A stretch of DNA of 64,000 bases from Klebsiella pneumoniae. GTDB lineage: Bacteria; Pseudomonadota; Gammaproteobacteria; Steroidobacterales; Steroidobacteraceae. Position 1 is the first letter of the stretch. Each line of letters begins with the position of its first letter. The stretch covers positions 62,001 to 126,000 of the forward strand of contig CAMCBU010000004.1 of assembly GCA_945873095.1 (NCBI GenBank). Reading direction: 5' to 3'. Below the pieces are notes generated by a model that had not been told where the DNA came from, searched no databases, and saw nothing but the letters and a program-made list of their open reading frames with translations. Below are positions 1-64,000 of this stretch, piece after piece. Position numbers and translations under genes: made by a program.

Positions 1-707
1 GGATCCTTGGCGGCATCGATGCCCACCCGCAGCGTCGCAAGCAGTGGCTCTCGCGCACCGATTTGACCGGGCGACTGTCGCGGCAGCCCCTTCAAAACGA
101 TCACCATCGGAATCAGACAAATTGCCGCCACACTCCAATAGGCGGCTTGACCGGCTGCGATCGGATCCATTCCTTGACCGAGATAGATTTTCGGTAGTTG
201 CGCCGCAAGGCCCACGAGCGAAGCCACTCCGAGTCCATTGAGGAAGAAACAAATCCCGACCAACTTGCCGCGCGAGGTTTCCTGCGGATAGTCGGCGATC
301 ACGGTCGACAACATCGCAGCGATCAAAGACGCCCCGCAGGCGGTGAGGAAGATCATCGCGTACAGCGTCCAGTTGAACTCGGCGAACGGGAACAAGAAAT
401 AACCCACCGCCAAGATCGCAAACCCCATGCCGTAGATGATCCGTCGGCCGAGACGATCGGACATCGCACCGACGAGGCCCGACAGCAAGAGTGCAGGAAT
501 TTCGCTGATGACATCCATCGTGCCGCTGACCCGACCTTGGATGTCGTCGGGAATCCCGAGCATCGAATTGAACAAGTAGGGACGAAGGTTACCGACGAGC
601 GTCAGCAAGCCGATCGAGAAGAACGCCGTGCCCAACAAGGCGTAAAAGTTCGACCGCTGGATACCCGGCGCAAGATCCCAAATGCCGACTCGGATTCCGT
701 TGCTCAT
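1..707 (-). CDS. MFS transporter (partial, C-terminus cut by left window edge)
   Basis: Reverse frame from the CAT at 705-707 is open to the edge: MSNGIRVGIWDLAPGIQRSNFYALLGTAFFSIGLLTLVGNLRPYLFNSMLGIP...GAMSDRLGRRIIYGMGFAILAVGYF, with the MFS loop motif GxxSDRxGRR. Absent from the ORF track because it is truncated. Confidence 0.85.
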   Translation of the reverse strand, partial: MSNGIRVGIWDLAPGIQRSNFYALLGTAFFSIGLLTLVGNLRPYLFNSMLGIPDDIQGRVSGTMDVISEIPALLLSGLVGAMSDRLGRRIIYGMGFAILAVGYFLFPFAEFNWTLYAMIFLTACGASLIAAMLSTVIADYPQETSRGKLVGICFFLNGLGVASLVGLAAQLPKIYLGQGMDPIAAGQAAYWSVAAICLIPMVIVLKGLPRQSPGQIGAREPLLATLRVGIDAAKD

Positions 708-916
708 AGCTTCGATCCTACCGATGACCGCGACTCGAGGCCCACGCACACCGCACCCAACGACCGTTATCCGCGCTCTGCAACATCCTTGTGTCGCTTC
801 TGGCCCCGCAACGTCATCGCATTGACTTTATCCCCGGCTGCTCCAAACATACTTGTAGATCAATAATTGAGCATTCTGCGAAACCTAGACGGAATGCCGC
901 TTCTCCCGGAGGCCCG

Positions 917-2437
917 ATGACACTGCTGCAATCTGCCCGATCGGCCGTCTTCACCCATCTGTTCGACGTCGACGGCAACAGCGCCACGGCGCGCCAGTTC
1001 GACAAAGTCGTGACGTGGTTGATCATCGCAAATCTGGTTGCGCTGGCACTGGAACACCTCCCGACGGTGTATGTCACACACGAGGCCGCGTTCGGTACTT
1101 TTGACCGACTCTCGATCTATTTCTTCACCGCCGAATACTTGCTGCGGCTCTTTGCCGCGCCGGCGGATCCGGCCTTCAAAGGGCGGCGGTTTGCCACCTT
1201 ACGGTTCTCGGTAACCCCGTTCGCCTTGATCGATCTGCTCGTGATCGCACCCTACTGGCTACATCTGCTCGGAGTTTTGAACCTCGATCTGCGGATGCTG
1301 CGCGCGCTGCGCTTGCTGCGGCTGCTGAAATTGATGCGCGATTTCGTCCCGGCGGTGAAAGATTTTCGGCGCATGAACGAAGGCCGAACCTTCCGACAAA
1401 AGATCGACGCTTTGATGAATGAAACGCCGACGTCAGGTCGTTTGCATCACCAGCTTGATCTGATCTTCATCTTTTTCATCATCACTAGCGTCATCGCCGT
1501 ATTTTTGGAGACGATTTCATCGATCTACGAACCGCTGCGAGCGGAGTTCTATTGGTTCGATTTGATCGCGATCGCCGTCTTCACCATCGAATTCGTGTTG
1601 CGTATTTACGCAGCTCCGGAACAGTTTCACGGTAAATCAGCGATCGGATCTCGATTCGCATTCCTCAAAAAACCCACCAGCCTCATCGATCTGATCGCGA
1701 TCGCGCCGTTCTATTTACAGTTTTTGATCGCTGTCGACTTGCGCTTCGTTCGAGTTCTGCGGGTGTTGCGAGTCTTAAAGCTCACTCGATACAACTCGGC
1801 GCTCAAAACCTTCGGCATGGTGCTCAATCGGGAGAAGCGCGCTTTCGCTGCGGCTATGTTCATCACCATGCTCATCACGATTCTCTCGGGCGCCATCGTC
1901 TACGAGTTCGAGCATCTTGCTCAACCTGAGAAATTTGACACCATGCCGCGGGCGATGTACTGGGCGGTGATCACCCTAGCCAGCGTCGGTTACGGCGACA
2001 TCTCACCGATCACGCCCATCGGTCAAGCGTTCACGATGTTTCTCGCGCTCCTCGGGATCGGCATCGTGGCGCTGCCCGCGGGCATACTTGGCTCGGCGTT
2101 TTCAGATCAATTGCATCAGCAACGCGAAGAAATGCTCAAGGCGGTCGAGGATGCGTTCGCCGACGGTGTCCTGACCGAGGATGAAGCTAAACAGCTCGAG
2201 GAGGAGCGAATTCGTCTGCACTTGACGGAGGAGCAATTCGAACGCCTCAAGCAGCGCACCATGTTGAAGCACGCACACCAGATTAACGCCGCTCAGTCGA
2301 TGGTCGAGATCAGTGACAAACTAAACGATCTGCGAAAAGCGCTCGATTCGTTACCGAGCGGACTCGCGATCGAGGAAATCCGTAAGCTGCCGTTGTCCGA
2401 ACAAGAGCGGGCGGCACTGATCGTCTTGCTCAAGTAA
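917..2437 (+). CDS. Voltage-gated K+ channel with two voltage-sensor domains and one pore
   Basis: ORF 791-2437; ATG at 917 has GGAGG just upstream. Two S1-S4 units with Arg-rich S4s (LRMLRALRLLRLLKLMR and LRFVRVLRVLRVLKLTR); a single pore with the filter TLASVGYGD. Confidence 0.9.
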   Translation: MTLLQSARSAVFTHLFDVDGNSATARQFDKVVTWLIIANLVALALEHLPTVYVTHEAAFGTFDRLSIYFFTAEYLLRLFAAPADPAFKGRRFATLRFSVTPFALIDLLVIAPYWLHLLGVLNLDLRMLRALRLLRLLKLMRDFVPAVKDFRRMNEGRTFRQKIDALMNETPTSGRLHHQLDLIFIFFIITSVIAVFLETISSIYEPLRAEFYWFDLIAIAVFTIEFVLRIYAAPEQFHGKSAIGSRFAFLKKPTSLIDLIAIAPFYLQFLIAVDLRFVRVLRVLRVLKLTRYNSALKTFGMVLNREKRAFAAAMFITMLITILSGAIVYEFEHLAQPEKFDTMPRAMYWAVITLASVGYGDISPITPIGQAFTMFLALLGIGIVALPAGILGSAFSDQLHQQREEMLKAVEDAFADGVLTEDEAKQLEEERIRLHLTEEQFERLKQRTMLKHAHQINAAQSMVEISDKLNDLRKALDSLPSGLAIEEIRKLPLSEQERAALIVLLK

Positions 2438-2444
2438 GGGGCGC

Positions 2445-3677
2445 TCAACGATCGCTAGGGAGGCCTCGATCCGGGCTCACCCAGGTCGCAGGTTTGCCCC
2501 GTCGGCGCATCAATACGAGCGGGTACGCGACGATGGTCGTGGCGAACTGCAACAGCCAGAACGCCAGCGGGTACCAGATCGACCAGACCAGATCTCGGAT
2601 CACTCGCTCATCGTAACGTCGGTCGATGATCGCACCGGCCGTGAACTGCACGACGCAGCAAGCACCCAGAATCAGGCCGGTCGCCGCCAAAGAAAAGGGC
2701 TGGTCTGCCATCACGAGCCGCCAAACGATGGCCGCGAGGAAAGACGCCGCAAGCAAATAACACCAAGCGACGCTCGCTAGCATCTCGAGCATCAGCGGTC
2801 GCATGCCGTGCGAGCGACGACTCCACAACACATCGATATTACGGAGCATCACCTGCGCACCGCCCATGGCCCAGCGCAATCTCTGCCGCCAAAGGCCATG
2901 CAAGGTTTCAGGCGTGAGTATCCACACCAGCGCATGCGGCTCGAACGTGGCACGCCACCCCGCTCGCTGCAGCTTCCAGGTCATGTCGATATCTTCGGTC
3001 AGTGCGTCTAGCGTCCAGTAGTCCACTTGTCGCACCGCCGCTTTTCGAAAGGCGGCTATCACGCCCGAAACCGTGAACAAGCGCTTGAGAATGAGTTGCG
3101 CCCGCTTGATGATGCCAATCATCGCGGAGAACTCGCCGACTTGCATGCGGCCAAGCAGCGTCGAGCGATTGGCAATGCGCGGATTGCCCGTCAGCGCACC
3201 GAGTTGATCGTCGCCAGCGAATGCGGCGGCGATCCATGTCGGCGCAAACGGATCGATACACGCGTCCCCATCGATACAAACGAGAATTTCGTGGCTCGCT
3301 TCGAGCGCGCCTGCCTTCAGCGCCGCTGCCTTGCCTTGGTTGAAGGGCTGACGAACCACCTTCAAACGCCAAGCACTCTCAGCCAACGAATCCAAAATCA
3401 CCGCCGTTCCGTCCGTGCTGCCATCATCGACGGCAATGACTTCAAAGTCGGGGTGACGAACGGCGAGCGCATGCTTGATCGTTTCGACGACATGCGCCGC
3501 TTCGTTGAAGCACGGAATGATGATCGACACCGGCGGCAAGTGGGTGGCATCCGGTGGGGCATCGTGCCTCGGCGTGTGCCGCTCGTACCGGAACCACGTG
3601 TAGAGCGCGCCCGTCGTCCACAGCAGTGACATGACGAGCGGAAAAAAGAACAGGTAGTCGCCGATCAGTGCATCCAT
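2445..3677 (-). CDS. pgaC: Poly-beta-1,6-N-acetylglucosamine synthase, GT2 family (PgaC-like)
   Basis: GT2 motifs PPVSIIIPCFNEAAHVVETI, VIAVDDGSTDGT, CIDGDACIDP and QRLRWAMGG; adjacent to pgaB. Confidence 0.85.
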   Translation of the reverse strand: MDALIGDYLFFFPLVMSLLWTTGALYTWFRYERHTPRHDAPPDATHLPPVSIIIPCFNEAAHVVETIKHALAVRHPDFEVIAVDDGSTDGTAVILDSLAESAWRLKVVRQPFNQGKAAALKAGALEASHEILVCIDGDACIDPFAPTWIAAAFAGDDQLGALTGNPRIANRSTLLGRMQVGEFSAMIGIIKRAQLILKRLFTVSGVIAAFRKAAVRQVDYWTLDALTEDIDMTWKLQRAGWRATFEPHALVWILTPETLHGLWRQRLRWAMGGAQVMLRNIDVLWSRRSHGMRPLMLEMLASVAWCYLLAASFLAAIVWRLVMADQPFSLAATGLILGACCVVQFTAGAIIDRRYDERVIRDLVWSIWYPLAFWLLQFATTIVAYPLVLMRRRGKPATWVSPDRGLPSDR

Positions 3678-3680
3678 GAG

Positions 3681-5657
3681 TTAGTTCATGGGAGGGTCGT
3701 TCGGCTGTCGCGAAAAGATCTGTCGCATCTTGGCGGGCTCGGGATGCGAGTCGAACAGCATGTCGGGGTAGTACGCGATATGAATCACGCCCGCGTCATA
3801 GAGCAGGCCGATCGTCGCAACGATATCGTCGGTCGGAATCGCCCGCTGATCGTGACGCCAATCGACGGTCTGCAGTTCGAAGACGATCCGATTGCGTGCC
3901 TGCGGAAAGCGCTCGATCCCTGCCAGAATTTGACGCTGGAACGCGATCGGGTCGGGCGCTTGCTCCATGTAGGGCATCGCCATGATTGCGGTGAAGTCGT
4001 AATGTGCGAGCGAGTTCTCGAGTGCTTGCGCATACCACACTTCCGCTCGCGGATTGATCGCGACCTGCGCATACAGATTCCGCGCGGTGATCAAAGTAGG
4101 TTTGTAACGGCGAACCGCCGCGGAAATCTCGGTCGCAAACTGATCCAGTGCATTGATCTTCAAAATAGTCCAACGGCCGAGGGCGTCGTCGTTCGCACGA
4201 ATGTCGGCAATCGAGGCCGGCAAGCCCCAGGAGCGATACGTCGCGAGCGCATCGGGATGGGCATCCTCGAAATCCGACAGCGTGATGTCATCATGGTAGA
4301 TCACGCCCTCGAACGAAGTCGTCCGGGCGAGATCGTCGAAAATCTCGGTGATGACCTTGCGTGCGGGTTTCGAAAACGGCGAGAGACGCCGGTAACCCAT
4401 GTTGAGCGCGTTGGAGGACTTACCCGGCAGCGTGATGACTTTGTCACCCGCAACCGGATGGTCTGCCGGCAACTCCCAAGCCAACAACGGCATCCACGCG
4501 TAAACGCGTCGGGCCGGAGTGCGCGTGCGGATTTCCCATGCGACATAACTGAACAAGTCCGCTCTGACCGGCACGTGTCGATTCGGAAAATACACGGCAT
4601 CAGCAGAGCCGTTGGCATCGGGGTCGGCGAAGGCCTGTAGATAGACGGCGTTGACCCCGAGCCAAGTCAATCGATCAACCAAGTGATTGATGTTGCGGCG
4701 CTGCTGTTCTGGATCCGGATCGTAGATGTAATCGAGATCGATATGCGCGATCTTCTGCGGGCGATCGTTTTCCGTAAAACCGTGACTGCGGATGTTGATC
4801 GCATAGCGCAGATCGCCGATGTTCATCTTTGATTCGATCAGAATACGTCGTAGGCGTGACAGCGGTACGCCCGCGTGATTGTCGCCATCGTCCAACGTCA
4901 GTCCGATCGTCATGCCGTACTTGGCTGCAGCAGACTCGACCATCTCGTTGTACTTGCCGTAAGGCCACGTCACGATCCGCGGCGCCGTGCCGATACGCTT
5001 GCGGATGAGATCCCGACTCGAGCGCAGGTCTGCCTCGACGCGCTTGAGATATTGGGTTTCGGCTTCGTAACCACGCACCGGGTCGAATCGACGCGCCGTT
5101 GCTGCCGGCTGGGCGCTGCCCTGGGGGTTCGCTTTCAAACCGTAGTGCAGATCGTGGGTGTGGCTCGCAATCTCGACAAGCCCGGTGGATTGCATCTCGC
5201 GCAGCGCGTCCCACGACAAAAATCGCTCGCGCGGTACCGGCTTACCATCGTAGTCAACCTGCCCGGTGCTCTCCTGCCAGCTCGTCACGACCGAGATGAC
5301 TGACGGGATCTTCAGCATCTTCAGCAAAGGCCAGGCGTGCTGATAAACCGAGGTGTAAGCATCATCAAAGGTCAGCAGTACCGCCTTGGGCGGTAGCGGC
5401 GCGCCACCGCTTCTCGCGCTCAACACCTGATCGACGGAGACGAACACGAAACCGTTGTTGCGCAACCAATCGACATGGCGCACGAACATCGTCGGACTGA
5501 CCGCATAGCCCGGAATCAGCGACCGAGTGGGCTCCTCGATCTCGTGGTAACTGATCACCGTCAATCGATCGAAATGGGTGGCGTGGCTGACCAACGGGGC
5601 CAACGCCAACCACACCCATGACAACCAGACGCGCGAGATGCGATGCACGGCGCGCAT
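3681..5657 (-). CDS. pgaB: Poly-beta-1,6-N-acetylglucosamine N-deacetylase (PgaB-like)
   Basis: Signal peptide; polysaccharide deacetylase motifs VISYHEI, LLTFDDAYTSVYQHAWPLL and EIASHTHDLHYGL; C-terminal glycoside-hydrolase-like domain. Confidence 0.87.
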   Translation of the reverse strand: MRAVHRISRVWLSWVWLALAPLVSHATHFDRLTVISYHEIEEPTRSLIPGYAVSPTMFVRHVDWLRNNGFVFVSVDQVLSARSGGAPLPPKAVLLTFDDAYTSVYQHAWPLLKMLKIPSVISVVTSWQESTGQVDYDGKPVPRERFLSWDALREMQSTGLVEIASHTHDLHYGLKANPQGSAQPAATARRFDPVRGYEAETQYLKRVEADLRSSRDLIRKRIGTAPRIVTWPYGKYNEMVESAAAKYGMTIGLTLDDGDNHAGVPLSRLRRILIESKMNIGDLRYAINIRSHGFTENDRPQKIAHIDLDYIYDPDPEQQRRNINHLVDRLTWLGVNAVYLQAFADPDANGSADAVYFPNRHVPVRADLFSYVAWEIRTRTPARRVYAWMPLLAWELPADHPVAGDKVITLPGKSSNALNMGYRRLSPFSKPARKVITEIFDDLARTTSFEGVIYHDDITLSDFEDAHPDALATYRSWGLPASIADIRANDDALGRWTILKINALDQFATEISAAVRRYKPTLITARNLYAQVAINPRAEVWYAQALENSLAHYDFTAIMAMPYMEQAPDPIAFQRQILAGIERFPQARNRIVFELQTVDWRHDQRAIPTDDIVATIGLLYDAGVIHIAYYPDMLFDSHPEPAKMRQIFSRQPNDPPMN

Positions 5658-5681
5658 TCTAGAGGATATCGAGGGCGGCTA

Positions 5682-6701
5682 TCAGTTGTCCGTCGAGTCC
5701 GGACCGCGCGCCCGGTTCCAGGCGATGGAAACCAGGATCGACACGGCGAGGATGGCGCCGATGATGGCGAGCGACCAAGTGATCGGAAACTTGCCGCCAA
5801 AGGCATGATTCAACCAGACCATCTTCAGACCGACGAAAACCAAGATCACCCCGAGCCCGTATTTCAAGAAAAGGAACGCCTTGACCATGCTTTGCAGCAC
5901 GAAAAAGAGCGACCGCAACCCGATGATGGCAAAGATGTTGGAGGTGAAGACGATGAAGGGCTCGTTGGTGAGTGCGAATATCGCCGGTACCGAATCGATC
6001 GCGAAGATGATGTCGCTGAACTCGATGAAGGCGAGCGCCACGAAGAGCGGGGTCACCCAAGTCTTTCCGTCGATCTCAACCCAAAACTTGTCGCCGTGGA
6101 AGGCGGGCGTGACCGGGAACAGCTTCTTGACGCCGAGGATGATGGGGTTACGCGACGGATCGAGCGGCTTTTCCGGCAGAAACAGAATCTTGAAACCGGT
6201 GAGAATCAAAAACACACCGAAGATCACTACGATCCACTCGTACTGCATCAGGATCGAGCCGAGCGAGATGAACAAGGCGCGGAAGAGGATCGCGCCCATG
6301 ATCCCGTAGAACAGGACCTTTTGCTGGTACTGCACGGGCACCGCGAAGTACGAGAACACGGCGACGAAGACGAACACGTTGTCGATCGCCAGCGCGTATT
6401 CGACCACATAGCCTGCGAGGAACTCCAAAGAGGTATCCCGCGCGAGCTGAGCATGGTCCATACCGGCAAGCACGGGGCGAGTCGGCAAGTCGTAAAGCAA
6501 GAACTGATAGAGGCCGTAGTTGAAGGCCAACGCCAACGCGATGAAGATGACGCTACGAATCGCAGCGGACTTCAGACTCGGGATCGTACCCGGCTTACTG
6601 AACACCCCAAGGTCAAAGGCCAGAACGGCCAAGAGCGCGAGGATGAACCCGACGTAGGCCCACCAATAATCGGCAAAAGGGATCAGCAGCAAGTCTTCCA
6701 T
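5682..6701 (-). CDS. TerC/Alx family integral membrane protein
   Basis: LLAVLAFDLGVFSK, YALAIDNVFVFVAVFSYFAVP, FSDIIFAIDSVPAIFALTNEPFIVFTSNIFAIIGLRSLFF. Confidence 0.92.
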   Translation of the reverse strand: MEDLLLIPFADYWWAYVGFILALLAVLAFDLGVFSKPGTIPSLKSAAIRSVIFIALALAFNYGLYQFLLYDLPTRPVLAGMDHAQLARDTSLEFLAGYVVEYALAIDNVFVFVAVFSYFAVPVQYQQKVLFYGIMGAILFRALFISLGSILMQYEWIVVIFGVFLILTGFKILFLPEKPLDPSRNPIILGVKKLFPVTPAFHGDKFWVEIDGKTWVTPLFVALAFIEFSDIIFAIDSVPAIFALTNEPFIVFTSNIFAIIGLRSLFFVLQSMVKAFLFLKYGLGVILVFVGLKMVWLNHAFGGKFPITWSLAIIGAILAVSILVSIAWNRARGPDSTDN

Positions 6702-6749
6702 GACCGGCCTATCGAGCGAACTTGAGATCGCAACAGTTTACTGGTTCGA

Positions 6750-7190
6750 CTACGGTCTGACCAGAACGACGCGGGGGCCATCCGGCCCGGGCTGCGCCAG
6801 ATAGGGCACCGTCGCCTCGATCGGGGCGACACCCGGAGTACCAAGGTTGATGCGAACCTCGGCTTGGCACGACAGGGCGTCGGTCGTCGAATCCTTGAAG
6901 CGATCCGTCACCGAGCTGAAGGTGACTTCGACATGGTCTTCGTAGAACTCGCGACACGCGTCTCGACAAGCCTGCCCGGGCTTACCACTCGAAACGTCGC
7001 ACGCCGACTCGACCGACGGGGATTCCGGCCAGCGTCCACCGAGACATTGCGACGAAAACTCCGCTACCGCACGTTCCTTCAGAATGTCGGCGACGCGAGC
7101 GCTGACCGACGAATCGGCGCAACTCAAGCGGGGCTCCGAACAGCCGGCCGACAAAACGGCCATCAGCGCGATCAACACGACGAGCTTCAT
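6750..7190 (-). CDS. Putative lipoprotein
   Basis: MKLVVLIALMAVLSAGCSEP lipobox; ATG at 7188-7190 chosen inside ORF 6750-7298. Confidence 0.65.
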   Translation of the reverse strand: MKLVVLIALMAVLSAGCSEPRLSCADSSVSARVADILKERAVAEFSSQCLGGRWPESPSVESACDVSSGKPGQACRDACREFYEDHVEVTFSSVTDRFKDSTTDALSCQAEVRINLGTPGVAPIEATVPYLAQPGPDGPRVVLVRP

Positions 7191-7357
7191 GCCATGCACC
7201 ATAAACCGACGCACCATCCGGTGGACCACTGGATCGCCAGATCGACGAGTGCGCCGAGCAGCATCACGGGTACTCCCAGATAAAGGAACAAGTACCATAG
7301 TCCCCAGGCGGTGATCCGCGGCTTGCCGACGTCGATCCCCTTTACCGGCTTGGACAT
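7187..7357 (-). CDS. Small hydrophobic membrane protein (56 aa)
   Basis: Reverse translation MSKPVKGIDVGKPRITAWGLWYLFLYLGVPVMLLGALVDLAIQWSTGWCVGLWCMA*; the stop overlaps the lipoprotein start (ATGA). Below the ORF-track length cutoff. Confidence 0.5.
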   Translation of the reverse strand: MSKPVKGIDVGKPRITAWGLWYLFLYLGVPVMLLGALVDLAIQWSTGWCVGLWCMA

Positions 7358-8309
7358 GGCACTACCTTACAACATCAACGTCGTCATCGACGAGCCCGAC
7401 CAAGATCGATGGAACGAATTCCACCACGCAGGTCACGGCGCTTGGGAACAGGCTTGGGCGTACGGGGAAGCGATGCGCTCGCTCGGGTCCGTCGTTCGTC
7501 GAGTGCGTGTGACGAGTGACGATGAAACCGTCGCGATCGCGCAGATTCTGGAGCGCGGACTGTTCGGCTATCTTGGCTTCGCGTCCTGTTCTCGTGGGCC
7601 GATCTGGGGCGTCCGCGCGCGAGGCGATGTCGCGCTGCGAAAAGATGCTCTGGGCGCTATTCGCCAAGCGTTGCGCAATCGCCTGCTGCACGTCACGGCC
7701 TTCACGCCCGAATTCGACGATCGCGCCAGTCGCGCAGGCGAAGAATACGTCGGCTTCCGCCAGATCATGACCGGCCTCTCCACCGTGGTGTTGGACCTCA
7801 CACGCCCACTTACCGAGATCCGTGCTGCGATGGAGACTCGTTGGCGCAATCGCTTGAGTTACGCCGAGCGTCACTGGCGCGGCGATCTCAATGTGGGTAG
7901 CAGCCTATCGGGCTTGCGTACGTTGCTCCGACTGGAGGAGCAGCAGCGCCGCGCCCGTAAATTCAACGGTCTGCCGGTCGCCTTGGTCGAGCGCTATGTC
8001 GAGGCCTCCGGCGCAACTCGCCCCTCGTTCATCATAGCCAGAGCCAATCAAAGAAATGAGCTGCAGGCAGCGATGCTCTTCGTACTGCATGCCGATCGCG
8101 CCACTTATCACATCGGGTGGGCCAACGACGCTGCACGAAAAGTCAATTTGCACAATTTGCTGCTGTGGCGCTCGCTGCCCGCACTGTGCGAGCGCGGCGT
8201 CATCGAGCTCGACCTCGGCGTCATCAACACGCGTAGCCTGCCTGGCATCTCCCGATTCAAACTCGGTGCCGGTGGCCGAGCGATCACTTTGCCCGGCACT
8301 TATCTTTGA
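7356..8309 (+). CDS. FemAB/GNAT-like acyltransferase family protein
   Basis: RWNEFHHAGHGAWEQAWAYGEAMRSLG... RNRLSYAERHW... HIGWANDAARKVNLHNLLLWRSLPALCERGVIELDLGVI, FemAB-like. Start at 7311 (GTG) or 7356 (ATG) is uncertain. Confidence 0.7.
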   Translation: MALPYNINVVIDEPDQDRWNEFHHAGHGAWEQAWAYGEAMRSLGSVVRRVRVTSDDETVAIAQILERGLFGYLGFASCSRGPIWGVRARGDVALRKDALGAIRQALRNRLLHVTAFTPEFDDRASRAGEEYVGFRQIMTGLSTVVLDLTRPLTEIRAAMETRWRNRLSYAERHWRGDLNVGSSLSGLRTLLRLEEQQRRARKFNGLPVALVERYVEASGATRPSFIIARANQRNELQAAMLFVLHADRATYHIGWANDAARKVNLHNLLLWRSLPALCERGVIELDLGVINTRSLPGISRFKLGAGGRAITLPGTYL

Positions 8310-9004
8310 GTTGTGACGGCCTGTGGCGACATCGTCGCCGCCTCGATCCAGTGCAACTTGTCTTCAAGAATCCACCAAGGAAAGTAAGCCCGCGGATGCT
8401 GAGCGGGAAACAACCGCCCGGTCCCGTGATCCCGCCACTCGCCGCCCAAGCCCAAGCGCTGTAGATCGCCTGCATGCATTCTTCGTTGCAACGTGAGCGG
8501 CGCCAACGCCGCGAATTCGTGGCGCGACACATCACCGGTATAGCAATCGTGGAAGCTCGCCCAATGATGCCGCTCCAGCAGGCGAGGTAACGCCGTCAAG
8601 ATCGTCGCATGATCCTCGCGCTCGACCGCCAGCTGCCCCAACACATTGCAGAACAAAACCGCTGCATCAGGCCATGCCGCCAAACGCGGTGCAAGCTCGG
8701 TGACGAGATCACCGCGTAGCCAGGTGAGTTCTCTGCAGCGAGGGTGATTCAGAGCGAAGAGCCAACGCGCCAGCGGATCCAAATCGAGGGCGCAGATTTC
8801 GCGAAAGCCCGCCAGCCAAGCGCTCGGCAGCGTCCAACCCGCGCTCGGCCCGACCAGAATCAGTCGCTCACCGGGCGGTGACCACTCGGTCAGCCACGAC
8901 TCGATCGCAAGACGAAACGGACGATAGCGCCGCGCCGCGCGCCATGCCCGCCAATGCCAAGCCAACCCACCGCTCGGTCGCCACAATCGGAAATCGGGCC
9001 TCAT
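8300..9004 (-). CDS. Class I SAM-dependent methyltransferase-like protein
   Basis: LILVGPSAGWTLPSAWLAGFREICALDLDPLARWLF resembles a Rossmann motif I/II region; ORF 8300-9013. Confidence 0.5.
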   Translation of the reverse strand: MRPDFRLWRPSGGLAWHWRAWRAARRYRPFRLAIESWLTEWSPPGERLILVGPSAGWTLPSAWLAGFREICALDLDPLARWLFALNHPRCRELTWLRGDLVTELAPRLAAWPDAAVLFCNVLGQLAVEREDHATILTALPRLLERHHWASFHDCYTGDVSRHEFAALAPLTLQRRMHAGDLQRLGLGGEWRDHGTGRLFPAQHPRAYFPWWILEDKLHWIEAATMSPQAVTTQR

Positions 9005-9011
9005 AACCACC

Positions 9012-9563
9012 ATGCTAGTATCGCTCGCCGTGAATACTTCGGCACAACGCTACGCGCGAGCAGCCCTGCTGGCCTGCCTGATCGGCCTGCCGGCTTGTTC
9101 TGTTCTGTCAGGTTCGAGCAAACCCGGTGATCGGCTCGAAACGCCGGCCGAGCCAGCGCCGCCCGCTGCAGTTCTCGAGCCGACCGAGGCGCCACCCAAA
9201 GATGCCGCTCCGGCGCAGACCGGCAGCGCAGTATCGGCATCAGCATCAGCATCGGCTACGGCACCGCCAGCGCCGGCGTTCACGCCCGTAGCGCGCGTGC
9301 AGCGTATCGCGCCGTTCCGACACGTCTCTGAATTCATGTCGGCCGCCGAGTGGCAGCGCCTCAAGGCCGATACGGTCGGACTGAAAATCTGCGCTCCGAC
9401 ACCGGCGGACGGAAAAACCGTGGAATTGGCCGACCCTTCCCCGCTCTCGATGCTCAACGAGGCGGCCATCGCGTGGGGAAAAGCGAGCAGCTGGGAAGTC
9501 GTCAACGCCGAGGGCGCGACCTTTCCGATTTGCACTTTCGTGGTCGCGCGCTTCGGGCGCTGA
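9012..9563 (+). CDS. Hypothetical exported/lipoprotein with Ala/Pro/Ser-rich linker
   Basis: ARAALLACLIGLPACSVLSGSS lipobox-like; low-complexity VSASASASATAPPAPA. Confidence 0.6.
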   Translation: MLVSLAVNTSAQRYARAALLACLIGLPACSVLSGSSKPGDRLETPAEPAPPAAVLEPTEAPPKDAAPAQTGSAVSASASASATAPPAPAFTPVARVQRIAPFRHVSEFMSAAEWQRLKADTVGLKICAPTPADGKTVELADPSPLSMLNEAAIAWGKASSWEVVNAEGATFPICTFVVARFGR

Positions 9564-9569
9564 AACGGC

Positions 9570-10100
9570 TCAAAGAATTTCGAACTCGCGCGGCATGCGG
9601 TAGGTCTGCCGGTACTGCGCGATCGTTTTGTCGGCCCTCGCCGATTCTGCCGCCGTCAAAACGCGGCGCATCAAGTTGATGTTGACGGCCAAGTTTTCAC
9701 GAAAGTCGGTCTCCCACTTCGCGGCTGTCAATCGCGCGATAGACAACCAGACGTAAGACTTGTAGGCGTTGGGCTCCACGCCCTTCCCGTAGGCATAACG
9801 AATGCCGATTTCGGCGCGCCCGCGGGAAAAGCCGCGCAGCGCTGCCGTCAAATACCAACGACTCGCTTGGACCTGATCTTCTTTGATACAGAGACCGCGC
9901 GAATAGGTTTCGGCGATACCGAAGGCCGACGAGGAGTCCCCATCGGGCTCATTGTCCAACCAGGCTTCACGGGCCTCGCAGAATTCGCCCCGCTGAAAAT
10001 GATCGAAGCCGTCGAGAAACTGCGCCTGCGCCGTCTGCGGCAACCATAGCCACAGCCACAATGCGAAACCCATGGGCTTGATGATGGCGCGCGACATCAT
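9570..10100 (-). CDS. Sel1-repeat-like exported protein
   Basis: Signal peptide; SSAFGIAETYSRGLCIKEDQVQASRWYLTAALRGFSRGRAEIGIRYAYGKGVEPNAYKSYVWLSIA. Confidence 0.7.
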   Translation of the reverse strand: MMSRAIIKPMGFALWLWLWLPQTAQAQFLDGFDHFQRGEFCEAREAWLDNEPDGDSSSAFGIAETYSRGLCIKEDQVQASRWYLTAALRGFSRGRAEIGIRYAYGKGVEPNAYKSYVWLSIARLTAAKWETDFRENLAVNINLMRRVLTAAESARADKTIAQYRQTYRMPREFEIL

Positions 10101-11122
10101 TCCTTACGGGTCGGGATCTGGCTCGGATCACGATATAGCACCGTGATACTGATCCGCCGATTCTTGGGATCGTACGGATCAGCGGCATTCACCGGCTGCG
10201 AGTCGGCCACACCCTCGATCCGGGCGAACCGCGAATCGTCCACCCCCATATTGTTCAGCAGCTGTCTTGTCGCATCGGCCCGGTTGGCCGAGAGGCTCCA
10301 GTTGTTATTGCCCGAACCTTTGAATTGATGGCTATCGGTATGCCCGCGCACGGCGACCTCATTGGCGACGCCCTTCAGGCTCTCGCCCACCTTCTGCATC
10401 AGCGCGCGCGCCTCGGGATCCATCGCGTTCGTACCCGAGGTGAACATCGAGAAACCGGCGTCATCGAGAATCTCGATTCGCAGACCCTCTTTTTCTTTGA
10501 CGAAGCTGACGAGCGTCATGAGGTCGGCCGTCTTCTCATCGCTCTGAATTTGCTGCTCAAGCTTTTTTTGCAGCGCTTCGAACTGCTTTTCATCCTGCTC
10601 GGCGGCGATCTTTTTGCGCTCCTCCTCGCTCAAACCTTCGGGCATCGCTTCGTCCGGATGCGTGCTCTCTTCTTCCTCACGACCCGGCGCCTGCAACTGC
10701 ATCAAGCCCGACTGGGTCATTTGCTGCGGCAATGCCTTGGGATCGATAACCGACATGCCACCAAAGAAACCGGTCGAGCCGCCAGACTTGTCCGCCATCG
10801 TCACGACCGAGGTCGGCTTGAAGTAGTCGGCGATGCTCTTGCGCTGATCGGCATCGGTCGCGCCCAAAATCCACATCAACAAGAAGAAGGCCATCATGGC
10901 CGTCATCATGTCGGCGAGCGCGATCTTCCAAGCACCACCGTGACCGCCAGCATGGCCGTCGGCCATGACCTTTTTGATGATGATGGGCGGCAGTTGCGCT
11001 GCCGCCTCGGCCGCGGTTTGTTCCGCAGCCGGTGCGGACTCGGCAGCCGCTGCTTGCTGAGCGGCCTCGTCAGCGGGCGGCGCTACGGCAGCCGCCGGCG
11101 CGTTACTTGCCTCGGAGGCCAT
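10097..11122 (-). CDS. motB: Flagellar motor protein MotB
   Basis: GGAWKIALADMMTAMMAFFLLMWI and OmpA-type VRGHTDSHQFKGSGNNNWSLSANRADATRQLL. Confidence 0.92.
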   Translation of the reverse strand: MASEASNAPAAAVAPPADEAAQQAAAAESAPAAEQTAAEAAAQLPPIIIKKVMADGHAGGHGGAWKIALADMMTAMMAFFLLMWILGATDADQRKSIADYFKPTSVVTMADKSGGSTGFFGGMSVIDPKALPQQMTQSGLMQLQAPGREEEESTHPDEAMPEGLSEEERKKIAAEQDEKQFEALQKKLEQQIQSDEKTADLMTLVSFVKEKEGLRIEILDDAGFSMFTSGTNAMDPEARALMQKVGESLKGVANEVAVRGHTDSHQFKGSGNNNWSLSANRADATRQLLNNMGVDDSRFARIEGVADSQPVNAADPYDPKNRRISITVLYRDPSQIPTRKE

Positions 11123-11966
11123 CGAATACCTCCGCGAATGACGGTTGCGAGTGGTGGCTGATGGCCGCTCGCGCGCTCTCGATGATCAACGGCACGGGAT
11201 AACCCTGCAGGTGACCGATCAACGCATGCTTGGCGACGTGATAAATCTCGCCGTCTTCGTCGATGATTTGTTTCAGACGAGTCGCCATCGGTTCGACGAT
11301 ACCGTATGCGAGGAACACGCCCAAGAACGTGCCGACGAGCGCCGCGCCGACGAGCGCGCCGAGTACCGGCGGCGGCTGATCGATGGCGGCCATGGTCTTC
11401 ACGACGCCAAGCACGCAGGCCACGATACCGAGCGCCGGCAAGGCACCCGAGAGCGCAGCCAACGCCTCGGCCGGCTTCATTTCGTTGTGGTGGTGGGTCT
11501 TGATCGCCAAGATGAGCACGTCTTCGACGGCTTCGGGCTTCGGCGGCTGGTTTGACGTGACGAGCAGGCGGATCGTGTCTGCGATCATGTTGATCAGCGA
11601 GTGGTCTTTCAGCAGCTTCGGATACTCACCGAAGATCGAACTCGCCTCCGGGTTCTCGATGTGAGATTCGAGCGCAACCGCTCCCTCCGCCTTGAAGACC
11701 TTGAAGAGCTTCACGACCAGGAAGATCGTGTCCATGTATTCCTGCTTGTGGTACTTCGGGCCACCGAACACTTTGCCGACGCCCGCGCCAACACCCTTGA
11801 GCACGTCGATGCTGTTCGAGATCACCATCGCGCCGACACCGGCACCGCCGATGATCAGCATTTCAAACGGCAGCGCCTTGAGAATCGGTGCCATCTTGCC
11901 ACCGGCCAAGATGTAGCCACCGAACACACAGCCGAATAACACCACCAGACCGATGATCGCGAACAC
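11103..11966 (-). CDS. motA: Flagellar motor stator protein MotA
   Basis: MFAIIGLVVLFGCVFGGYILAGG... ALPALGIVACVLGVVKTMAAIDQPPPVLGALVGAALVGTFLGVFLAYG; adjacent to motB. Confidence 0.94.
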   Translation of the reverse strand: MFAIIGLVVLFGCVFGGYILAGGKMAPILKALPFEMLIIGGAGVGAMVISNSIDVLKGVGAGVGKVFGGPKYHKQEYMDTIFLVVKLFKVFKAEGAVALESHIENPEASSIFGEYPKLLKDHSLINMIADTIRLLVTSNQPPKPEAVEDVLILAIKTHHHNEMKPAEALAALSGALPALGIVACVLGVVKTMAAIDQPPPVLGALVGAALVGTFLGVFLAYGIVEPMATRLKQIIDEDGEIYHVAKHALIGHLQGYPVPLIIESARAAISHHSQPSFAEVFDGLRGK

Positions 11967-12078
11967 AGGGAATCTCCAAAACGGAACAAACAGATGCTAG
12001 CAAACGCCGCACTCTCTCGTGCTTAAGTCGTCGCCACAATCCATATTTGAAGTCCGTAAACCCCTCGCGTATCCGTTT

Positions 12079-12100
12079 TATTTCTATAATATTGGAAATA
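12079..12100 (+). promoter_or_regulatory. Inverted repeat TATTTC-N10-GAAATA ending at the ArsR-type start codon
   Basis: TATTTCTATAATATTGGAAATA read at 12079-12100, in an AT-rich stretch within GC-rich DNA. Confidence 0.5.
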
Positions 12101-12390
12101 TGGAACTGAACCAGGCAGCAGAGTCCTTCAACGCGCTCTCCCAACCGAGCCGGCTGGCCATCGTCAGCCTGCTCGGGCAGGTGGGCAACGCCGGGGCGCG
12201 GCCCTCGGATATGGCCGTCTTACTTCGGCTGCCTGCGAATACCCTGTCTTTTCACCTCCGGCAGCTGCGCCACGCGGGCTTGGTGACGGAAGAACGCAGC
12301 GGTCGCGACCGCATTTACCGGGCGAACCTCAGCGCGCTGCAACAACTCATCCTCTATTTGGGTGAGGCCTCGAGCCGGTCATCGACATGA
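12100..12390 (+). CDS. ArsR-family winged-helix transcriptional regulator
   Basis: MELNQAAESFNALSQPSRLAIVSLLGQ... NTLSFHLRQLRHAGLVTEERSGRDRIYRANL. Confidence 0.88.
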   Translation: MELNQAAESFNALSQPSRLAIVSLLGQVGNAGARPSDMAVLLRLPANTLSFHLRQLRHAGLVTEERSGRDRIYRANLSALQQLILYLGEASSRSST

Positions 12391-14807
12391 CACCGCTCGC
12401 CCGCGCCATCGACGAGCGTCTCATCGGCGAATTCGGCGTCACGCCGGCCGATGCCAACGACACCCAGTGGCTCGCAGCCATCGCCCGTTTGTTGCGCGAG
12501 GACCTGTCGGCCCGCGCCCTGCGCAGCCAGCTACAGGACCGCGCCAACAAGGCTCGTCGCGTGCATTACCTCTCGATGGAATTTTTGATCGGACGTTCGC
12601 TCACCAATGCGGCCGACGCGTTGGGATTCGACGCGCCGCTGCGTGAGGCACTCGCCGCACGCGGTCGTCATCTCGAGCAATTGCAGGAGATCGAGTCGGA
12701 TGCGGGGCTCGGGAACGGCGGGCTCGGACGACTCGCGGCCTGCTTCCTCGACTCGATGGCCACGGTGGACATCCCCGCTTTCGGATATGGCATCCGTTAT
12801 CGATTCGGCATGTTCCAGCAACGCATCGAAGACGGCGCGCAAGCCGAAGCGCCGGACGAGTGGCTGAAGGATGGCTCGCCTTGGGAGCGCGCAAGAACGG
12901 ATCGGGACGTCGAGGTGGGCTTCGGTGGACGAACCGATCACGACGAGCACGGCCGAGCAATTTGGCGGCCGGAGCGCCGCATCATCGCCCGCGCGCACGA
13001 TATGTTCGTGCCTGGTCATACCACCCGTCGAGTGGGTGTGCTGCGTCTGTGGGAAGCCCAGGCCACACCCGCTCTCGACATGTCGCTCTTCAATGCGGGT
13101 CATTTCGACTCGGCCACCGCGATCAAAGGGCGAGACGAAATGCTCTCCTGGGTGCTCTACCCGAACGACAGCACGGACGCAGGTCGTGAACTGCGGCTGC
13201 GGCAGGAGTATTTCTTCGTCTGTGCATCCATCGCCGACATTCTGCAGCGCCATCTGGAAGAGCATCCGACCCTCTTGAATCTCGCCGATCACGTGGCGAT
13301 TCACCTGAACGACACGCACCCTGCGCTCGCGATAGCCGAGTTGATCCGCGCGCTCGTCGATCGGCATGCAATGGATTGGGCGATCGCCTGGCAGCTCACG
13401 CGCGAGATATTCTCGTACACGAATCACACCCTGATGCCTGAGGCACTCGAGACTTGGAGCGCCGAACTCATCCAGCGTGTACTACCCCGCCATGTCGAGA
13501 TCATCGAGCGGCTGAACGAAGCCTTGTTAGCCGAGGTGGCCGTACGCTTTCCGGACGATCCGGAGCGTCTCGCCCGAATGAGCATCGTCAAGGCTCAAGG
13601 CGATGCGCCGAGCGAGCGCCAGATTCGTATGGCGCATCTGGCAGTCATGGGTAGCCACACCGTCAATGGTGTCTCGGCGCTGCACTCGACACTGATGGTC
13701 GAGCATGTCTTCAAAGATTTCGCCGAGCTATGGCCTCAGCGCTTCACGAACGTCACCAACGGCGTCACTTTGCGACGCTGGCTATCGCAAGCCAATCCGG
13801 AACTCGCTCGACTGTTGGATCTGAAAATCGGGCGGCAGTGGCGCTTCGAGTCAGAGCGACTCGCACTGCTGAAGGCCCATTCACACGATGACAGCTTCAT
13901 CAGCGAGTTTCACGCCATCAAACGGGGCAACAAGCGTCGCTTGTGCGATCTCATCCAGCGCGCGACGGGCATCGAAACGGATGCAAACAGTCTCCTCGAC
14001 GTGCAAATCAAGCGCATCCACGAATACAAGCGACAGTTGCTCAACGTGCTGCATGTGGTATCGCGATATCACGCCATACTCGCCAATCCGAACGCCGACT
14101 GGGTCGCGCGCACCGTTGTCTTTGCCGGCAAGGCGGCCTCGTCGTATCGGACCGCCAAGCAGATCATTCGCTTGATCAACGACGTCGCTGCCGTCGTCAA
14201 TCACGATTCGACGCTCGCCGGACGATTGAAAGTCATTTTTCTGCCTAACTACAGCGTCTCGCTGGCCGAGATCATCATCCCGGGCGCGGACCTCTCGGAA
14301 CAAATATCGACTGCAGGTACCGAAGCGTCCGGCACCGGCAACATGAAGTTCGCACTCAACGGCGCGCTGACGATCGGCACGCAAGATGGCGCCACCATCG
14401 AAATGCGCGAGCGGATCGGCGCAGACAACATGTTCACATTCGGTTTGAGCAGCGACGAGATCGTGACGCTCAAAGCAAACGGCTATCGACCCGAGGACAT
14501 CATCGGCGCCGACCCCGACTTGGCCGCTGTACTCGATTCGATCGCAAGCGGTCGGTTCTCGCCAACTGAACCGGAGCGGTATCGCGAACTCATCGACGAT
14601 TTACGCGGCGGTGGCGATCGATACTGCCTGATCGCAGATTTCGCGAGCTATCGTCGAGCACAGCACCAAGCCGATGAACTGTTCCGACAGCCCTCTCGTT
14701 GGACCTCGGCGGCGATCGAGAATGTTGCCGGCATGGGCTACTTCTCATCCGATCGTGCCATCCTCGAGTACGCCCAGAATATCTGGCGTATCGCCCCGCA
14801 GCGATAA
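12387..14807 (+). CDS. glgP: Glycogen/starch/alpha-glucan phosphorylase
   Basis: VHYLSMEFLIGRSL, GNGGLGRLAACFLDSMA, IHLNDTHPALAIAEL, TNVTNGVTLRRWL, EYKRQLLNVL, EASGTGNMKFALNGALTIGT. Confidence 0.96.
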   Translation: MTPLARAIDERLIGEFGVTPADANDTQWLAAIARLLREDLSARALRSQLQDRANKARRVHYLSMEFLIGRSLTNAADALGFDAPLREALAARGRHLEQLQEIESDAGLGNGGLGRLAACFLDSMATVDIPAFGYGIRYRFGMFQQRIEDGAQAEAPDEWLKDGSPWERARTDRDVEVGFGGRTDHDEHGRAIWRPERRIIARAHDMFVPGHTTRRVGVLRLWEAQATPALDMSLFNAGHFDSATAIKGRDEMLSWVLYPNDSTDAGRELRLRQEYFFVCASIADILQRHLEEHPTLLNLADHVAIHLNDTHPALAIAELIRALVDRHAMDWAIAWQLTREIFSYTNHTLMPEALETWSAELIQRVLPRHVEIIERLNEALLAEVAVRFPDDPERLARMSIVKAQGDAPSERQIRMAHLAVMGSHTVNGVSALHSTLMVEHVFKDFAELWPQRFTNVTNGVTLRRWLSQANPELARLLDLKIGRQWRFESERLALLKAHSHDDSFISEFHAIKRGNKRRLCDLIQRATGIETDANSLLDVQIKRIHEYKRQLLNVLHVVSRYHAILANPNADWVARTVVFAGKAASSYRTAKQIIRLINDVAAVVNHDSTLAGRLKVIFLPNYSVSLAEIIIPGADLSEQISTAGTEASGTGNMKFALNGALTIGTQDGATIEMRERIGADNMFTFGLSSDEIVTLKANGYRPEDIIGADPDLAAVLDSIASGRFSPTEPERYRELIDDLRGGGDRYCLIADFASYRRAQHQADELFRQPSRWTSAAIENVAGMGYFSSDRAILEYAQNIWRIAPQR

Positions 14808-14820
14808 GCCGGCTAGCCCG

Positions 14821-16995
14821 ATGCGCCGCGACAGCGTTCCCTCCGTTGCCGATCGCGGCCCCCACCGAAATCAGGACGGTTGCACGCTCATCCGAGTCTT
14901 CCAGCCCGATGCCCGAGCGCTCGAGCTGCTCGATTCGCACGCCAACCATTCTTTGGGGCTTTTCTCGCAACTACATCCCGATGGCTCCTTCCAACTCTCA
15001 GTCGAGGGAGTACTCACGGACTATCGACTGCGAGCCACTTGGAGTGATGGCAGTACGTGGGTATTCGACGATCCTTACCGACACGCGCCCACCATATCCG
15101 AGACAGATCTTTGGCTGTTCGCAGAAGGCACGCTACTGCGCCCGCACGAGGTGCTCGGCGCACAACGGATCCAAAGCCAGGGCGTCGATGGCACTCGATT
15201 TGCCGTGTGGGCACCGAATGCGAGCGGCGTGAGTGTCGTCGGCGACTTCAACTTCTGGGACGAACGACGCCACCCCATGCGACTTCGCGGAAAAAGCGGT
15301 GTTTGGGAGTTGTTCATACCGGGCGTTTTGGACGGCGCGCTCTATAAATTTGCATTGAAAGATCGTCGTGGTCGACGAGTCGGTCAGAAAAGCGATCCGT
15401 TTGCCCGGCGTGTCGAACTGCGTCCGTCCAATGCCAGCATCGTAAGTGCCGCGCTTGCGCCCATCGAGTGCGATTCAACCTCGCTGCGACGCAACCGATT
15501 CGATGCACCGATCAGTATCTATGAAGTACATGCGAGCTCTTGGCGCTACTCGCGCCAGAGCGGACGTCGCTTCGCCGACTGGAACGAGCTGCGCGAAACG
15601 CTGATCCCCTATGTGGCCGAGTTGGGCTTCAGCCACATCGAACTGCTGCCCATTACGGAATATCCACTCGATGAGTCTTGGGGTTATCAACCCACCGGGC
15701 TTTACGCGGCGACATCGCGACATGGCGACGCCGAAGATTTTCGTCACTTCGTCGCCGCCTGCCATGCGGCGGGCCTCGGCGTGATCGTCGACTGGGTACC
15801 GGCCCATTTTCCGTCCGATGCGCACGGACTCGCCCGATTCGACGGTAGCGCGCTGTTCGAATATGCAGACCCGCGCGAGGGCAAGCACCCTGATTGGAAT
15901 ACGCTGATTTACGATTTCAAAAAACCGCAGGTGCGTAATTTTTTGCTCGGTAGCGCCCTCTACTGGCTCGAGTCGTTCGATGTCGATGCGCTACGCGTCG
16001 ATGCCGTGGCCTCCATGCTCTATCGAGACTACAGTCGTCGCCACGGTGAATGGCTGCCGAACGAACATGGCGGCAAAGAAAATCTCGAGGCTATCCAGTT
16101 CTTGCGGCAATTGAACGAACTCGTGGGGAAACATCGTCCCGGCGCCATCGTCATCGCCGAGGAGTCGACCGCCTTTCCGCAAGTGACCCACCCGACGTAT
16201 CTCGGCGGGCTTGGTTTCCACTACAAGTGGAACATGGGATGGATGAACGACACCTTGCGGTACATCAGTCGCGAACCGATCCACCGCAGACACCACCACA
16301 AAGAGCTGAACTTCAACATCTCCTACGCTTACAGCGAAAACTTCATCCTGCCGGTCTCGCATGATGAGGTCGTGCATGGCAAAGGCTCGCTACTCGGCCG
16401 AACCCCCGGTACGCGTCAGCAAAAGTTCGCCAATCTTCGGGCGTATCTCGGCTTCATGTTCGCCCACCCCGGCAAGAAGCTCCTGTTCATGGGCAGCGAG
16501 TTCGCCCAAGCACGAGAGTGGAACCATGCAGCCGAGCTCGACTGGAATCTGCTCGACGACGCGATGCACCGCGGTGTGCAACGCTTGGTGCGCGATTTGA
16601 ACCGCCTCCTGCGCGATCTACCGCCGCTCCACGAGCGCGATCATGACCGCGCCGGATTCGAATGGTTAGACGTCGACAACCACCAGCAATCGCTCATTGC
16701 CTTCTCGCGAGCAGGCGTCGGCCCCGAATCGGCCTTGGTCGTGATTTGCAATTTCACTCCGGCGGCGCGCGAGGGGTATCGAGTGGGTGTCCCGGTGGCC
16801 GGCGTCTATGAGGAACGCCTCAACACCGATTCCGAGCACTACGGCGGCAAGAATATCGGTACGCCGCTCGGACGGGCTCACTCGGAAAAGAAAGCGGCTC
16901 ATGGCAAGAGCCATTCGATCGTCGTGCGCGTGCCGCCGCTCGCGACGATCTTCCTGTCTAATCAATCGGTCGTTAGCGCGCCACCTGCCGAATGA
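14821..16995 (+). CDS. glgB: 1,4-alpha-glucan branching enzyme
   Basis: FAVWAPNASGVSVVGDFNFWD, ELLPITEYPLDESWGYQPTGLYA, VDALRVDAVASMLYRDYSR, VIAEESTAFPQVT, LPVSHDEVVHGKGSLLGR. Confidence 0.96.
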   Translation: MRRDSVPSVADRGPHRNQDGCTLIRVFQPDARALELLDSHANHSLGLFSQLHPDGSFQLSVEGVLTDYRLRATWSDGSTWVFDDPYRHAPTISETDLWLFAEGTLLRPHEVLGAQRIQSQGVDGTRFAVWAPNASGVSVVGDFNFWDERRHPMRLRGKSGVWELFIPGVLDGALYKFALKDRRGRRVGQKSDPFARRVELRPSNASIVSAALAPIECDSTSLRRNRFDAPISIYEVHASSWRYSRQSGRRFADWNELRETLIPYVAELGFSHIELLPITEYPLDESWGYQPTGLYAATSRHGDAEDFRHFVAACHAAGLGVIVDWVPAHFPSDAHGLARFDGSALFEYADPREGKHPDWNTLIYDFKKPQVRNFLLGSALYWLESFDVDALRVDAVASMLYRDYSRRHGEWLPNEHGGKENLEAIQFLRQLNELVGKHRPGAIVIAEESTAFPQVTHPTYLGGLGFHYKWNMGWMNDTLRYISREPIHRRHHHKELNFNISYAYSENFILPVSHDEVVHGKGSLLGRTPGTRQQKFANLRAYLGFMFAHPGKKLLFMGSEFAQAREWNHAAELDWNLLDDAMHRGVQRLVRDLNRLLRDLPPLHERDHDRAGFEWLDVDNHQQSLIAFSRAGVGPESALVVICNFTPAAREGYRVGVPVAGVYEERLNTDSEHYGGKNIGTPLGRAHSEKKAAHGKSHSIVVRVPPLATIFLSNQSVVSAPPAE

Positions 16996-17335
16996 CGGCG
17001 GCGTATTCTTCGAAATAACGCAACGCCCGCGCGGTCGGCACCACCAACTTCACACGAGAATCGGACTGCGTGCCCTGAAACTCGACCAGACCGGCATTTT
17101 TGAGTTGGTGGATACGCTTGCGCACCGTGTTGAAGTGACCGATTTCCTGTCGATCAAGCAATTTGTTGATCGGATAGGGATCGCCGCTCTTCCACGCCTG
17201 CGTGATATCCGCCAGCAACAGCTCGACGTTCGGAATCGAAAGCACATCGGTCGACGGCAAGTTTTGGAGCCCATCGACGAGCCAGCGGAATCTCAGATAG
17301 AGATCAAGGAGATTCGGATTTGGTGTTTCGCTCAT
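16973..17335 (-). CDS. Winged-helix (MarR-like) regulatory protein
   Basis: INKLLDRQEIGHFNTVRKRIHQLKNAGLVEFQGTQSDSRVKLVVPTARALRYFEEY; 3' end overlaps the glgB end by 23 bp. Confidence 0.6.
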   Translation of the reverse strand: MSETPNPNLLDLYLRFRWLVDGLQNLPSTDVLSIPNVELLLADITQAWKSGDPYPINKLLDRQEIGHFNTVRKRIHQLKNAGLVEFQGTQSDSRVKLVVPTARALRYFEEYAAVIRQVAR

Positions 17336-17930
17336 GATGAATTGCGTTCGAGGTCAGGTTACGGAGCAGTAAGATACATCCCTTGAGGATGTAGAGCAGC
17401 AATAGGGCACCAAAAAGATCTCCAAGGAACATCGCGATCAAAAGTTCAGCCCAATCCTGCGCTTCGCTGCCGAGCGCATAACGCGCCGTGATGTGCGATG
17501 TCGCATTCAGCGCGGCGGACACGACAGCGAGCGACAGCAGCGAGCGTGCGTTCAAGGCACGCGTACCGTCAAAGATCCACGGTTGCAGGCTGCGGCCCGG
17601 CCACTGACGAAAAGTCAGCATCACCGCCAACCATGCCGCCAGCCCGGGAATCACCGCGAGCACCAGATCCAGCCAAGGGTCGATATGTGCGCCGTACCCC
17701 GGATACCGGCTGTGAGCCGCCGCGCCGATCGTGAAACCAAGCGCCCCGGCCGGCCCAAACAACAGCACCAGGATCATCCGCAAACCATGCGGTAAATAAA
17801 TCCAATTGATGCCGGGCACATGCTCTGTCCAAGCGAACAGCCAGTCGTAGAGCGGCAAAAATCCGAGCCACAGCGCGGCTCCGATCACGGTGAAAAGCGC
17901 GAATCGACGGTACTGACCTGTTGCCATCAC
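17304..17930 (-). CDS. MASE1-like integral membrane protein
   Basis: Multi-TM: IYLPHGLRMILVLLFGPAGALGFTIGAA... LLIAMFLGDLFGALLLLYILKGCILLL. Confidence 0.55.
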   Translation of the reverse strand: MMATGQYRRFALFTVIGAALWLGFLPLYDWLFAWTEHVPGINWIYLPHGLRMILVLLFGPAGALGFTIGAAAHSRYPGYGAHIDPWLDLVLAVIPGLAAWLAVMLTFRQWPGRSLQPWIFDGTRALNARSLLSLAVVSAALNATSHITARYALGSEAQDWAELLIAMFLGDLFGALLLLYILKGCILLLRNLTSNAIHHERNTKSESP

Positions 17931-19177
17931 TTCACATAATGAGAGGGATAGGCTTTACCCGCAACACCACTGGCGATCGCCGCTTTGGCCACCGCGCTCG
18001 CCACCACCTCGCGCAGACGAGGATCCATCGGCTTCGGCAGAATGTATTCAGGCCCGAAAGCGAGCGCCGTGACATCCGGATAGGCCTTGATCACCTCCTC
18101 CGGAACCGTTTCTTTGGTGAGATTGGCAATCGCGTGTGCCGCAGCGATCTTCATCTCCTCGGTGATGGCATGCGCGCGCACATCCAGCGCGCCACGGAAG
18201 ATGAACGGAAAGCACAGCACGTTGTTCACCTGGTTCGGAAAATCCGAACGCCCCGTCGCGACGATCACATCGTCGCGGATCGCCCGCGCCGCCGAAGGCC
18301 GAACCTCGGGCTCAGGATTAGCGAGCGCGAAAATCACCGGTCGCGGCGCCATGGATCGAAGCAGCTCGGCATCGAGCAAACCGGCGGCCGAGACTCCGAT
18401 GAAGACATCGGCACCCTGCAACGCCTCTGCCAGCGTGCGATGCGCACTGTCATTGGCAAACTCGGCTTTGTAGTCGGGCAGATTTTTCCGTCCGGAATGA
18501 ATGACGCCCTGCCGATCGACAGCCGTCATGTTGGCGACCGGCACGCCCATCGATCGCAACAAGCGCAGAGTCGCCGTGCCCGCAGCACCGCTGCCAAGAC
18601 ACACGATCTTCACCTCGTCGAGGCGCTTGCCCTGCAACTCGAGGGCGTTGAGCAAACCCGCGACCACGCAAATGGCCGTACCGTGTTGATCGTCGTGGAA
18701 CACGGGCACCTTACAACGCGCTTTCAGTGCCTCTTCGATGGCGAAGCACTGGGGAGCGCCCACATCCTCGATGTTGATACCGCCGAAGCTGTCCGCGATC
18801 CGCGCGACCGTATCGACGAAGCTTTCGGCCGTCTCGGCGTTGATCTCGATGTCCACGCAATCGAGGTCTGCGAAGCGTTTGAAGAGCAACGCCTTGCCCT
18901 CCATCACGGGCTTGCTTGCCAGCGCACCGAGATTGCCGAGCCCCAAAATCGCCGAGCCATCGGTCACGATGCCGATGAGATTGCCTTTATTGGTGTATTC
19001 GTAAGCCGCCTCCGGATCGGCAGCGATGGCCAATACCGGCTCGGCGACGCCCGGGCTGTAGGCCAGCGCCAGATCGCGGCTCGATTCCGCCGGCTTGAAT
19101 ACGTGCGTTCCGATCTTTCCCGGCCGCGGCATCGCGTGGTACGCGAGCGCTGCCTCGCGCAAGGCCTCGTCAGACAT
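17927..19177 (-). CDS. Malic enzyme (short form, no phosphotransacetylase domain)
   Basis: GKIGTHVFKPAESSRDLALAYSPGVAEPV, TDGSAILGLGNLGALASKPVMEGKA, VFHDDQHGTAICVVAGLLNAL. Confidence 0.93.
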   Translation of the reverse strand: MSDEALREAALAYHAMPRPGKIGTHVFKPAESSRDLALAYSPGVAEPVLAIAADPEAAYEYTNKGNLIGIVTDGSAILGLGNLGALASKPVMEGKALLFKRFADLDCVDIEINAETAESFVDTVARIADSFGGINIEDVGAPQCFAIEEALKARCKVPVFHDDQHGTAICVVAGLLNALELQGKRLDEVKIVCLGSGAAGTATLRLLRSMGVPVANMTAVDRQGVIHSGRKNLPDYKAEFANDSAHRTLAEALQGADVFIGVSAAGLLDAELLRSMAPRPVIFALANPEPEVRPSAARAIRDDVIVATGRSDFPNQVNNVLCFPFIFRGALDVRAHAITEEMKIAAAHAIANLTKETVPEEVIKAYPDVTALAFGPEYILPKPMDPRLREVVASAVAKAAIASGVAGKAYPSHYVK

Positions 19178-19304
19178 GTCATCTCCCCCTGATATGGCCG
19201 GTCACTATAGAGGCTCGGCATCTCGGCCGGCAGGGGTTTGAATCCCCGCCGAGATCAAACTAGGATCAGAAGCACAACATCAACAAGATCCAAAGGGGAT
19301 CGAT

Positions 19305-20720
19305 ATGGGGGAGCGCGGGTTCGACTACGACCTGGTAGTCATCGGATCAGGTCCGTCTGGTCAACGGGCGGCCATCCAAGCGGCCAAACTAGGCAAGTCT
19401 GTTGCAATCATCGAACGGGCTCGCACCGTCGGTGGGATCTGCGTCAACTACGGCACGATCCCTTCGAAGACCTTTCGAGAGGCGGTGCTGCACCTCTCGG
19501 GTTATCGTGAACGGGGCATCTACGGCTCGTCTTATCGCGTGAAGCAAGAGATCACCATCGATGATCTGCTCTATCGCGTTCAGCAAGTCGTACGCTCGGA
19601 GATCGACGTCATCCGTAACCAGATGACACGCAACCGCGTCGAACTCATCGAAGCGACCGCGACGTTTCTCGATCCGCATCTCATCGAACTGACCACCGAA
19701 GGGCGGCACGGCAAACGACAGATCACCGCTCGCAAGGTCGTGATCGCTTGCGGCACCGAAGCTGCGCGCGACACCCATATTCCGTTCGACGGTCAAAAAG
19801 TCTTCACGAGCGACGATGTGCTCGGGCTCGAGCGTCTGCCGAGATCCATCATCGTCGTTGGCGCCGGCGTCATCGGCATCGAATACGCGACCATGTTTGC
19901 GGCGCTCGGTGTCCGAGTCACGGTCGTGGACAAACGGCCGACACTGCTGCCTTTTCTGGATCACGAAATTTCGGCGGCGCTCACCTATGTCGTGCAACAG
20001 AGCAACGTCACCATGCGGCTCGGCGAAGAAGTCGCCGAAATCGTCATTCTCAAGGGCGTTTCGAAACCAGTTGAAGTGCGCTTGAAAAGCGGCAAGGTGT
20101 TGCACGCGGAAGCCGCGCTCTACTCGATTGGTCGCGTCGGCGCGACCGAACGCCTGCAACTCGGCAACGCCGGCGTGCAAGCGGATGATCGCAACCGTAT
20201 CCCCGTCAACGAGCACTTCCAAAGCAACGTCGAGCATGTCTATGCCGTCGGCGATGTCATCGGCTTCCCGTCGTTAGCATCGACCTCGTACGAACAAGGT
20301 CGAGCGGCGGCGCGCCATGCTTTCGGTCTGCGCAATGATCACGAAGGTGGTATCGGTCTCTTTCCGTATGGCATCTACACGGTCCCAGAGATTTCGACCA
20401 TCGGCAAAAGCGAAGACGAGCTGACCGCCGCCGGCATCGCCTATGAGATCGGCAAAGCCAACTACCGCGAAATCTCTCGCGGTCAGATCATCGGCGACCG
20501 AACGGGCTTGCTGAAGATCATCTTCAGCCCCGAGTCTCGGCAGTTGCTCGGCGTACACATCATGGGCGAAGGTGCGAGCGAGTTGATTCACATCGGACAA
20601 GTTTTGATGGCTCACAACGGCAAGATCGATTACTTCGCCGATGCCGTCTTCAACTTCCCGACTCTCGCCGAGTGCTACAAAACCGCTGCGCTCGACGGAC
20701 TTAACCGCCTCAGCATCTAG
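19305..20720 (+). CDS. sthA: Si-specific (soluble) NAD(P)+ transhydrogenase
   Basis: DYDLVVIGSGPSGQRAAIQAAKLGKSVAIIERARTVGGICVNYGTIPSKTFREAVLHLSGYRERGIYGSSYRV. Confidence 0.94.
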   Translation: MGERGFDYDLVVIGSGPSGQRAAIQAAKLGKSVAIIERARTVGGICVNYGTIPSKTFREAVLHLSGYRERGIYGSSYRVKQEITIDDLLYRVQQVVRSEIDVIRNQMTRNRVELIEATATFLDPHLIELTTEGRHGKRQITARKVVIACGTEAARDTHIPFDGQKVFTSDDVLGLERLPRSIIVVGAGVIGIEYATMFAALGVRVTVVDKRPTLLPFLDHEISAALTYVVQQSNVTMRLGEEVAEIVILKGVSKPVEVRLKSGKVLHAEAALYSIGRVGATERLQLGNAGVQADDRNRIPVNEHFQSNVEHVYAVGDVIGFPSLASTSYEQGRAAARHAFGLRNDHEGGIGLFPYGIYTVPEISTIGKSEDELTAAGIAYEIGKANYREISRGQIIGDRTGLLKIIFSPESRQLLGVHIMGEGASELIHIGQVLMAHNGKIDYFADAVFNFPTLAECYKTAALDGLNRLSI

Positions 20721-20772
20721 ACTCGGCCTCGAGAAGTAGCCCAAGGCCCCCTAAAGGCGGCAGAATCATCGG

Positions 20773-23328
20773 GTGAGTGATCGCCTGACGATACTGGGAC
20801 TGAGTGAGACCGAGGCGCGGCAACGCTGGGTCGCAGATGGGCCTAACGTCATCGCCGGACGGACGCGCCCGCCGACCTTGACCGTTGCGCTCGATGCGCT
20901 GCGCGAACCCATGTTCATCATGTTGGTCGCAGGCGGTGGTCTCTACCTCGCAATGGGTAAGCTCAGTGATGGGCTGCTGTTGTTGAGTTTCGTGCTCGTC
21001 GTCATCGGCAGTACGATCTTGCAGCGTCGCCGGACTGAGAAAGCGCTTGATGCGCTACGTCAAATGTCGAGCCCGCGATGCCTCGTCATTCGTGGTGGCA
21101 AAGAAATCCGTCTCTCGGCCACCGAGCTGGTATGCGGCGACATCATCGTTCTCGGCGAAGGCGATCGCGTGCCCGCAGATGCGCTACTGCGTCAATCTAG
21201 TCACTTGGCCATCGACGAGTCATTGCTGACCGGAGAATCCGTCCCCGTTAGCAAAGCCCCATCTACCGGCACGGTCGAACTCGGCGAGCCGAGCGGGGAC
21301 CATCCGAGCAGTCTTTATGGGGGGACACTGGTGACATCGGGTGCGGGCCTTGCCGAAATCGTCGCGACGGGTGCGCGCACCCGCGTGGCGAGAATCGGGG
21401 CGGCATTGACCCACATCGACAGCGACCGGACACCGCTGCAAAAAGAGACCGATCGTCTCGTGCGATGGTTGGCGACCGCCGGCATTGTGGCATGCATCGG
21501 GGCTGCCGTCGTTTTTGCATTGACGCGGGGGGGAGATCTCGCGGCATGGCGAGAGGGCGGGCTCGCCGGCATCGCGATGGCGATGTCGTTGATACCCGAA
21601 GAATTCCCGGTCGTACTCTCGGTATTTTTGGCTGTCGGCGCGTGGCATATGTCAAAGCGCAATGTGCTCACCCGCCATATTCCAGCGATCGAAGGCTTGA
21701 GCGCCATGAATGTCCTGTGTGTCGACAAGACCGGCACACTCACTCGCAATCAACTTCAGTTGGCGCACTTGGCCGATATGACCCATGAGGTCGAGTTGGC
21801 CGCCGTGGATCATCTCGATTCGCGATTCGCCACGCTGCTGACGACCGCGTTCGCCGCCACGAAGCCTCAATCGCAAGATCCGCTCGATAAAGCCATCCGT
21901 CATGCAGCGGAGCGACTGATGGGTGTCACGAGCTGCGAACAACACACCCTGCTTCACGAGTACCCGTTGACGGCTGCGCGCCCCGCAATGGGCTACGTCC
22001 GATACGACAGCGACAACTGCGTTCGACTCGCGAGCAAGGGGGCTCCGGAGGTCATAGCGCGTCTGTGCAACTTCACGGACCCACAACAAGTTGCACTGCA
22101 CGCCGTCGTCAGCCGGCTGGCCGAGCAAGGATTGCGCGTCATCGGTGTCGCGCAAGCAGCCAGCAGTGCCGCTAGGCAGTATGTCGACCTACAGGCGGAT
22201 TTTGGCCAACTCGAGTTTCTCGGGCTGCTTGCTTTCGCCGACCCGCTACGTGCCGACGTGCCGCAAGCGGTGGCGGACTGCCGCGAGGCCGGGATACGCG
22301 TAGTCATGATCACGGGTGACTATCCCAAAACGGCGCTCGCTATCGCGCGCCAGGCCGGGATCGTCGCACCGGATCACCCATCCGTGCTGACCGGCGCCGA
22401 GATGGATGCACTCGATGAGACAACCCTCGCCGCGGCGGTTCAACAGCACTGCGTCTTTGCCCGAGTGCGGCCCGAGCAGAAGCTGCGCCTCGTGAGAGCC
22501 TTGCAGGCAAGGGGTCATGTCGTGGCGATGACCGGTGACGGCGTCAACGATGCACCGGCACTGAAAGCCGCTGATATCGGTATTGCGATGGGGCAGCGTG
22601 GCTCGGAGGTGGCTCGAGAAGCGTCCGATCTCGTTCTACTCGATGACGCGTTTCCGTCCATCGTCGCGGCAATCCGTCAGGGTCGAAAGATCTACGACAA
22701 CATCAAAAAAGCGAGCGTCTTCATCATCGCCGTACACGTACCCATCGCAGGACTCGCGCTATTACCTTTGCTCGACTCAGCCGCGCCATTGATCTTGCTC
22801 CCAATCCATATCGTCATCATCGAAATGATCATCGATCCCACCTGCGCCTTGGTCTTCGAGGCCGAGCAGCCAGATCGGGACCTGATGCAGCGGCCGGCTC
22901 GATCGCTGGATCAATCACTCTTCTCCTCGCGTGAGTTAACACTGGCGCTGCTACAAGGACTGAGCGTCTTACTTGCCTGCACGGTGGTCTATGAAATCTC
23001 GACTACGACAGAGGGGTATGAGGTCGCCAGAACGTCGGTGTTTTGCACCTTGATCGCGTCGTTGATCGCACTGATTTATTTCAATCGATCGTGGTCTGCT
23101 TCGTTGCGAGAGGTGCTCTCGCGACGCAATCCCGCGCTGTATGCTGTCACCGCCTTTGCCGTCATCTGTCTGTTGCTGGCATTGTCGGTTCCGATGATTC
23201 GCGATCGCTTTTCGTTTGTCGTGATCGGCCTAGATCAAGTTCTTTGGAGTTCACTCCTCGGAGTGGCCAGCTTGCTGTGGTTCGAAGCCACCAAGCGCCG
23301 GCTTTTAACTCGGTCGCGCAGGGGCTAA
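20773..23328 (+). CDS. Cation-translocating P-type ATPase
   Basis: MNVLCVDKTGTLTRNQL phosphorylation motif, SLLTGESVPVSKAP, MTGDGVNDAPALKAADIGIAMG. GTG start. Confidence 0.93.
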   Translation: MSDRLTILGLSETEARQRWVADGPNVIAGRTRPPTLTVALDALREPMFIMLVAGGGLYLAMGKLSDGLLLLSFVLVVIGSTILQRRRTEKALDALRQMSSPRCLVIRGGKEIRLSATELVCGDIIVLGEGDRVPADALLRQSSHLAIDESLLTGESVPVSKAPSTGTVELGEPSGDHPSSLYGGTLVTSGAGLAEIVATGARTRVARIGAALTHIDSDRTPLQKETDRLVRWLATAGIVACIGAAVVFALTRGGDLAAWREGGLAGIAMAMSLIPEEFPVVLSVFLAVGAWHMSKRNVLTRHIPAIEGLSAMNVLCVDKTGTLTRNQLQLAHLADMTHEVELAAVDHLDSRFATLLTTAFAATKPQSQDPLDKAIRHAAERLMGVTSCEQHTLLHEYPLTAARPAMGYVRYDSDNCVRLASKGAPEVIARLCNFTDPQQVALHAVVSRLAEQGLRVIGVAQAASSAARQYVDLQADFGQLEFLGLLAFADPLRADVPQAVADCREAGIRVVMITGDYPKTALAIARQAGIVAPDHPSVLTGAEMDALDETTLAAAVQQHCVFARVRPEQKLRLVRALQARGHVVAMTGDGVNDAPALKAADIGIAMGQRGSEVAREASDLVLLDDAFPSIVAAIRQGRKIYDNIKKASVFIIAVHVPIAGLALLPLLDSAAPLILLPIHIVIIEMIIDPTCALVFEAEQPDRDLMQRPARSLDQSLFSSRELTLALLQGLSVLLACTVVYEISTTTEGYEVARTSVFCTLIASLIALIYFNRSWSASLREVLSRRNPALYAVTAFAVICLLLALSVPMIRDRFSFVVIGLDQVLWSSLLGVASLLWFEATKRRLLTRSRRG

Positions 23329-23332
23329 AATC

Positions 23333-23917
23333 GTGCACAGCATGACCGATAACGCCCAACCACCCGAACAGCCGACGCAACCCGATTTCTTCAGTTCGGA
23401 TGCCAAGGTGGCCGAGTGTCGTCGGCAAAGCGACCAGCTCAACTATTTCGCCCACTCGTATTGCAAAATCTATGGCGAGTGGCTGGATGCGATCGCGCGC
23501 CTGCACGAAGCGCGGCAGCGTCAACCGCTGCTGCTCGTGCTGATCGCCGCCATCGTCGTTGCCCTGATGGCGTCGGTGTATGTCGTAACTTCGAACCCGG
23601 TGCTCACGTCCATGATCGTCATCCTCGGAGCAGCGCTCGTTTACGGCGTGCTCGAACGCGTGCGTCGCGAGGAAGAACGATTCGACGAGATCAAACGGTC
23701 CAAAGATCGGTTCAGCACCACCTTGTACTTAGCGGGCGTCGATCTGCACCTCGCGGTGCTCGAAGAGGCGATCGCCAAAAATACGGCGGGCGAATGGGTC
23801 TTCAACTCGAAGTTCAACGACTGGCGAGCCCATCGCTTGAACAGTATTTTTTATCGCGTTTACGGAACGGCCGTGCCGAAAACGGTGATTGACAAGATCT
23901 GCAGCTACGGCGCCTGA
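23333..23917 (+). CDS. Hypothetical two-TM membrane protein
   Basis: LLLVLIAAIVVALMASVYVVTSNPVLTSMIVILGAALVYGVLERVRREEERFDEI; GTG or ATG at 23342. Confidence 0.65.
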   Translation: MHSMTDNAQPPEQPTQPDFFSSDAKVAECRRQSDQLNYFAHSYCKIYGEWLDAIARLHEARQRQPLLLVLIAAIVVALMASVYVVTSNPVLTSMIVILGAALVYGVLERVRREEERFDEIKRSKDRFSTTLYLAGVDLHLAVLEEAIAKNTAGEWVFNSKFNDWRAHRLNSIFYRVYGTAVPKTVIDKICSYGA

Positions 23918-25101
23918 ACCACCGGCTTCACAAGCGCACGCACCTGCGCGTAAAACGCCTCACGCGCTTTCGGCTCTGGGCCGAGCGTGGCGCGGGACCA
24001 ATTCGAGTTGCTTGCGATGACCAAACGGCGTGAAGGGTCGATGAAGATTCCCTGCCCAAAAATGCCTTGCGCAGCGACCGCGCCGTCGTCGTAGGTCCAC
24101 CACTGAAAGCCGTAACCGCGCCCCGGCTCACCGATTTCTTTTTGCTTACGAGTCGCCTGAGCGAACCAATCGGCGGGAACCACTTGAACGCCATTAGCTT
24201 GGCCATTGGCCAAGACGAAAAGGCCGAAGCGAGCAAAATCCCGCGTTGCAGCCTGCAAACAACAACCCGCAATTTCATGCCCCGTCTTACCCTGCAGCCA
24301 AGTCGCTTGGGCTTCCATGCCGGCGGGATGCCAAATTTTCTCCTGCAAGTACTGCGCGAGCGGCTTGCCCGTCGCCGATGAAACCAATACTCCGATCAGG
24401 TTCGTCTCACCCGTGTTGTAGCGCCACACTTCGCCCGGCGGATGGGCGCGCGGCAGCTTGCGCATGTAGCTGACGGTTGCGTCGACACCGGAGTCGGGTT
24501 TTGCGTTGTTGAACTTGGCGACGTCAGCTTGCGGGTCTTCGTAGTCTTCGTTCCAACGCACTCCCGAACTCATCGTCAACAATTGACGGATGGTGACATC
24601 GTCGTAGGCGGACCCACGCAGATCCGGGATGTACTCGCTGACTTTGTCTTCGAGACTGCGTATCGACCCATCCTGCAAAGCCGCGCCAACCAATGTCGAT
24701 GTGAACGACTTGGCGACGGAAAAGCTGGTCCAACGCCCTTTCGAGTCGAACCCTTGTCCGTAGCGCTCCAAACGAACCTTGCCATCTTGGATGATGACGA
24801 GCCCTGCGGTTCCCTGCGCCTGAAGATATTGATCGAGGCCCGGGATCACGAGCGGCTCACCGACCGGCAGAGGCATTGGAGTGGGCGATGGCGTCACCAC
24901 GGCCGCTTTAGCCAGCAACGGCAGACGATCCATCGCACGAAATGCGGCATGACGCTGCTCTTGCTCCCAACTCAACACGTCCGCGTTGGTTGGCAACGCC
25001 TTCAACAACCCTCGCGTCTCCTGATCGAGACTTGCGTACCAAGCGCCGCCTGCGAGCGCTGAAACGGAGAGCAATGCCAACACCACGGTTCGAGTACGCA
25101 T
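23905..25101 (-). CDS. Exported serine hydrolase, beta-lactamase/class C family
   Basis: SFSVAKSFTSTLVGAAL (SxxK), YNTGETNLIGVLV (YxN-like), TMSSGVRWNEDYEDP; signal peptide. Confidence 0.85.
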   Translation of the reverse strand: MRTRTVVLALLSVSALAGGAWYASLDQETRGLLKALPTNADVLSWEQEQRHAAFRAMDRLPLLAKAAVVTPSPTPMPLPVGEPLVIPGLDQYLQAQGTAGLVIIQDGKVRLERYGQGFDSKGRWTSFSVAKSFTSTLVGAALQDGSIRSLEDKVSEYIPDLRGSAYDDVTIRQLLTMSSGVRWNEDYEDPQADVAKFNNAKPDSGVDATVSYMRKLPRAHPPGEVWRYNTGETNLIGVLVSSATGKPLAQYLQEKIWHPAGMEAQATWLQGKTGHEIAGCCLQAATRDFARFGLFVLANGQANGVQVVPADWFAQATRKQKEIGEPGRGYGFQWWTYDDGAVAAQGIFGQGIFIDPSRRLVIASNSNWSRATLGPEPKAREAFYAQVRALVKPVVQAP

Positions 25102-25113
25102 GATCGTCTTACC

Positions 25114-26310
25114 TTACCAGTTGACGTTCTTGGGATCGTTCAGCCACTGACCCGCTTCGCGCAGATCGGCGGGCAACGTGTTCGCGAACTTATTCGGCGG
25201 GTATTTCCGCACGTGTTGTGAATAAACCGGTGCGTACAAGTCCCAAGCGAAATCCGGCAGCTTGTGCCCGGCTCGGAAAGACTTGATCGGAATGTTGGCA
25301 GCGACCAACTGTTCGAACTCGTTTCGCGCCATGGCGATGGCGGTTCCGTTCGGATCATAAATGGCACTGCCACCGGCGCCGCCTGGTTCCTCGAAGAATT
25401 GGTTGCCTGGCGATACCGCATTGTTACAGACCGCCGTGTAGACGCGGTGATAAACCGAATTCATCTGCATATCCGCCGGCACGAAGCTGCCGGTGGCGGT
25501 GCGCAGAAAAAGTTCACCGCCTTTCAACGCCATGGCCCGAAACAGTTCGGGCTCACGCTGCATGGCACCCGTGCAAATATTACCTAGCGGCGTCCGTGTT
25601 ACCGGTATGACCGCATCAGCACCGTACATCTCGATATAGCGATCGAGACAGTTATAGATCGTGCTGGTCATCAGTTCGATCGGCGACTGACCGATGCGAA
25701 ACACGCCCATGATATTGCGGACCTTCCAGTGCTTGTCGACGATCTGACCATCCGGCCCGATGATGGTGGTGATCGACAGCACATGACCGGGCCAATCCTT
25801 CTCTCGGGCATAGGACCCAAAGACGATGTAGCAATTATATTTTTTGGCCGCCTTGCCGAGCGCCTCGGTCTCGGGCCCCGGTAAATCGATCGAAAGGCTC
25901 AGAATGTCTTTGCGGCTCCAGTCGTAACTGAAGCCGGTGATTGGGAATTCGTGAAACAGCAGAATATCCGAGGGCGGATTCCACTCCTGCGCGTTGGTGA
26001 TCAACTTCAGCATGTGCTCGAGATTTTCATGGCGGCCCTTTTCAGGGTTGGCGGGGTCGATCGGGCGAACTCGCGTCTGCATCACACCGAGTCGGATGTT
26101 GTCTTTGGCCAGCGGAACCGTCGCATAACGACCGTCTTGTCGCACCGACAGTTGATCGCTGCCTTTACCGATTGCAGCTTGCGCCGACGGGGCTCCCCCC
26201 AAGGCAAGACCCACCGCGCCCGCCGCGCCCCCTTGCAGAAACCCGCGGCGACTCAACTCCTCGGTGAGGGTTGTGCTGCCATCCGGTTTACCGATACGCC
26301 CCTTCTTCAT
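25114..26310 (-). CDS. Tat-signal nitrilase-superfamily (carbon-nitrogen hydrolase) protein
   Basis: Tat motif LSRRGFLQGGAAGAVGLALGGAPSAQA; nitrilase-like Glu (LLFHEFPITGFSYD), Lys (DKHWKVRN) and Cys (GNICTGAMQREPELFRAMALKGGEL). Confidence 0.8.
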   Translation of the reverse strand: MKKGRIGKPDGSTTLTEELSRRGFLQGGAAGAVGLALGGAPSAQAAIGKGSDQLSVRQDGRYATVPLAKDNIRLGVMQTRVRPIDPANPEKGRHENLEHMLKLITNAQEWNPPSDILLFHEFPITGFSYDWSRKDILSLSIDLPGPETEALGKAAKKYNCYIVFGSYAREKDWPGHVLSITTIIGPDGQIVDKHWKVRNIMGVFRIGQSPIELMTSTIYNCLDRYIEMYGADAVIPVTRTPLGNICTGAMQREPELFRAMALKGGELFLRTATGSFVPADMQMNSVYHRVYTAVCNNAVSPGNQFFEEPGGAGGSAIYDPNGTAIAMARNEFEQLVAANIPIKSFRAGHKLPDFAWDLYAPVYSQHVRKYPPNKFANTLPADLREAGQWLNDPKNVNW

Positions 26311-27545
26311 GTCTCGCCCCTTTGCTTGTTTTTGTCGATAAAATTTTTGTCGATCTCTTCGCCGAGAATCTGTACGGCATCCCACACGTCCACGAAGCGC
26401 AGATACAGTGGCGTCAGTCCGAATCGCAGCAGATCCGGCGCACGGAAATCACCAATGACGCCGCGTTTGATGAGTCGCCGCATCACCGCGCCCGCGTCGG
26501 CGTGGGCAAAGGACAGATGACTGCCCCGCCGCGCGGGATCACGCGGCGAAACGAGCTGCAGAGAATTCGCCTGCGGCAGATCTTCCACGAGTGCGATGAA
26601 TAGATCTGAGAGTTCAATCGACTTTCGTCTGATGCACTCGACATCAACACCGTCGAATACATCGAGTGCGCCCTCCAAAGCGGCATAGGCCAGCACGGGC
26701 GGCGTTCCACACCGATGGCGATCGATACCGGGCGCCGGCTGATAGTCATCCAGAAACTCGAAGGGTCGAGCGTCGCCGAGCCAACCACTCAAGACCGGCT
26801 GCTGCGCACTCTGTAAATCGCGCCGCACATAAAGGAAACCCGGAGCACCCGGGCCCCCATTCAAATATTTGTAGGTGCAGCCCACGGCGAAGTCGGCTTC
26901 GGCGACGCCGAGATCAATCGGTAGCGCCCCAGTGGAATGAGACAGATCCCATACGACACGCGCGCCGACCGAATGCACGTGCGCGGTCATCGCCGCCAAG
27001 TCATACATCTCGGCCGTTCGGTAGTGCACATGGGTGAGCACGACCAGAAGAGTATCGTGATCGATCGCCGCCGACAGCTGTTCGCGCGGCACGGCGATCA
27101 CGTCGAGCTCGGGAACGAGCTGCGCAAGTCCGCGCAAGATATACAGATCCGTCGGGAAGTTGCCGAGCTCGGTGACCAACTTGCAGCGCTTGCCGCGTTG
27201 CAGCGCCACCGCCGAGACGATTTTGAAGAGATCGATCGAGGTCGAATCACAGACCAGCACTTCGCCGGGCGATGCGCCGATCAAGGGTGCGATTCGGTCG
27301 CCTAATCGCGATGGATAGTCGAGCCAGCCGTTTTCGCTCCAACTGCGAATGAGGTCGACCCCCCATTGCTCCTGCATCACCGCCGCCACTTGCCGTTCGG
27401 CAGAGCGCGTCAAAGCGCCGAGTGAATTGCCGTCGAGGTAGACCACATCCGGGGGAAGTCGAAACTGCTCGCGATGTACCGCGAGCGGATCGATTCGATC
27501 CCGCTCGGCACACTCCGCTCGACTGGGCGAGCGCATCAAAGCCAC
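26307..27545 (-). CDS. kynU: Kynureninase
   Basis: VVYLDGNSLGALTRSAERQV, VWDLSHSTGALPIDL, FAVGCTYKYLNGGPGAPGFLYV (PLP Lys), LSGWLGDARPFEF. Confidence 0.95.
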   Translation of the reverse strand: MALMRSPSRAECAERDRIDPLAVHREQFRLPPDVVYLDGNSLGALTRSAERQVAAVMQEQWGVDLIRSWSENGWLDYPSRLGDRIAPLIGASPGEVLVCDSTSIDLFKIVSAVALQRGKRCKLVTELGNFPTDLYILRGLAQLVPELDVIAVPREQLSAAIDHDTLLVVLTHVHYRTAEMYDLAAMTAHVHSVGARVVWDLSHSTGALPIDLGVAEADFAVGCTYKYLNGGPGAPGFLYVRRDLQSAQQPVLSGWLGDARPFEFLDDYQPAPGIDRHRCGTPPVLAYAALEGALDVFDGVDVECIRRKSIELSDLFIALVEDLPQANSLQLVSPRDPARRGSHLSFAHADAGAVMRRLIKRGVIGDFRAPDLLRFGLTPLYLRFVDVWDAVQILGEEIDKNFIDKNKQRGET

Positions 27546-28186
27546 TCGCGAAGCACCGCGCGTACCGGTGTTGCTTCAACGCCGAGAATGGGTAACGGCA
27601 GAGCGATGAGCTCATACCGCCCCTCGGGAATCCCATCCAGCACAACCCCCTCGAGAATCGCCATACCGGCTCGATGACAGGCGTGATGCGAGCGGAGCTG
27701 CTTGCAGGTCGCCGGATCGATGGAAGGCGCATCCGTTGCGATCAATCGACAGCCACGCGCGGCAACCGCCTCAATCAGTTCTGGGTCGAGCGCACGAAAT
27801 CCGGCTGGCCACACGGTCCAATCGGGATTCGCGAAAGTGCGCAGCACCAATCGCTCCACCCGCGACGGCAAGCGATCGAGCACCGCCGATGCCGGAATGA
27901 CGCCCTGTCGATCGATGTGCTGCGCACCACTGACATCGCGCAGCTCACACTCGCCCACGAAGGCGGCCAAGTCGAGTGTTGCCAAATCGCCGGCATCATC
28001 TCTCACGTGACGCGAGCACTCGGCATGGGTACCCGACTGCGTCGAGAGCGTGAGCCGATGTAGGTTGACACTCGAACCGGCCGCCACCGCACCGGTCACG
28101 CTGCAGTCGAACGGCACATCGCCAGGCCACACGGGCAGATTGGTCCGCAGCGTTTGCGAGATATCCCAGATGCGGCGTTGAGTCAT
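27536..28186 (-). CDS. kynB: Kynurenine formamidase (cyclase family)
   Basis: RRIWDISQTLRTNLPVWPGDVPF, STQSGTHAECSRHVRDDAGDLA, IATDAPSIDPATC. Confidence 0.92.
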   Translation of the reverse strand: MTQRRIWDISQTLRTNLPVWPGDVPFDCSVTGAVAAGSSVNLHRLTLSTQSGTHAECSRHVRDDAGDLATLDLAAFVGECELRDVSGAQHIDRQGVIPASAVLDRLPSRVERLVLRTFANPDWTVWPAGFRALDPELIEAVAARGCRLIATDAPSIDPATCKQLRSHHACHRAGMAILEGVVLDGIPEGRYELIALPLPILGVEATPVRAVLREWL

Positions 28187-29058
28187 GGCGAGATGCGCGG
28201 TACCGACACCGTTCGCGTAAGCCCGTAAGCGAACACGCCCGCTGTCAAAAACATGATGATGCTGTAAACGGCAGCGGGAATCGACATCTGCGCGTTCTGC
28301 AAAACATTGAGCGCGATGAAGATCGCCAGCGTGCCGTTATGGATGCCGATCTCCATCGAGATGGCGATGGACTGACTGCGCTCCAGTTTCAGTAATCGAG
28401 GTAATCCATAACCCACCCCGATACTGAGCAGATTGAACGCAAGGCAAGCACCGCCCACTGCGGCGATGAACCCGGGCAGTCGATCCCACTCGGCGCCAAT
28501 CGCCGCCAGAATCACGGCCAGCAGCACCAATACCGCAAAAATTCGGATCGGCTTTTCCAGTCGGGCGGCCCACAGCGGCCGATTAGCGCGCAGCGCCATC
28601 CCGATCAGTACCGGCAATACGATGATCATCGCGACCTCGACAATCTTGCGCGTCGGCGGAGGCACGTACTGTTCCTGCCCTAAGAAATGCGCCAAAGACA
28701 AATTGACGATCAGCGGCAAGGTGACGAGTGCCAACGCGCTGTTGATGGCGGTCAGGGTGATATTGAGCGCCACATCACCCTTGGCAAGATGACTGTAGAT
28801 GTTGGCGGTCGCTCCGCCCGGTGAGGCGGCCAGCAGCATCAAGCCGACCGACAACTCGGGTGAGAGATCGAACCATTGCGTCAACGCATAGGCAATGGCG
28901 ACTAAAACGAGGGTTTGTGTCGCAAGACCAATCAGCACCGCTCTCGGGTAGCGAACGATGCGCTTGAAGTCGTCCGTCGTCAGCGACAGCCCCAAGCCCA
29001 ACATGACGATGCCGAGCGCCAACGGCAACAGCAGATTCGTAACGACGGAACTTTCCAT
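28183..29058 (-). CDS. Bile acid:sodium symporter (BASS) family transporter
   Basis: GLSLTTDDFKRIVRYPRAVLIGL, LLAASPGGATANIYSHLAKGDVALNITLTAINSALAL, MEIGIHNGTLAIFIAL. Confidence 0.88.
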   Translation of the reverse strand: MESSVVTNLLLPLALGIVMLGLGLSLTTDDFKRIVRYPRAVLIGLATQTLVLVAIAYALTQWFDLSPELSVGLMLLAASPGGATANIYSHLAKGDVALNITLTAINSALALVTLPLIVNLSLAHFLGQEQYVPPPTRKIVEVAMIIVLPVLIGMALRANRPLWAARLEKPIRIFAVLVLLAVILAAIGAEWDRLPGFIAAVGGACLAFNLLSIGVGYGLPRLLKLERSQSIAISMEIGIHNGTLAIFIALNVLQNAQMSIPAAVYSIIMFLTAGVFAYGLTRTVSVPRISP

Positions 29059-29218
29059 GGGCACGCATCTTAGGCGGGATTCGGTAGATTGAGTCATTTT
29101 TGAGCGATCGCCCGCCGGTCGAGGGCAGGCTAGCGCCTCCCCGTTTGTCAAAACTTGACTTGTTCAGCGCCGTGCTTCGCGGTAAATGTGAGTACAGAAG
29201 ATCGGGGTAAAGAGATTC

Positions 29219-31969
29219 ATGGCGGCAAGTGAAATGGGATGGCCGAGAAAATGGCTCGCTCCGGCCTTGGTCAGCTTGCTCTCAGCTTGCGGGGGCGGTG
29301 GCGGGTCCGACTCGCGATCCAACACGACGGCACCCACCGTCACCGCGCCCGTGCAGACGCCAACCTCGCCCATCGAGGCGAGTCAAGGAGCGCTCCTGCA
29401 GAATCCCGTGTTTCAGTGTGGCAGCTCCACCGACACGCTGACGGCAGACTCTGCGCCAACGAGCGTCACCGTTTTCGAAAGCGGTCCGGTGCGGCCACTC
29501 GCGCTGTCGGCTGACGGTCAACGACTGTACGTCGTCAACGGACCGGCCGCTTGTCTCGAAGTCTATGCCGTCAACGGCGATTCACTCAGTTTACTCAGCA
29601 GCGTCAGCGTCGGCCTTGAGCCGGTTTCGATCGCCGAGCGAACGTCTAACGAACTGTGGGTCGTCAATCATCTCTCCGATTCCGTCAGCGTGGTTCGCCT
29701 CGACGGGACGCCACGCGTGTTGCGTACGCTGCAGGTTGGCGACGAACCACGCGATATCGTGTTCGCCGGTAGCAATCGCACTCGGGCCTTCATCAGTGCT
29801 GCAAATCGGGGACAAAACCGCCCGGGTTTCACCTCCGCCTCCTTGACGACACCCGGGAGCGGTCGCGCCGACGTTTGGATTTTTGATGCCACTCAGCTTG
29901 ACGATTCTTTGACCGGCAAACCGTTGAACATCGTCACGCTGCCCGCCGAGGTACCGCGTGCGTTGGCTGTCAGTGGCGATGGCCGCACGGTTTACGCGGC
30001 GGCGTTCATGTCGGGAAATCGAACGACGGTGCTGCATCGCGATGGCTTGAACACGCCCAAGCCCGGTTTGACGACCAGCACCGACGGTGTGCAAGCCCCC
30101 GCCACCGGTATGATCGTTCGCTACGACGGTGCGGCTTGGCGTGACGAGGCCCGCGCCGACTGGTCGAGCCAAATCAAATTCAGTCTGCCGGACGAAGATG
30201 TCTTTGCCATTGACGCAGCCGCAACGACTCCGGCCATCACTGCACGCTTTGCCAGCGTCGGTACGACGCTCTTCAACATGGTTGTCGGTACCGACGGACG
30301 CATCTTCGTCAGCAATACCGAGGCCTTCAACGAAGTTCGGTTCGAGGGCAGTGGCCGTCGGGGTAACAGCACGGTCCGAGGGCGTATCGCGGAGAGCCGA
30401 ATATCGGTGATTTCTGCTGCATCGGGAACTGTCAACGCGGTCCACCTGAATCGTCATGTCGATTTCAACCTGCCGCAAGGCGCGAGCGTCTCAGCCGCCG
30501 AGAAAGCGCGCTCACTCGCGCAGCCGACTGCGATGGTTTTGAGCGACAGCGGCGACACGCTCTTTACGGCCGCCTTCGGATCAGCCAAGGTCGCTGCACT
30601 TCCCACGGCAGCATTGATCTCGGGTTCGTACACGGCGGACGCATCGCGACACATCGATGTTCCAGCCGGCCCAGCCGGACTCGCAATCAACAGCGCGGGA
30701 TCGCGCCTGTTCGTGTATTCGCGTATCGCTCACGCCGTCAGCGTCATTGATGTTCCCAACCGGACGCTGTTGTCGAGTCGATCTTTGTTCTCCCCCGAGA
30801 GCACGGCTGTCAAAGAGGGTCGTCGATTCCTCTACGACGCCAGTTTGACTTCCGCTAACGGCACCGTTTCGTGCGCTAGTTGCCATGTATTTGGTGATCT
30901 CGATCATCTTGCATGGGACCTCGGCAATCCCGACGAGCGGATGCAGAACAATCCCAACGCCTATCTTCCGCTCAGCCCGAGAACAACGCCGCGCTTTCAT
31001 CCACTCAAAGGACCGATGACGACGCAAACCTTACGCGGCATGAAAGGTAACGGACCGATGCATTGGCGAGGCGATCGAACGGGAACGTCGCGCTCCCTCG
31101 TGCGTGGTGCGACCGAATCGTTGGAAGAAGCAGCGTTCAAGGAATTCAATAGCGCGTTCGTAGCCCTCCTCGGACGCGAAACCGTGCTGCCGGCAACTCA
31201 GATGCAAGCCTTCACCGATTTCGTGATGCAACTCGCCATGCCTCCCAACCCCGTCAGGGCGCTCGACAACTCTTTGAGTGACCAAGAATCGGCAGGCCGT
31301 ACTTTCTACATGAATTTCCCATCCACGCTGCTCGGCTCCTGCGATAACTGTCATCGTCTTCGGCCGCTAGAGGGGCAGTTCGGCACCAATGGACTGATGA
31401 CCTTCGAGGGCGGACGAATTACCGAGAACTTCAAGATTCCACAGCTGCGTAACATGTACACCAAAGTTGGCATGTTCGGCTTCAGTGGTGACACCGGCGC
31501 AGCGACCGGAGCGCAGATTCGCGGCTTCGGGTTCAGTCACGATGGCGCGGTCGACACTCTCGAAAACTTTCTCCGTGATCCGGTTTTCATCTTCCCTCCA
31601 CCGGCTGACGTAACCCGTCGACAAGTCGCCGCATTCGTCCTCGCTTTCGATTCGGATTTTTTGCCGATCATCGGCCAGCAGGTTACGTGGCGCCCGGGGG
31701 CGAGCAGCGCGATCGAGGATCGACTCTCGCTGCTACGCACTCAGGCGCAGACGAGAACGCCTCGGGCGTCTTGCGACTTGGTGGCACGAATCACCGCCAA
31801 TGGCGTAGCGCATAGCGCCTTGCTGCAGCCCGATGGCAACTGGGCGCTCCGAAGCGGCGGCACACGCAGCGAGTCGCAACTCAAAGAATTGGCCAGTGTC
31901 ACGCAGCCGATCACCTTCACCTGCTTACCACCGGGAACCGGCCAACGTGCCGCACTCGATCGAACATGA
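29219..31969 (+). CDS. Beta-propeller-like lipoprotein fused to di-haem cytochrome c region
   Basis: Lipobox LLSACGGGG; repeats such as ALSADGQRLYVVNG and LAVSGDGRTVYAAAF; haem motifs CASCH and CDNCH. Confidence 0.8.
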   Translation: MAASEMGWPRKWLAPALVSLLSACGGGGGSDSRSNTTAPTVTAPVQTPTSPIEASQGALLQNPVFQCGSSTDTLTADSAPTSVTVFESGPVRPLALSADGQRLYVVNGPAACLEVYAVNGDSLSLLSSVSVGLEPVSIAERTSNELWVVNHLSDSVSVVRLDGTPRVLRTLQVGDEPRDIVFAGSNRTRAFISAANRGQNRPGFTSASLTTPGSGRADVWIFDATQLDDSLTGKPLNIVTLPAEVPRALAVSGDGRTVYAAAFMSGNRTTVLHRDGLNTPKPGLTTSTDGVQAPATGMIVRYDGAAWRDEARADWSSQIKFSLPDEDVFAIDAAATTPAITARFASVGTTLFNMVVGTDGRIFVSNTEAFNEVRFEGSGRRGNSTVRGRIAESRISVISAASGTVNAVHLNRHVDFNLPQGASVSAAEKARSLAQPTAMVLSDSGDTLFTAAFGSAKVAALPTAALISGSYTADASRHIDVPAGPAGLAINSAGSRLFVYSRIAHAVSVIDVPNRTLLSSRSLFSPESTAVKEGRRFLYDASLTSANGTVSCASCHVFGDLDHLAWDLGNPDERMQNNPNAYLPLSPRTTPRFHPLKGPMTTQTLRGMKGNGPMHWRGDRTGTSRSLVRGATESLEEAAFKEFNSAFVALLGRETVLPATQMQAFTDFVMQLAMPPNPVRALDNSLSDQESAGRTFYMNFPSTLLGSCDNCHRLRPLEGQFGTNGLMTFEGGRITENFKIPQLRNMYTKVGMFGFSGDTGAATGAQIRGFGFSHDGAVDTLENFLRDPVFIFPPPADVTRRQVAAFVLAFDSDFLPIIGQQVTWRPGASSAIEDRLSLLRTQAQTRTPRASCDLVARITANGVAHSALLQPDGNWALRSGGTRSESQLKELASVTQPITFTCLPPGTGQRAALDRT

Positions 31970-32021
31970 GCCGGCTCTCGCCACCGTCAACGAGAAGCCG
32001 TCTTTCGGTCACAATCACGGC

Positions 32022-32408
32022 ATGACGAAGACCGATTCCTCAGACGCCGATACGCTGGTCGTGATGTACGACGGCGCGTGCCCATTGTGTCGACGCGAAA
32101 TCGGTGTTTATCGTCACTTGGCACCGGTACAGCCGGTCGAGTTTTGCGATGTCAGTGGACCTGCGGTGCCGCTACCAGTAGAGCTGACCCGCGAGCAAGC
32201 CCTTGCTCGATTTCATGTCCAACATGCCGACGGTCGCATCGAAAGTGGAGCGCGCGCGTTCATCGCCCTATGGGAACGGTTGCCGTATTGGCGCTGGCTC
32301 GCGAAATTCGCCCGCTTGCCCGGCGTCGCAGCGCTGATGGAGATCGCGTACCGGGGCTTCTTGCGAGTCCGACCGGCAATACAGCGCTGGGCTGGCAGAC
32401 GAGCGTGA
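32022..32408 (+). CDS. DCC-type thiol-disulfide oxidoreductase (DUF393)
   Basis: TLVVMYDGACPLCRREIGVYRHL with CPLC, GARAFIALWERLPYWRWLA. ATG at 32022 chosen. Confidence 0.85.
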   Translation: MTKTDSSDADTLVVMYDGACPLCRREIGVYRHLAPVQPVEFCDVSGPAVPLPVELTREQALARFHVQHADGRIESGARAFIALWERLPYWRWLAKFARLPGVAALMEIAYRGFLRVRPAIQRWAGRRA

Positions 32409-32433
32409 CCCGTGCGAATAAACGGGCGTCGAA

Positions 32434-32757
32434 CTAACCGGCGACTCGTTTCGCGAAGACGCGAGTGAAGTTTTTTTCCTGCGCAACCTTCACAGCCTCT
32501 CGAAGGATCTCGTTCTCCCGGGTTTTCCTGTCCAAGACCCGCTCGAGTTCCCGGATGCGCGTCTCGAGAACTTTGACCTCCGAGGACCCGACGACTTCTT
32601 CATCGACCCGGACCGCCTCCTTCCCACCCTCGGCCATGCGCCGTCTCCAGTGAAACAACAGGGAGGGAGAAATACCATGCTGCCGAGCCACATAGGAAAT
32701 CGTGATCCCGGGACGAGATGCGGGCTGCTCCAGTGAACATGCAAGTAGTTCGACCAT
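32434..32757 (-). mobile_element. Orphan IS3-family-like transposase orfA (no orfB follows)
   Basis: ITISYVARQHGISPSLLFHWRRRMAEGG and the leucine-zipper segment LETRIRELERVLDRKTRENEILREAVKVAQEKN. Confidence 0.8.
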
Positions 32758-32917
32758 GGTGGGTCGCGGGAAGCTTCTCGCAGCTCAAAATTTAGATGCG
32801 TTTTATGTTGCGACCCGTCAACCGGAGAAGGCGGGGCGGTTTCGGCAGCTCGCCCGCCAGCCGTAAAGTTGTCGGAGACAGATCCGACAGTGGCTCGATA
32901 AAGTCTGGCTTAGTGAA

Positions 32918-32962
32918 TGGTGGCCGGAGTCGGAATCGAACCAACGACACGCGGATTTTCAA
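32918..32962 (-). repeat. 3' fragment of tRNA-Phe (att-like remnant)
   Basis: Reverse complement TTGAAAATCCGCGTGTCGTTGGTTCGATTCCGACTCCGGCCACCA fits the tRNA-Phe(GAA) 3' half from anticodon loop to CCA; the upstream bases cannot complete the anticodon stem. Confidence 0.8.
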
Positions 32963-33102
32963 AGTCTCATCGCCAATTAATACGTAAATATTTCAATAAC
33001 TTATATCGTCGGAATCGTGGTGCGACACAGGTGCGACAAGCGTCAATTTTTATTTTTGACGGGGCTTTTCAAGCGCTAGCACGCCGTAATTTCGAGGTCG
33101 AA

Positions 33103-33118
33103 TGTCGTTTAAACGACA
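33103..33118. repeat. Palindrome TGTCGTTTAAACGACA, copy 1
   Basis: Read directly (aatgtcgtttaaacgacaac). Confidence 0.95.
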
Positions 33119-33626
33119 ACTGGTCTTTGATCGAAAGCAGTACAGTCGACGCCTCAGGGGTCGTGGAATCACCGTCTGCCCCTGACCGATAAGCACATCG
33201 CCCTCCCTGGGCTTATGAATGATCTCCTCGGTCGCCTATCTCTGCTGCTCCATCGCCCCAGTCTCCCGGCCCAGTTACTAACATTAAACCTGGGCCAACA
33301 ATACCGGGTCATGTCACAAGCAACAGCCAACTAGCGGCGAACTAACTCGTCAAGCAATCGCACTCCGAAGCCGACAGCCGCCCCATGCCTCGTTCGGCCA
33401 CTGCAATCGCCGCCGCCCAGTTCTCGGGCCTCTACAGGCCTTACTGACGGCGTTTAAAATTCCTATGCACGCTGGATCCGCCCCAATTTATCCTCCGTGC
33501 AAACCCGAAACGGCGAATGCCATCGCTTCAAGCAATACTAAGGTAGCGCCAGATAGACGACCGCGCCGGGACTTTCGCCGCATCCTTGGGTAACGCCTTG
33601 CTGCACGCCAGATCTGGAGAACCGAC

Positions 33627-34415
33627 ATGATCGAATACCTCACGCAGCTCGCCGCCGACCCGGCGGCCTGGGCCGCCCTCGTCACGCTGATCACCATGGA
33701 AGTGGTGCTGGGGATCGACAATCTGATCTTCATCTCGGTCCTGACGAACAAGCTTCCCGTCGAACAACGCGAGCGGGCACGAAGGATTGGGATCGGCTGC
33801 GCCCTGGGGATGCGCCTTGTTCTTCTTGGCACGATTGCCATCATCGTCCAGCTCACCGAGCCGGTCATTGAAGTTTTCGGCCAGGGTCTCTCGTGGCGCG
33901 ACCTGATCCTGATCGCCGGCGGCCTGTTCCTCGTCTGGAAGGCGACAAAGGAAATCCATCACAACGTAGACCCGACCCCAAACCCGGACATGTTCAACAC
34001 CCGGGCCGCGTCCATCGGCTTTTCCGCCGCCGTCGCCCAGATCCTGATCCTCGATCTCGTCTTCTCGGTGGACAGCATCATCACCGCCGTCGGCATGACC
34101 GAGCATGTCCCCATCATGGTCATCGCGGTCCTCGTCACGGTGGCCGTGATGCTGGCCGCCGCCAACCCTCTCGCTAACTTCATCAGTGCCAACCCCACGA
34201 TCATCATGCTGGCCCTCGCCTTCCTGTTGATGATCGGAACCACGCTGATTGCCGAGGGCTTCGGGGTCCATGTGCCAAAAGGGTACATCTACGCCGCCAT
34301 GGCCTTCTCGGCAATAGTCGAGACTCTCAACATGATGGCCCGCAACAGGGCGAGGAAGAAGGCTGCCCTCGCCGCCGCGGGCGTGGAGCCCGACAGAGGA
34401 ACTTCCTCGCATTGA
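33627..34415 (+). CDS. TerC family integral membrane protein (YgdQ-like)
   Basis: [69 protein letters not shown]. Confidence 0.92.
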
Positions 34416-34544
34416 AGTCATCGCCTTGAGCGTTTGCGTGGCGGGGCTCTGGCTCTACAGTCGAAAAGGTCGGAGTAGCAGCAGAGCATTGGTGCAGGGA
34501 TAGGCACAGCGGACAGCGTGTGAGCACTGCTGGCAGATCTGGAC

Positions 34545-34586
34545 TGGGCCCGCTTGGATTCGAACCAAGGACCAAGGGATTATGAG
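34545..34586 (-). repeat. 3' fragment of tRNA-Met(CAT), copy A
   Basis: Reverse complement CTCATAATCCCTTGGTCCTTGGTTCGAATCCAAGCGGGCCCA: CAT anticodon loop, T-arm GGTTCGAATCC, acceptor strand; no 5' half. Confidence 0.85.
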
Positions 34587-34838
34587 AAGACAGGACTAAC
34601 TCAATCCCATTGGCCATCAATCACTTACGCACTCCGAAATTCCGTGTGTAAGAGAATGTGTATGTAACAATCGTGTTTTTGACAAGTTTTTCAGGGGTTT
34701 TGACACTTTTCAATTCTACGCCGAACAACAGCCCTCCTATTTCGAGGTAACAGATAAACAGTTTTCTTTGAGCGATAAAAGAGTCGTCAAAAACGAGGGG
34801 TGACGAACCTACTCAGTCGCTGCGTTGAGCATCACGAA

Positions 34839-34854
34839 TGTCGTTTAAACGACA
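34839..34854. repeat. Palindrome TGTCGTTTAAACGACA, copy 2
   Basis: Read directly at the end of direct repeat A. Confidence 0.95.
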
Positions 34855-34872
34855 TCGCGTCGACTGTTGTAT

Positions 34873-35319
34873 CTACTGTCGTTTAACCGACAAGCTCACT
34901 CGGGATAACATCTCTTCGATGATGGGCAGATTTGTGGCACGAAAGTCAGCTGGGCGTTCATCCATGCATCCAATTAGGCCCTGACTCAGTGCCTCGGCGG
35001 CACCGGGACTCCAGGGAACGAGATCATGCCCCATCGCTAGCGCAGCGAAGTAGGTCAAAAACTGTATCGCATGCTCGAGCTCGTTGACTCGATGATTTAG
35101 AAAGTATTGATCGAAGGATTTCTTCAGTGACGCCAGAGACGCCCAGGCTTGCGCGCCTTCGGGATCATATCTGCGCTCCCAACGGCTGAGGGCCGAAAGC
35201 GACTTCCCGAGGTGGTAATAGGCGGCTGAGCCCTCTGCGGCTTGCCTCGCAAAGGCGCAGGTCCGTCCAAGATCGAGGATTGCCGCCAAAGGAACGTCTC
35301 CCTGTTCCCGAGGGTCCAT
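34873..35319 (-). CDS. Hypothetical protein (148 aa)
   Basis: Intact ORF, no family recognised; its last codons run through the near-palindrome (SVKRQ*). Confidence 0.5.
   Translation of the reverse strand: MDPREQGDVPLAAILDLGRTCAFARQAAEGSAAYYHLGKSLSALSRWERRYDPEGAQAWASLASLKKSFDQYFLNHRVNELEHAIQFLTYFAALAMGHDLVPWSPGAAEALSQGLIGCMDERPADFRATNLPIIEEMLSRVSLSVKRQ
34877..34892. repeat. Near-palindrome TGTCGTTTAACCGACA (one mismatch)
   Basis: Read directly, 38 bp after copy 2. Confidence 0.85.
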
Positions 35320-35627
35320 AGTCCCATATGGCAGTCAGTACAGCCACTTATTTCCGTCGGCTACCGGGTGTAGTCACGGCGCGTACTGTCCTAACAAGGA
35401 CCTGGAAATGACGGCTTAGACGCTAAGCGGCGCCTGGTCGTTCACTTAGGAACTCCGCCTTATCAGTAGTCCGACGACGTACGATGTGGATGTAATACCG
35501 AACAACGATTGATACGGTATTAAGATCTGGCGATGACTATTCTCGAAGGCGTCCACCCGCAGGCGCCATTCGACCAAGGTCGTTATTCGCTGTGGCGGGA
35601 TAAGGTGCCTGCGAACCGGGGTTTGAA

Positions 35628-37376
35628 ATGCGTAGTTGGATAACACCCTTAATTTTCGGTTGGATACTGTCACTCGCTGTTGCGATTACCACAATAACAA
35701 CAGTTAACTTTTCTGCACATCTTGCGGACCGCGGATTCACGACGGCCATCGCAGATGGCCGTGCAACCGTCACAGAAGTGGTCTCCGGTAGCGCCGCCGA
35801 ACGCGCAGGAATCAAAGTAGGTGACGTGCTAGATCGCGAAACGGCGAGACGAACAGAGACCGAATTCCTGCAGATTGACGATCCGCTACGATTTGACATC
35901 AGCCGCGAGGGCCGCTCGCTTAGAGTCACTTTCGTTCCAGATCGATCCGACAAATCATTCGAACAACGACTCTACGAGATCCATGCAGCGCTCACTCTCG
36001 TAGTCGTATTGTTTACCTCGCTCTTCATCACGTTATCGAAAGTGCGATTTACGTCGAGTAAATGGTTGGTAGCGAGTCTACTCGTCTTTCCACTTACAGG
36101 AATGCTGCAAACCAATCACCCCGATTTATCGCAGTTTGCGTTATTTGCCTTTACTCCAGCGACATGCGCTACGTTAGCGTTACTTCTGCAGTTTTGGATT
36201 TCCTTTGCTGCGGAAATTCGGTCACCGCTCGCAAAGGGTTGGGTGCATACGCTTCGAATAGCATGGATTATTACCGTAACGTCCTCGGTCACCGCCTCTA
36301 TCGCCGCAGCCAAAGAGACGCTACTAGCCGATAAGTACGCAAGTTTTTTCGAATTAGTCGGAAATAGTGCGTGGTTAGATCCCCTTAACGCATACCAGTG
36401 GTGGGGATACTCCATCGTCCTGCCCATTCTTTGCGTTGTAGCCCCGATTAAAATCATTCGACGATCAACTGGTGATGTCGAGAACCATGCTTACTGGGTC
36501 GCAGCGACGCTGTTGGGATTCGCAATTCCATGGTCTATCGGGCAGCCCGCGTTTTTCATTCTCGACCAACTTGGCTTGATCACGACCTATGGCGCCACGC
36601 TAAATCAAGTCATGGGATATTTGATCTGGCTCATCCCACTAAGTCTTTTATTGTTCTGCTACGTCGGCGTCTCTCAGCGAATGCTGAGCTTCAACTTCGC
36701 AGTCAATAAGACCGTTGTTTACTTGCTTACCGGTGGTCTTTTGTTGCTCGCTTATCTACTCTTAAAGCGTAATATCGAAACGATCTTACCGTCGGATGCG
36801 GAGACCAAGAAGAGTGCTGTAAACGGCCTAATTGCTTGTCTGGTCTTCATGGCTAAGCAACTCCGCGACCTATCAGACATTGCACTTAAGAAGTTTATTT
36901 TTGTGGATCTCAATCGGAGAGAAAATAAACTTTCCGAATTTCGAAACAAAATGAGCCACTTCAAGACGAGCACCGCATTAGAGGACGCCACAGCGAGTAC
37001 GCTTTCCTCGTTTTGTCATGGCGCCCGCGTACAAATATTTTCCCACTCTAACGGTTCTTATTGTGACCGTCGTACCCAGGAGCAGATCTTGGTCGACGAC
37101 GAAATTCCAGTCGCGCTCAGGACGGGACGGAGCTCTGTCCTGAATCCCGGTGATCCTCAAGCAAGCCGCTGGCGGGTCGTCACGCCGATATTTGATCGAC
37201 AAGACTTGGTTGGATTCGTCGGAATTGAATACGATCCTATGCTGCCGACGTTACGACCGGATGAGATACGATGGATTGAGAAGATTGTTCGTCAATTCGG
37301 AATTCAGTCGGCATTGCTTGAATTAGATTTATTACGGGCCACCCAACGACGTCTCGCCTCGGCCGAAGGATCTTAG
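35628..37376 (+). CDS. PDZ-domain multi-TM membrane protein with C-terminal GAF-like region
   Basis: PDZ-like ATVTEVVSGSAAERAGIKVGDVL, then several TM helices and a cytoplasmic GAF-like tail; no kinase or cyclase motifs. Confidence 0.75.
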   Translation: MRSWITPLIFGWILSLAVAITTITTVNFSAHLADRGFTTAIADGRATVTEVVSGSAAERAGIKVGDVLDRETARRTETEFLQIDDPLRFDISREGRSLRVTFVPDRSDKSFEQRLYEIHAALTLVVVLFTSLFITLSKVRFTSSKWLVASLLVFPLTGMLQTNHPDLSQFALFAFTPATCATLALLLQFWISFAAEIRSPLAKGWVHTLRIAWIITVTSSVTASIAAAKETLLADKYASFFELVGNSAWLDPLNAYQWWGYSIVLPILCVVAPIKIIRRSTGDVENHAYWVAATLLGFAIPWSIGQPAFFILDQLGLITTYGATLNQVMGYLIWLIPLSLLLFCYVGVSQRMLSFNFAVNKTVVYLLTGGLLLLAYLLLKRNIETILPSDAETKKSAVNGLIACLVFMAKQLRDLSDIALKKFIFVDLNRRENKLSEFRNKMSHFKTSTALEDATASTLSSFCHGARVQIFSHSNGSYCDRRTQEQILVDDEIPVALRTGRSSVLNPGDPQASRWRVVTPIFDRQDLVGFVGIEYDPMLPTLRPDEIRWIEKIVRQFGIQSALLELDLLRATQRRLASAEGS

Positions 37377-37671
37377 GTGCCGCTTTACTCAGCGACTGAT
37401 TGGAACGGCACAGATAAAAATCGGTGATGGCGAAGGGGACGAACCTTGCGGAGGAGAGCATGCACGTTCGTCGAAAAATCGACGTGTTGATCCTTTGCAG
37501 AGTCTCGACGGCGCGAATGACAAAACAAGACAAGTATGCGGCGAGTGTGTAAGCGCCCTGCTCTTCTAACTCGCTGATTTTTCTCACGGCGAAATGAACT
37601 CAAAGGGATTAGTTCGTTTCTGACGTGTCAGATCAGAATTTGTGACACGCTAACTCATTGATTTGTAAGAC

Positions 37672-37713
37672 TGGGCCCGCTTGGATTCGAACCAAGGACC
37701 AAGGGATTATGAG
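37672..37713 (-). repeat. 3' fragment of tRNA-Met(CAT), copy B
   Basis: 42 nt identical to copy A. Confidence 0.85.
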
Positions 37714-37968
37714 AAGACAGGACCAATTCAATCCCATTGGCCATCAATCACTTACGCACTCCGAAATTCCGTGTGTAAGAGAATGTGTATGTAACAAACG
37801 TGTTTTTGACGTATTTTTCTGGGGTTTTTGACACTCTTGACCTACAACGTCGAATAGCAGATTACCTACTCCTCAGATAACAGGTAAACACTTTTCTTTG
37901 AGCGATAAACGAGTCGTCAAAAACGAGGATTGACGAACCCGCGCAGTCACCGCGTGGAGCGTCCCGAA

Positions 37969-37984
37969 TGTCGTTTAAACGACA
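37969..37984. repeat. Palindrome TGTCGTTTAAACGACA, copy 3
   Basis: Read directly; overlaps the stop codon of the macro-domain gene. Confidence 0.95.
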
Positions 37985-38505
37985 TTTACCTGCGTAACAG
38001 GGATGGCCTCGTAGAAGATCTGATACAGCATCGCATCCACGACTGTGAATCGGATCTCCTGCAGGTGGCTAAGATTGGGAGCCAGCTGAAAGGCGGTTTT
38101 CACGAGTATCGGTACCGCCTCATCGATCGGATATCCATAGATCCCCGTCGATATCGCCGGTACGGCGAGGCGCCGTATCTTTTGAGCGTCGGCAAGCCGC
38201 ACCGCGCTCTCTAATGCCCTAGCCAAATTGGCGGGAGGATTCGGGTCTTCGTGGTACTTCGGTCCGCGGGTATGGAAGAGTTTTGCCGTAATCTCGAACC
38301 CTGGCGAGGCGATGGCTTCCCCGAGCCCGAGCGGTGCCAACGGACGGGTGTAACGCTCGAGTTCTGGTCCGGCGGCTTTATAGATCGCGCCGCAGACACC
38401 GCCGCCTGCGATGAGATACGCGTTAGCGGAATTGACCAGGCCGTCGCAGTCGGTCTGCTTGAGGATATCCCCTAAAACTACGGTGACCTGAGCGGTCGCT
38501 TTCAA
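37975..38505 (-). CDS. Macro-domain protein (ADP-ribose binding/hydrolase family)
   Basis: VVLGDILKQTDCDGLVNSANAYLIAGGGVCGAIYKAAG and RRLAVPAISTGIYGYPIDEAVPI. Confidence 0.92.
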   Translation of the reverse strand: MKATAQVTVVLGDILKQTDCDGLVNSANAYLIAGGGVCGAIYKAAGPELERYTRPLAPLGLGEAIASPGFEITAKLFHTRGPKYHEDPNPPANLARALESAVRLADAQKIRRLAVPAISTGIYGYPIDEAVPILVKTAFQLAPNLSHLQEIRFTVVDAMLYQIFYEAIPVTQVNVV

Positions 38506-38517
38506 CCCGCGCCCTCT

Positions 38518-39030
38518 CTAAGAGGATGTTTGACCTGCCGGCTGATCCGCTCGCCATGATCCGGAGTAGATCACCTCACAGGCAGGACCGTACAACGTGC
38601 CCTCGCCATGACGCATGTCGTCCTTCCATGCGCCCTGATAAATCTGGCCGTTCGAGTAAAAGAACGTCCCTTCGCCGTTCCGCTGACCCGACGAGTAAGT
38701 GCCTCGAAAAGTGACGTAGTTGTCGATCGTGGCGGCTGCGACGAGGTGTAACTCGAAAAGACATTCGCACTCATCTCTGGTGTTCTCAAGGCAGGGCGCG
38801 CTGACCGGCTTCGTCATCGGCGGAGCGAGCATGGCTTTGCTCGGGGGCTCACGTCCAATGACACACCCACCCACACCCCATCCGTCAGGCGCGCCGTGCT
38901 TCATCGAACCCGACCAATAGCAGAACGGATACTCTGCAGCGATCTCGATGTCTTGTCCGATGTTATGACTCGGTATCGGTAACGCCACGAAGCCAATCGC
39001 GGCGACGAACAAAAGTATCGCGTACTGCAC
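38518..39030 (-). CDS. Exported MORN-repeat protein
   Basis: GTYSSGQRNGEGTFFYSNGQIYQGAWKDDMRHGEGTLYGP; N-terminal signal/TM. Confidence 0.8.
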   Translation of the reverse strand: MQYAILLFVAAIGFVALPIPSHNIGQDIEIAAEYPFCYWSGSMKHGAPDGWGVGGCVIGREPPSKAMLAPPMTKPVSAPCLENTRDECECLFELHLVAAATIDNYVTFRGTYSSGQRNGEGTFFYSNGQIYQGAWKDDMRHGEGTLYGPACEVIYSGSWRADQPAGQTSS

Positions 39031-39034
39031 GTCT

Positions 39035-40099
39035 TTACTCCGTCTCGACCTTACACACTGACTTCATCACGCGCTTCAATAACTGATCGCGCGACAGCGA
39101 GGTATTGGCGGAGGGAAGCGCGGTCTCCGAGGGGAGCATCAGCGACGCCACCTGTGCATGACGTGCGTAGTTGACGAGCTGCATCGGGCTACCCGATCCG
39201 TCTTCCTCGATCGACGAATCGATCACGCCGATCACCTTACCGGAATACGACACGACCGGTCCGCCGGAGCTCCCCGGCTGAATGGGGATCGATACCTGTA
39301 GCAAGGTCGGCTCCTGCGAAGGACCAGAGAGCGAGGTGACATTACCCTCCGTGAACTTCGCCTCGGCACCGAGCATCTTGGGGTTCGGGAATCCGATCGT
39401 GAACGCCGACATGCCGACCGAGATGTCACTCGATTCACCGAGGGGCAGCCACTCAGGGGTAGACACCTTGGTTCGTAGGAGTGCGAGATCGTTGTCGGAA
39501 GATTCGCGCAGTACGTCCGCCTCGCCTTTTCGGCCATCCGGAAAGACCACCGCGATTTTGGTTGCGTTATCAACCACGTGATACGAGGTCAGTAATAAAC
39601 CATCCGGCGATATGGCGAAACACGTGCCGGTCCCGGTCACAGGATCGTCGTACTGAAACTGCGACACAGCATAGGCGCAGCTCGATGCGTTACAACTTGG
39701 CATGCGCACCTTGAGCACGAGCTTGTTGGTCTTGCCAGATTCAAGATCGACTCGGGGGGTGTCGTCTTCCCCTTCATCGAGTTCCATCAGCCGGCCATCT
39801 GCTGTGACGATACGCAGATCGAGATCTGCACAAGCCCGATCGCAGGCTGCAATCACGGTGGCGTCATGCGCACCTGTGATATCGAGCGGGATCGTTGTTT
39901 CTTCACCATGCCCGAGTCGCCCGACGTATACCGTGCCGATCTGCCGAATGGTCCGGTCACGGCTATCGGCCTTTGCCTTGAGCCACCCACTGTAATCCGC
40001 CATCTGTAGCCGCGCCTGATGCTCGCTAGAACTGACGTAAGAGTCGCAGCCTGCTATCAGAGCGACTGACACCAGAATCGAAATAATGCAGTGCTTCAC
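39035..40099 (-). CDS. Trypsin-like serine protease lipoprotein
   Basis: Lipobox VALIAGCDS; GTCFAISPDGLLLTSYHVVDNATKIAV (His), DNDLALLRTKV (Asp), SIPIQPGSSGGPVVSYSGKVIGV (Ser). Confidence 0.88.
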   Translation of the reverse strand: MKHCIISILVSVALIAGCDSYVSSSEHQARLQMADYSGWLKAKADSRDRTIRQIGTVYVGRLGHGEETTIPLDITGAHDATVIAACDRACADLDLRIVTADGRLMELDEGEDDTPRVDLESGKTNKLVLKVRMPSCNASSCAYAVSQFQYDDPVTGTGTCFAISPDGLLLTSYHVVDNATKIAVVFPDGRKGEADVLRESSDNDLALLRTKVSTPEWLPLGESSDISVGMSAFTIGFPNPKMLGAEAKFTEGNVTSLSGPSQEPTLLQVSIPIQPGSSGGPVVSYSGKVIGVIDSSIEEDGSGSPMQLVNYARHAQVASLMLPSETALPSANTSLSRDQLLKRVMKSVCKVETE

Positions 40100-40431
40100 A
40101 GCTGATGTATTTCTCGAACGTGCATTTTGAATGTTTCGATATCGATCTGCTGTCCATGCAACACGGTGAACGGATGTAGTTCTCTTGGAGGCGCGACACC
40201 GTAGTTATATGCCAGATCGAGATCAGTCCAAATCACGCAGGGATTACCATCGACGAGGTAGAAGTCCGGGTTGCCGTCGAGATCGCGTTCTAGACGCTGC
40301 GCCATTGTCGGTTCAACCCAATCATCCGGTCGTTTTGTGTACCCACCAATGAACGGCTCGTCTGATGTGAGCAGATCATCGAAGAGGATGGTGGGTCCGT
40401 CTTTCCGAAACTTATTTTCTTCCATCAGCAA
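40096..40431 (-). CDS. Hypothetical protein (~111 aa)
   Basis: Compact ORF overlapping the protease start by 4 bp. Confidence 0.55.
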   Translation of the reverse strand: MLMEENKFRKDGPTILFDDLLTSDEPFIGGYTKRPDDWVEPTMAQRLERDLDGNPDFYLVDGNPCVIWTDLDLAYNYGVAPPRELHPFTVLHGQQIDIETFKMHVREIHQL

Positions 40432-40495
40432 AACCCTAAGCGACGACTAGCTCAAGCTTTGATACGGATTTGGCGCTGGCGCATTTAAAGTCGAG

Positions 40496-40858
40496 CTAGT
40501 TACAGATTTGCTCCCATGCGCCATCTACGCACCGCCCGATACGACAACCGAGTTCCGGCAAAGGCTTGAGACCGCAAGAGAGCGAGGGTGTCCTGTCGCA
40601 TATCTGCTCCCACGAACCGTCGATGCACCGACCTATCCGGCAACCTAGATTCGGGAGCGGCTTGATCCCACAGGATAGCGCGGGATTCTGGTCACATATT
40701 TGCTCCCACGCACCATTCACACAACGCCCGATTCGGCAGCCGAGCTCAGGAAGCGGTCTAAGCCCGCAACTTGCGGACTGTGCGGACACGTCCGTGGTCG
40801 GCGTGATTGAACCTATACCGACCATTACCAGCGCGATCAACAATCGAAGTAACGTCAT
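40496..40858 (-). CDS. Secreted Cys-rich protein with 32-aa tandem repeats
   Basis: Signal peptide then CGLRPLPELGCRIGRCVNGAWEQICDQNPALS / CGIKPLPNLGCRIGRCIDGSWEQICDRTPSLS / CGLKPLPELGCRIGRCVDGAWEQICN. Confidence 0.75.
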   Translation of the reverse strand: MTLLRLLIALVMVGIGSITPTTDVSAQSASCGLRPLPELGCRIGRCVNGAWEQICDQNPALSCGIKPLPNLGCRIGRCIDGSWEQICDRTPSLSCGLKPLPELGCRIGRCVDGAWEQICN

Positions 40859-40886
40859 AAGTTTTTTCTCACGGGAAACTTTTATA

Positions 40887-41432
40887 TCAGTCTCGCCAGG
40901 CTTCTAATATTTGGCCGTCAGTGATCGTATCAATCTCATGAATCACAATTAACTTGTAGTCTCTCAACTGACGAAAGAATTCGGGTTCTGAACGCACGAT
41001 CGGTAGCCACGTCGTCTCAGGGCCTGCCTGACCATGAATTTCGGTATAGCCACCGATCACAACGTCTCGACCTTTTCTATCCTGAATCGTGCAATAGACG
41101 ATCGAGGGGGTTACACAATCATCTACCTCCTCTGCTAGATGGGACATCATCTCTCGAGCAAATGCCAATCGATCGCTATCCGCGATTGGTTCGTCATCCT
41201 CAAGCCCGACATGGCTGCGCAGCTCCGGGTCGTCCAAGTATCGCTCGGAGAAGAGTTCAAAATTAAAGGCGATCAAATCATTCGAGGCGCTGAAAAGATC
41301 GTCCCATCCGTCGATCTCAAGGTACTCGTGAAGCGCTTTCAATTCGCCGCTATCGGATCGATGGTTGAGGAAGCCCTCGATCACCGCATCGACGCTTTTT
41401 TGGAGTGCCTCAGGGACTGCGATCAAGGTCAT
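40887..41432 (-). CDS. Hypothetical protein
   Basis: MTLIAVPEALQKSVDAVIEGFLNHRSDSGELKAL...; ATG chosen to avoid overlap with the upstream gene. Confidence 0.55.
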   Translation of the reverse strand: MTLIAVPEALQKSVDAVIEGFLNHRSDSGELKALHEYLEIDGWDDLFSASNDLIAFNFELFSERYLDDPELRSHVGLEDDEPIADSDRLAFAREMMSHLAEEVDDCVTPSIVYCTIQDRKGRDVVIGGYTEIHGQAGPETTWLPIVRSEPEFFRQLRDYKLIVIHEIDTITDGQILEAWRD

Positions 41433-41452
41433 GACCGTCGGGCTCCCAACAC

Positions 41453-41842
41453 TTAAGACGTTCCACGCTCGTGATGCCTCTTTCGGTATTCGTCGATTAA
41501 GGACAATACCGTCAGCGCATAGGCCCGGCAGCCTTCCTGATACTCCGTCTGCGACCAAAGGCCTGCTTCGTATTCGTTTACGCACTGTGAGGGTTTAGTG
41601 ATCTTGACGCTACGCGCGTGATCAAATCCGCGCTCGAAGACATCACACGCATCTCGGCAATCGGAATCTTTCGTGACGCCGAGGTAGGTCATTCCATGCA
41701 GTGCGACATGAGCGCGTTCAATCGCCGCTACCTGATCGAACGCGGTGATGGGTGGCGGCAGATACCCGTCGTCCTCGACCTGTGCGCATCCCGAGACGAC
41801 CAGGGCAATTAAGGACGCTGAAATGATGATCATTAGTCGCAT
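41453..41842 (-). CDS. Putative lipoprotein
   Basis: MRLMIIISASLIALVVSGCAQVEDDGYLPPP lipobox. Confidence 0.6.
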   Translation of the reverse strand: MRLMIIISASLIALVVSGCAQVEDDGYLPPPITAFDQVAAIERAHVALHGMTYLGVTKDSDCRDACDVFERGFDHARSVKITKPSQCVNEYEAGLWSQTEYQEGCRAYALTVLSLIDEYRKRHHERGTS

Positions 41843-41845
41843 GCT

Positions 41846-42817
41846 TTAACGCTCCGCATATTTACCGGCCGCCGCATCTAGCGCTTCGCCGACGGTCTTT
41901 CGTAAGGACGCCGGCCCGAGCACTTCGACGTTGGGGCCATGCCGAAGGATGTCCATCACGAGCTCGGGCTCGTGTTTGTAGGGGATGCGCAGGATCACCC
42001 CGCCGTCTTTTTGCGGTTCGCTCTTGACGCCGGGGTGCCACTCTTCTTCTGCAACCCAGCGTGCGGCAAGTTCGTTGAATCGCAGCACCGCGATCTTGTC
42101 AGCTTTCCCTGTGAAGATGCCGTAGCCCGAGTCGAGCTCTCCGGCAATCAGATCGGGTGGCGGGTCGTAAACAGTCTCAGTCATACAGCGCGGTGCGGTA
42201 ATACGATCCACTGAGAACACCCTCATCTCCTCGCGCTCGTGACACCACGCGGCGAGATACCAATTGCTGCGATAAAAGGTCAGGCGCAGTGGGGAAGCAC
42301 TTCGTGATTTTTCCTCGTTACGAGTTCGGCTGCGATACACAAACTGCAGCCGTTTTCGGGCACGGAGCGCTGACAGCACCGTCGCAAAGGCATCCGCACT
42401 GGTATTCCGCAGCTGCGACATGCGCAGTCGGATGCGCTCGGTCAGATCCCCTTTTCCAAAGGCCTGACGTCGAACCTTACCGAGACGGGAGCGGACCGAT
42501 TGAGTCTCATCGCGCACAAATCCCGGCGGGATTTGCTCAAGCAATGCCTCGACCTCCAACAACGCCGAGATCTCCCGGCCTGACAGTCCGAGCAGTACCG
42601 CGGCGTTGGGATCATCAGGACTACGCTCTAATCGATACCCGCCCTGCTCCCAATCGTAGCGGATGTCGACGCCGCGCTGATCGCGCAGGAATGAAATCAG
42701 CCGCTTGACCGTCGCCGGGGAGGCGCCCGTCTCATCGCAGAGTGCGGCAAGCGGTAACGGCTCGCGGGTGCGGCAGAAGATGCCGAAGATCTCTTGGAGT
42801 TTTTCGAAACGGGCCAT
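41846..42817 (-). CDS. WYL-domain (YafY-like) HTH transcriptional regulator
   Basis: DETGASPATVKRLISFLRDQRGVDIRYDWEQGGYRL; WYL region SPLRLTFYRSNWYLAAWCHEREEMRVFSVDRI. Confidence 0.9.
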   Translation of the reverse strand: MARFEKLQEIFGIFCRTREPLPLAALCDETGASPATVKRLISFLRDQRGVDIRYDWEQGGYRLERSPDDPNAAVLLGLSGREISALLEVEALLEQIPPGFVRDETQSVRSRLGKVRRQAFGKGDLTERIRLRMSQLRNTSADAFATVLSALRARKRLQFVYRSRTRNEEKSRSASPLRLTFYRSNWYLAAWCHEREEMRVFSVDRITAPRCMTETVYDPPPDLIAGELDSGYGIFTGKADKIAVLRFNELAARWVAEEEWHPGVKSEPQKDGGVILRIPYKHEPELVMDILRHGPNVEVLGPASLRKTVGEALDAAAGKYAER

Positions 42818-42842
42818 GCAGCACCAATAGAACCGACCATCG

Positions 42843-42857
42843 GCTCAAAATATGAGC
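42843..42857. promoter_or_regulatory. Inverted repeat GCTCA-N5-TGAGC in the WYL/HTH divergent intergenic region
   Basis: cgGCTCAaaataTGAGCtc; a second repeat TCAGC-N6-GCTGA lies about 80-95 bp further right. Confidence 0.35.
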
Positions 42858-43046
42858 TCATCCTATGTTGTTCAACAGCTGGATGGAATCGCGGATTGAC
42901 GCTCAAACAACCCTGATTTTTGATGGTAATTCACAATCAGCTTATCGGCTGATACTGCGCCTATGGACGATGGGCTCGGCGGGGTTTCAGTTTATGAAAC
43001 TTTTCCCCTATCCTGCCCTCCAGTACCCGTAACCGGACAGACCCAA

Positions 43047-43256
43047 ATGGCCACGACCCACGGCCGGACCGGCATCCTGACCATCCCCGAAATCGCCAAG
43101 CACCTGAAGGTCACCGAGCGAACTAGTTACAAGATCGCGGCGTCGAGGAAGATCACGGCATTTAAAGTTGGGAGGAGCTGGCGGCTTTCGATGCCAGACA
43201 TCGACCGCTGGATTACGAAACAGTCAACCACCGCGCACAGATCGAGACTGAGATAA
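43047..43256 (+). CDS. Excisionase-like (HTH_17) DNA-binding protein
   Basis: ILTIPEIAKHLKVTERTSYKIAASRKITAFKVGRSWRLSMPDIDRWI. Confidence 0.85.
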   Translation: MATTHGRTGILTIPEIAKHLKVTERTSYKIAASRKITAFKVGRSWRLSMPDIDRWITKQSTTAHRSRLR

Positions 43257-43298
43257 ACGCCAATCATCGCTATGAACTATTTCTTGCGTGCTTAACCT

Positions 43299-46200
43299 AT
43301 GACAGAGCGGACATCATTGCTCACTGCTGCATTAGAGCAGCTACGTCTGAAACTGCTTGATCTGACCGGCCGTAACCGTCTCGTTAATTTCAAGCATACG
43401 GCAGGAAGATCGCTGCAGTTTGTCCAAGGTAATCCCGAAGCAATTTATAACAAGCTGGTGGAAGGAACAGGTCGTAGTGCCATCAACATCCTCGGTCTTT
43501 CCGAACCACCCCGTAAAAACTGGATCGAACGCAACGGACGGTTACAGCGACCCGACCCGCGCGAATGGGCGACCGTCGATCGTGTTCCGACTTCTTACGA
43601 CATCGTGTCCGGCACAGACGGAATAGCGGACGCGAATGTTCGAGCATTGATGTACCCGGATGATCTAGCTAAGCACTGCCGCAAGATCGAGCGCGAGGCA
43701 AAATTAGCCATTGAAGAAACCGGCGCGAACATGCTTTTTATCGTACTCGGGTTTCTTGAGTTCCCGGATCAACGTAATAGCGATAACAAGTTTCTGGCGC
43801 CTTTAATCAGCATTCCCGTGTCGCTTCAAAAGCGTGAAGTGGCTGGCATTCAGCAGTTCTCTGCTCAATACACTGGCGATGACATCACGGAAAATCTATC
43901 TCTCAGAGAGAAGCTGCGTAACGATTTCGAAATCGTATTGCCAGAGCTATCAGAAGACGAGATTGATGTTGAAGGCTATTTTAGAAGTATCCGAAAGGTA
44001 ATCAAGCATCAGCCTGAGTTCGCAATCCGAACTCGCGTGTCACTTTGCTTGCTTAGCTTTAGCAACATGCTACTAGTCAGGGACCTCGACCCCTCAAAGT
44101 GGCCATCTATTGATGATAAAAATGCGTTACTCGATCACCCAATAGTCAAGGAGGTATTTGAAGGTCGGGCAGATGCTGGCGGGGCTGCATTGGGAATAGC
44201 GGAAGAACATCCTGTTGAGGAAGGCCCCGGTACAGAGATCCCACTTATCTATGACGCAGACAGCTCACAACACAGCGCGCTCGTCGACGTTCTGGCACTA
44301 AACAGAAACCTCGTCATTGAGGGTCCGCCAGGCACTGGCAAATCGCAGACGATCACGAACCTCATAGCTGCATGCCTCTCGAAAGGAAAGAAGGTCCTAT
44401 TTGTTGCTGAAAAACTGGCAGCGCTCGAAGTCGTCAAAAACAGACTGACTCTCGCCGGTCTCGATCCTTTCGTTTTAGAACTACACAGCAATAAAACGAG
44501 CAAGAAACGAGTCCTTGAGGAGCTTGAAGCTCGAATCAAATTTCGGCCGAGTGTCTCCAAAGAACTACCGAGACTTCAAGAACAGATGGAGTCACACCGC
44601 CGAGACCTAAAGGCGTACTCCGATCTAATCAATTCAGTGTCATGTAACTCCTTCGGGCTCACGCTGCATCAAATCATGTGGCGAGCTGAGAAGTATCGTC
44701 AAAATCTCAAGACGGACGAAACCTCGCTGACTCAGATCGCCGTCGAGGATGCGTCTCAAGTTTCCGCGGTTGAGTTAAGTCGTCGGATGGAGCTCCTCGG
44801 GTATCTGGCCGATCAATATCGCGCCACAGGGGGATTTGATTCGAATTGCGCGTTTTGGGGCTTCTACCCAAAACCGTTAGTCCCTGGCGATGAAATTCGG
44901 CTTTCAGCTATTTTCAAAGAGGCGGAGACTACCAGCGAGAACCTTGTCCATTTCGCCGATGCCTTAGCCGGGGCATTGGGTGAGAGCATCCATAACGTAG
45001 GCGTCCAGTATTGTGAAAAGCAGATCCATACGCTTAATCCGCTGATCGCGGCCGCGAATGCCCGACTCCCGTTTGAGCTAACCCCTACGTTATTCGCGGA
45101 CGATGACTCCGGCCGTGCCGCCTCTGCCGCGCTGAGCACCTTCTCGAGCCGAGTGACTCGGTATCACGAACTGGAACCTAGCGTAACCTGTGCACTGACA
45201 GACGATGCGAAGGTTAGTAACGAGTCCCGTGCGGGGCTCCAAACCCTGCAACGGTCTGCCGATAGCCTGGGCGCCGCCTTGGCAACACTCCACGATATTG
45301 AGTCACTAGCACAGCGGCTTTCTGATTTGGCGGAAAGCCTAGGAGCGGCTGCGGCGAAGCTGGAGACTTTCTCCCAGCGCCTTCAGATCCCGTTCGATGG
45401 TTCTCGCGAATCTCTGAAGCGACTCGCAGAACTGACCGCACTTGTCAGCGAGCCACCCGAGCAGCATCTACATCTTTACTCCCCAGCCATTGGTCGGGAT
45501 GGAGCCACTCAGGCGATCGAAGCGCTTGATGCTCTTCAGTCGCAGTGGGTTAGCCTTGAGGAGTCACTCAATCAGTCGCTGTATCTCGATGTCCTTCCGC
45601 CTGAATCGGAGATTCGGGAGGCAATGCTGACTCTTCGTGAAGGCGATGCTTGGTACCGAGTTTTTCAGAGTCACTGGCGCCGTGCGATCCGACTCCACAA
45701 ACGCCTTCTACGCATAAAGCAACGATCACCGACTCTAGATCGACTAATTCAGCTTGAGCAAATCCTGAAGCTGATTGACTTGAAGCGCCAGTGGCAATCG
45801 TCAACTACGTGGAGAGATTACTTAGGGATACAAGGCTCTGAAGCGGCCGTGCCACTCGATGGCTATCTCGCGCTCGCGAAATGGAGCCACTCCTTAAAAC
45901 GGTCACTTGACGAGATTGAGGCCACGCTGATCAGACCGGAAGATTTCACCGCTGAAAGGATTCGCTTGCTTCGGCGTGAGTTTTCTGCGAACAGGGGCGA
46001 TGTTTCATCCGCGGTATCGGCGTTCGGCAGCCTGCACGACCTGCTGCCTCGGCTCGTTGACTTCAACGGTGGCAGTACAATTTCAAAAACTATCGAGAAG
46101 TCCGTCGAATTAAAAAATGCGCTTTCGGCACGCCTTCCATGGCTTCGAGCCAATGCGAGAAGCACTGCGAATTTCAATAACGTCATCGCTGGCTGTGATG

Positions 46201-48725
46201 CAGCTTTAGAGCGCCACGAGCTGAGGAATCTGATCGAGTCAGATCAAAACGTCAAAAATCTCCTCAGCACCACTTATCACGGTGTCCAGACAAACTGTTT
46301 GGATGCGATGGAGGTTTTGCGGATTGGTCAGAGCTTAGATTCGCTCGACTTATCTCCTCAGGTGAAGACCCGACTCAGGAGCGCGCATCTTCTCGACACC
46401 GCGAAGATACTCGTCGCACGCCTCGCAGATGTCCTTGGCGAACTTCGCAGTGTTGAGGCGTTTAGCAACACGCTCTCCGAGTTCGGAGTCTTCGATCTTG
46501 CTGACTGGGTTGGCGATGACCCTAATGGCGATATACAGAGCTTTGCGCGAGCGTTCCGCGATTCGTCGAAAAAGGCCGCTGCTAGTCCGGATCTTCTGAT
46601 CCCTTGGGCGCTTTACATCGCGCGACGAGGAGAAGCGGTCGAGGCTTCTCTGAGTGTCTTTGTAGAGCTACTTGAAGAACGACGCTTAGATCCGAACGAG
46701 CTTACAGATGCCTACGCGTACTGCGTATACAGTTCGATTACTCGGATGGCCTTCAGAAAAATCTCACAGCTTGGAAGATTCACGGGACTGAAACATAACC
46801 AGATCCGCGAAGAGTTCCAACGACTTGATAAAGAACTCATCTCGCTACGCGGAAAGGCTGTTGGACAACAGTGCGCTCGGACGATTCGAATCCCGCCCGG
46901 ACGCAGCGGAGCGCGGCTCGACGACAAAACCGAGATGGTTCTTTTGAACTATCTGATACCGCAGCAGAGACCGCGGATGCCTGTCAGGAAAATGCTGAGC
47001 CGTGCCGGAAGCGCAGTCCAGGCACTTAAACCTTGTTTCATGATGGGCCCGCAGGCGGTGGCTCAGTACCTGGCACCGGGTGCCGTTAAGTTTGATCTCG
47101 TCATTATGGACGAAGCCTCGCAGCTGCGGCCCGAGGAGGCTATCGGCGCGATCGCTCGTGGCGGTCAGTTAGTCGTGGTTGGTGACCCGAAGCAATTACC
47201 ACCAACCTCATTCTTCTCACGGATGACCCAAGATGGTGACTCGGGCGAGGAACAGTTCTCGACGACCGATGCTGAAAGCATCCTTGATGTCTGCTCGTCG
47301 CACTTTCATCCGACTCGAGCGCTTCGGTGGCACTACCGCTCGCAGCACCACTCCCTGATCGCTTTCTCAAATCACAACTTTTACCAAGGCAACCTTGTCA
47401 TATTCCCCTCCCCTTACGGTCAAGGCGGACGATTGGGAGTTCGAGCGACTTATCTCGCGGATGCGGTCTACGAGCAGCAAACAAACATACGGGAGGCTAA
47501 GCGCGTCGTAGATGCCGTCGCTGAGCACATCGCGACACGCCCCGGCGAATCGCTGGGTGTCGTCACCCTCAATATTAAGCAGCGCGATTTAATCGCTGAG
47601 CTGTTAGACGAGCGACTCAAGACGGCGCCTGGGGCCGATTCGTATCGTGATCATTGGACCACCGCGGGGCAACCGCTCTTCATCAAGAACCTAGAGAATG
47701 TTCAAGGCGATGAACGTGATGCGATAATCATCTCGACAACTTTCGGAAAACCGCAAGGAGCAAATGCGGTAAGACAGAACTTTGGTCCGATCAGCCGACA
47801 GGGTGGATGGCGTCGACTAAACGTGCTCTTCACTCGAGCCAAGAAATCGATCGCGCTGTATACCTCGCTTCGTCCAGAAGACATCATCGTGGACGGAGCG
47901 ACGCCTGAGGGCACTAAAGCACTTCGAAATTACCTTGAATACGCTCGCACGGGTTTGTTGCCCACGATACAAGAAACGGGTCGCGATCCTGATAGCGATT
48001 TTGAAATTGCAGTCATGGATGTCCTAAAGCGACGCGGCTATGCGGTTACACCTCAGCTTGGGGTTGCGGGGTATCGAATAGACATAGCGGTCAAGCACCC
48101 GGATGCGCCGGGCGCGTATCTGGCAGCCATCGAATGCGACGGCGCCTCCTATCATTCAGCACTTTCCGTGCGCGACAGGGATCGTATCCGGCAAGAGATT
48201 CTTGAGGCTTTGGGATGGCGCGGACGAATTTGGCGCATCTGGTCAACCGATTGGTTTCGCACGCCGAGGCAGGAGACTGAGAAATTGCTCGGTTTCCTCG
48301 ATGATCTCCGACGTAACTGGCGCCCGGAACACACCTCAAGCGATGCGTGGATTGAGGAGGGACAGGCGCCTAATGCTACCGTCGATGATTCACAATTTAG
48401 ACCCGCAGTCGGTGATGTTCCGACACTCTCCGAGACTGATCGAAAAACCGTCAGCGCCGCATTGATCGATACTGGTGAGGACCTAGAAGTTGAAGTGGGC
48501 GATCTCGTCCGTTACCTAGACAAAGCCCGACCCGATGACGTTTTGTCCGTTCAGATAACCAAGGGCAAGGATGACTTCACCAATGGCATCGTGAATGAAA
48601 GTCGACCTCTTGCCCAAGCGCTACTTGGTGCCGTCATTGGAGATGAAGTGGCTTTACATCTCGTTGGACAGCCCCCAAAAAAATTATTGGTCATTGAGAT
48701 AAGACGGCTTAAATCAGATATCTAA
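43299..48725 (+). CDS. Large DUF4011-type superfamily 1 helicase with C-terminal nuclease-like domain
   Basis: N-term LRLKLLDLTGRNRLVNFKH; Walker A VIEGPPGTGKSQTI; Walker B KFDLVIMDEASQLRPEEA; GDPKQLPPTSFF; RWHYRSQHHSLIAFSN; VQGDERDAIIIST; C-term IDIAVKHPDAPGAYLAAIECDGASYHSALSVRDRDRIRQEILEALGWRGRIWRIWSTDWF. Confidence 0.9.
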   Translation: MTERTSLLTAALEQLRLKLLDLTGRNRLVNFKHTAGRSLQFVQGNPEAIYNKLVEGTGRSAINILGLSEPPRKNWIERNGRLQRPDPREWATVDRVPTSYDIVSGTDGIADANVRALMYPDDLAKHCRKIEREAKLAIEETGANMLFIVLGFLEFPDQRNSDNKFLAPLISIPVSLQKREVAGIQQFSAQYTGDDITENLSLREKLRNDFEIVLPELSEDEIDVEGYFRSIRKVIKHQPEFAIRTRVSLCLLSFSNMLLVRDLDPSKWPSIDDKNALLDHPIVKEVFEGRADAGGAALGIAEEHPVEEGPGTEIPLIYDADSSQHSALVDVLALNRNLVIEGPPGTGKSQTITNLIAACLSKGKKVLFVAEKLAALEVVKNRLTLAGLDPFVLELHSNKTSKKRVLEELEARIKFRPSVSKELPRLQEQMESHRRDLKAYSDLINSVSCNSFGLTLHQIMWRAEKYRQNLKTDETSLTQIAVEDASQVSAVELSRRMELLGYLADQYRATGGFDSNCAFWGFYPKPLVPGDEIRLSAIFKEAETTSENLVHFADALAGALGESIHNVGVQYCEKQIHTLNPLIAAANARLPFELTPTLFADDDSGRAASAALSTFSSRVTRYHELEPSVTCALTDDAKVSNESRAGLQTLQRSADSLGAALATLHDIESLAQRLSDLAESLGAAAAKLETFSQRLQIPFDGSRESLKRLAELTALVSEPPEQHLHLYSPAIGRDGATQAIEALDALQSQWVSLEESLNQSLYLDVLPPESEIREAMLTLREGDAWYRVFQSHWRRAIRLHKRLLRIKQRSPTLDRLIQLEQILKLIDLKRQWQSSTTWRDYLGIQGSEAAVPLDGYLALAKWSHSLKRSLDEIEATLIRPEDFTAERIRLLRREFSANRGDVSSAVSAFGSLHDLLPRLVDFNGGSTISKTIEKSVELKNALSARLPWLRANARSTANFNNVIAGCDAALERHELRNLIESDQNVKNLLSTTYHGVQTNCLDAMEVLRIGQSLDSLDLSPQVKTRLRSAHLLDTAKILVARLADVLGELRSVEAFSNTLSEFGVFDLADWVGDDPNGDIQSFARAFRDSSKKAAASPDLLIPWALYIARRGEAVEASLSVFVELLEERRLDPNELTDAYAYCVYSSITRMAFRKISQLGRFTGLKHNQIREEFQRLDKELISLRGKAVGQQCARTIRIPPGRSGARLDDKTEMVLLNYLIPQQRPRMPVRKMLSRAGSAVQALKPCFMMGPQAVAQYLAPGAVKFDLVIMDEASQLRPEEAIGAIARGGQLVVVGDPKQLPPTSFFSRMTQDGDSGEEQFSTTDAESILDVCSSHFHPTRALRWHYRSQHHSLIAFSNHNFYQGNLVIFPSPYGQGGRLGVRATYLADAVYEQQTNIREAKRVVDAVAEHIATRPGESLGVVTLNIKQRDLIAELLDERLKTAPGADSYRDHWTTAGQPLFIKNLENVQGDERDAIIISTTFGKPQGANAVRQNFGPISRQGGWRRLNVLFTRAKKSIALYTSLRPEDIIVDGATPEGTKALRNYLEYARTGLLPTIQETGRDPDSDFEIAVMDVLKRRGYAVTPQLGVAGYRIDIAVKHPDAPGAYLAAIECDGASYHSALSVRDRDRIRQEILEALGWRGRIWRIWSTDWFRTPRQETEKLLGFLDDLRRNWRPEHTSSDAWIEEGQAPNATVDDSQFRPAVGDVPTLSETDRKTVSAALIDTGEDLEVEVGDLVRYLDKARPDDVLSVQITKGKDDFTNGIVNESRPLAQALLGAVIGDEVALHLVGQPPKKLLVIEIRRLKSDI

Positions 48726-48836
48726 ACGATATTTTTACTTACGCGATTTGAGGTTCATTCACAGAACTTTTAACGTAAATCCTACAGGACGATTCATTGA
48801 GCATTACTGAGTAATTTTACTCGCCATCAATTCCCA

Positions 48837-49280
48837 CTACACGTTTTGAGTGGATCGAATTTTGATCCGGTGCCGACGAATCTCAAGATAAAGATACCCG
48901 AGAACCGGGATCCCGAGACCCGCTTGGGCGAGACCAATCTCATAGTGCAGCGGATCGGCCCAATCGACGATTTGAATGAGATACCCAAGCGCGATCAGCA
49001 GGAGCAGTGCATAGCCAAACCACCGTACACCCGACCCCTGGCGCACCAAAACCATCGCAAAAAGAAGACAGGCGAGAGAGAAGAGCCCGTAAAACATCAT
49101 CCCCATGAGCGGGATGCCGATAGAGTCCCCATCGGATGGATACACATCGTTACTCTGGTTTCGAACGAGCACGGCCTCTGAGACCTCGAGCGCGACGAAG
49201 GTCAACAAGAGATTCAGTAATCCATGAACCCAGCGGCTCGGCGCCAGAAACTTTTCGCGGATGCGAATCAGATAAGACAT
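48837..49280 (-). CDS. Multi-TM membrane protein
   Basis: Hydrophobic segments GLLNLLLTFVALEVSEAVLV, GMMFYGLFSLACLLFAMVLV, YALLLLIALGYLIQIV. Confidence 0.6.
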   Translation of the reverse strand: MSYLIRIREKFLAPSRWVHGLLNLLLTFVALEVSEAVLVRNQSNDVYPSDGDSIGIPLMGMMFYGLFSLACLLFAMVLVRQGSGVRWFGYALLLLIALGYLIQIVDWADPLHYEIGLAQAGLGIPVLGYLYLEIRRHRIKIRSTQNV

Positions 49281-50033
49281 CTATTTTTTCTTCTTTCGAC
49301 CGAGCAGCGCCGAACGCTCTGAGACATACCGACAGGTATCGCAATCATCCGCGGCATCCGGTATTTGATCGTGCTGAAAACATGCCACCGCCGCACTGAT
49401 GCAATCATCGACCCAGTCTGTATTGCCTTCGTGAGCCAACAACGTGGTCACGAATCTCATACGACCTTCACTCTCATCGTAGAAGCCGCCTTCCTTAATG
49501 CCGTTGACGTACAAAAAGTAACCGATCGAGCTGACCGTAAACCCCGCTTGCCGATAGATCCATTGATAGATCTCGATCTGCCGCTTGTAGCCTGCACCAA
49601 ACCCGCCCTCGAGATCGGGGATTTCTTTTTTCGACGTCGACTTGTAATCGACGATGTGCAGATCGTCACTCTCTCGGTGCTGCCAGAGATCGTCGATGGC
49701 GCCGTAAATAGTCGCCCCCGTGGCCGCGTGCGTAACGCGCAGACCTTTGAAGTTACTGCGCCAGGTTTCGAGGTCCGGATGCGAAAACGCCCGAACCGAA
49801 AGACCGTTCTCGTCCCACACGGGGTGCGAGGCTTCGCTTCCTCGAATGGCGTCAAATTCATTCTTGAGCAGCGCATCGGTGGCGACGGCGAGCGTCAATG
49901 GAATCCGCGAAAGCGGTTTGAGCCCCTGGCGGCGGTGCAGATAAAAGCACCGCGGACATTTGAGATAGTCCTCCAGCGCCGAGCGGGATAACACGGGGGC
50001 CTCGCCGGGGACATACGCTTTTTTCTTAGGCAT
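49281..50033 (-). CDS. PD-(D/E)XK nuclease family protein (Cas4/RecB-like)
   Basis: LSRSALEDYLKCPRCFYLHR, GAIDDLWQ...LHIVDYKSTSK, C-terminal CDTCRY. Confidence 0.82.
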   Translation of the reverse strand: MPKKKAYVPGEAPVLSRSALEDYLKCPRCFYLHRRQGLKPLSRIPLTLAVATDALLKNEFDAIRGSEASHPVWDENGLSVRAFSHPDLETWRSNFKGLRVTHAATGATIYGAIDDLWQHRESDDLHIVDYKSTSKKEIPDLEGGFGAGYKRQIEIYQWIYRQAGFTVSSIGYFLYVNGIKEGGFYDESEGRMRFVTTLLAHEGNTDWVDDCISAAVACFQHDQIPDAADDCDTCRYVSERSALLGRKKKK

Positions 50034-50042
50034 TGCACCATG

Positions 50043-50720
50043 CTAGTGCTGAAGAGTCGGATTGTCTTCGGGGATCGCCGCAAAAGCCTGCTCGCAGGTG
50101 TAGCAATCGACGTCATAACGGGAAATGAGGTGCTTTTGGAACCGCAAAACCCGAGAGATCTCGGACGTCATCGCCGGATGCGTTAGAAGCCGATCGACCA
50201 GCGCCTCGGCCTCATCAAAGTGCTCTGACCGCCTCAGTACATCCACCAATACGGTCTGCTGCCGGACCCCCTCGTCGTTGACCGGCCATGCCACCCCCGC
50301 CCAGAGATCCGCGCACCCCTCCCGGCAATCGCTCGCCAAGGCCAGATCTTTGAGGTCATCGGCAACCCAGGCCGCATAGAGCAGCGACCACCCGGCCTTG
50401 ATGGGATCGACGCTCACGAGGAGCGCATGTCGTTTAAACGACAACACGAGTGGCGGAGTCACCCGATCCGCCCTGAGATCTTGGTACTCGGGAGACCGGA
50501 CGACCTCCACCGCCCCAGGAATGAGGTCCTCTACAGACTCGTTCACATACCCGCAGTTCGGGCAGTCCTGAAGCCAAAGCCCCATCGTGTGCCGCGTGAG
50601 GGGTGGCGCGCGTAAGTCCAGATCGTAACTGCCGAACGAGGACGTACTCCCCATGACTTGAAACTCCGTCTCTTGATGACACACGGCGCAAGTTTGAGAT
50701 GAGGGAAAAACGGTCGTCAT
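50043..50720 (-). CDS. Cys-motif (zinc-ribbon-like) protein
   Basis: TCAVCHQETEFQVMGSTSSFGSYDLDLRAPPLTRHTMGLWLQDCPNCGYVNE and C-terminal CYTCEQAF. Confidence 0.65.
   Translation of the reverse strand: MTTVFPSSQTCAVCHQETEFQVMGSTSSFGSYDLDLRAPPLTRHTMGLWLQDCPNCGYVNESVEDLIPGAVEVVRSPEYQDLRADRVTPPLVLSFKRHALLVSVDPIKAGWSLLYAAWVADDLKDLALASDCREGCADLWAGVAWPVNDEGVRQQTVLVDVLRRSEHFDEAEALVDRLLTHPAMTSEISRVLRFQKHLISRYDVDCYTCEQAFAAIPEDNPTLQH
50428..50443. repeat. Palindrome TGTCGTTTAAACGACA, copy 4 (inside a CDS)
   Basis: Read directly (gcatgtcgtttaaacgacaacacg); encodes LSFKRH on the minus strand. Confidence 0.95.
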
Positions 50721-50835
50721 GGCTTTAAGTCTAGGCGGTAGTCGGCTCAAAAAATGACCCCACGCTCGCCCATTGAAGCGCCCGCGCGCCCGGGAGATGA
50801 TCCGCCTCGCCGTATCGTCTGATCGGGGGTGTCCC

Positions 50836-50958
50836 ATGGCTTCCCACAAAGAACTCAAAGCTCGCCACCGACGCGAGCGTCACACCCACTCGCCAAGCGT
50901 CGCCCTGCGCGTTCATCGTGCGCTCAGCTGGCTCGAGCAGACCGGTGATCCTTCATGA
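50836..50958 (+). CDS. Small basic protein (40 aa)
   Basis: MASHKELKARHRRERHTHSPSVALRVHRALSWLEQTGDPS; overlaps the next start by 4 bp. Confidence 0.45.
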   Translation: MASHKELKARHRRERHTHSPSVALRVHRALSWLEQTGDPS

Positions 50959-51158
50959 AGTGGGGACCAAGAACGCCATCTATTAAGGGAATGATCGCAG
51001 CACGCCTCTCGCCTGCTCGATTTATCCGCCATAACCTCGGTCTCAAGGCACCGCGGGGCTTTGGCTGGCTCACAAACCCGAAGAAGGCGCTCTACAACCG
51101 CCTCTACAGCCGGATCACGTTCAGTATTTTTGACTTATTTAAACGGCCGAAAGAGTGA
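50955..51158 (+). CDS. Small hypothetical protein (67 aa)
   Basis: ATGA/GTGA overlaps with both neighbouring genes suggest an operon. Confidence 0.5.
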   Translation: MKWGPRTPSIKGMIAARLSPARFIRHNLGLKAPRGFGWLTNPKKALYNRLYSRITFSIFDLFKRPKE

Positions 51159-51919
51159 TTCGCTGGGCGATCACCGGGGTCATCGCACTCCTGCTCATCT
51201 GGATGACCGCAATCGAGCCTTTGTGGCTGGAAATGCGAGAGGTTTCGATCGAGAGCGACCGTAGCACCTATCGCACCATCGCGGTGATCTCCGATCTGCA
51301 TCCGCGAGGATATGGCTCGATCGAGCGACAAGTCATCGAACGCCTTCGCGAGCGATCGCCGGAACTGATCGTGCTCGCCGGTGACATGGTCGACGACCCA
51401 GAAGACTTAAAAACTTTCGGAGATTTTTTGGCACAACTGCCAAAGGCCAACAAAATCGCGGTGCTCGGCAACTGGGAATATTGGAGTGGCATCGATCGGG
51501 TGCGACTCGCGGCTCTTTACGCCGCACATCACGTCTCGCTTTTAGTCAACGACTGCCAGGAAGGTATCGTCGGTCTCGACGATTTCACTGCCGGGAAACC
51601 TTCGCTTAGCAACGCGCTCGCACAATGCGGCGATACGACCCCCTGGCTTCTTGTCCAGCACTCGCCAGGTTTTTTTGATAGCCCCTTGATCAAGTCGAGC
51701 TCAGCACGCTTTGACCTTTTGATTTCCGGCCACACGCATGGCGGACAGCTTGCACTCTTTGGCTGGGCCCCTTTCACGCCCGAGGGCAGTGGGCGTTTTG
51801 TGTCCGGTGAGTATGCGACACCGCTCGGCAGACTTTATGTCACGCGCGGGCTCGGCACCTCGCTGGTGCCGATTCGTCTTGGGGCTCGACCGGAGCTCGT
51901 ATTCATCACGATCGATTAA
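51155..51919 (+). CDS. Membrane-anchored metallophosphoesterase
   Basis: TIAVISDLHPRGYG, LIVLAGDMVDDPED, VLGNWEYW, LLISGHTHGGQLALFGW. Confidence 0.92.
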   Translation: MIRWAITGVIALLLIWMTAIEPLWLEMREVSIESDRSTYRTIAVISDLHPRGYGSIERQVIERLRERSPELIVLAGDMVDDPEDLKTFGDFLAQLPKANKIAVLGNWEYWSGIDRVRLAALYAAHHVSLLVNDCQEGIVGLDDFTAGKPSLSNALAQCGDTTPWLLVQHSPGFFDSPLIKSSSARFDLLISGHTHGGQLALFGWAPFTPEGSGRFVSGEYATPLGRLYVTRGLGTSLVPIRLGARPELVFITID

Positions 51920-51926
51920 ACGCCCT

Positions 51927-51950
51927 CTGCCTAACAAATTTGTTAGGCAG
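51927..51950. promoter_or_regulatory. 24-bp perfect palindrome next to a promoter-like element
   Basis: CTGCCTAACAAATTTGTTAGGCAG; TTGTTA inside it lies 18 bp from TATACT (51964-51969). Confidence 0.75.
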
Positions 51951-51969
51951 CTGATTTTTTTTGTATACT

Positions 51970-52141
51970 CTCCCCTGCATCAAGAGACGGGACTTCGGTC
52001 CTCGCCAACCTGCCAACTCGGGCAAGGTGGTCGCCGCTAAAGCGGGATGTGGCTGGTCAGGCAAATAAACGAGGCCATGATTAGCAACATTGAACGAGCC
52101 TGACTCGTGATGCGGTTTGTCCAACACCAGGAGCACCGATC
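51970..52141 (+). ncRNA. Candidate structured 5' leader
   Basis: GGAC-TTCG-GTCC hairpin, CCAACCTGCC-aactcg-GGCAAGGTGG near-stem, CCGCTAAAGCGG hairpin before the ATG at 52142. Confidence 0.45.
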
Positions 52142-52426
52142 ATGAGCGACGACTTTGGTATCGATGGTTATAAAGCCGCCATCAAAAACGAACAGGCCAT
52201 TCTCACTGTCACACGAGCCTCGATTCGCGGCGATCTCTTCGTCAAGCAGCAAGGGCGTCGATTTTGGATTTTCGAGGGCAGCACGCCCCGCATCCGTAAC
52301 TTGACTGGCCCAGAGCTCGGCCTGTTTCTCGCTGCCGTCAGCCGCTACTACGCGCAGTTCGGCTCGGTGCACCAAGGGGAGCGGTTCCTCTTTGGCGATC
52401 GGCGTCGACAACCCAGTGCTCATTAG
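52142..52426 (+). CDS. Hypothetical protein (94 aa)
   Basis: ATG preceded by caggagcaccgatc; no family recognised. Confidence 0.55.
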   Translation: MSDDFGIDGYKAAIKNEQAILTVTRASIRGDLFVKQQGRRFWIFEGSTPRIRNLTGPELGLFLAAVSRYYAQFGSVHQGERFLFGDRRRQPSAH

Positions 52427-52455
52427 TCCGCGATAGCGATCAGGAGTACTAAGAG

Positions 52456-52641
52456 ATGCCCGTACGGCGAATGACGGACGAAGAGGCTGAACGGATCTTC
52501 GGCTCGGGGCTGATTTTTATTGGATTAAAGCGCCCAAGTAGACCGATCGCGCCGCATACCAACGAGGTTACCGATGAAAAGACTACAGAAAAAGACGAGC
52601 AGCACAGCGCAAAATCGGTGGAAGGCCGCCCGCTCGGATGA
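52456..52641 (+). CDS. Small hypothetical protein (61 aa)
   Basis: ATG preceded by aggagtactaagag. Confidence 0.45.
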   Translation: MPVRRMTDEEAERIFGSGLIFIGLKRPSRPIAPHTNEVTDEKTTEKDEQHSAKSVEGRPLG

Positions 52642-52777
52642 ACGCTGGGAGCGGCGCGCGGATCGCCAGATGGTCGTGTTTTCGGCAGTTTCCGTGATGC
52701 TACCCTCGCAGATCACACATCTCAAAGACCGCTTCGCACAAGGAGACTTCGGTTGTGAGCACGAACGCGGAATATGA
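52574..52777 (+). CDS. Small basic hypothetical protein (67 aa)
   Basis: ATG preceded by gagg; overlaps 52456-52641 in another frame and the next start. Confidence 0.4.
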   Translation: MKRLQKKTSSTAQNRWKAARSDERWERRADRQMVVFSAVSVMLPSQITHLKDRFAQGDFGCEHERGI

Positions 52778-53300
52778 CCCGAACGTTTATGACCGTCGCG
52801 GGCTGCTCGCCGAGGTACGCCGAGGCTTCACGCTCGCTTGGGCGGGTCATCACGGCGCCAATCATTGGGGTCGGGTGCGATGTCACGCGCTCGCGATCGC
52901 ACGAGCGCGGGGAGCCGATACTCGTGTGGTTGAGCTCTTCGCGTTCCTGCACGACAGCCAACGCAGGGACGAGTGGAAGGATCCCGGACATGGGGCTCGT
53001 GGTGCGGAGTATGCACGCGCTCTTCAGAGTCGGTTCTTCGACTTACGGCCAGCACAAATCGACCAATTGGCTCACGCCATCCGTCATCACAGCGGCGGCG
53101 AAGTCAGCACCGATGCGACCATCCAGACCTGCTGGGATGCCGATCGCCTTGATCTTGGACGCGTGCGGATCAAGCCGAGCGATGAGTATCTCTCAGAGGA
53201 AGGCGCTCGTCGGATCAATCTGGCCTATGCCTGGAGCCGCGGTCGCGCACGACGCCATGAAAAATCTTCTGGCGGATCAGCCTTTGAGACGGCGAGATGA
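52755..53300 (+). CDS. HD-domain phosphohydrolase-like protein
   Basis: GANHWGRVRCHALAIARA... ELFAFLHDSQRRDEWKDPGHGARGAEYA... LAHAIRHHSGGE; GTG start after aaggag. Confidence 0.8.
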   Translation: MSTNAEYDPNVYDRRGLLAEVRRGFTLAWAGHHGANHWGRVRCHALAIARARGADTRVVELFAFLHDSQRRDEWKDPGHGARGAEYARALQSRFFDLRPAQIDQLAHAIRHHSGGEVSTDATIQTCWDADRLDLGRVRIKPSDEYLSEEGARRINLAYAWSRGRARRHEKSSGGSAFETAR

Positions 53301-53415
53301 TTAGATACTGAACATCGGGAGACGATTCCCGGAGTGGCTCACCTCACGAGCCGGGGGAGTTCACCAAATTGCGGCCCCGGGTATATCGCCCAAACCCGCT
53401 AAAGAGGAGAAGACC

Positions 53416-54042
53416 ATGTCTGAATCAAAAAAGGCGCTCGACCTGTCCTACCGACCGGCGAGCTATTTCTGGCCCATCACCCACGAGACGCACGCGATCG
53501 CTGCCATCAAAGGCGAACGGCGGCGCAACGCCATCCGCGAAGCCTATGACACCAACCGGGTAACGGTACTCGATGAGTACTACTCGACCCCCGTTTTAGA
53601 AGAACAAGATCGCCGTGCACTTGGCGCAATACACCCGTCTTTCATGGGTGGCGAATATCTGCCCAACCGACACGAGACCGAAGTCGAGATCGCGCGTATC
53701 AATATCGACTCGACGACGAGCGATGTGACCTCGATCTATGCCAAGGCCGGCAAGAACAGAATCTATTACCGAGTAGTCGATGAATATAACGGCGATACTT
53801 TGAACGAGAAGCGCACCCGCAGTTCGAGGCAGCCCTTGACGCTTGATCAGTTGGTTGAATTTTTCCTCGGTGCGTGGTCGCTGAAGGACGTGCTCGACGG
53901 TAATGACCTCAACTTAGAGGAGGCGCATGACTTTACCCATCCTTCCTCCGAGTTCTATCCGCAGTTCAGCGCAGCGATCCGTGCGCATATTGACAGTTGG
54001 TATCCCGCCAAGGACACCGATGAGGAGCAGGACGATGAGTGA
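53416..54042 (+). CDS. Hypothetical protein (208 aa)
   Basis: ATG after aagaggagaagacc; acidic C-terminus; overlaps the next start. Confidence 0.65.
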   Translation: MSESKKALDLSYRPASYFWPITHETHAIAAIKGERRRNAIREAYDTNRVTVLDEYYSTPVLEEQDRRALGAIHPSFMGGEYLPNRHETEVEIARINIDSTTSDVTSIYAKAGKNRIYYRVVDEYNGDTLNEKRTRSSRQPLTLDQLVEFFLGAWSLKDVLDGNDLNLEEAHDFTHPSSEFYPQFSAAIRAHIDSWYPAKDTDEEQDDE

Positions 54043-54232
54043 GGACAAAAAGCCGAATCGAATCACCGCGCATTACGCGACCGACGAGGACTATAAGCGG
54101 ATGAATTTCTATACGATCGGCACGCTATACCGGGCAGACAATCTAACTCCCTACCAAGAAACCGATGGCGCTATTTCCTGCCGCAAAGACGGCCTTGTAC
54201 CGCCATTGCCCGATAGTTCGAAACCTATTTAA
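54035..54232 (+). CDS. Hypothetical protein (65 aa)
   Basis: MSEDKKPNRITAHYATDEDYKRMNFYTIGTLYRADNL. Confidence 0.55.
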   Translation: MSEDKKPNRITAHYATDEDYKRMNFYTIGTLYRADNLTPYQETDGAISCRKDGLVPPLPDSSKPI

Positions 54233-54353
54233 TAAACTTCAGCTTAATCTCGGTACCGAGGGGCAAATCTCCAAATCACTTTAGATTTCGAAAACTTTGA
54301 TATAACAACTGACACGCACTGCGCAATCAGACTTTTCTTGGAAGCGACTACGG

Positions 54354-54992
54354 TTACTCTTCTAAAAAATCGTCAACTAGTGCACCGTATACCCAACGAC
54401 CGGAATGAGTTACTTCGCCGTCTTTATCAAAGATGGTTCCCTCTCCATGGAACTCGCCATTACGAAATTCACCAACGTAGCGACTGCCATCGGGCCACGT
54501 ATAGATGCCATCTCCATTTCCAACAAAGCGCCCGGCCTGAAATTCACCCTCGTACGAGGATCCATCAGAAAGCCTTAGACAGCCTCGCCCATGGTACTTT
54601 CCGTCGAAAAAACCCCCGACATATTTACCGATGTCATGGTAATTAACGTACTCGCCGTGACCGTGAAATTTGCCGTCTTTGAATGTTCCTCGATAAAAAT
54701 CAGAGTTTTTCTTAAATAAGATTCCTTCTTTAACTTCACCGCGTTCAAATCTCCCTACGAATTTTTTCGTTAGGTCTGGATAAAGTAAGGTACCTTCGCC
54801 ATGCGGTAGGTCGCCGTCAAATTGCCCGGTATATACACACCCATCCGGAAATATTGCGGTCGACGGCCCGGGCTCTTCTGTCTCGGGATCACTTAGCTCA
54901 GGGACATCAGTTTCGTTACTAGAACTATCGATTACTTTGTCTGGATCGAAGTACTTACGAACTTTTTTGTCTTTTTTCATTCGTCCCTCCAA
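54354..54992 (-). CDS. MORN-repeat protein (212 aa)
   Basis: Repeats YTGQFDGDLPHGEGTLLYPD, YRGTFKDGKFHGHGEYVNY, YVGEFRNGEFHGEGTIFDKDG. Confidence 0.9.
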   Translation of the reverse strand: MEGRMKKDKKVRKYFDPDKVIDSSSNETDVPELSDPETEEPGPSTAIFPDGCVYTGQFDGDLPHGEGTLLYPDLTKKFVGRFERGEVKEGILFKKNSDFYRGTFKDGKFHGHGEYVNYHDIGKYVGGFFDGKYHGRGCLRLSDGSSYEGEFQAGRFVGNGDGIYTWPDGSRYVGEFRNGEFHGEGTIFDKDGEVTHSGRWVYGALVDDFLEE

Positions 54993-55211
54993 ATTGTCTT
55001 ACCAGATAGATTGGTAACGATTTGAGATCTATTTCTTATTCCCGACTCCACTCAGATCCCTAACGCAGACTGTTGTTGAAAGCACAAAAGACTACTCTAA
55101 GCCGCCTTTCAGATTGAGTCGTCCTTCCGTGATATTACAAGACAGGCGCTATCCAACAACCGTCGTTTCTACATGATAGATTTGGACCCTAACGGTCCAT
55201 GAGGATCTCCC

Positions 55212-55808
55212 ATGTCCGACGATGTCCAATCTATACTTGAACTTTTGGCACGTCCATCAGCCAAATCAGAAACTTTTATCCGGCGTTATGGTGATTTGAT
55301 CGATGCGCTTGCATCAAAGTTCGGCGATTTTTGCGGTCCCGATGCAGCGCAGCAGTTCATTGGGTACTTAGCCGAGAACCAATGGTCGGCGCTTCGGCAA
55401 TGGCTATCTCAAGCAGATAGGGTATCTCTCGAGAAGTTTCTGGCCGCAAAAGCTGAGGTCTTCTTCAGAGAACAGCGAAAAACATTAATGGCAAAGGCCA
55501 TGGGCGGCACTCCATGGGCGGAAATCATTCAATACGCTGAAAACCTATCTCCTGGCTACCGAGCGCTAGCTCAGTATTGTTTGGTTGAGGGGCTATCGGG
55601 GGCAGCGCTTAAGAAAGCGGTGCGTTCTGACATGCGATGCCGTCTTGAGACGACGGGAGCAATATCTACCTCTCGATCGAATTTGCTACTAGTCCTGCGA
55701 GCTTGTTGCCGGCCCGACCATGTGGAGATGATCGACGCGGTTCTAAGGCTCCGACAACGTAGTGGCCGTCGCCCCAAGGCACCAACGAGATCGGACGCCA
55801 GCCAGTAA
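55212..55808 (+). CDS. Sigma-factor-like protein (198 aa)
   Basis: ETFIRRYGDLIDALASKFGDFCGPDAAQQFIGYL resembles sigma region 2; LSPGYRALAQYCLVEGLSGAALKKAV resembles region 4. Confidence 0.45.
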   Translation: MSDDVQSILELLARPSAKSETFIRRYGDLIDALASKFGDFCGPDAAQQFIGYLAENQWSALRQWLSQADRVSLEKFLAAKAEVFFREQRKTLMAKAMGGTPWAEIIQYAENLSPGYRALAQYCLVEGLSGAALKKAVRSDMRCRLETTGAISTSRSNLLLVLRACCRPDHVEMIDAVLRLRQRSGRRPKAPTRSDASQ

Positions 55809-56091
55809 AGTCATTCCGTCGCCGGCCGTCCGAGACGAGAACCGGGTGCCGTGACAGCCCCCCTAGCACCCCTCTGGGACAATCGAGTTCCTAGCTGTTG
55901 CTTTCTACGGTTCCACCCGTGAATTCCCGATACTTTTCGATCATTTCACGGAGTGAACGGGCTGCGTCTCTTGCCGAAATTAAAATTTTCGTAAGTTCCC
56001 GTTTTTAATAAATCGGGGTGTTTCTAGCACTCGGTGCTTCAATGGTTCTACTCCGATTCGGAGCAAGGAACTGAATACGAGGAAACTTGCG

Positions 56092-56724
56092 ATGACTAAC
56101 ATCTCTGCTGCCACCCTGCCATCTAACGTCGTTGACATCTTCAGCCACCCACGTCACCCCGTTCATGCGGATCAGCGGATGGTCGAAGGTGCTCTGCGCG
56201 GGGATGAGTCGGCGATCCAGAAGTTGTGGATTCGCCTTACGCCCTACATCGAAAGCTTCGCCTCAGATCCGATGTGGGAGAGCCACGAATCGGCTTTACA
56301 GCACGGCCGTTCGTTAATTCAGCAAAACCAGTTTGTGGTACTTCACAAGTGGAATCCCAAGGCCCGGTCGCTGACTCAGCACGTAGACTATTTTCTTCGA
56401 GAAGCGCTTCGCCGTGAGCGACTCGCACGACGACAGCAAGCGCGAAAGGATCCGAGTATCGTCAATGCGATCGAAGAAAGCGTTGAAGAACTGCCCGCAC
56501 AGCATTATTGGATTCTGAAGAAGATCGTCAAAGATGGTGTGCGCCCGAAGAAGATCATGACGATGCTCAACGAGTGCCCAGAAGTTCAGATTCGATCAGT
56601 AGCCTCGATTGGTACGACGTATAGCCGCGCACTGAAGCGCCTCCACAGAGTATGTCCCGATCAGTATCGCGACTCTGTCGGCATGTTTATCAATTCACGA
56701 CAACGCAGCGGTCGATATCGTTAA
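56092..56724 (+). CDS. Sigma-factor-like protein (210 aa)
   Basis: DQRMVEGALRGDESAIQKLWIRLTPYIESFA (region 2-like) and ELPAQHYWILKKIVKDGVRPKKIMTMLN...RALKRLHRV (region 4-like). Confidence 0.5.
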   Translation: MTNISAATLPSNVVDIFSHPRHPVHADQRMVEGALRGDESAIQKLWIRLTPYIESFASDPMWESHESALQHGRSLIQQNQFVVLHKWNPKARSLTQHVDYFLREALRRERLARRQQARKDPSIVNAIEESVEELPAQHYWILKKIVKDGVRPKKIMTMLNECPEVQIRSVASIGTTYSRALKRLHRVCPDQYRDSVGMFINSRQRSGRYR

Positions 56725-56752
56725 TTCGCTTCACTGAAGTAAGACCCAATCA

Positions 56753-56777
56753 ACGCCCCGCATGCGGGGCGTTTTTC
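56753..56777 (+). terminator. Intrinsic terminator
   Basis: ACGCCCCGCATGCGGGGCGT followed by TTTTT. Confidence 0.9.
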
Positions 56778-56848
56778 ATTCTGCGTCAATAACGTGTTTT
56801 GGCGATTCCGCCATCTCACTCTCATCTCTTGAGACGCTCTCTTCACCA

Positions 56849-56924
56849 GATTGCTAATGGCTTAGCAATCGGTGCGATACGAATGTCTCGTATCGCCATC
56901 GTGAATTTCGACAGCAATCTGTCG
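56849..56924 (+). ncRNA. Triple-hairpin 5' leader
   Basis: Perfect stems: GATTGCTAA-tggc-TTAGCAATC; GCGATACGA-atgtc-TCGTATCGC; CGACAG-caat-CTGTCG, just upstream of the RBS/ATG near 56938. Confidence 0.65.
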
Positions 56925-56937
56925 ATTAAGGAGAGTT

Positions 56938-57789
56938 GTGATGACGACGAAGACGAAAGGGAAAACTGAAACAGCCGGGATGCCTGCGATCTCTGTTGAT
57001 TCGAGTTCCATGACGGTAACGACCCGCGAAGTCGTTGAGGAAGGCACCCCCATTGAGACTTGGGCCGAGTCCATCGTGCGCGAGCAGCGCTCGATTACTC
57101 GGGATGAGGTGTTGGCCCACTTGGGGGATCTTGAGGCGCGTCGCAAGGAAGTCGAGGGTGGCATTTTCCGGCGTGCGCATCACGCCGTGCACTTGCTCCT
57201 CGCTGACTGCTTGGCACTTGCGCAGCTCGATGAGTCGCTCGATCCCGAGCAGGCTCGCGATCGGGCGCTCGATGCCTTTCTCTCAGCCCGAGAGCTCGCG
57301 AGCAAAAAGGACGAGCCTATTTTCTCAAAGGCAATCTCAGCCGTGTTCGGAGAACTGCATCGCTCTCGAGTCAGTACCTATCGCACGGTGCTGAAGGCGG
57401 CGAGTCAGGCGGGGATCACCGCTGCTGCACTGCCCGCTTGGATCGAGCAGCAAGGGGGTGTTCAGGAAGTTCGTCTGAGTGCTGGCGGTACGGGTGGTAC
57501 GAGCTCGTCAGAGATGGCGAACCTCACGCTCGAGTACCTCCTCGACAAAGGCAGTCTCTATGCCCTGCAGAGTGACGCCCTCTCGAAGCAGTTGACGATC
57601 GAGAGTAATGGCAAGGAGGTAGTGCTGGTGGCTACCAAGCAGCGAGATGGAACGTTGATGGTGCATGCAGCCATCGAGGATCCCAATTGCGTGAAGAAGG
57701 CGATCGACGCCTTTCAGCGCAAGAACCAAGAAGCGATCAAGGAGTTCAAGTACGAGCTCAAGTATCGCCCGGGTCTGCGTGCTGCGTAA
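56938..57789 (+). CDS. Hypothetical protein, possibly DNA-associated (~283 aa)
   Basis: RBS aaggagag upstream; mostly helical; no family recognised. Confidence 0.7.
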   Translation: MMTTKTKGKTETAGMPAISVDSSSMTVTTREVVEEGTPIETWAESIVREQRSITRDEVLAHLGDLEARRKEVEGGIFRRAHHAVHLLLADCLALAQLDESLDPEQARDRALDAFLSARELASKKDEPIFSKAISAVFGELHRSRVSTYRTVLKAASQAGITAAALPAWIEQQGGVQEVRLSAGGTGGTSSSEMANLTLEYLLDKGSLYALQSDALSKQLTIESNGKEVVLVATKQRDGTLMVHAAIEDPNCVKKAIDAFQRKNQEAIKEFKYELKYRPGLRAA

Positions 57790-57884
57790 GCGCTGATCGG
57801 ATTGGGGGCGGCGGTGAGACCTTCATTGCCGCCCCTCTATCCCAGCTTCCCTATTTGCCCTCTTCCCTCGCCGGAGCACCTTCA

Positions 57885-59366
57885 ATGACAACGTCTGATT
57901 TCACCCCTCAATCCGTTCACGACATCATCGTCTCATCGCCGCAGTCACGATCGACACTGCAACGACTGGTAGCGGGAACCTATCCACTTCCTTCCGAGCG
58001 CTCGGCAGTGATCGTGCTCTCGGGACCCTATGGCAGCGGCAAAACCTGTCTTGCGCGATTGCTGCCAGACGCTCTTGAGAGAGCCTATGGATCACCACCC
58101 TCATCGACCAACCCAGTGCCGTACTCCTATTTGGATTGTCGTTCGGGAGCCAGCGGGCGTTCCATCCTCGCGCGCTTAGAGGAACTGACGACCTTTAGCC
58201 CAGCGGGTAATGCCAGTCGGTTCTACCTCATTTGTGATGAGATCGATAATCTCTCGAAGTCCGCTCAAGAAGCGATCTATCAGCTGACCTATCGATCCAA
58301 CATCGTTTGGATCCTGACGACGAACTATCGCTCCCGTATCGACTACCGTCTGCTGGCTACGGGAATCGATATCCTGTTGGACGCTCCCTCTAAAGCGCAT
58401 TTGGCCAAGCTCGCCATCAATATTGCTAAGCACTTTGACCTCAGTATCTCGACTGAAGAGGCTCATCAAATCGCTCTCGCCTGTCATGGCTCATGGCGAC
58501 AAGTGTCGGAACGGACGCTCCAAGCGATCAGTCGAACACTATCGCCGCAGAAAACGGTGCAAGCCTATGGCGATAACCGACGACGATACGATCAGGTCGT
58601 AGAGAATGCTGCACAGACCCCAATTCAGCAACTTAAGCCCCGTTATCTCGATGAACTGATCTTCGACGATAGCGAATCACGCGATGTCGCCTATCGCATT
58701 GCAAGTGGTATCGCCCAGCCACCTGCTGATCGATGCTTCGGGATATTGATTTATGGTGAGCCGGGTACCGGTCGAAAGACGCTCGCCAAGCTCTTACCGA
58801 CAACCATCGAAGGGATCGTCTATCAGCATCACGATCCGCTCTTTGAATCGGATACGGTGATCTGCCGTGATGGTGTTTTGGGCCTGGCAGATGTTAGCCA
58901 TGTATCGATGATGCTCAATCACGCCGTGATCGGTAACCCGAGCGGTCTGCGCTATGTGACATTGGTCGATGTCGAGAAGCTCAGCCCCGGCGCTCAGCAG
59001 GATCTGAAGTCTCTGATGAATCGGCCTCGAGTGGTATTCATTCTTATTGCTAATCGACTGACGGGTATCGATGCGGGCGTCCTTGATCGATGCGCTCATC
59101 GCATCTATATGCCCTGGCCCGAGACAACGCTACTGAAGTCTTGGATTGATCGTGTTGCACACATCACCAAACCGACCGTATCCACAGCGGAACTCAACTC
59201 GCTTTACTCACTCCCCGTACGCGGCTTTGCAAAGCTCGCCGCGGCGATTGACGATGCACTCGCACCTCAACCGCCCGATAACTTTCATCAGATAAATGTA
59301 TCTCGCGCATTTACCGGTATGGATCAAACCGCGCCCATCACCCATGACGAGAGGATGGCGTCATGA
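57885..59366 (+). CDS. Tandem AAA+ ATPase (clamp-loader-like)
   Basis: Domain 1: LSGPYGSGKTCLARLL, RFYLICDEIDNLSKSAQEAIYQL, WILTTNYRSRID. Domain 2: GILIYGEPGTGRKTLAKLL, YVTLVDVEKLSPGAQQDLKSLM, FILIANRL. Confidence 0.78.
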   Translation: MTTSDFTPQSVHDIIVSSPQSRSTLQRLVAGTYPLPSERSAVIVLSGPYGSGKTCLARLLPDALERAYGSPPSSTNPVPYSYLDCRSGASGRSILARLEELTTFSPAGNASRFYLICDEIDNLSKSAQEAIYQLTYRSNIVWILTTNYRSRIDYRLLATGIDILLDAPSKAHLAKLAINIAKHFDLSISTEEAHQIALACHGSWRQVSERTLQAISRTLSPQKTVQAYGDNRRRYDQVVENAAQTPIQQLKPRYLDELIFDDSESRDVAYRIASGIAQPPADRCFGILIYGEPGTGRKTLAKLLPTTIEGIVYQHHDPLFESDTVICRDGVLGLADVSHVSMMLNHAVIGNPSGLRYVTLVDVEKLSPGAQQDLKSLMNRPRVVFILIANRLTGIDAGVLDRCAHRIYMPWPETTLLKSWIDRVAHITKPTVSTAELNSLYSLPVRGFAKLAAAIDDALAPQPPDNFHQINVSRAFTGMDQTAPITHDERMAS

Positions 59367-60025
59367 CTCATCTCTACATGGCACGCCGGCGTGTTTACCC
59401 CGCCGAGACCGCCGTTTTTGGCCCTTTCAGTAACCATGCAGCAGCCCTTGCTTGTGCCCAAGATAGCCTTTACCCCGAGTTAGCTGAAGTCGACACCATC
59501 GATCTCTCACGAGTGTCGACACTGTACGTCCCGCAGACAAGCTACCCCGACTGGGTGCTGCGTCAAGAGACAACCTATTACGGATTTCAGGAATCCTTCG
59601 AGGATATCCCCGCGCATCTTCAGACGGGTCTTACGATTGAGATTGCAGATCTGGACTCGTTTTCAGTTGAGTGTTTTGATCAATCACCCGAGAACGTGAC
59701 CGAGTCCATGCTGATCGCAGGGCTCGTTTACGGCATTGATCAGCACTACGAGTGCATGCATGTCATACGAGCAACCCAGGACAGCGCCTTAACTGCACTG
59801 GCGATAGCTCAGCCGTTTGACCGCTTGGTACGAGCTCGGGGATATCACGATCGTCGCACTCTGCTCAACTTAGTCGAGAATTCGAAGCAAATCCGAGATT
59901 GGTCTGTCGAATATATTGACAGCTATATTTCCCAAGCCGATCTTTTAGCTCAAACGTTTTGGGAGCGATTTGTCATCGATCACTCCCAAGTTCCGGAGGC
60001 AGATCTCGATAAGTGGCGCTTCTAA
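59363..60025 (+). CDS. Hypothetical protein (220 aa)
   Basis: ATGA overlap with the AAA+ gene; no family recognised. Confidence 0.65.
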   Translation: MTHLYMARRRVYPAETAVFGPFSNHAAALACAQDSLYPELAEVDTIDLSRVSTLYVPQTSYPDWVLRQETTYYGFQESFEDIPAHLQTGLTIEIADLDSFSVECFDQSPENVTESMLIAGLVYGIDQHYECMHVIRATQDSALTALAIAQPFDRLVRARGYHDRRTLLNLVENSKQIRDWSVEYIDSYISQADLLAQTFWERFVIDHSQVPEADLDKWRF

Positions 60026-60030
60026 CGAAA

Positions 60031-60630
60031 TCAAATCAGCTCAACGGCTTTTCTCACAGTCTGCGGATCGGTATCGATGTAACGCTGTAGCACCTGAAGA
60101 CTGCGATGTCCCGAGAGCTGCATCAAGACACGAGCCGCCACACCTTTTGCAGCCAAGTTCGTAATGAACCCTCGCCTGCCGCTGTGTGAACTCGCTCCTG
60201 AGATGCCGGCGCCCCGGTAGATGTAATGGAAGACCTGGGCGCCGGTATTGGGTGTAAACCCACGATCGGGATGCTTTTGGGTGGTAAAGAGCGCGCGATT
60301 CAGATCCGTCAGCAACACGGGCTTTAGATCCTTCGTATTGAAGCGATTCAGTAGATACTGACGGATCTCGTCTTGTGCTTTCTTGGGAAGCAATACGACT
60401 CTGCCCCGATCTCCTTTCGTCTGACTGGGCTTGAGACGAATCTCGTCTTTGATCTCCGCTTCCGGGGTCAATACATCCCCCAGTCGTATAGAAACCAATT
60501 CTCCGACGCGCATTCCGGTGTAGTGCGATAGCAATACCAGGGCGCGATTGCGGGATGCGTGTTTACGCCCCGCGATGAACAACAACACTTTTCGAACTTC
60601 TCGATCCGACAGAACTCGGGCTTGTGACAT
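60031..60630 (-). CDS. Short tyrosine recombinase (catalytic domain only, 199 aa)
   Basis: LLSHYTGMRVGELVSIRLGDV (Arg), SSHSGRRGFITNLAAKG (HxxR-like), LSGHRSLQVLQRYIDTD (His, Tyr). No recognisable N-terminal core-binding domain. Confidence 0.88.
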   Translation of the reverse strand: MSQARVLSDREVRKVLLFIAGRKHASRNRALVLLSHYTGMRVGELVSIRLGDVLTPEAEIKDEIRLKPSQTKGDRGRVVLLPKKAQDEIRQYLLNRFNTKDLKPVLLTDLNRALFTTQKHPDRGFTPNTGAQVFHYIYRGAGISGASSHSGRRGFITNLAAKGVAARVLMQLSGHRSLQVLQRYIDTDPQTVRKAVELI

Positions 60631-60646
60631 AGATGTTTCTTCTCCT

Positions 60647-60663
60647 CTAAATCTAATATTTAG
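60647..60663. promoter_or_regulatory. Inverted repeat CTAAAT-N5-ATTTAG upstream of the recombinase
   Basis: ctctaaatctaatatttagtcgag, about 17 bp upstream of the recombinase start. Confidence 0.5.
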
Positions 60664-60788
60664 TCGAGAAAACTATGCGCCCTATTGATTCGGTCGGACA
60701 ACCGGAATTTCGCCAAAGCGCTTTTTCTATAGGCCTCAATGGCTTACGAAATAATCAAAGTTTTTCGAAATTTCCTTACATTTTTTCC

Positions 60789-60880
60789 ATAGGACGAGGC
60801 CTGAGCGGATCGCACGCTAACTGATGTCAGATAGCGAACTTGATCGAGATCCGCTCAGATCCAGTCCTAGGCGGTCCTAT
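60789..60880. repeat. Nested inverted-repeat structure
   Basis: ATAGGAC/GTCCTAT (60789-60795/60874-60880), AGGAC/GTCCT (60791/60864), CTGAGCGGATC/GATCCGCTCAG (60801-60811/60848-60858), inner GCTAaCTGAtgTCAGaTAGC (60816-60835). Confidence 0.8.
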
Positions 60881-61613
60881 ACGGCGAGCCGTTGTCAGCG
60901 ACTCGTGCCCATTCCATTCGTATCCCTGATTTCGGGCAAATGTGTTGCCCAAAACCGCACTTTGATATCGGAACTTTTTCTATTGATTACGAATGAGGAC
61001 TAAATACATTTGTCTGCGAGATGTTATGAGCGTCCCGACAGTCATTCACACCATCGGTAAAGAGCTATGCCCCTCGACTGTTTGGGCATCCTGAACCTGG
61101 CACAACGTATGCTCAAGGAAGGAAAGACCGTTCGATGGCGGAAACATCGTCACTATCCCCCACGTGGGACGCCGCTCGGAGTCGTCGTCGAGCTGATTGG
61201 ATGTTAAGAGACGTAAAGACAGACGCTAGATTGCGTCATGTCACGAGCAGGCTACGCGACTACGGCGACCTGCAGATCTGATCGATGCGGTCATCTCCGC
61301 TACGATCGAGATCGCGTTGTATCAGCAGCGTGTAAAGGGAGACCGCACAGCCGCCCCTTCCCTGAGAAATTAGGGTTACGTATCGAGATGATGTGGTGAA
61401 GGACTCAGCGAAAGAGCCTTTGCGACACTGGGCCAAGAGAGATAGGCCCAGTGTGGCTCGAGATCTTGCGAAAGTGCGAGAGAAACCCAAAGACCAAGTG
61501 CCCCAATATCCTAGTTCTCTCATCCATCCCTGGCCTACTGAAGTGATTTAAGTCTGCCGCGAGATGGCTCGCCCGTGAGCGATCAGCGAACGGTAGCGAG
61601 CCACGAAGCGGCT

Positions 61614-61634
61614 AGCGAGTGCGTGTCACTCGCT
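61614..61634 (+). terminator. Hairpin, possible terminator
   Basis: AGCGAGTG-cgtgt-CACTCGCT followed by CTTT. Confidence 0.4.
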
Positions 61635-61687
61635 CTTTGGTAATGGATGAACTGGCATCCCGATCCCAAACCAAAGACGAGTCCTAT

Positions 61688-61703
61688 TGTCGTTTAAATG
61701 ACA
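61688..61703. repeat. Near-palindrome TGTCGTTTAAATGACA (one mismatch)
   Basis: Read directly (attgtcgtttaaatgacatgcc). Confidence 0.85.
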
Positions 61704-61790
61704 TGCCTCTCAAAAGCACGATCTGCCGAAGTCATCCTGTAATTAGGCCTATACCAAAGAGCTTTTTCCATGCACGGGCTAAATACACGT

Positions 61791-62159
61791 ATGAAATGCA
61801 GTGAAATACTTCCGCCCTTTACCTGTTATCGCGTTTTTGTGCGACTGAAGACCGGGATGTCGGGCTCCACACTCGTCTTTGCTGAGAATGTCGCCTTTGC
61901 TCGAGATTTGGCATTTGCCTTGTATGGACCTCGCAATGTGGTCTCTGTCGTCGTAAACGAAGAGTCTGATCAGACTAACGAGTCGACGAACTCTATCAAG
62001 CCACCAGATCCTGCAAAGCAACGCCTTAAGTCATTACGAGATCAAGCCAAACGCTATCGCGATATGGCAAAGCAGGAGCAAGCACGCCAGAAAATACAGA
62101 AAGCAAACCAAACACTGACCAAGATCAATCGCCAGTCAAGTAAGCCAGCCGCTCGCTGA
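61791..62159 (+). CDS. Hypothetical protein with basic coiled C-terminus
   Basis: MKCSEILPPFTCYRVFVRLKTGMSGSTLVFAENVAFARDLAFALYG...; start at 61770 or 61791. Confidence 0.55.
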   Translation: MKCSEILPPFTCYRVFVRLKTGMSGSTLVFAENVAFARDLAFALYGPRNVVSVVVNEESDQTNESTNSIKPPDPAKQRLKSLRDQAKRYRDMAKQEQARQKIQKANQTLTKINRQSSKPAAR

Positions 62160-62257
62160 AAGACCGACTGTCAAAATTGAGTTATGGCATTACGCCCTTG
62201 TAGCGCATCGAAGTTTTTAGTCTCTCCACATCGTCCACTCAGGACGCGATTACTTCA

Positions 62258-62512
62258 GTGGAGGATAGACAGATGGGTAACGGCACATGGTGGGTGGTCA
62301 CCATTCAACGGATAGATGGCCATATGACCGACGGCGTCTTCATGACCAACGACTGGGAAGTCATTCGTCGATTCTCTAGAAAGGTCCATCCGTTGAAGGT
62401 GAAATGCAGCGCGCATCTATCACGATACTTCGGCGCTCGCTTTGTGGGTCGTTACTTCAAGGAGTTCGAACTGCTCGATCCAGATACCTACGATATTGAT
62501 CTTTGCGAGTGA
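62258..62512 (+). CDS. Hypothetical protein (84 aa)
   Basis: GNGTWWVVTIQRIDGHMTDGVFMTNDWEVIRRF; start may be 62273. Confidence 0.5.
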   Translation: MEDRQMGNGTWWVVTIQRIDGHMTDGVFMTNDWEVIRRFSRKVHPLKVKCSAHLSRYFGARFVGRYFKEFELLDPDTYDIDLCE

Positions 62513-62516
62513 GACT

Positions 62517-62837
62517 CTACGCAAGCCATAACTTGACGAACCAGTAACTACGCCCCGTCAGATTCGGTGCATCAGTAAAGGGCTGCCAAGCCTCGCCGCT
62601 ACTGATCTCGGCATGTAGCACTTCGTGTACCATGAGAGTTTTAAGCACTGCTTGTCGAAATCGCTCAACGCCCTGTGGGTGTCGGTAAAATATCTCACGT
62701 CGAAACGTGACCGAGCCATCTGAGTCTATCGACGCTTCGTCGATTTCCCCGCAGGACTGGGTGATGAGCTCGGCAAGGTGATGAATCTCTCGATTGACGG
62801 GTAATGACTTCTCTGCGTTCCCCCGATTAGCTCGCAT
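62517..62837 (-). CDS. Hypothetical protein (106 aa)
   Basis: Intact ORF; VHEVLHAE is weakly reminiscent of a HExxH-type metal site. Confidence 0.45.
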   Translation of the reverse strand: MRANRGNAEKSLPVNREIHHLAELITQSCGEIDEASIDSDGSVTFRREIFYRHPQGVERFRQAVLKTLMVHEVLHAEISSGEAWQPFTDAPNLTGRSYWFVKLWLA

Positions 62838-62952
62838 CTGTGCGCCCTCAACTGATGGAAGACGCTCTGTAAGCTATAGCCGAGAACGGGGCAGGACAAC
62901 CGAGTGGCGCAGCTCAATAAAAGGCCTATGGCCTTCAAATAGTTACTTCACC

Positions 62953-64000
62953 TTAGCGCCGCAAACGCGTCAGTGGGTCAAGCGATTCAATGTAGGTCTC
63001 TGCCCACTGAATGAAGTTGACCCGCTGATCGCCGAGCTTATAGATCAGTGGCACGCCCTTTCGCGCGATCTTTAGTGCGCTCAGGTATTCCCTCAGATTG
63101 CTGGCCTGGACCCATTTATCCGCTTGGGATTCGAGCTGTTTCCTCAGGCGATCCTGGATTTCCTGGCGCGCCCTCGCTAGGGCCCGTTGTTTGTCACGCT
63201 CTTCGCGCCGCTTCCGTGCACGCGCCGCTTCCTCTTGCCAACGACGCCGTTCATAGACGGCATGAAGCATCTGAAGAAGAATGTCTTGCACCTTATTTTC
63301 AAGAGGCTTGGTTTTCGCTTCACGATACGAGGGGCCTAGCGTATATCCATCGGCTCCGTCATTGAGCTGCATCATCAGCAATCCGTTTGGGGAGAAGTCG
63401 TACCCGGGATGCATGAAAAATTCGCCCTTCAATTTCGCAAGACGATCTTTGTCCCGCCAAGGGCGCTCCGTTCGCTTTTTCCCCTCGTAAATCCGTATCG
63501 TGAATTTCACTCCCTCGACATCGAAATAGCCGAGCATTCGATAATTGCCATGCTCGCGCCGCCCCCAGACCGCACTGTCGCCCGTTAGCTTCTGCGCGCG
63601 ATACTCCCAGCCCATTTGCGCTGCCGCTTGTATCAATGCGTCAACGATCTTTACAGCACGCGGAGCAAGAGATTTCTGAACCTCGACATTGAAGCCGGGC
63701 ACTGCATAAAACTTTTCGAGCGCGTCCTTTTTCGGTTCTGGGAGTAGCCCACACTCGACGGCTACTCTTCTGGCGGTGGGCGTTAGATTCCTAAGATCCT
63801 TCGGGAATGTGATCTTGACGGCCATCAATTCCAAACGACGCTGCTTCTCGATGTCATAGAGCGTCGGCGCACGCGGTGGAATCTCATCCGGCTGTGGTGG
63901 TCCCCAGTAGACCAATGTGGATGCGCCCTCAGGTACGACCTCGGGTAGAGGACGCCATGACGGCGCTTTACCTGCCTTTTTGCGCAGCCACCACCCAGGA
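62953..64000 (-). CDS. Hypothetical protein (partial, N-terminus beyond right edge)
   Basis: The frame of ORF 62953-63915 stays open to the edge (PGWWLRKKAGKAPSWRPLPEVVPEGASTLVYWGPPQPDEI...), so the TTG start in the track may not be real. Confidence 0.65.
   Translation of the reverse strand, partial: PGWWLRKKAGKAPSWRPLPEVVPEGASTLVYWGPPQPDEIPPRAPTLYDIEKQRRLELMAVKITFPKDLRNLTPTARRVAVECGLLPEPKKDALEKFYAVPGFNVEVQKSLAPRAVKIVDALIQAAAQMGWEYRAQKLTGDSAVWGRREHGNYRMLGYFDVEGVKFTIRIYEGKKRTERPWRDKDRLAKLKGEFFMHPGYDFSPNGLLMMQLNDGADGYTLGPSYREAKTKPLENKVQDILLQMLHAVYERRRWQEEAARARKRREERDKQRALARARQEIQDRLRKQLESQADKWVQASNLREYLSALKIARKGVPLIYKLGDQRVNFIQWAETYIESLDPLTRLRR

Follow-up and report, generated by a model that had tools for sequence, protein, structure and literature searches.

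Tandem genomic elements that are bounded by short repeats, some of them without an integrase of their own, are known from several bacterial systems. Cis-mobilizable elements (CIMEs) of S. salivarius occur in tandem accretion, carry cargo only, keep their attachment sites, and have a classical size of 1.2 to 13 kb; they are presented as ICE/IMEs that have decayed, that target the 3' ends of genes, and that have conjugative helpers (PMC7563491). The ssrA islands of Dehalococcoides are likewise tandem and bounded by repeats of the 3' end of an RNA gene, and 15 of 31 lack an integration module (PMC3146451). Additive flexible islands, as presented in the available parts of two accounts (Alteromonas, PMC4119200; Methylopumilus fGI-2, PMC10872708), accumulate cassettes at one tRNA gene with 3'-end repeats, and the fGI-2 pieces range from 330 bp to 42 kb. 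Those parts define no common left end, arm sites, or helper integrase. Actinobacteriophages show tRNA-dependent lysogeny, in which the target tRNA is not rebuilt on integration and the element brings its own (PMC10865867).

We analyzed a window of 64,000 nucleotides (positions 62001-126000 of contig C4) in a draft genome of 2.49 Mb, G000. Our main reading, to which we assign a probability of roughly 0.7, is that it contains a tandem array of elements at tRNA-Ile2(CAU) in which cargo-only cassettes are moved in trans by an integrase of the type encoded by one element, IntE. The literature searched yielded no paper joining a group I intron, tRNA-Ile, an integrase, and a genomic island, nor any system in which a common left end (LE) with arm-like sites is combined with cassettes of very small size and with a helper whose spare tRNA bears an intron.

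Direct repeats and identity of the target tRNA

Two direct repeats, at 34542-34856 and 37669-37985, are spaced 3,127 bp apart and share 88% identity (blastn), with 96% identity over their initial 160 nt. The sequence differences quoted for the two copies in a preliminary description of this DNA were found as stated. Each copy consists of a tRNA 3' half on the minus strand, extending to the anticodon loop sequence TTATGAG, followed by an LE and by the 16-bp palindrome TGTCGTTTAAACGACA, at which, as described earlier, both copies end. Both are indeed headed by a tRNA fragment, and the common part is 45 nt (34542-34586 and 37669-37713, 45/45 identical) rather than the 42 nt first reported.

The left ends LE1 (34587-34856, plus strand) and LE2 (37714-37985, plus strand) scored 96.6 and 93.2 bits, respectively, with LE model R1. 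LE1 is AT-rich, with a GC content of 0.43 versus 0.57 for the window. A paired arm-like motif is present on the plus strand of both, as GTGTGTAAG-N5-TGTGTATG at 34644-34664 in LE1 and at 37771-37791 in LE2. The palindrome lies at 34839-34854 in LE1, with a one-mismatch copy at 34877-34892, and as an exact copy at 37969-37984 in LE2. Its chance expectation is 0.01 per window; six sites with at most one mismatch exist in the whole genome, every one within C4:95103-123703. One of these, an exact match at 33103-33118, stands behind a second kind of attachment-site fragment, a tRNA-Phe(GAA) 3' half on the minus strand at 32916-32962, left of the TerC gene. This fragment is identical at 47/47 positions to the 3' half of the tRNA-Phe gene on contig C33 of the same genome and in relatives.

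The repeat heads had originally been assigned to tRNA-Met, and ARAGORN also labels the array-type tRNA genes Met(cat). We regard tRNA-Ile2(CAU) as the almost certain identity of the array tRNA because further CAT tRNA genes, read as elongator Met and initiator Met (L157, L172), stand elsewhere in the genome; the assignment draws on this gene content and on general sequence features.

An uninterrupted site in a relative

The left flank (33561-34541, plus strand) carries a TerC gene (33627-34415; PF03741, 1.4e-46) and leads up to the tRNA. Over the 1,026 bp of segment 33561-34586, which comprises TerC and intergenic sequence, identity to the same-genus genome G004 is 99.3%. In G004 this flank enters an intact, uninterrupted tRNA-Ile2 gene; the homology spans this one kilobase and shows the site, not genome-wide synteny. 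Past the last base of TTATGAG (34586), G004 continues into the tRNA 5' half where the window passes into LE1. The crossover is therefore placed inside the anticodon loop, with the core at 34580-34586. Since identity to G004 breaks off exactly where the common core ends, the element that begins here, E1, is a site-specific insertion without an integrase.

Each repeat copy is a junction: its tRNA 3' half comes from the left neighbor (the host for the first copy, E1 for the second), and the remainder is the left end of the right neighbor. The pair of repeats was correctly recognized in the preliminary description, but E1 is not enclosed by a 313-bp repeat on both sides; two elements are inserted, and the second repeat belongs to a larger, integrase-bearing neighbor, IntE. 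That two related elements were inserted one after the other at a single tRNA, which had also been proposed, is borne out by the uninterrupted G004 site and by the recurrence of the LE, often in tandem, in other genomes.

Two similar copies in direct orientation might also result from local segmental duplication instead of two integrations. We consider this scarcely conceivable, as the copies are 12% different, E1 and IntE have no cargo in common, the uninterrupted G004 site contradicts it, and other species have the repeat together with different cargo. Metagenome assembly across repeats could likewise create tandem junctions artificially, and many contigs in our set do end at repeats. In G000, however, a single 145-kb contig contains both junctions, flanked by unique sequence, the same architecture occurs in independent assemblies, and G004 supports the boundary, which makes an artifact extremely improbable.

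Element 1, a cargo-only cassette

E1 extends 3,127 bp from core to core (34587-37713, plus strand), with direct repeats at both ends, and bears the second tRNA-Ile2(CAU) 3' half. As the preliminary description had it, this first element has only two confident genes and no integrase: it contains two clear ORFs, and no recombinase or relaxase match was found between 34587 and 37713. The first ORF (148 aa; 34873-35319, minus strand) belongs to no known family; part of it, at 35082-35311, is 96% identical to a cassette located beside the intact tRNA-Ile2 gene of G008. The second ORF (582 aa; 35628-37376, plus strand) gave only a short PDZ match (PF17820, 9.5e-5, below cut-off). Its product has one full-length relative in the genus, at 30%, and no relative was found among solved structures.

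The right end of E1 (37551-37668, plus strand) terminates in ATTGATTTGTAA and matches a cassette end in G018: an unrelated 7.3-kb Mg-chelatase cassette there has a right end with 93% identity to positions 37551-37810 (260 nt). E1 was absent from the plasmid sequences searched.

Element 2 carries an integrase and its own tRNA-Ile2

IntE occupies 37714-64000 of the window (plus strand) and continues to C4:128513 (window frame 66513), about 28.8 kb in all. It probably represents one unit: no further att site was seen inside this interval, of which only the part from 55788 onwards is collinear with G015. Its cargo includes an Hhe-like anti-phage protein of 1808 aa (43299-48725, plus strand), which scored 1356 bits with NF042953 (cut-off 2000) and was called Hhe and PDC-S37 by PADLOC.

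The IntE tyrosine recombinase (463 aa; C4:126617-128005, minus strand) was missed by PF00589 and was found as an ORF beside the tRNA and by PHROGs, where its best match is a phage-type family (PHROG integrase, E 1.7e-25). Catalytic residues R247, R390, H391, and Y423 are invariant in seven relatives. The protein is only 24% like a Psychrobacter phage integrase, and no NCBIfam model matched it, integrase_gron included. A second tyrosine recombinase of 199 aa has the catalytic domain only (60031-60630, minus strand; PF00589, 1.1e-20); G015 and G001 have counterparts of it close to the integrase.

Next to the integrase, IntE carries a complete tRNA-Ile2 gene (C4:128048-128320, minus strand) with a 198-nt group I intron after CAT, so that the intron splits the anticodon loop used as core. 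ARAGORN run without introns reported no tRNA in the window or the following 19 kb; the intron-aware run predicted a spliced CAT tRNA here, and intron-bearing CAT tRNAs were predicted in G000, G015, and G012. The intron scored 48.3 bits against RF00028 (E 3.6e-11), slightly less than the gathering score (50). An initial assignment of the insert as a HEARO/IscB RNA was dropped when Rfam gave a group I intron. The 5' half of this tRNA is the sole copy in the G000 assembly.

Homology between the IntE elements of G000 and G015 ends exactly at the IntE core. Beyond it lies an orphan host 5' half in G015 and G012, and a third LE in G000. The IntE right end has only GGATTATGAG in common with the tRNA and is then followed by the host 5' half; integration therefore does not rebuild the tRNA, and IntE supplies its own. 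These traits, a short core that does not rebuild the tRNA and a tRNA of the disrupted isotype aboard, fit the published logic of tRNA-dependent lysogeny in actinobacteriophages (PMC10865867). IntE differs in that the target loop of its tRNA is interrupted by a group I intron and in that the element stands among cargo-only elements, with no phage structural gene among its proteins scanned.

A paired arm-like motif common to left ends and IntE

We searched 667 kb of collected sequence for GTGTGTAAG-N1-7-GTGTAAG, allowing one mismatch per half. The pattern occurred 29 times, compared with 0.33 expected in shuffled sequence, and 28 of the occurrences were at element ends: 23 in LE-A, two in LE-B (a second LE type), and three at the IntE right end (G000, G015, and G012), with one elsewhere. 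Because the sequence set was chosen for LE content, it is the recurrence at the IntE end and in LE-B that is informative. Cassette right ends do not have the paired motif. The pairs may be integrase arm sites, and their presence in most left ends and at the end of IntE suggests that one integrase could act on all of these elements.

Cassette arrays across the genus

The preliminary description had proposed a search for the left end and its cargo across genomes. With a sequence-only model of the left end, we searched 24 genomes from the genus and a further 193 from the rest of the family; these are draft assemblies, several of the relatives are MAGs, and they often break at the LE repeats. The LE was present in 14 of the 24 genus genomes, with varied cargo, and in two of the 193 others, and so is not confined to a single locus. 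The LE pattern was absent from the viral contigs searched. Left ends are about 80% conserved across the genus and form tandem series in G001, G006, G018, and G022. About 10 have no recognizable tRNA half in front.

Seventeen cassettes could be delimited on both sides and span 0.65 to 7.3 kb by junction spacing. None of their proteins scanned was an integrase or recombinase, some short ORFs being outside the scan. Cassette cargo comprises toxin-antitoxin type genes (HigB with an HTH partner, BrnT/BrnA, and RelE), GNAT acetyltransferases, arsenic-resistance genes for an ArsC-like protein and ACR3, a TonB receptor together with a purple acid phosphatase, a Rieske oxygenase, a BchH/BchI/BchD-like Mg-chelatase, a glucokinase, and an MFS transporter. 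The Dehalococcoides ssrA islands (PMC3146451) involve a serine recombinase and the T-loop of tmRNA, whereas here a tyrosine recombinase and a tRNA anticodon loop are concerned, and cassettes here are as small as 0.65 to 3 kb, unlike those islands.

In G019, a 1.3-kb cassette with BrnT/BrnA and GNAT genes has on one side a displaced 3' exon with a group I intron and on the other an intact tRNA without an intron. The intron in the IntE tRNA might protect that gene, but the G019 cassette adjoins an intron-bearing tRNA half.

Such cassettes could be immobile relics, as classical CIMEs are described, that lost their recombinase by deletion and are static or move only in cis with a neighbor. E1 is similar to a CIME in several respects: it keeps its flanking recombination sites (45-nt att repeats identical at both ends), has no recombination or transfer genes, and stands in tandem with an integrase-bearing element, farther than this helper from the target tRNA, which is the order reported for S. 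salivarius CIMEs (PMC7563491). Some attachment sites have also decayed. At most three of five T-stem pairs were intact in 16 of 33 internal 3' halves, compared with none of the seven halves that belong to an intact tRNA (Fisher P = 0.03, ignoring relatedness), indicating that broken copies are tolerated away from the working gene.

Other observations argue against relics. Like cassettes occur in different neighborhoods and species (G001/G019, 83% over 728 bp; G001/G015, 94% over 529 bp; G023/G003, 91% over 1,234 bp), the 1.3-kb cassette stands alone at the tRNA of G019, where no IntE homolog was found, and left ends are conserved across the genus to the degree given above. No integrase remnant was seen in E1. 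As to descent of E1 by deletion from an ICE or IME, LE1 is 88% identical to LE2 of IntE, but the two elements have no common cargo and no relic gene was seen. The system here also differs from CIMEs in that no relaxase was found among the IntE proteins scanned and in that a short left end is common to many cassettes across the genus. We regard relics as unlikely.

Proposed movement of cassettes in trans

In the favored reading, a tyrosine recombinase would recombine two copies of the core TTATGAG, one in the anticodon loop of the tRNA (attB) and one on a circular element, whose attP would consist of right end, tRNA 3' half, TTATGAG, and left end. Cassettes such as E1 would have this attP and passenger genes, with no recombinase, and would depend on an integrase supplied in trans, such as the IntE enzyme, which probably recognizes the paired GTGTGTAAG arm sites common to cassette left ends and the IntE right end. 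Every integration would add one tRNA 3' half, so that cassettes would pile up in tandem. The IntE attP does not rebuild the tRNA, and the complete tRNA-Ile2, its anticodon loop split by the intron, is supplied by IntE. Excision, action in trans, the role of the arm sites, and transfer between cells are inferred parts of this model.

The cassette-bearing genomes G006, G019, and G023 showed no IntE homolog, so the supplier of the integrase may have been lost, may be transient, may be missing from the assembly, or may be something else. By PF00589, which detects IntE-type integrases poorly, the only tyrosine recombinases in these three genomes are two strong matches, an XerC/XerD-like pair, and host XerC/XerD might therefore move the cassettes as they do dif-exploiting elements. 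This is very unlikely: a tRNA anticodon loop as target together with arm-like repeats is characteristic of tyrosine integrases of the phage type, the same site is occupied by IntE, which has the same arm motif, and no dif-like site was recognized by eye.

The locus invites comparison with integrons, in that a tyrosine recombinase has close by an array of small cassettes that mostly look promoterless and are rich in genes for toxin-antitoxin systems and acetyltransferases. It differs in that the site appears to be double-stranded tRNA sequence (a conserved tRNA 3' half plus a fixed LE) rather than a folded attC, the IntE integrase is phage-type with no integron-integrase family match, and cassettes reach 7.3 kb. 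Only tentatively, we suggest a genus-specific, integron-like capture at a tRNA, in which one integrase acts in trans and the intron-bearing spare tRNA of the helper frees the target from rebuilding, so that arrays grow and att sites drift.

Should a single integrase move cassettes of one to four genes in trans at a tRNA, much of the small-scale gain of genes by freshwater bacteria could come about in this way, without integrons, phages, or conjugative elements visible in the cassette. Island finders that require an integrase gene would miss such cassettes. A helper with its own intron-bearing target tRNA would also offer a testable account of how arrays are tolerated in a likely essential gene. 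Named contigs of the same kind belong to gammaproteobacterial and Steroidobacteraceae MAGs that were recovered from freshwater or coastal sampling.

A shared palindrome and an apparently related site at tRNA-Phe

The palindrome TGTCGTTTAAACGACA occurs in exact copies at window positions 33103, 34839, 37969, and 50428 and in one-mismatch copies at 34877 and 61688. With one mismatch allowed, there are six copies genome-wide, every one of them within this stretch of contig C4. In several cassettes (small cargo-only units) from other species, TGTCGTTTAAACGACA lies ~220–260 nt from the crossover in the tRNA anticodon loop, and it is possibly an operator or another cis-acting site.

The same palindrome as in the left ends of the tRNA-Ile2 array also stands behind a tRNA-Phe 3′ half (47/47 identity), left of the TerC gene; fragment and palindrome together span window 32916–33118. 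In other genomes, tRNA-Phe is adjoined by integrases resembling that of IntE, the integrase-bearing element of the array (31–34% identical). Hence, a sister system at tRNA-Phe seems to exist.

Gene content of IntE and of cassettes in relatives

IntE carries a second tyrosine recombinase of 199 aa, consisting of the catalytic domain only (window 60031–60630). Roughly 4 kb separate it from the main integrase, and the relatives G015 and G001 have counterparts that are also close to the integrase. A SAM-I/IV riboswitch (window 51972–52078) and a Polynucleobacter-1 RNA (61062–61202) also lie within IntE, and its genes include one for an Hhe-like anti-phage protein of 1,808 aa (43299–48725).

Among relatives, a 7.3-kb cassette of G018 (L040:297–7237, contig C6) encodes Mg-chelatase subunits that resemble BchH, BchI, and BchD, along with a DoxX protein; its putatively mobile cargo is a bacteriochlorophyll-type step. 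In a 1.8-kb cassette of G001 (L038:3087–4653, contig C3), the cargo pairs an ArsC-like protein with an arsenite transporter of the ACR3 type.

Possible occurrences outside the genus

A left end of the array family closes a contig of an Acidobacteria-labeled MAG (L097:7567–7668), reflecting either transfer or misbinning. In other genera of the family, tRNA-Ile2 is seemingly also split at the anticodon loop (L134:8485–8747 and L132:8318–8641); in the former, from genome G033, the splitting insert is a different group I intron.
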